Positions 1-11,758 of a stretch of 11,758 nt of DNA are shown in pieces. The position numbers and the translations under genes are program-made. The notes below the pieces were generated by a model that worked only from the letters and a program-made list of their open reading frames with translations, ran no database searches and was not told the DNA's origin. Origin of the DNA: Candidatus Woesearchaeota archaeon (lineage in GTDB: Archaea; Nanobdellota; Nanobdellia; Woesearchaeales; UBA11576); the NCBI GenBank assembly GCA_016219765.1, contig JACRKM010000160.1, forward strand, positions 1 through 11,758, given 5' to 3'. Every line of letters starts with the position of its first letter. The first letter of the stretch is position 1.

Positions 1-30
1 CACGACGAAAATTGCTGCGTCGCGACTCAT
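1..30 (-). CDS. Possible N-terminus of a divergent gene, cut by the window edge
   Basis: An ATG at 30-28 on the minus strand opens a frame that runs off the window and reads MSRDAAIFVV. A TATA-like stretch (CTATAAAGC on the minus strand, about 69-77) lies some 40 nt upstream, which would place transcription start near 48 and leave a leader of about 18 nt. Ten codons are too few to identify a product. The call rests only on the start, the open frame and the promoter-like spacing, and it could be chance. Confidence 0.3.
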   Translation of the reverse strand, partial: MSRDAAIFVV

Positions 31-196
31 TTTCAACAAAACCAGAAACAGACGAACATATCAGACTAGCTTTATAGACCGTATAAACGAAGAAAAAGTA
101 GCACCCCACAACATTTTATGATAACTTGCAAACAAGCCGGTAGCGAGGTATTGGTTAAGTTGGATTCCTGCTTTTGTGCAGAAGTGCCCGCACAAA

Positions 197-210
197 GTTT
201 TAATACTTTT
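197..210 (+). promoter_or_regulatory. TATA box of the HD-domain gene
   Basis: The AT-rich element TTTTAATACTTTT is centred about 24 nt before the ATG at 227, with CAAAG just upstream as a possible BRE. This is the spacing expected for an archaeal promoter that starts transcription at the initiation codon, so the mRNA is probably leaderless. No Shine-Dalgarno site is visible, which agrees. Confidence 0.55.
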
Positions 211-226
211 GCTGCATCTCTTAAGC

Positions 227-1186
227 ATGGCAAAACTCCGTCCCATCCCGCGCGAAGGAAACATCGTCGCGTATGCAAGTTCTTTAGCTCATGAGCTGTT
301 TGATGGAGTCACGCGTGACACAGGGCTGCCTTACACCCAGGGTCATCTTGCACAGGTGGCGTTCCTCGTGGAAAGCGTCGTCGTGTCCTCTGCGTACAAG
401 AAGGCGGCTGTCGCTGCTGCATGGCTTCATGACAGCGCAGAAGACATCAAGGGCTTTGACGTGTTTGATCCCTTTGCTGCTTGCCATGTCCGAAAGCCAG
501 ACACGACGTACCTGAACGATCTTCTCACGAACGCCGGGGAACAAGGCAGGAAAGTCTGCGCGCTCGTCGACCACATGACGCATCGCGAAGGGACATCCTA
601 TCAAGAGTACGTCTCCCGGGTGTTCGCGTTTCCGCAGACGCATGGTGAGCGCTATGACCTGCACGTGCTTGCCGCAGTGCTCAAGATGGCTGATCGACGG
701 GCGAATATCAATCATGACGCGCGGCGCGATGTGAACGGGCTCGTCGAAAAGTACATCAAGCTCGCAGGAGCGCCGACAGATGATGATCTTGTTGCGTTCT
801 ACAGCGAGACAAAGACCACTGATGCGTTCCGTGAAAAAGGCTCATGGGATCTCGACGTAGCTCTCTTTGTCCAGACATTGACAAGCACTTTTCGCGCAAA
901 GCAGCAGGCGACAGCGATCGACAACCTCTCTCAGTACTTGCCCCTTGCAGAACAACGGCTCCTCGTCGATGTCCGCAACGGGTATGGACTCTTCAGCGTA
1001 CACAAAGTACGCACGATGCTCAAGGAGATCTATATCGAATCGCTGAAATTATATCCTGGAGACGACCCTATCCACGTCGTGAAGCGTCTTGGGGCGAACA
1101 GGAAGGCACCTGAAGTTGCGGGCTATACGCCGATCCTCAAAGAGATCCGTGAGGAATGCATCTCACGAAGGGATTTTCAGTTATGA
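227..1186 (+). CDS. HD-domain hydrolase resembling (p)ppGpp hydrolases (SpoT/MESH1 type)
   Basis: 319 aa from the ATG at 227. The frame is open from 176, but the TATA spacing favours the internal start. The N-terminal half has the hydrolase layout of Rel/SpoT and MESH1 proteins: a first histidine (YTQGH, about residue 40), the HDxxED motif in AWLHDSAED (H68, D69, E72, D73), and LKMADRRANI with the metal-binding Asp near 156, close to the LKLADRxHN signature of that family. No synthetase or TGS/ACT domain follows. The remaining ~150 residues are helical-looking and unrecognised. The inferred role is a manganese-dependent phosphohydrolase acting on (p)ppGpp or a similar nucleotide in the cytoplasm. 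Other HD phosphohydrolase activities remain possible because the substrate cannot be read from sequence. It ends 11 bp from the converging DHH gene. Confidence 0.75.
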   Translation: MAKLRPIPREGNIVAYASSLAHELFDGVTRDTGLPYTQGHLAQVAFLVESVVVSSAYKKAAVAAAWLHDSAEDIKGFDVFDPFAACHVRKPDTTYLNDLLTNAGEQGRKVCALVDHMTHREGTSYQEYVSRVFAFPQTHGERYDLHVLAAVLKMADRRANINHDARRDVNGLVEKYIKLAGAPTDDDLVAFYSETKTTDAFREKGSWDLDVALFVQTLTSTFRAKQQATAIDNLSQYLPLAEQRLLVDVRNGYGLFSVHKVRTMLKEIYIESLKLYPGDDPIHVVKRLGANRKAPEVAGYTPILKEIREECISRRDFQL

Positions 1187-1197
1187 GACCTTGTGCT

Positions 1198-2343
1198 TTA
1201 ATCTTTCTTTGCCAGGAGAGCCTGGAGAGCTTTCATGAATCTTTCTTTGAATATCTGCAGATCCTTCTTCGCCACCTTTGCTCCGGCAGCAGGTCTGTGG
1301 CCCCCGCCGTTCGCATTCTCCAATCCATTGACACAATCAGCCAGCAGATCGTTCATGGCCACTTTACCGTCCTGGCGCCGGCCGCTGATGGCATAGAATC
1401 CGTCGTGCATGTCCTGCAGCACAATGATCGTTGTTGACAGATATTCCGGCATGAATGATAGTATCGTCGACACTGGCGAATTGATCTTGTATGGCGATTT
1501 TATCTCATACCACATGCGCTCAAGTTCTCGGTGAAATTCTGCCTTCTTCTTATGCTCATTGATGCAGCGTTGGAGTTCTGCCGAATACTTTTCCTCATAC
1601 TTCCTGAACCGTGATGCAAGAATATCCCTGTAACTCTTCGCTTCTAGGACACACTCAAACAATGCTGAAACCTGTCCTTCTTCGATTCCAATGGTCGACG
1701 TGATAATCCTGCCCACCATGCCGAAGGGCGTGTCAAAGATGTTATCCAATTTCTTCTCGCCATATTTTACGAACAGCACGTCAAGAAACGTTTGCCACGT
1801 CTTTGCTGATGCATCAGCAATGAGGCCGGCGGCAGCAAGCCAGTCACGATCTGAAAGATCGACGTGGCGTGAGAACAAATCATACACGAGTTTGCTCGCA
1901 GGGTACTGGCTTGGATCGATCCGGGTGACAAGATATTGAGACTTAATCAGGATCGTCCTTGGAGAGTTCACATCGTTTACCAGCTTATGATGATCGAAAA
2001 TGATGATTTCGCACGTCTCCTCCGCGCGCTTCAAGGTTGCAGGGTCTCCGTCGACTCCAAGGTCTGTTGTGAAGAGTTTGTTAATCTTGTGCTGCTGCAA
2101 CATCTTCAGATTGCCGTCGGTGAGCGTAACCTTTCCATGGTCCTTTGAAATGACGAGATCGACAGGCTTTTGGCGGATGCGCTCAACAGAGGTTGCCACA
2201 AGCACACCAGAGCAAATGCCGTCTGGATCGGTGTCGTGCACTAGCGCAATCCGATCGTTGACGGTGATTGACTTCACGAACGCGTCAAATCTCTCTATTG
2301 TCATTTTGCTATAATCAATCATTCTCATCATCCGCCCTGTCAT
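1198..2343 (-). CDS. DHH/DHHA1-family phosphoesterase
   Basis: 381 aa. Motif I is HDTDPDGICSG (about residues 36-46), the family-defining DHH triad is at 117-119 in IIIFDHHK, a further acidic motif lies in GLIADAS (about 173-179), and the C-terminal DHHA1 substrate-binding signature GGGHRPAAG is at about 346-354. This is the complete set for a manganese-dependent DHH phosphodiesterase or exonuclease of the RecJ-like/NrnA-like superfamily. Length and domain order fit a single-chain archaeal member that degrades single-stranded nucleic acid, short oligonucleotides or cyclic dinucleotides; which one cannot be decided here. The ATG overlaps the upstream methyltransferase stop as ATGA, so the two are translationally coupled. 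Downstream methionines at residues 5, 6 and 8 are alternative starts. It converges with the HD gene, 11 bp apart. Confidence 0.85.
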   Translation of the reverse strand: MTGRMMRMIDYSKMTIERFDAFVKSITVNDRIALVHDTDPDGICSGVLVATSVERIRQKPVDLVISKDHGKVTLTDGNLKMLQQHKINKLFTTDLGVDGDPATLKRAEETCEIIIFDHHKLVNDVNSPRTILIKSQYLVTRIDPSQYPASKLVYDLFSRHVDLSDRDWLAAAGLIADASAKTWQTFLDVLFVKYGEKKLDNIFDTPFGMVGRIITSTIGIEEGQVSALFECVLEAKSYRDILASRFRKYEEKYSAELQRCINEHKKKAEFHRELERMWYEIKSPYKINSPVSTILSFMPEYLSTTIIVLQDMHDGFYAISGRRQDGKVAMNDLLADCVNGLENANGGGHRPAAGAKVAKKDLQIFKERFMKALQALLAKKD

Positions 2344-2876
2344 GTGCTCTTGCAGAAGAACACCTTGTCAATCCCTGCATCGATTTCTTTTACAACATTA
2401 AATTCATTTCGGATTTCCTTTTCGATGAAAGCTAATTTAGGTGATTTTTTGAGGACTGAGAAAATAAAACGATCCTTTCCGGCCCTTTTCATCTCCGCGA
2501 TCCCCTTGTTTATATTGTCAAAATTATGAATCGCGGTGACGCTGATGACGAAATCGAACACATGATCACTGAAAGGAATCTTCTCAGCAGCACCTTCCAC
2601 AAATACGCGATTTTGTTTTACATCATTTTTTGCATTGTTCTTTTTAGCAAGCGCGATCAATTCCTTGCTTGGGTCGATCCCAACGCAATTGCAGTTCCAT
2701 GTAGCTGTAGAGATGCCATTTCCACATCCGACATCAAGAAGTCTGCTATATTCTTTGGGGATAAAATCAGGAGGAAGATTCTTGAGGATTTCCTGCATTT
2801 TCTTCTCCTGCTCCGTTCTGTAGAGCTCGTCGTACCCTCTGGATATTTTATCATAATACGTATTCTGCATGCTCAT
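2340..2876 (-). CDS. Class I SAM-dependent methyltransferase
   Basis: 178 aa from the ATG at 2876. A second start (MQNTYYD) lies two codons in. The sequence shows a short helical N-terminus (YYDKISRGYDELYRTEQEKK), SAM-binding motif I LLDVGCGNG (about 46-54), the acidic post-I strand VGID (about 65-68), and a motif AEKIPFSDHVFDFVISV typical of Methyltransf_11-type enzymes. The methyl acceptor is unknown. The frame continues open upstream to 3122, but those 82 codons lie mostly inside a mobile element and have no methyltransferase character, so I exclude them. AGGGGG precedes the chosen ATG at SD distance. The gene is the first in a coupled pair with the DHH phosphoesterase. Its ancestral promoter appears to have been separated from it by the element at 2911-3358. 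Confidence 0.8.
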   Translation of the reverse strand: MSMQNTYYDKISRGYDELYRTEQEKKMQEILKNLPPDFIPKEYSRLLDVGCGNGISTATWNCNCVGIDPSKELIALAKKNNAKNDVKQNRVFVEGAAEKIPFSDHVFDFVISVTAIHNFDNINKGIAEMKRAGKDRFIFSVLKKSPKLAFIEKEIRNEFNVVKEIDAGIDKVFFCKST

Positions 2877-2901
2877 GACGCCCCCTTGAACCTGGCCATT
2901 G

Positions 2902-2910
2902 ATCTGAACC
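2902..2910. repeat. Target-site duplication, left side of element A
   Basis: ATCTGAACC abuts the first G of the element's GGCTCTGTAG end and is repeated exactly at 3359-3367 on the other side. Confidence 0.9.
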
Positions 2911-2964
2911 GGCTCTGTAGAAAATCTTAATTGGCCGGCACCGCGAGGCTCGACGCGATCGCTC

Positions 2965-2985
2965 GATAAGAGCATAGCTCTTATC
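2965..2985. repeat. Perfect triloop hairpin in element A
   Basis: A 9-bp stem GATAAGAGC / GCTCTTATC encloses the loop ATA. A second AAGAGC at 2990-2995 could pair with the same GCTCTT arm, so two mutually exclusive hairpins are possible. The same arrangement is kept in copy B. Confidence 0.85.
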
Positions 2986-3120
2986 ATCTCAAGAGCGGGC
3001 ACGCCTGCAGCGCGCCCACTGCGAGTTGTGACGACAGCAGGAGGCCTGCACCACCACGCCAAGCTCGTGATAGTGAACGTGCACTCGACGAGCTGACATT
3101 CCCCCCGATGTGCCTTCCCC

Positions 3121-3141
3121 ATAAGAGAGTGCCTCCCTTAT
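3121..3141. repeat. Triloop hairpin with one mismatch in element A
   Basis: ATAAGAGAG and CTCCCTTAT flank the loop TGC. The corresponding copy B hairpin is perfect, so copy A carries one A/C mismatch. Confidence 0.8.
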
Positions 3142-3281
3142 CAACCCACATCAAGGCAGGCATGAAGCCTGCCGAATACCGACGAGCTCTGTCCCCTTCG
3201 TCGTCCGATTGGAGCGAAGCGAAAATCGGACTTGAGATCGAGTGCCAGCGGATCGATGACCGCTGGGGCGTCCAACTTGTC
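3142..3281. repeat. Conserved 140-bp hairpin core shared by elements A and B
   Basis: This is the most conserved part of the two elements. It contains GGCAGGC/GCCTGCC (3155-3173), a CGACGA/TCGTCG pair, GTCCGATT/AATCGGAC around a 13-nt loop, and CCAGCGG/CCGCTGG. An apparent frame starting MKPAEYRRALSP is shared with copy B, but a one-base indel right after RWG puts the two copies into different frames, so I do not call a protein. Confidence 0.8.
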
Positions 3282-3358
3282 AGCGCGCAGGTGCTTCTTT
3301 CTATCTCTCGCGGAAAGGCGGTGGTGGTGAGCGTGCCGGTGATATTTTCTACAGGGCC

Positions 3359-3367
3359 ATCTGAACC
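3359..3367. repeat. Target-site duplication, right side of element A
   Basis: ATCTGAACC directly follows the terminal GGGCC of the element and is identical to 2902-2910. Confidence 0.9.
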
Positions 3368-3372
3368 AGCGT

Positions 3373-3388
3373 GTTTAAATATATATTG
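3373..3388. promoter_or_regulatory. TATA element, probably bidirectional before element A inserted
   Basis: TTTAAATATATATT is centred about 23 nt before the GTG at 3404, right for a leaderless transcript of the plus-strand aminotransferase gene. On the minus strand the same AT block (AATATATATTTAAA) would, with element A and one duplication copy removed, start transcription near 2899, about 23 nt before the methyltransferase ATG. With the element present, a minus-strand start falls at the element's end, near 3356. Confidence 0.6.
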
Positions 3389-3403
3389 TTCTTCGCCTGG
3401 CTT

Positions 3404-4300
3404 GTGGCAAACCAGAGGGAAAATGCAAAACAGAAAGCGCAACAGGCGCTGATTGAAGACATCCTGAGAGCATACACTCGTTGCAAATGCGTGCGCTTGG
3501 TCAATCGAGGAAATGCTGCAATACTCTGCGCACTCGTGATGGTACAAGAACTGTCGCGTAAAGCAACAAAGGCCGGGAGGCAAAGCAGCAACACGCGCAA
3601 TGTAATCCTCGTCCCTGACCAAGGCGGCTGGATCTCTTTTGAAACTTATCCGCCGTTGCTTGGATTCGAGGTTGAGCTGGTGAAGACCAATCGAGGAATC
3701 ATCGACATTACTAATCTAGAAGAAAAATCAAAGAGCGCTGCTGCACTCATCGTCACAAGCTTTGCAGGTTATTTCGCAGAGCAGCCGATTGCAGAGATCG
3801 CAGGAGTCTGTCATAAGAATGGCTGTCTTATCATCGAAGATGCATCTGGATCTCTCGGCGATGCTGTACTCTGCGATGGCCGCGTTGTTGACATAATCGT
3901 CGGCAGTTTTGGAAATCACAAGCCAGTTAATAACGGTTACGGAGGTTTTGTGGCGACAAATAACAAGGAATTATTCGACATTGGATCGATTGTTTTTTCA
4001 ATGACTAACTTTTATCCAGACTATGCATATTTGCTTGAGAAGCTCAAAGAAGCCCCTGCGCGGATTGCGTTCTTTTTTGAAAAACAGGCGGCAGTTAAAC
4101 ACGATATAAAAAAACTTGATGTCGAAATCATTCATCCTGCGCTTCGCGGCCTGAATGTTGCTGTGAAACCAAAGAATAGCAACGACAGAAAAAGGATTCT
4201 TGAGTATTGTAAAAAAGAAGAGTTTGAAACAGTCCAATGCCCAAAGTATATCCGCGTCAACGAGGAGGCAGTCTGCATAGAACTCAAGCGGCTGCCATAA
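3404..4300 (+). CDS. DegT/DnrJ/EryC1/StrS-like PLP-dependent aminotransferase-fold protein
   Basis: 298 aa from the GTG at 3404. A frame-consistent GTG at 3371 lies inside the TATA box and is rejected. A helix ending VNRGNAAI (about 34-40) resembles the phosphate-loop start of the family. EDASGSLGD carries the Asp (about 146) that should pair with the PLP pyridine nitrogen, and GSFGNHKPVNNGYGG matches the SFxxxKxxxxGxGG motif, with the candidate Schiff-base lysine at about 173. Family members usually act on nucleotide-linked keto-sugars in surface glycan or antibiotic pathways and are around 370 aa, so this one is short, mainly at the C-terminus. No sugar-pathway gene is adjacent, so the substrate is unknown. 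The transcript is probably leaderless. Confidence 0.72.
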   Translation: MANQRENAKQKAQQALIEDILRAYTRCKCVRLVNRGNAAILCALVMVQELSRKATKAGRQSSNTRNVILVPDQGGWISFETYPPLLGFEVELVKTNRGIIDITNLEEKSKSAAALIVTSFAGYFAEQPIAEIAGVCHKNGCLIIEDASGSLGDAVLCDGRVVDIIVGSFGNHKPVNNGYGGFVATNNKELFDIGSIVFSMTNFYPDYAYLLEKLKEAPARIAFFFEKQAAVKHDIKKLDVEIIHPALRGLNVAVKPKNSNDRKRILEYCKKEEFETVQCPKYIRVNEEAVCIELKRLP

Positions 4301-4301
4301 A

Positions 4302-4321
4302 ATCCAGTCATTTTCTACTGG
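4302..4321 (+). terminator. Possible hairpin after the aminotransferase gene
   Basis: ATCCAGT and ACTGGAAT flank an 8-nt loop containing TTTT, starting just after the stop codon. The stem is short and no strong T-run follows it, so a termination role is tentative. The rest of the gap to 4395 holds an AT-rich TATA candidate (AGATTAAAAAAC, 4331-4342). Confidence 0.3.
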
Positions 4322-4384
4322 AATAGGCAAAGATTAAAAAACAACAAACGCTCTCTTTCATTTAGATTCCACTATTGTGTTGCT

Positions 4385-4391
4385 GAGGTGA
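4385..4391 (+). promoter_or_regulatory. Shine-Dalgarno site of the zinc-ribbon gene
   Basis: GAGGTGA lies 4 nt before the ATG at 4396 and is complementary to the archaeal 16S 3' end. It fixes the start and shows that this mRNA has a leader, unlike several neighbours. Confidence 0.75.
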
Positions 4392-4395
4392 CCGT

Positions 4396-4809
4396 ATGCC
4401 AGTCCGCGAACCAGAATCAATGAATGAGCTTGTCTACTTCACAAACCGCACATTGGACAACAAAGGATTAGCAAAAGTGTGGGTGTACCGCCAGGACTGC
4501 CCGAAATGCGGGAAGGCAAAGATGGGAAAACCTGTTGAGAAGGGAAAGGTAAAAATCCGAGCGAAAGAATACGTGTGCCAGGCGTGCCATTACACTGTCG
4601 CGAAAGAAGAGTACGAATCAGGACTTACGGCGCAGGCGACATACACGTGTCCCGGATGTAAAAAATCAGGAGAGGCTGAGCTGCCGTTTAAATGGAAAAG
4701 CGTTGATGGAGTGAAAGCGCTCAAATTTTCGTGTTCAAACTGCAAAGCAAACATTCTCGTCACGAAAAAGATGAAAGAAAAAGGCGAAAGCGATAAAGAA
4801 GATGAGTGA
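4396..4809 (+). CDS. Small zinc-ribbon protein with four CxxC knuckles
   Basis: 137 aa. Four CxxC pairs are visible: CPKC (35-38), CQAC (61-64), CPGC (85-88) and CSNC (113-116). They pair into two C4 zinc ribbons, each with basic, beta-rich sequence between its knuckles. The N-terminal ~30 residues (ELVYFTNRTL) look like a short folded segment, and the C-terminus is a charged Lys/Glu/Asp tail. The architecture suggests a nucleic-acid- or ribosome-associated archaeal zinc-ribbon protein, but I cannot name a family or function. A strong Shine-Dalgarno site precedes the ATG. An alternative start at Met9 is less well placed. It converges with the 497-aa gene, with a T6 run between them. Confidence 0.75.
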   Translation: MPVREPESMNELVYFTNRTLDNKGLAKVWVYRQDCPKCGKAKMGKPVEKGKVKIRAKEYVCQACHYTVAKEEYESGLTAQATYTCPGCKKSGEAELPFKWKSVDGVKALKFSCSNCKANILVTKKMKEKGESDKEDE

Positions 4810-4872
4810 TTTCTTGTCTACTAGTCTAGTTCACGCCCAATACCCGGCGAGCACAGTCTGCTGTTGAATTGC

Positions 4873-4878
4873 TTTTTT
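4873..4878 (+). terminator. T-run terminator candidate between convergent genes
   Basis: TTTTTT in GCTTTTTTGC lies 64 nt after the zinc-ribbon stop and just before the convergent gene's end. A short U-run of this kind is enough for archaeal termination. Confidence 0.4.
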
Positions 4879-4879
4879 G

Positions 4880-6373
4880 CTAGCGTTGCTTGAGCGAGGC
4901 GTATTCCTCTGGTGTCACAAGCCGCACTTCTTTATCTTCAAAGATTGCGGCCAGATCTGCATATCCGCCCGGAGGGATTATGTACGTCCTGCAGGTATTT
5001 CTTGTCCGCGCACACGCGTCATGCTGCAGCGCGCTGCCATAGTCAACATTGTGGTCGAGCGTAATTATCTGACCTTCAACAGGATCTTCAAAAATCGTGA
5101 GATCGATGCTTTCTCTTGAGCGTGTGCTGTAACGATGCAGTTCTGGAGCGCACGCAGGCACTACAACTTCTATCTCCGGCACTATCGTATAATTGCTGCC
5201 AATACGCTGTGAATTATCTTCATCTGGCTTGTTCTGATAGTGGACGACGACAGTCGAACTAGGCAGTATTCTCTCTGCAATATTTTCCATGGCTTTGTGC
5301 GCGGCTGCCTGGCCCTCAAGCATCGAGAGAAGATTCTTTGACCCATTAATTGCCAGATGGATGCTTCCGTGCTGCGCAATCATTTCTAAAATGTTTATGG
5401 GCTCAATATCGAAAGGCAAGTGCTGGTTTTTGTAACACTTCAAAAGATCGCTCAAAGCATCCCAATGAACACGAGCAGCATCTTCTCCCACCTCCGTCTG
5501 TTCAACGATATTCTGCAATTCAAATGCAACACGCGCTTCGTGGCTGTCCATGATCGCTTGAAATCTTTCTACGAGCGCATTCAGATCAGCCATTAATTGT
5601 GCGCGCTTCTTTTCTTTCTCACGGTGGCTGATCGTGCGTTCTTCCGGCGTCGTACAGTCGCTTATGAATGGGGAGTGTGCATACAAGATTTTATCTTTCA
5701 GCCGGTAAAATGAAGCGATAGAAAGCTCAAGATGTCCAGAGCCAAGTGCATCCTTGATCGCTCTAAGCGGCAGGCGCGCCCGTTCACTGAGAGGGTCGTA
5801 GAGGGCAATCACCGAATCAATCATCCGCTGCGATTCATCCAATGTCTGAGGAACAAAGGTGGTTTTTCTGCTGTGTGGTTCTTCATCGTTCTCGCGCATG
5901 GCAAGTTCAGGATAATCTTTGTACACTTTTAGGTATTTTGGAGTCTGTTGAGTCCGTTCAAGGAGCAGGATTTCATTATCGATGTGATGCAGCTCAAGTC
6001 GACTTTCTCTGCTGTGCATCATGTACTGCTGCTGCTTAAGATATTCGATGTATTTCTTGGTGCCTTTGAGTGCAAGGCTGAGGAAGCCTTCGCTGAGTGC
6101 TTGTGTAAGGATGTCACAGAGTATTTGGCCGTATACTATCCGCTCTGCACTGAAGAAGTCAAATTGTTTTGCAGTTTTCCTTATTTCATGTTCATAAAAT
6201 TTTATAGTCCTTTCAGAGGGTTTTGCATCCCATTCATAAGCTTCCTGATCTGCTCTGCAGCGTTCAGCCTCATTCACAAGCGCTTCAAGGTTAGCAATGA
6301 GCGACCGCTGAGTAACTTTTGCACGTGATGCTGGGAATGCGCATTCCTGCTGTTGATGTATGTTGGACGACAT
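4880..6373 (-). CDS. Unknown 497-aa protein with internally repeated helical units
   Basis: No recognised domain. Residues 1-360 are predominantly helical and appear to contain a repeated unit. LIANLEALVNEAERC (25-39) resembles LMADLNALVERFQAI (260-274), and the unit tails near 87-112, 205-230 and 327-352 share a small-Gly-x-(L/I)xLA/I-x(8)-L pattern (SEGFLSLALKG, GSGHLELSIAS, QHGSIHLAING). Residues 370-497 look beta-rich and end in PEEYASLKQR. There is no signal peptide or membrane helix, so it is probably cytoplasmic. A helical solenoid or scaffold is conceivable, but I infer no function. The gene stands alone, with its own TATA box upstream at 6401-6414, and converges with the zinc-ribbon gene. 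Codon use looks like that of the neighbours, and the open length supports a real gene. Confidence 0.8.
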   Translation of the reverse strand: MSSNIHQQQECAFPASRAKVTQRSLIANLEALVNEAERCRADQEAYEWDAKPSERTIKFYEHEIRKTAKQFDFFSAERIVYGQILCDILTQALSEGFLSLALKGTKKYIEYLKQQQYMMHSRESRLELHHIDNEILLLERTQQTPKYLKVYKDYPELAMRENDEEPHSRKTTFVPQTLDESQRMIDSVIALYDPLSERARLPLRAIKDALGSGHLELSIASFYRLKDKILYAHSPFISDCTTPEERTISHREKEKKRAQLMADLNALVERFQAIMDSHEARVAFELQNIVEQTEVGEDAARVHWDALSDLLKCYKNQHLPFDIEPINILEMIAQHGSIHLAINGSKNLLSMLEGQAAAHKAMENIAERILPSSTVVVHYQNKPDEDNSQRIGSNYTIVPEIEVVVPACAPELHRYSTRSRESIDLTIFEDPVEGQIITLDHNVDYGSALQHDACARTRNTCRTYIIPPGGYADLAAIFEDKEVRLVTPEEYASLKQR

Positions 6374-6400
6374 GAATAAATCCCCGAATCGATAAGTACA

Positions 6401-6414
6401 CCGGTATTTAACTG
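6401..6414 (-). promoter_or_regulatory. TATA box of the 497-aa gene, with an upstream repeat
   Basis: CAGTTAAATACCGG on the minus strand is centred about 34 nt before the ATG at 6373, implying a leader of roughly 9 nt. The motif AGTTAAATA occurs again at about 6432-6440, 28 bp further upstream, so there are either two tandem promoters or a repeated binding site. Confidence 0.5.
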
Positions 6415-6466
6415 TTGGATAAATTATTGGATATTTAACTATTTTCTGGTAGTTATTATGAGTCGC

Positions 6467-6477
6467 GTTTATAAATG
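6467..6477 (+). promoter_or_regulatory. TATA box of the 52-codon small ORF
   Basis: GTTTATAAATG predicts transcription start near 6497, about 17 nt before the ATG at 6514. No clear Shine-Dalgarno site follows. Confidence 0.4.
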
Positions 6478-6513
6478 GTCTGGTTCTCTATAGATTTTTC
6501 ATAAGATGCATTA

Positions 6514-6672
6514 ATGACACAAGAACTGCCACATATGATAAATTTATCACAAAGATTTTTTACAAGAACTGGTTTATTAGCTCAAACATCACATTATAAG
6601 AACATTACATTGAAACAGTATATTATAGAAACATTATATTATAAGAAGCTATTGCGGAAATGGGCTCTGTAG
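6514..6672 (+). CDS. Small ORF whose stop codon was replaced by element B
   Basis: 52 codons starting MTQELPHMINLSQRFF and ending YYKKLLRKWAL, then TAG. The DNA is strongly AT-rich, where a frame this long is not expected often, and a TATA box lies at a plausible distance. The last three residues and the TAG come from the terminal repeat of element B (TGG GCT CTG TAG). With the element and one duplication copy removed, the frame would read AAA TGA, so the pre-insertion protein would be 49 aa ending LLRK. The sequence is basic, with aromatic residues, and has no recognised domain or membrane helix. It may be a genuine small protein, or chance. No neighbour suggests a role. Confidence 0.42.
   Translation: MTQELPHMINLSQRFFTRTGLLAQTSHYKNITLKQYIIETLYYKKLLRKWAL
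6654..6662. repeat. Target-site duplication, left side of element B
   Basis: GCGGAAATG precedes the terminal GGCTCTGTAG and is repeated exactly at 7172-7180. Confidence 0.9.
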
Positions 6673-6708
6673 AACGTCTTGACGAGCCGGCACCACGATG
6701 CTCGACGC

Positions 6709-6727
6709 ATAAGAGCATAGCTCTTAT
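6709..6727. repeat. Triloop hairpin in element B
   Basis: An 8-bp stem ATAAGAGC / GCTCTTAT encloses the loop ATA, 19 bp in all. AAGAGC recurs downstream (6733-6738) and could compete for the GCTCTT arm, as in copy A. Confidence 0.85.
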
Positions 6728-6888
6728 CATCTCAAGAGCGGGCACGCCTGCTGCGCGCCCACTGAGGTGAAGATCCAGATATCGTTTATACTCCATTGTG
6801 TTTTTCCTTGCGCTCACTCACCACCACGCCATGCTCGTGATACACACTGTGCTCTTTGATGACCGACATTCCCCGATGTGCCTTCCCC

Positions 6889-6909
6889 ATAAGGGAGTGC
6901 CTCCCTTAT
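6889..6909. repeat. Triloop hairpin in element B
   Basis: A perfect 9-bp stem ATAAGGGAG / CTCCCTTAT encloses the loop TGC. Copy A has one mismatch here. Confidence 0.85.
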
Positions 6910-6953
6910 TATCGAAAATCAAAGATTTTCGGAACATTCGGAATATCCGAATG
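6910..6953. repeat. 44-bp block unique to element B: two adjacent 19-bp triloop hairpins
   Basis: Hairpin one (6913-6931) is CGAAAATC / GATTTTCG around AAA. Hairpin two (6935-6953) is CATTCGGA / TCCGAATG around ATA. Copy A goes straight from the CTTAT of the preceding hairpin to CAACCCA, so this block was gained by B or lost by A as a unit. Confidence 0.85.
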
Positions 6954-7094
6954 CAACCCACCTCAAGGCAGGCATGAAGCCTGCCGAATACCGACGAGCT
7001 CTGTCCCCTTCGTCGTCCGATTGGAGCGAAGCGAAAATCGGACTTGAGATCGAGTGCCAGCGGATCGATGGCCGCTGGGGGCGTCCAACTTGTC
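6954..7094. repeat. Conserved hairpin core of element B
   Basis: Almost identical to 3142-3281. It contains GGCAGGC/GCCTGCC (6967-6985, again 19 bp), CGACGA/TCGTCG (6992-7015), GTCCGATT/AATCGGAC (7015-7043) with loop GGAGCGAAGCGAA, and CCAGCGG/CCGCTGG (7057-7078). The large loop contains GCGAAGC, known as an unusually stable DNA mini-hairpin sequence. Confidence 0.8.
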
Positions 7095-7171
7095 GGCGTG
7101 TTTCTGTGTCTTTCCATCTCTCGCAAAAGGGCGATGGTGGTGAGCGTGCCGGCGCTATTTTCTACAGAGCC

Positions 7172-7180
7172 GCGGAAATG
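7172..7180. repeat. Target-site duplication, right side of element B
   Basis: GCGGAAATG directly follows the terminal AGAGCC and is identical to 6654-6662. Confidence 0.9.
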
Positions 7181-7208
7181 AGAGTTTAGCTGAAATTATG
7201 AAATTTAC

Positions 7209-7226
7209 CAAAAACCTTTATAAAAG
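7209..7226 (+). promoter_or_regulatory. BRE/TATA promoter of metG
   Basis: AAAAACC followed by TTTATAAAAG is a strong archaeal BRE/TATA match. Its centre lies 25 nt before the GTG at 7247, predicting a leaderless transcript. The mobile element's duplication ends at 7180, 28 bp upstream, so the core promoter is intact. Confidence 0.75.
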
Positions 7227-7246
7227 CCGCCAATGTTTGTTCTGCC

Positions 7247-9307
7247 GTGAATCAGATGACGAAAACACAGAACAAAAAGCAAAGCGCAACGAAAATATCT
7301 GCCTCAAAGTCTTCTGCTAAAAAGTTGTCTCCACATTTCTATATAACAACCGCCATCGACTATCCAAACGCGAACCCGCACATGGGCCACGCGTACGAAA
7401 AGATCGTAGCTGATTCATATGCGCGCTGGATGAGACTCAAAGGCGCGAAGGTGCATTTCCTGACAGGACTTGACGAGCACGGAGTGAAGCTCCAGACAGC
7501 GGCAGAAGAAGAACACCTCGCGCCACAAGATTTTGTAGATGAAAAAGCAATCATATTCAAGGATTTCTGCAAAAAGCTTGCGATCAGTTATGATGATTTC
7601 ATCCGGACTACACAGCCTCGGCATGAGAAGGTCGCGCAGGAATTATTCAAGCAAGTGTTTGACCAGGGTGAGATCTACAAAGGATACTACGAAGGATATT
7701 ATTGCGTGCCCTGTGAAACATACTGGACACAAAAAGATCTTGTCGACGGTAACTGTGCAGAGTGCAAACGGCCGACGCAGTCACTCAAAGAAGAATCCTA
7801 CTTCTTTAAGATGAGCAAGTATCAGGACAGAATCATCAAGCATATCGAAAGCCATCCTGAATTCATCTTTCCTGAAAGCCGCCGCAATGAGATTCTTGCG
7901 CGGCTCAAAAAAGAACCGCTGCGCGACTTAAGCGTCTCACGCACGAGCTTTGAATGGGGAATTACTACACCAATCGATCCGACACACGTGATCTACGTCT
8001 GGTTTGATGCGCTCATCAATTATGTCAGCGCGGTCAAGGAGGCGCCGCTCAAGTTTAAGACTTTCTGGCCGGCAGACGTGCACGTGATCGGCAAAGACAT
8101 TTTGTGGTTCCACACAGTCATCTGGCCAGCGATCCTCTTTTCTGCCGGCATCGATCTTCCGCGCAGCGTGTACGTCCACGGATTCATCAATGACGAGAAT
8201 GGCGAGAAGATGAGCAAATCAAAAGGAAATGTCGTCGATCCGATGGCGGTTGTCGACAAGCATGGTGTGGATGCATTGCGGTATTACTTTCTTCGCGCCG
8301 TGCCCTCAGGGCAGGATGGGAACTTTTCAGAAAAAGAACTCGTTGCAAGATTTAATTGCGAACTTGCCGACACGCTCGGGAACCTGCTCTCCCGAGTCAC
8401 AAAACTCATCGAATCGTCGTGCAATGGAATACTGCACAATGCTGTGTACGCTGATGAGATCGATGTGAGCGCATCGATGAGGCAGGCAGATGAGCTGATG
8501 AGAACGCGCCACCACAACAGGGCGCTTGATGTCGTCTGGACAGAGCTGCACCGCTTGAATGCTTATGTGAATGCCAGACAACCATGGAAGATCAAAGGAG
8601 AAGAAGAGCGAAATGTGGTGCTGTATAACATTGCAGAAAACCTTCGCATTCTCTCCATAGCACTGTCTGCATTCATTCCAGATTCTGCTGCTGCACTTTT
8701 TACGCAGCTTGGCGCCGATGCGGAAAAACAGAATTTTGCTGCTGCAGAATTTGGCAAAGGCTCATTCAATATCAAGAAGGATCGCGCATTGCTCTTCCCA
8801 AAAATCGAGTACGCAGAAAAACGGCACTTCCCGTTAGACTTGCGCGTAGCCAAGATCGAGGAAGTAAAAGATCACCCCAATGCAGAAAAATTATTTGTGC
8901 TGCAGATTAATCTTGGAACAGAGAAACGGCAACTCGTTGCCGGGCTCAAACAATGGTACGCTAAAGAACGGCTGCTTGGAAAGCATCTCATCGTCCTATG
9001 TAACCTGAAAGCTGCTGCACTCCGCGGTGTTGAAAGCCAAGGCATGCTTCTCGCTGCTGACGATGAAAACACCGTTGCAGTGCTGGAAGCGCCCGAGTCA
9101 AAACCCGGGGATCGTGTCTTTGTTGAAGGATACGATACGCACGGGCCGTTCTCAACGATCGACTTGGAGGCATTTCGCAAAATCACCCTTAAAGCAAATC
9201 ATGAAAACCACATAACCTGTGTCGAGTACGGCAACGCCAGACTCAAAACGCATCGGGGCGAATACGTTAAAGTCCAGCACGTGAGTGCGGGGGCAAAGGT
9301 GCGGTGA
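7247..9307 (+). CDS. metG: Methionyl-tRNA synthetase with C-terminal tRNA-binding OB domain
   Basis: 686 aa charging tRNA-Met in the cytoplasm. After a Lys/Ser-rich tail of ~27 residues, the class I Rossmann domain carries HMGH (45-48) and the KMSKS loop (321-325). A zinc knuckle uses C153, C156, C170 and C173 (CVPC...CAEC). The single-knuckle, compact connective domain resembles the bacterial-type enzyme more than the two-knuckle form common in archaea and eukaryotes. The anticodon-binding helical bundle follows (~365-520, with NARQPWK). Residues ~527-628 form an EMAPII/Trbp111-like OB domain (DLRVAKIEEV, HPNAEKL, NLKAAALRGVESQGM). About 55 further residues (to KVR) extend past the usual end and are unrecognised. 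TATA spacing favours the GTG at 7247; an in-frame ATG at 7256 is the alternative. Confidence 0.97.
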   Translation: MNQMTKTQNKKQSATKISASKSSAKKLSPHFYITTAIDYPNANPHMGHAYEKIVADSYARWMRLKGAKVHFLTGLDEHGVKLQTAAEEEHLAPQDFVDEKAIIFKDFCKKLAISYDDFIRTTQPRHEKVAQELFKQVFDQGEIYKGYYEGYYCVPCETYWTQKDLVDGNCAECKRPTQSLKEESYFFKMSKYQDRIIKHIESHPEFIFPESRRNEILARLKKEPLRDLSVSRTSFEWGITTPIDPTHVIYVWFDALINYVSAVKEAPLKFKTFWPADVHVIGKDILWFHTVIWPAILFSAGIDLPRSVYVHGFINDENGEKMSKSKGNVVDPMAVVDKHGVDALRYYFLRAVPSGQDGNFSEKELVARFNCELADTLGNLLSRVTKLIESSCNGILHNAVYADEIDVSASMRQADELMRTRHHNRALDVVWTELHRLNAYVNARQPWKIKGEEERNVVLYNIAENLRILSIALSAFIPDSAAALFTQLGADAEKQNFAAAEFGKGSFNIKKDRALLFPKIEYAEKRHFPLDLRVAKIEEVKDHPNAEKLFVLQINLGTEKRQLVAGLKQWYAKERLLGKHLIVLCNLKAAALRGVESQGMLLAADDENTVAVLEAPESKPGDRVFVEGYDTHGPFSTIDLEAFRKITLKANHENHITCVEYGNARLKTHRGEYVKVQHVSAGAKVR

Positions 9308-9335
9308 AGTCTTGAACCGCGTTTAGAATTTTGAC

Positions 9336-9431
9336 TTAAACAAATTTTATCGCTAAAACTGTAATTGCCACCATCGTCACTATCGCAACCATGAGGGTTA
9401 TCAAAAGTCCTGCTTTGTTTGCTTTATTCAT
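9336..9431 (-). CDS. 31-aa single-membrane-helix peptide
   Basis: An ATG at 9431 opens MNKANKAGLLITLMVAIVT and continues through a hydrophobic stretch to AIKFV and TAA. It is a short basic N-terminus followed by one membrane helix of about 22 residues. It starts 21 nt after the stop of the membrane-anchored 243-aa protein, with a weak AAGGA about 6 nt before the ATG, so the two probably form an operon. The N-terminal layout (MN plus polar residues, then a hydrophobic helix) resembles that of the 243-aa protein. No family is recognised; a small membrane partner is a guess. Confidence 0.55.
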   Translation of the reverse strand: MNKANKAGLLITLMVAIVTMVAITVLAIKFV

Positions 9432-9452
9432 TGTTATCCTTATCTCATCGTT

Positions 9453-10184
9453 TTAGCTTCTTGCCATTTTGCTGATAGACGTTGAAGTTACATCCTGCTT
9501 TGTGATAAGAGTAGAATCCTGCGCTGTGAGCGCGGTTGGGGCATCGATGTTGGTAACTTCCAATACTGTCGTGTCGATGCCTGCCGAGCCCGAGCTCACT
9601 ACATCAAGACCGGTCGCAAGTGTTCGAATAGTCAGCGTCGTGGCATCGCTGTCTATATTACCTACTCCCAGATTTGTCACCGTATCGCCTTTTTTTCTGT
9701 CAATAAGCAAATGGCGTTGACTATCGATAACAAAACGTGTTAATTCCCTTTTTTCCTTATCGATCTGTATAATTGTAAATGTATTATCTATCACGTCTGG
9801 AAGAGCAACAAGTGTCTCAGGTGAATCGGACGAGATTACCATGTCCCCGTGCTCAACAGCATTAACGATATCGATTCTGTTCATTATAATGCTGATTTCC
9901 TGAGCAGTGAGTGCCTTTCCTTTTTCTTTGTCAACAAGCGTTTTCAAAGTCGTCAAATCTTGCTTTGCAAGCGCTTTGAGGAATAAAATGCCTGATACTG
10001 CTGTGGAATCTTTGCTTGCTGTACCCACACCCGCGTCACCCCTGAGCCTCGCTGCCAGGGCCTGCCCTGCAGCAGTTTCTGCAGAGGTGCCAGCTGTTCC
10101 GCTGCGCATGCCAAAAAAAGCCATCGCTACAATACCCACGACCGCAATAATAGCAAGAATCCACAATCCAGAACGATCATTCAT
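9453..10184 (-). CDS. Membrane-anchored protein of unknown function (243 aa)
   Basis: Residues 7-26 (LWILAIIAVVGIVAMAFFG) form one hydrophobic helix after MNDRSG, and no signal-peptidase site is obvious, so it is probably an N-terminal anchor with the rest outside the cell. A Gly/Ala/Thr-rich linker follows (27-60). A compact region (~65-175) with alternating beta and charged segments (SGILFLKALAKQDL, RFVIDSQRHLLIDRKKGD) precedes a Ser/Thr/Val-rich tail that looks like beta repeats or a glycosylatable stalk. I do not recognise a family. AGGTGACC lies 4 nt before the ATG, and a TATA element sits at 10236-10245. The 31-aa peptide gene follows. Confidence 0.7.
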   Translation of the reverse strand: MNDRSGLWILAIIAVVGIVAMAFFGMRSGTAGTSAETAAGQALAARLRGDAGVGTASKDSTAVSGILFLKALAKQDLTTLKTLVDKEKGKALTAQEISIIMNRIDIVNAVEHGDMVISSDSPETLVALPDVIDNTFTIIQIDKEKRELTRFVIDSQRHLLIDRKKGDTVTNLGVGNIDSDATTLTIRTLATGLDVVSSGSAGIDTTVLEVTNIDAPTALTAQDSTLITKQDVTSTSISKMARS

Positions 10185-10188
10185 ACAA

Positions 10189-10196
10189 GGTCACCT
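10189..10196 (-). promoter_or_regulatory. Shine-Dalgarno site of the 243-aa membrane protein gene
   Basis: AGGTGACC on the minus strand ends 4 nt before the ATG at 10184 and fixes that start. Confidence 0.75.
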
Positions 10197-10235
10197 CTTT
10201 TAAACCAGCCTCTGATTGTTTTGCAGACGTGATTA

Positions 10236-10270
10236 TTATTAATACTTTATTCTAACTGGCCAGTAGTTAG
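10236..10270 (-). promoter_or_regulatory. TATA element with an upstream palindrome
   Basis: TATTAATAAT (minus strand, 10236-10245) predicts a start near 10215 and a leader of about 31 nt that includes the SD site. Immediately upstream, ACTGGCCAGT (10255-10264) is a perfect 10-bp palindrome nested beside CTAACT...AGTTAG (10252-10270). This is where an archaeal activator or repressor could bind. The remainder of the gap to 10340 shows nothing else. Confidence 0.45.
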
Positions 10271-10333
10271 TCAGTAGCTATTTAATCATAAGAAGGTTGG
10301 CAATCCATTGCGTAGCTGGGGATAATCATCACA

Positions 10334-10365
10334 AAAAGAAAGAAGTGTAAAAAATCCTGAAAAAA
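10334..10365 (-). terminator. T-rich terminator after the 308-aa gene
   Basis: On the minus strand two T6 runs (10360-10365 and 10349-10354) and a T5 run follow directly after the stop codon, without a hairpin. This is the usual archaeal intrinsic terminator form. Confidence 0.6.
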
Positions 10366-11292
10366 TTACTGGTATCGCGCTCTCACTTTTTCTTCAAAAG
10401 CAGCCCATGCTGCAGGCGCAACAAAATCTTTTGCGTCTGCAAGCAGCTCATCTATTGTTGGACCAGTTCGTGCACTTGCCCTAGCACTCTCCACATTTCC
10501 GCGCGGCACTTTGCGCACGCTAACTTGCGCCAGCACCTCCGGCGCTACCCCGAAGAAACGGCCGCCGTAGTAGAGGTGGCTGTAGCCATCGAGGCCAATG
10601 TCCTCAACGTGGCCAAGAAACAACAGGCGCCCCTGAGATTGTTCAATGTCCACGTCACCAAATCGATGCCAGTTTCCTAATTTCTTTGAATCATACACTC
10701 GCTTTGCTTTATCGAGGAATGCTTTTGCCTGTTCAACTCCACCAGCACGAACAATAACTAAAGGATTATCATATAATTTGTCGATCAATTGATAGCCTGG
10801 ATAAGTTTTTTGTGCTGTTTCAAAATCCATAACAACGGCGCATCTTAGCGGCAAATCTTTTACACCCTTCTTTAAATCCGAGAATGAATATACTGGAAGT
10901 TGAGTTCCGTCTGGTAATTTTCCTTCAACAACATCCTTAAATTCTTGAGCAGTAAACTTTGCAACACATGGAAGCATTGATTGTTCTTTGTATTCTTTTG
11001 CAATTCGTTCTGGGGTGCTTAATACGCCTCCGCCATGAACTGTAACAAGAACAGCTGAACCTGCTGGGGTTCTTCCTACATTTTCTTCTGATAATGCTGT
11101 AAAGTATTTAGTCCACAGTTCATTATCCGCTGGAGAAATAACACGTCCCCGCAATAATTCCGGCATTGATGCAACATGTCCGCCATTCTGAGCATAGTAC
11201 TGTGCTTCTACTAAAGCGCGCAGTAAATCTGTATAGTAAAATGATTTGCCTTTCTTTGTAACCTTGACTTTCTGATCCAAAATTATTGCCAT
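10366..11292 (-). CDS. Unknown 308-aa protein with a base-composition switch
   Basis: No recognised family. The protein is soluble-looking, without signal or membrane helix. The N-terminal part contains FYYTDLLRALVEAQYYAQNGG and AVLVTVHGGGVLSTPE, the middle LPLRCAVVMDFETAQ, and the C-terminal part GRLLFLGHVEDIGLDGYSHLYYGGRFFGVAPE followed by a helical tail ending EEKVRARYQ. AGAGGTGC about 7 nt before the ATG is a good SD site. The gene is single, with a T-rich terminator behind it. By eye, bases 10366-10690 (the C-terminal third) are clearly richer in G+C, with GCG/CGC codons, than 10700-11290, which is AT-rich. The whole frame is nevertheless continuous, so it is a real gene with mosaic composition, perhaps from recombination. 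Confidence 0.75.
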   Translation of the reverse strand: MAIILDQKVKVTKKGKSFYYTDLLRALVEAQYYAQNGGHVASMPELLRGRVISPADNELWTKYFTALSEENVGRTPAGSAVLVTVHGGGVLSTPERIAKEYKEQSMLPCVAKFTAQEFKDVVEGKLPDGTQLPVYSFSDLKKGVKDLPLRCAVVMDFETAQKTYPGYQLIDKLYDNPLVIVRAGGVEQAKAFLDKAKRVYDSKKLGNWHRFGDVDIEQSQGRLLFLGHVEDIGLDGYSHLYYGGRFFGVAPEVLAQVSVRKVPRGNVESARASARTGPTIDELLADAKDFVAPAAWAAFEEKVRARYQ

Positions 11293-11297
11293 TTTAA

Positions 11298-11305
11298 TGC
11301 ACCTC
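11298..11305 (-). promoter_or_regulatory. Shine-Dalgarno site of the 308-aa gene
   Basis: AGAGGTGC on the minus strand precedes the ATG at 11292 and supports it. AT-rich runs at about 11317-11326 and 11353-11366 are TATA candidates, but neither is convincing. Confidence 0.55.
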
Positions 11306-11369
11306 TATGAAACTGAATAATTTTCGCGTGTCATGACGTTGTCTCATCTTCTCCTTAATAATTTTTTCC

Positions 11370-11595
11370 TTAATCGGCGTTATTGAAAAGCTCGGCCAGC
11401 ACAATCAGCACCGCCGCCTCGCCAAATTCGGTAATTTCTTGCAGTTGAATGATCCGCCGCGGACACACCAATCCTGCGACTCGCGACATCCCTACAGCGT
11501 AGATGTGGTCACTATCGTTTCCACACCTCTGCGAGGTATACGCTGGCAACATCAGGCGACATTCGGTCACCTACAATATATACGACAGAAATCAT
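11370..11595 (-). pseudogene. Small ORF apparently frameshifted at tandem stops
   Basis: An ATG at 11595 opens 27 codons (MISVVYIVGDRMSPDV...LAEVWKR) that end in adjacent TAG and TGA codons at 11509-11514. Skipping one base there gives a further 47 codons (SDHIYAVGMSRVAGLVCPRR...LAELFNNAD) to a TAA at 11370. The two halves join into a 74-aa sequence of even, protein-like composition, so a decayed gene, a sequencing error or a recoding site is possible. No family is recognised. The same DNA also folds well (CAGCGTA/TACGCTG around two smaller hairpins, 11495-11545), so part of it may be RNA instead. Confidence 0.28.
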
Positions 11596-11597
11596 TT

Positions 11598-11690
11598 TTG
11601 GACCCCTGTCGCTCGCCGACGCGAGGCCAGTTTCCTGCAGTCAGACGCCTTGCTCCATTGCCGGAGCGTCGCCGCCAGACAGGTTTCCCT
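11598..11690 (-). ncRNA. Hairpin-rich segment, candidate structured RNA or leader
   Basis: On the minus strand CCTGTC and GACAGG (11678-11683 with 11605-11610) close a multibranch fold. It contains GCTCC/GGAGC (52-56 and 63-67 of 11600) extended by a GAC/GTC pair, a CAG-GAAA-CTG tetraloop hairpin (11628-11637) and CTCGC/GCGAG around a 4-nt loop (11612-11625). A TATA-like CGAAATATACC at 11707-11717 would start transcription near 11688, just at the fold. I could not match it to RNase P, SRP, TPP, cobalamin or fluoride RNA signatures. Confidence 0.3.
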
Positions 11691-11706
11691 CAAAATAGAC
11701 CCGTCA

Positions 11707-11717
11707 GGTATATTTCG
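11707..11717 (-). promoter_or_regulatory. TATA-like element upstream of the hairpin-rich segment
   Basis: CGAAATATACC on the minus strand is placed about 25 nt before the predicted fold. From here to the window end (11758) I see nothing else beyond a short GCTCGCTGCTGCGAG hairpin (11728-11742). Confidence 0.3.
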
Positions 11718-11758
11718 TGGGTGACCTCGCAGCAGCGAGCGTCGCCCGATCTTGCCAG

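Follow-up and report, generated by a model that had tools for sequence, protein, structure and literature searches.

MITEs in front of archaeal promoters: a likely IS5-like mobiliser and a structured core common to several terminal-repeat families in Woesearchaeota

The window, a stretch of 11,758 nucleotides from a Woesearchaeota MAG, harbours two elements without genes, copy 1 of 448 bp and copy 2 of 509 bp, which were delimited by direct reading and by script (Table 1). Both possess GGCTCTGTAGAA ends, exact 9-bp duplications and an inner block GCCGGCAC/GTGCCGGC; the 12-nt ends of copy 2 are perfect inverted repeats, and the right end of copy 1 contains a single mismatch (GGCCCTGTAGAA). None of nine window ORFs compared with Pfam matches a transposase family, and four of the nine lack any Pfam match. 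The ends and inner block as re-read here, together with this Pfam result, bear out the sequence-only reading of a non-autonomous element with bipartite inverted repeats and no transposase. The gene next to copy 1 may be leaderless, a GTG that lies 45 nt beyond the end of the element being its possible start.

Table 1. Positions of the two elements and of neighbouring features in the window
Feature	Position	Strand	Remark
9-bp target duplication ATCTGAACC, left of copy 1	2902..2910	.	direct reading, script
MITE copy 1, family F1, 448 bp with inserted hairpin cassettes	2911..3358	+	
Copy 1 left terminal repeat GGCTCTGTAGAAAAT	2911..2925	+	same as left end of the insertion sequence
Copy 1 inner arm GCCGGCAC	2934..2941	+	pairs with GTGCCGGC near right end
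Copy 1 palindromic cassette ATAAGAGCATAGCTCTTAT	2966..2984	+	within first hairpin
Copy 1 structured core, 288 nt	3047..3334	+	lengthened by cassettes in CCCC-GGGG loop
Copy 1 hairpin cassettes in core loop	3121..3230	+	ATAAG..CTTAT, GGCAGGCATGAAGCCTGCC, TCCGATTGGAGCGAAGCGAAAATCGGA
Copy 1 right terminal repeat	3344..3358	-	one mismatch
9-bp target duplication, right of copy 1	3359..3367	.	
TATA-box-like TTTAAATATATA	3374..3385	+	starts 15 nt from copy 1 end
Gene after the TATA-like box of copy 1	3404..4300	+	DegT/DnrJ/EryC1 aminotransferase family match
9-bp target duplication GCGGAAATG, left of copy 2	6654..6662	.	
MITE copy 2, family F1, 509 bp with inserted hairpin cassettes	6663..7171	+	
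Copy 2 structured core, 331 nt	6817..7147	+	including cassettes
9-bp target duplication, right of copy 2	7172..7180	.	

We classify both window elements as MITEs of a family, F1, whose base form of 207-210 bp is short and non-coding, as befits a MITE; the cassette ATAAGAGCATAGCTCTTAT is missing from all 11 copies of this length. Across the MAG, GGCTCTGTAGAA ends occur 63 times when one mismatch is allowed, against five occurrences of the reversed pattern, which is far beyond chance and confirms the abundance that had been proposed from two copies. A 9-bp duplication (at most one mismatch) flanks 19 of the 20 core-bearing F1 copies with both ends on the contig, as it does, perfectly, both window copies. 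Five sets of terminal repeats surround the core described below, with duplications of 8 or 9 bp in the four readable sets: 8 bp in 3/3 elements of F2 and 7/9 of F3 (one extending to 9), and 9 bp in F4, exact in four of 17 and with one mismatch in three, rising to 12 of 17 within one mismatch once a one-base shift is permitted. The ends of F3, F4 and F5 differ from those of F1, and among 29 loci tested in one set only 12 combined a repeat with a duplication of at least 8 bp. One F2 element is nested inside an F1 element (C133), which serves in place of a before/after pair, and a left F2 end is also present in C113. The suggested recent activity is not demonstrated, eight of the 19 duplications read by script being mismatched and many ends diverged, though exact duplications and the nested insertion attest past movement.

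Woesearchaeota yielded five complete insertion sequences, 883-901 bp long, whose ends are of the F1 type (at most two mismatches); the partner of the MITEs came to light in contig-terminal copies. One of the five, L231, has an exact 9-bp duplication (CTTATAAGC), and a related element in L194 has a 9-bp duplication as well; in the other four (L225, L227, L228 and L229) none was recognised by eye. A full-length insertion sequence with the same ends, which the sequence-only reading had proposed to look for, exists, with an exact 9-bp duplication in one of five copies. Its transposase, of about 270 aa, matches PF01609 with 45 bits (cut-off 23), the only family matched at E up to 0.001, and reaches 120.4 bits against NCBIfam IS5_2, under the cut-off of 140. 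The ends common to F1 MITEs and the insertion sequence comprise 15-20 nt, and a genome of the same genus (G001) carries both MITEs and insertion-sequence ends. A predicted structure of the transposase (mean pLDDT 58.8) was not used, and a search of solved structures returned three weak matches, none of them a transposase.

In the window's MAG a search for DDE_Tnp_1 genes gave 0 matches, with a best E of only 0.09 for profile A1, so that the idea of a mobiliser encoded in this incomplete MAG was dropped. Loss of the insertion sequence during binning is plausible, given that the MAG has 81% completeness and is split into 178 contigs, and that 113 of the 120 relatives of the transposase protein among the matches listed have no contig of at least 3 kb. 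Two other candidates were discarded: 13 unpaired ends were inspected for an adjoining partner and no transposase-like ORF was seen by eye, and the MITE interior as a decayed insertion sequence failed since, past the first 20 nt or so at the left, nothing common was visible by eye. Since no DDE_Tnp_1 gene was found in the MAG, the mobiliser has to be sought among relatives, and these point to an IS5-like DDE insertion sequence of Woesearchaeota as the likely mobiliser of F1.

The flanks of the elements have a recurrent geometry. The element end and the start of the BRE/TATA promoter are about 15 bp apart, some 6 bp (the BRE) lie between the 9-bp duplication and the TATA box, and the start codon is often 45 bp from the element end. 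In 115 flanks of this MAG, 46 TATA words fall at offsets 13-17, compared with 0.31 per position elsewhere; in 25 insertion-sequence flanks, 26 such words stand at these offsets and 9 at all others. A promoter matrix built from 25 insertion-sequence flanks of other genomes, excluding two contig-terminal ends (L111 and L125, a core-less MITE of G024), matches 41 of 114 MITE flanks of the MAG at the expected offset (1-7 at seven control offsets) and 29 of 62 MITE flanks of other genomes (2-5 at four control offsets). Counted by element, the promoter is at the expected offset in 26 of 31 MITEs from other genomes and in 33 of the 48 MAG elements for which both flanks are available. Start codons, which formed no part of the matrix construction, lie at 44-46 nt 16 times in 103 MITE flanks of this MAG, 13 times in 50 of other genomes (25 of the 31 elements, six loci being too short) and eight times in 25 flanks of the insertion sequence. 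The spacing is seen in window copy 1 and not in copy 2; F2 has no promoter preference (0/3), L227 has no promoter at the fixed spacing, and two F4 elements match the matrix on both sides. As far as genome sequences can tell, insertion occurs at one set position upstream of promoters, both for the insertion sequence and for most families of MITEs; these promoters may be recognised via TBP/TFB or the bent DNA there.

The interior of the MITEs is a structured core of about 130 nt (129-132 nt in uninserted copies), composed of an outer helix, an A-rich bulge, an inner helix and a terminal CCCC-GGGG-CCCC stem. About 70 copies are present in this MAG; 70 of 74 matches were analysed, with two one-mismatch matches among those left out. 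By their right ends these 70 divide into F1 (25), F4 (19), F3 (13), F5 (5), F2 (4) and four unassigned, which include C76, a match that looks false. Five clusters of variable segments, comprising 46 of the 70 copies, cross the family borders, and C162 and C96 are chimeric copies. The core is evidently common to several terminal-repeat families. Neither this nor the promoter-directed insertion had been noticed in the sequence-only reading, with its view of a single window.

Covariation was assessed in 32 of the 38 uninserted cores (129-132 nt). Eleven of 31 pairs are changed on both sides, with 62 doubly changed cells and 97.6% of cells paired, and none of 500 shuffles, which ignore the kinship of the core copies, did as well on doubly changed pairs, doubly changed cells and pairing; the number of pair types does not exceed that of the shuffles. 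A covariance model built from this MAG alone finds the core in 55 of 193 related genomes, its own included. From an alignment of diverged MITEs, which misplaces the outer helix of the MAG's own copies, only motifs were taken. Templated correction between the arms could produce covariation of this kind.

Who moves F1, and whether it is aimed, can each be read in another way. The first bases of the ends are like those of IS6 and ISL3, as the sequence-only reading noted, but the transposase encoded by complete elements bearing such ends is of the IS5-like DDE type, the duplication measures 9 bp instead of 8, and the partner matches no IS6 or ISL3 transposase family, so that membership in either was rejected and a mobiliser of that type is extremely improbable. 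The question of the mobilising transposase is thereby largely answered, the best candidate being IS5-like. Without any targeting, elements might insert at random and survive only upstream of promoters in a compact genome, which would suit the lack of fixed spacing in F2 and window copy 2 and the general occurrence of prokaryotic MITEs in AT-rich intergenic DNA (excerpt of PMC10969869). However, survival would permit every spacing to the TATA box greater than some 15 bp, whereas a spike is seen at 13-17, start codons peak at 44-46 nt, and the autonomous insertion sequence has the same spike; we regard random insertion as very unlikely.

The nature of the core can be explained in several ways. 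On the one hand, the core could function as RNA (a small RNA, a terminator or an insulator), being transcribed and under selection either in the host or on behalf of the element. The covariation is consistent with this, as are a fold z-score of -7.5 in one copy, the recurrence of the A-rich bulge and the CCCC-GGGG-CCCC stem across archaeal families, and the small RNAs derived from MITEs in Coxiella (excerpt of PMC10969869). Only four G-U cells against 62 doubly changed ones would nevertheless be unusual under RNA selection, and a known RNA was rejected, since Rfam gave no match in the window at gathering thresholds and none in eight other loci at E up to 1, and one further match was at chance level (21 bits, gathering score 70); we consider such an RNA rather unlikely. 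On the other hand, the core could be functionless, arm-to-arm correction in palindromic DNA keeping it complementary and hitch-hiking recombination between repeats spreading it among families. The scarcity of G-U intermediates, the mosaic variable segments and the chimeric copies fit this explanation. It accounts poorly, however, for the recurrence across genera of unpaired features (A-rich bulge, loop sequence), for covariation of helix 1 over about 130 nt, and for the terminal repeats, which are palindromic too and yet lack covariation: their 15 pairs in 12 sequences show 10 broken and no doubly changed cells, unlike the 48 inner pairs with 12 broken and 20 doubly changed. A core without function thus appears equally doubtful. 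We infer instead that what preserves the core is its fold; with frequent compensatory changes and few G-U intermediates, DNA (cruciform or single strand) is the more probable form of it and RNA the less probable.

Our overall account, to which we give a probability of about 0.8, is that F1 MITEs are moved by an IS5-like element aimed upstream of promoters and that their core is exchanged among end families. The ends, the duplications, the partner in relatives, the spacing of promoters and start codons, and the covariation and sharing of the core are read from the sequences themselves. The IS5-like insertion sequence of Woesearchaeota would move the MITEs in trans via the same 15-20 nt ends, and its transposase would aim at one set position immediately ahead of the core promoter in archaea and duplicate 9 bp, followed by about 6 bp (BRE), the TATA box and, 45 bp from the element end, the start codon of an often leaderless gene. 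A fixed site of this kind would place the element outside genes and leave the core promoter intact. The core would have an origin other than the insertion sequence and be swapped by recombination or gene conversion among at least five terminal-repeat families, and therefore one cargo would be served by several transposases. A wider reading, tentative and slightly short of even odds, is a promoter-homing mobile system of DPANN archaea in which several transposases use one fixed BRE/TATA geometry, presumably read via TBP/TFB in complex with the promoter, and one folded cargo, either DNA or RNA, persists as a lineage of its own, spread through an archaeal order by swaps of terminal repeats.

The yeast element Ty3 is steered by RNA polymerase III factors. 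If our account is confirmed, a direct test becomes possible of whether a DDE transposase is guided by the basal factors of archaea; insertions would also point to leaderless promoters in the genomes of uncultured DPANN, and a promoter-directed insertion tool might be derived. The core, given its presence in so many related genomes, offers a clean case for deciding whether covariation in mobile palindromes reflects RNA function or DNA-level repair.

Prokaryotic MITEs are short, multicopy and rich in stem-loops, with terminal repeats, duplications and no gene (excerpt of PMC10969869), and the Woesearchaeota elements have all these general traits; they differ in carrying one structured core under several terminal repeats with differing duplication lengths, and hairpin cassettes at two fixed places. 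TIMEs are likewise mosaic and non-autonomous but derive from the Tn3 family (excerpt of PMC4133298), whereas here the cores are common to end families that duplicate 8 or 9 bp. Among the matches listed from the open-licence literature, there was no report of TATA-targeted insertion in archaea or of these MITEs. The ends of IS903 begin GGCT-TGT-GAA, as do those of the Woesearchaeota element, and a core-bearing GGCTTTGTTGAAAA end occurs in G155. Within IS5, the IS903 group duplicates 9 bp (excerpt of PMC3281130), as one of the five full Woesearchaeota copies does exactly, and shares with the Woesearchaeota element a single PF01609-type DDE transposase, but is 1050-1054 bp long (same excerpt) against 883-901 bp, and the Woesearchaeota transposase stays at 120.4 against the NCBIfam IS5 cut-off of 140, in an element that is archaeal and aimed at BRE/TATA promoters. 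Precise targeting of promoters is, in the literature covered, described only for bacterial elements: TnGBS-type transposases insert upstream of sigma-A promoters, at 15-17 bases from the -35 region, p-MULT 3 mostly with its right end toward the promoter, and the same source calls promoter-upstream integration by prokaryotic transposases unusual and only speculates on archaea (excerpt of PMC3942029). The Woesearchaeota elements work like these Mutator-like elements (TnGBS, ISLre2, ISKra4) in keeping a fixed distance upstream of promoters, and are not members, no Mutator family being matched by the partner transposase (PF01609 only, E up to 0.001): in place of bacterial sigma-A promoters and a Mutator-type transposase, they combine archaeal BRE/TATA promoters with an IS5-like one.

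Both elements of the window, described by the sequence-only reading as transposase-free insertions of one abundant family with inverted ends and 9-bp duplications, match that description exactly on direct reading and by script, and none of the nine window ORFs matches a Pfam transposase family. The proposed abundance was borne out in the metagenome-assembled genome (MAG; 81% complete, 178 contigs totalling 1,086,044 bases, with the window in contig 131), which holds 63 GGCTCTGTAGAA ends (at most one mismatch) versus five for the reversed control. Likewise, 9-bp duplications with no more than one mismatch flank 19 of the 20 core-bearing copies of this family (F1) with both ends. An alignment of 11 copies gives an F1 base form of 207-210 bp, and palindromic cassettes occur at two fixed places, the first hairpin and the loop closed by the central CCCC-GGGG stem; the window copies are longer because cassettes were inserted at these two places. 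Loose AT-rich repeats lie to the left of window copy 2 (see table).

Part of the F1 interior recurs elsewhere in the MAG beneath quite different ends. A pattern taken from the 3' side of this core has 74 matches in the MAG and none in the control, and the right ends of 70 cores examined belong to five end families, with four left unassigned. Once a one-base shift is permitted, 12/17 F4 duplications lie within one mismatch. Two copies have mixed ends (F1 left and F4 right in C162; F4 left and F5 right in C96), and a variable segment within the core forms five clusters that cross the families and contain 46 of the 70 copies. The simplest reading is that the core is shared through recombination between end families. 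Further ends, e.g. GGCTCTGTCCTAAAT, GGCTTCATCCAAAAA, GGCTTTGTTGAAAA and GGCTCAGTTGAAAAT, flank the core in other genera; by script, 12 of 29 loci examined have a repeat and a duplication of at least 8 bp, one has only 4 bp and 16 have none. Nesting of MITEs within MITEs is also observed, and five F2-ended elements carry a cassette 93-98% identical (58-69 nt) to one in window copy 1, within an interior that resembles a diverged core.

End families of the MITEs and positions of individual elements
Feature	Position	Sequence	Duplication	Right ends among 70 cores
F1 end		GGCTCTGTAGAAAAT	9 bp	25
F2 end		GTATTTGTTTAGCT	8 bp, 3/3	4
F3 end		GGCGTTATTGAAAA	8 bp, 7/9 (one of the 7 extends to 9)	13
F4 end		GGGGTTGGTGCGAAAAT	9 bp; 17 copies with both ends: exact in 4, one mismatch in 3	19
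F5 end		GTACGTGGAAAGCTTAGAC		5
Loose AT-rich repeats	window 6590-6655	TATTATAAGAA...		
F2 element inside F1 MITE	MAG, C133:1294-1747		8 bp, AGATTTTC	
F2 left end within F1 MITE	MAG, C113:1607-1980			
F2-ended elements with cassette	MAG, C17:959, C25:1376, C170:5183, C171:3917, C172:3737			
Insertion sequence	G055, L193:2048-2930			
Related element, 1019 bp, 305-aa transposase	G017, L194:1704-2722	ends GGCTAATATGAAAC	9 bp exact, AAATAGAAG	

Among 32 uninserted cores (129-132 nt), a structure of 31 pairs has 97.6% of its cells paired and only four G-U cells; 11 pairs are changed on both sides, in 62 cells. Sliding the structure lowers pairing to 31-55%. None of 500 shuffles matches the pairing and covariation values, a control weakened by the relatedness of the copies, and the pair-type count of 16 is not above the shuffles. 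Terminal-repeat pairs (15) of 12 short F1 elements include 10 broken cells and no doubly changed ones; inner pairs (48) include 12 broken and 20 doubly changed. A covariance model built from this MAG alone gave 29 matches (E up to 1) over 46 loci of other genomes; these include overlapping hits and hits within the same genus. It finds the core in 55/193 relatives, the MAG itself counted (E up to 0.01). Applied to a phylum sample of 279 genomes, it detects the core in 40 (E up to 0.001), every one from the window's order, of which the sample includes an unstated number.

A search of the MAG for a mobilising transposase gene found none; perhaps it was lost in binning. Deduced from relatives' genomes, the mobiliser of F1 would be an IS5-like insertion sequence. 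The sequence GGCTCTGTAGAAA is present in 15/59 genomes (the MAG and 58 relatives; control matches never exceed one per genome), and in two relatives (G001, of the same genus as the MAG, and G006) contig-terminal copies lead into the beginning or end of a transposase gene. MITEs and insertion sequence have GGCTCTGTAGAAA(A/G)TCTTAA in common at the left end, over about 20 nt. A whole element of 883 bp (about 270 codons) occurs in G055; its transposase matches PF01609 (1.4e-11), and its top NCBIfam model, IS5 transposases, scores 120.4 bits, below the cut-off of 140. The frame has no stop inside this element; it reads past the right end and on into flanking DNA. The protein collection holds 590 relatives of the transposase, and 113 of the 120 listed are without a contig of 3 kb or more. 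A named-genome scan gave 33 loci, titled Woesearchaeota (28), Nanoarchaeota (2), archaeon (1) and bacteria (2). Of five full elements (883-901 bp) with F1-type ends, one is flanked by an exact 9-bp duplication, and none was seen by eye at the other four.

Several related loci deserve mention. Hairpins lie before or over the transposase start codon at four left ends (L110, L113, L126, L146); such hairpins limit read-through translation in other insertion sequences. Some MITEs with F1-type ends enclose a different hairpin-rich interior with no evident CCCC-GGGG-CCCC core (L115, L128 and L167 in G040; L135 in G024). A copy of the insertion sequence in a bacterial MAG (L227, record titled Komeilibacteria bacterium), without promoter spacing, reflects either misbinning or transfer to a bacterium.

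Our data reveal a fixed spacing between these elements and promoters. Counting offsets from the element end into the flank, 115 flanks of core elements contain 46 TATA words at offsets 13-17, versus a mean of 0.31 per position elsewhere. The insertion sequence, which lacks the core, behaves likewise: 25 contig-terminal flanks from other genomes have 26 TATA words at 13-17 (in 14 flanks) and nine at the remaining offsets. A matrix built on such flanks reads BRE-like R-N-A-A followed by TTTATAAA; derived from these 25, it matches 41/114 MITE flanks of the MAG at the expected offset, versus 1-7 at seven control offsets. Per element, matches occur in 14/20 F1, 12/17 F4 (two on both sides) and 7/8 F3 copies, and in none of three F2 elements of the MAG. 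Elsewhere, 26/31 complete MITEs match (29/62 flanks, versus 2-5 at four control offsets), as do four of the five full insertion sequences. A start-codon test independent of the matrix (ATG opening at least 60 codons, offsets to 109) peaks 44-46 nt from the element end, with 16 versus 41 at all other offsets in the MAG (103 flanks), 13 versus 32 for MITEs of other genomes (50 flanks) and 8 versus 7 for insertion-sequence flanks. For window copy 1, TTTAAATATATA lies at offset 15, followed at offset 45 by a GTG in frame with the downstream gene, which matches a DegT-type aminotransferase family; the flanks of window copy 2 have no matrix match. F1 elements face the promoter with the right end in 13/25 cases and with the left in 4/20.

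The order of duplication, gap of about 6 bp (BRE) and TATA box suggests that the cut falls immediately outside the TFB/TBP binding region. Steering of the transposase by the TFB/TBP complex, or by the bend it makes in the DNA, would account for the spacing. Such an insertion leaves gene and promoter intact, and would thus allow dozens of copies to build up in a 1.1-Mb genome.

Among the open-licence papers listed, we found no earlier report of archaeal TATA-targeted insertion or of these MITEs, and the parts examined of a review of prokaryotic MITEs (PMC10969869) do not mention a common core of this kind. Repeats of 9 bp are described for IS903-group elements in the portion consulted of PMC3281130. 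According to the sections of PMC3942029 considered here, TnGBS and related Mutator-like elements insert 15-17 bases in front of the -35 region at sigma-A promoters, p-MULT 3 usually adjoins the promoter with its right end, and the authors term promoter-upstream insertion unusual, with only speculation for archaea, on ISH6. Compared with what is described there, the Woesearchaeota system works alike, with a fixed promoter-upstream spacing, but is not a member of the TnGBS/Mutator-like elements.
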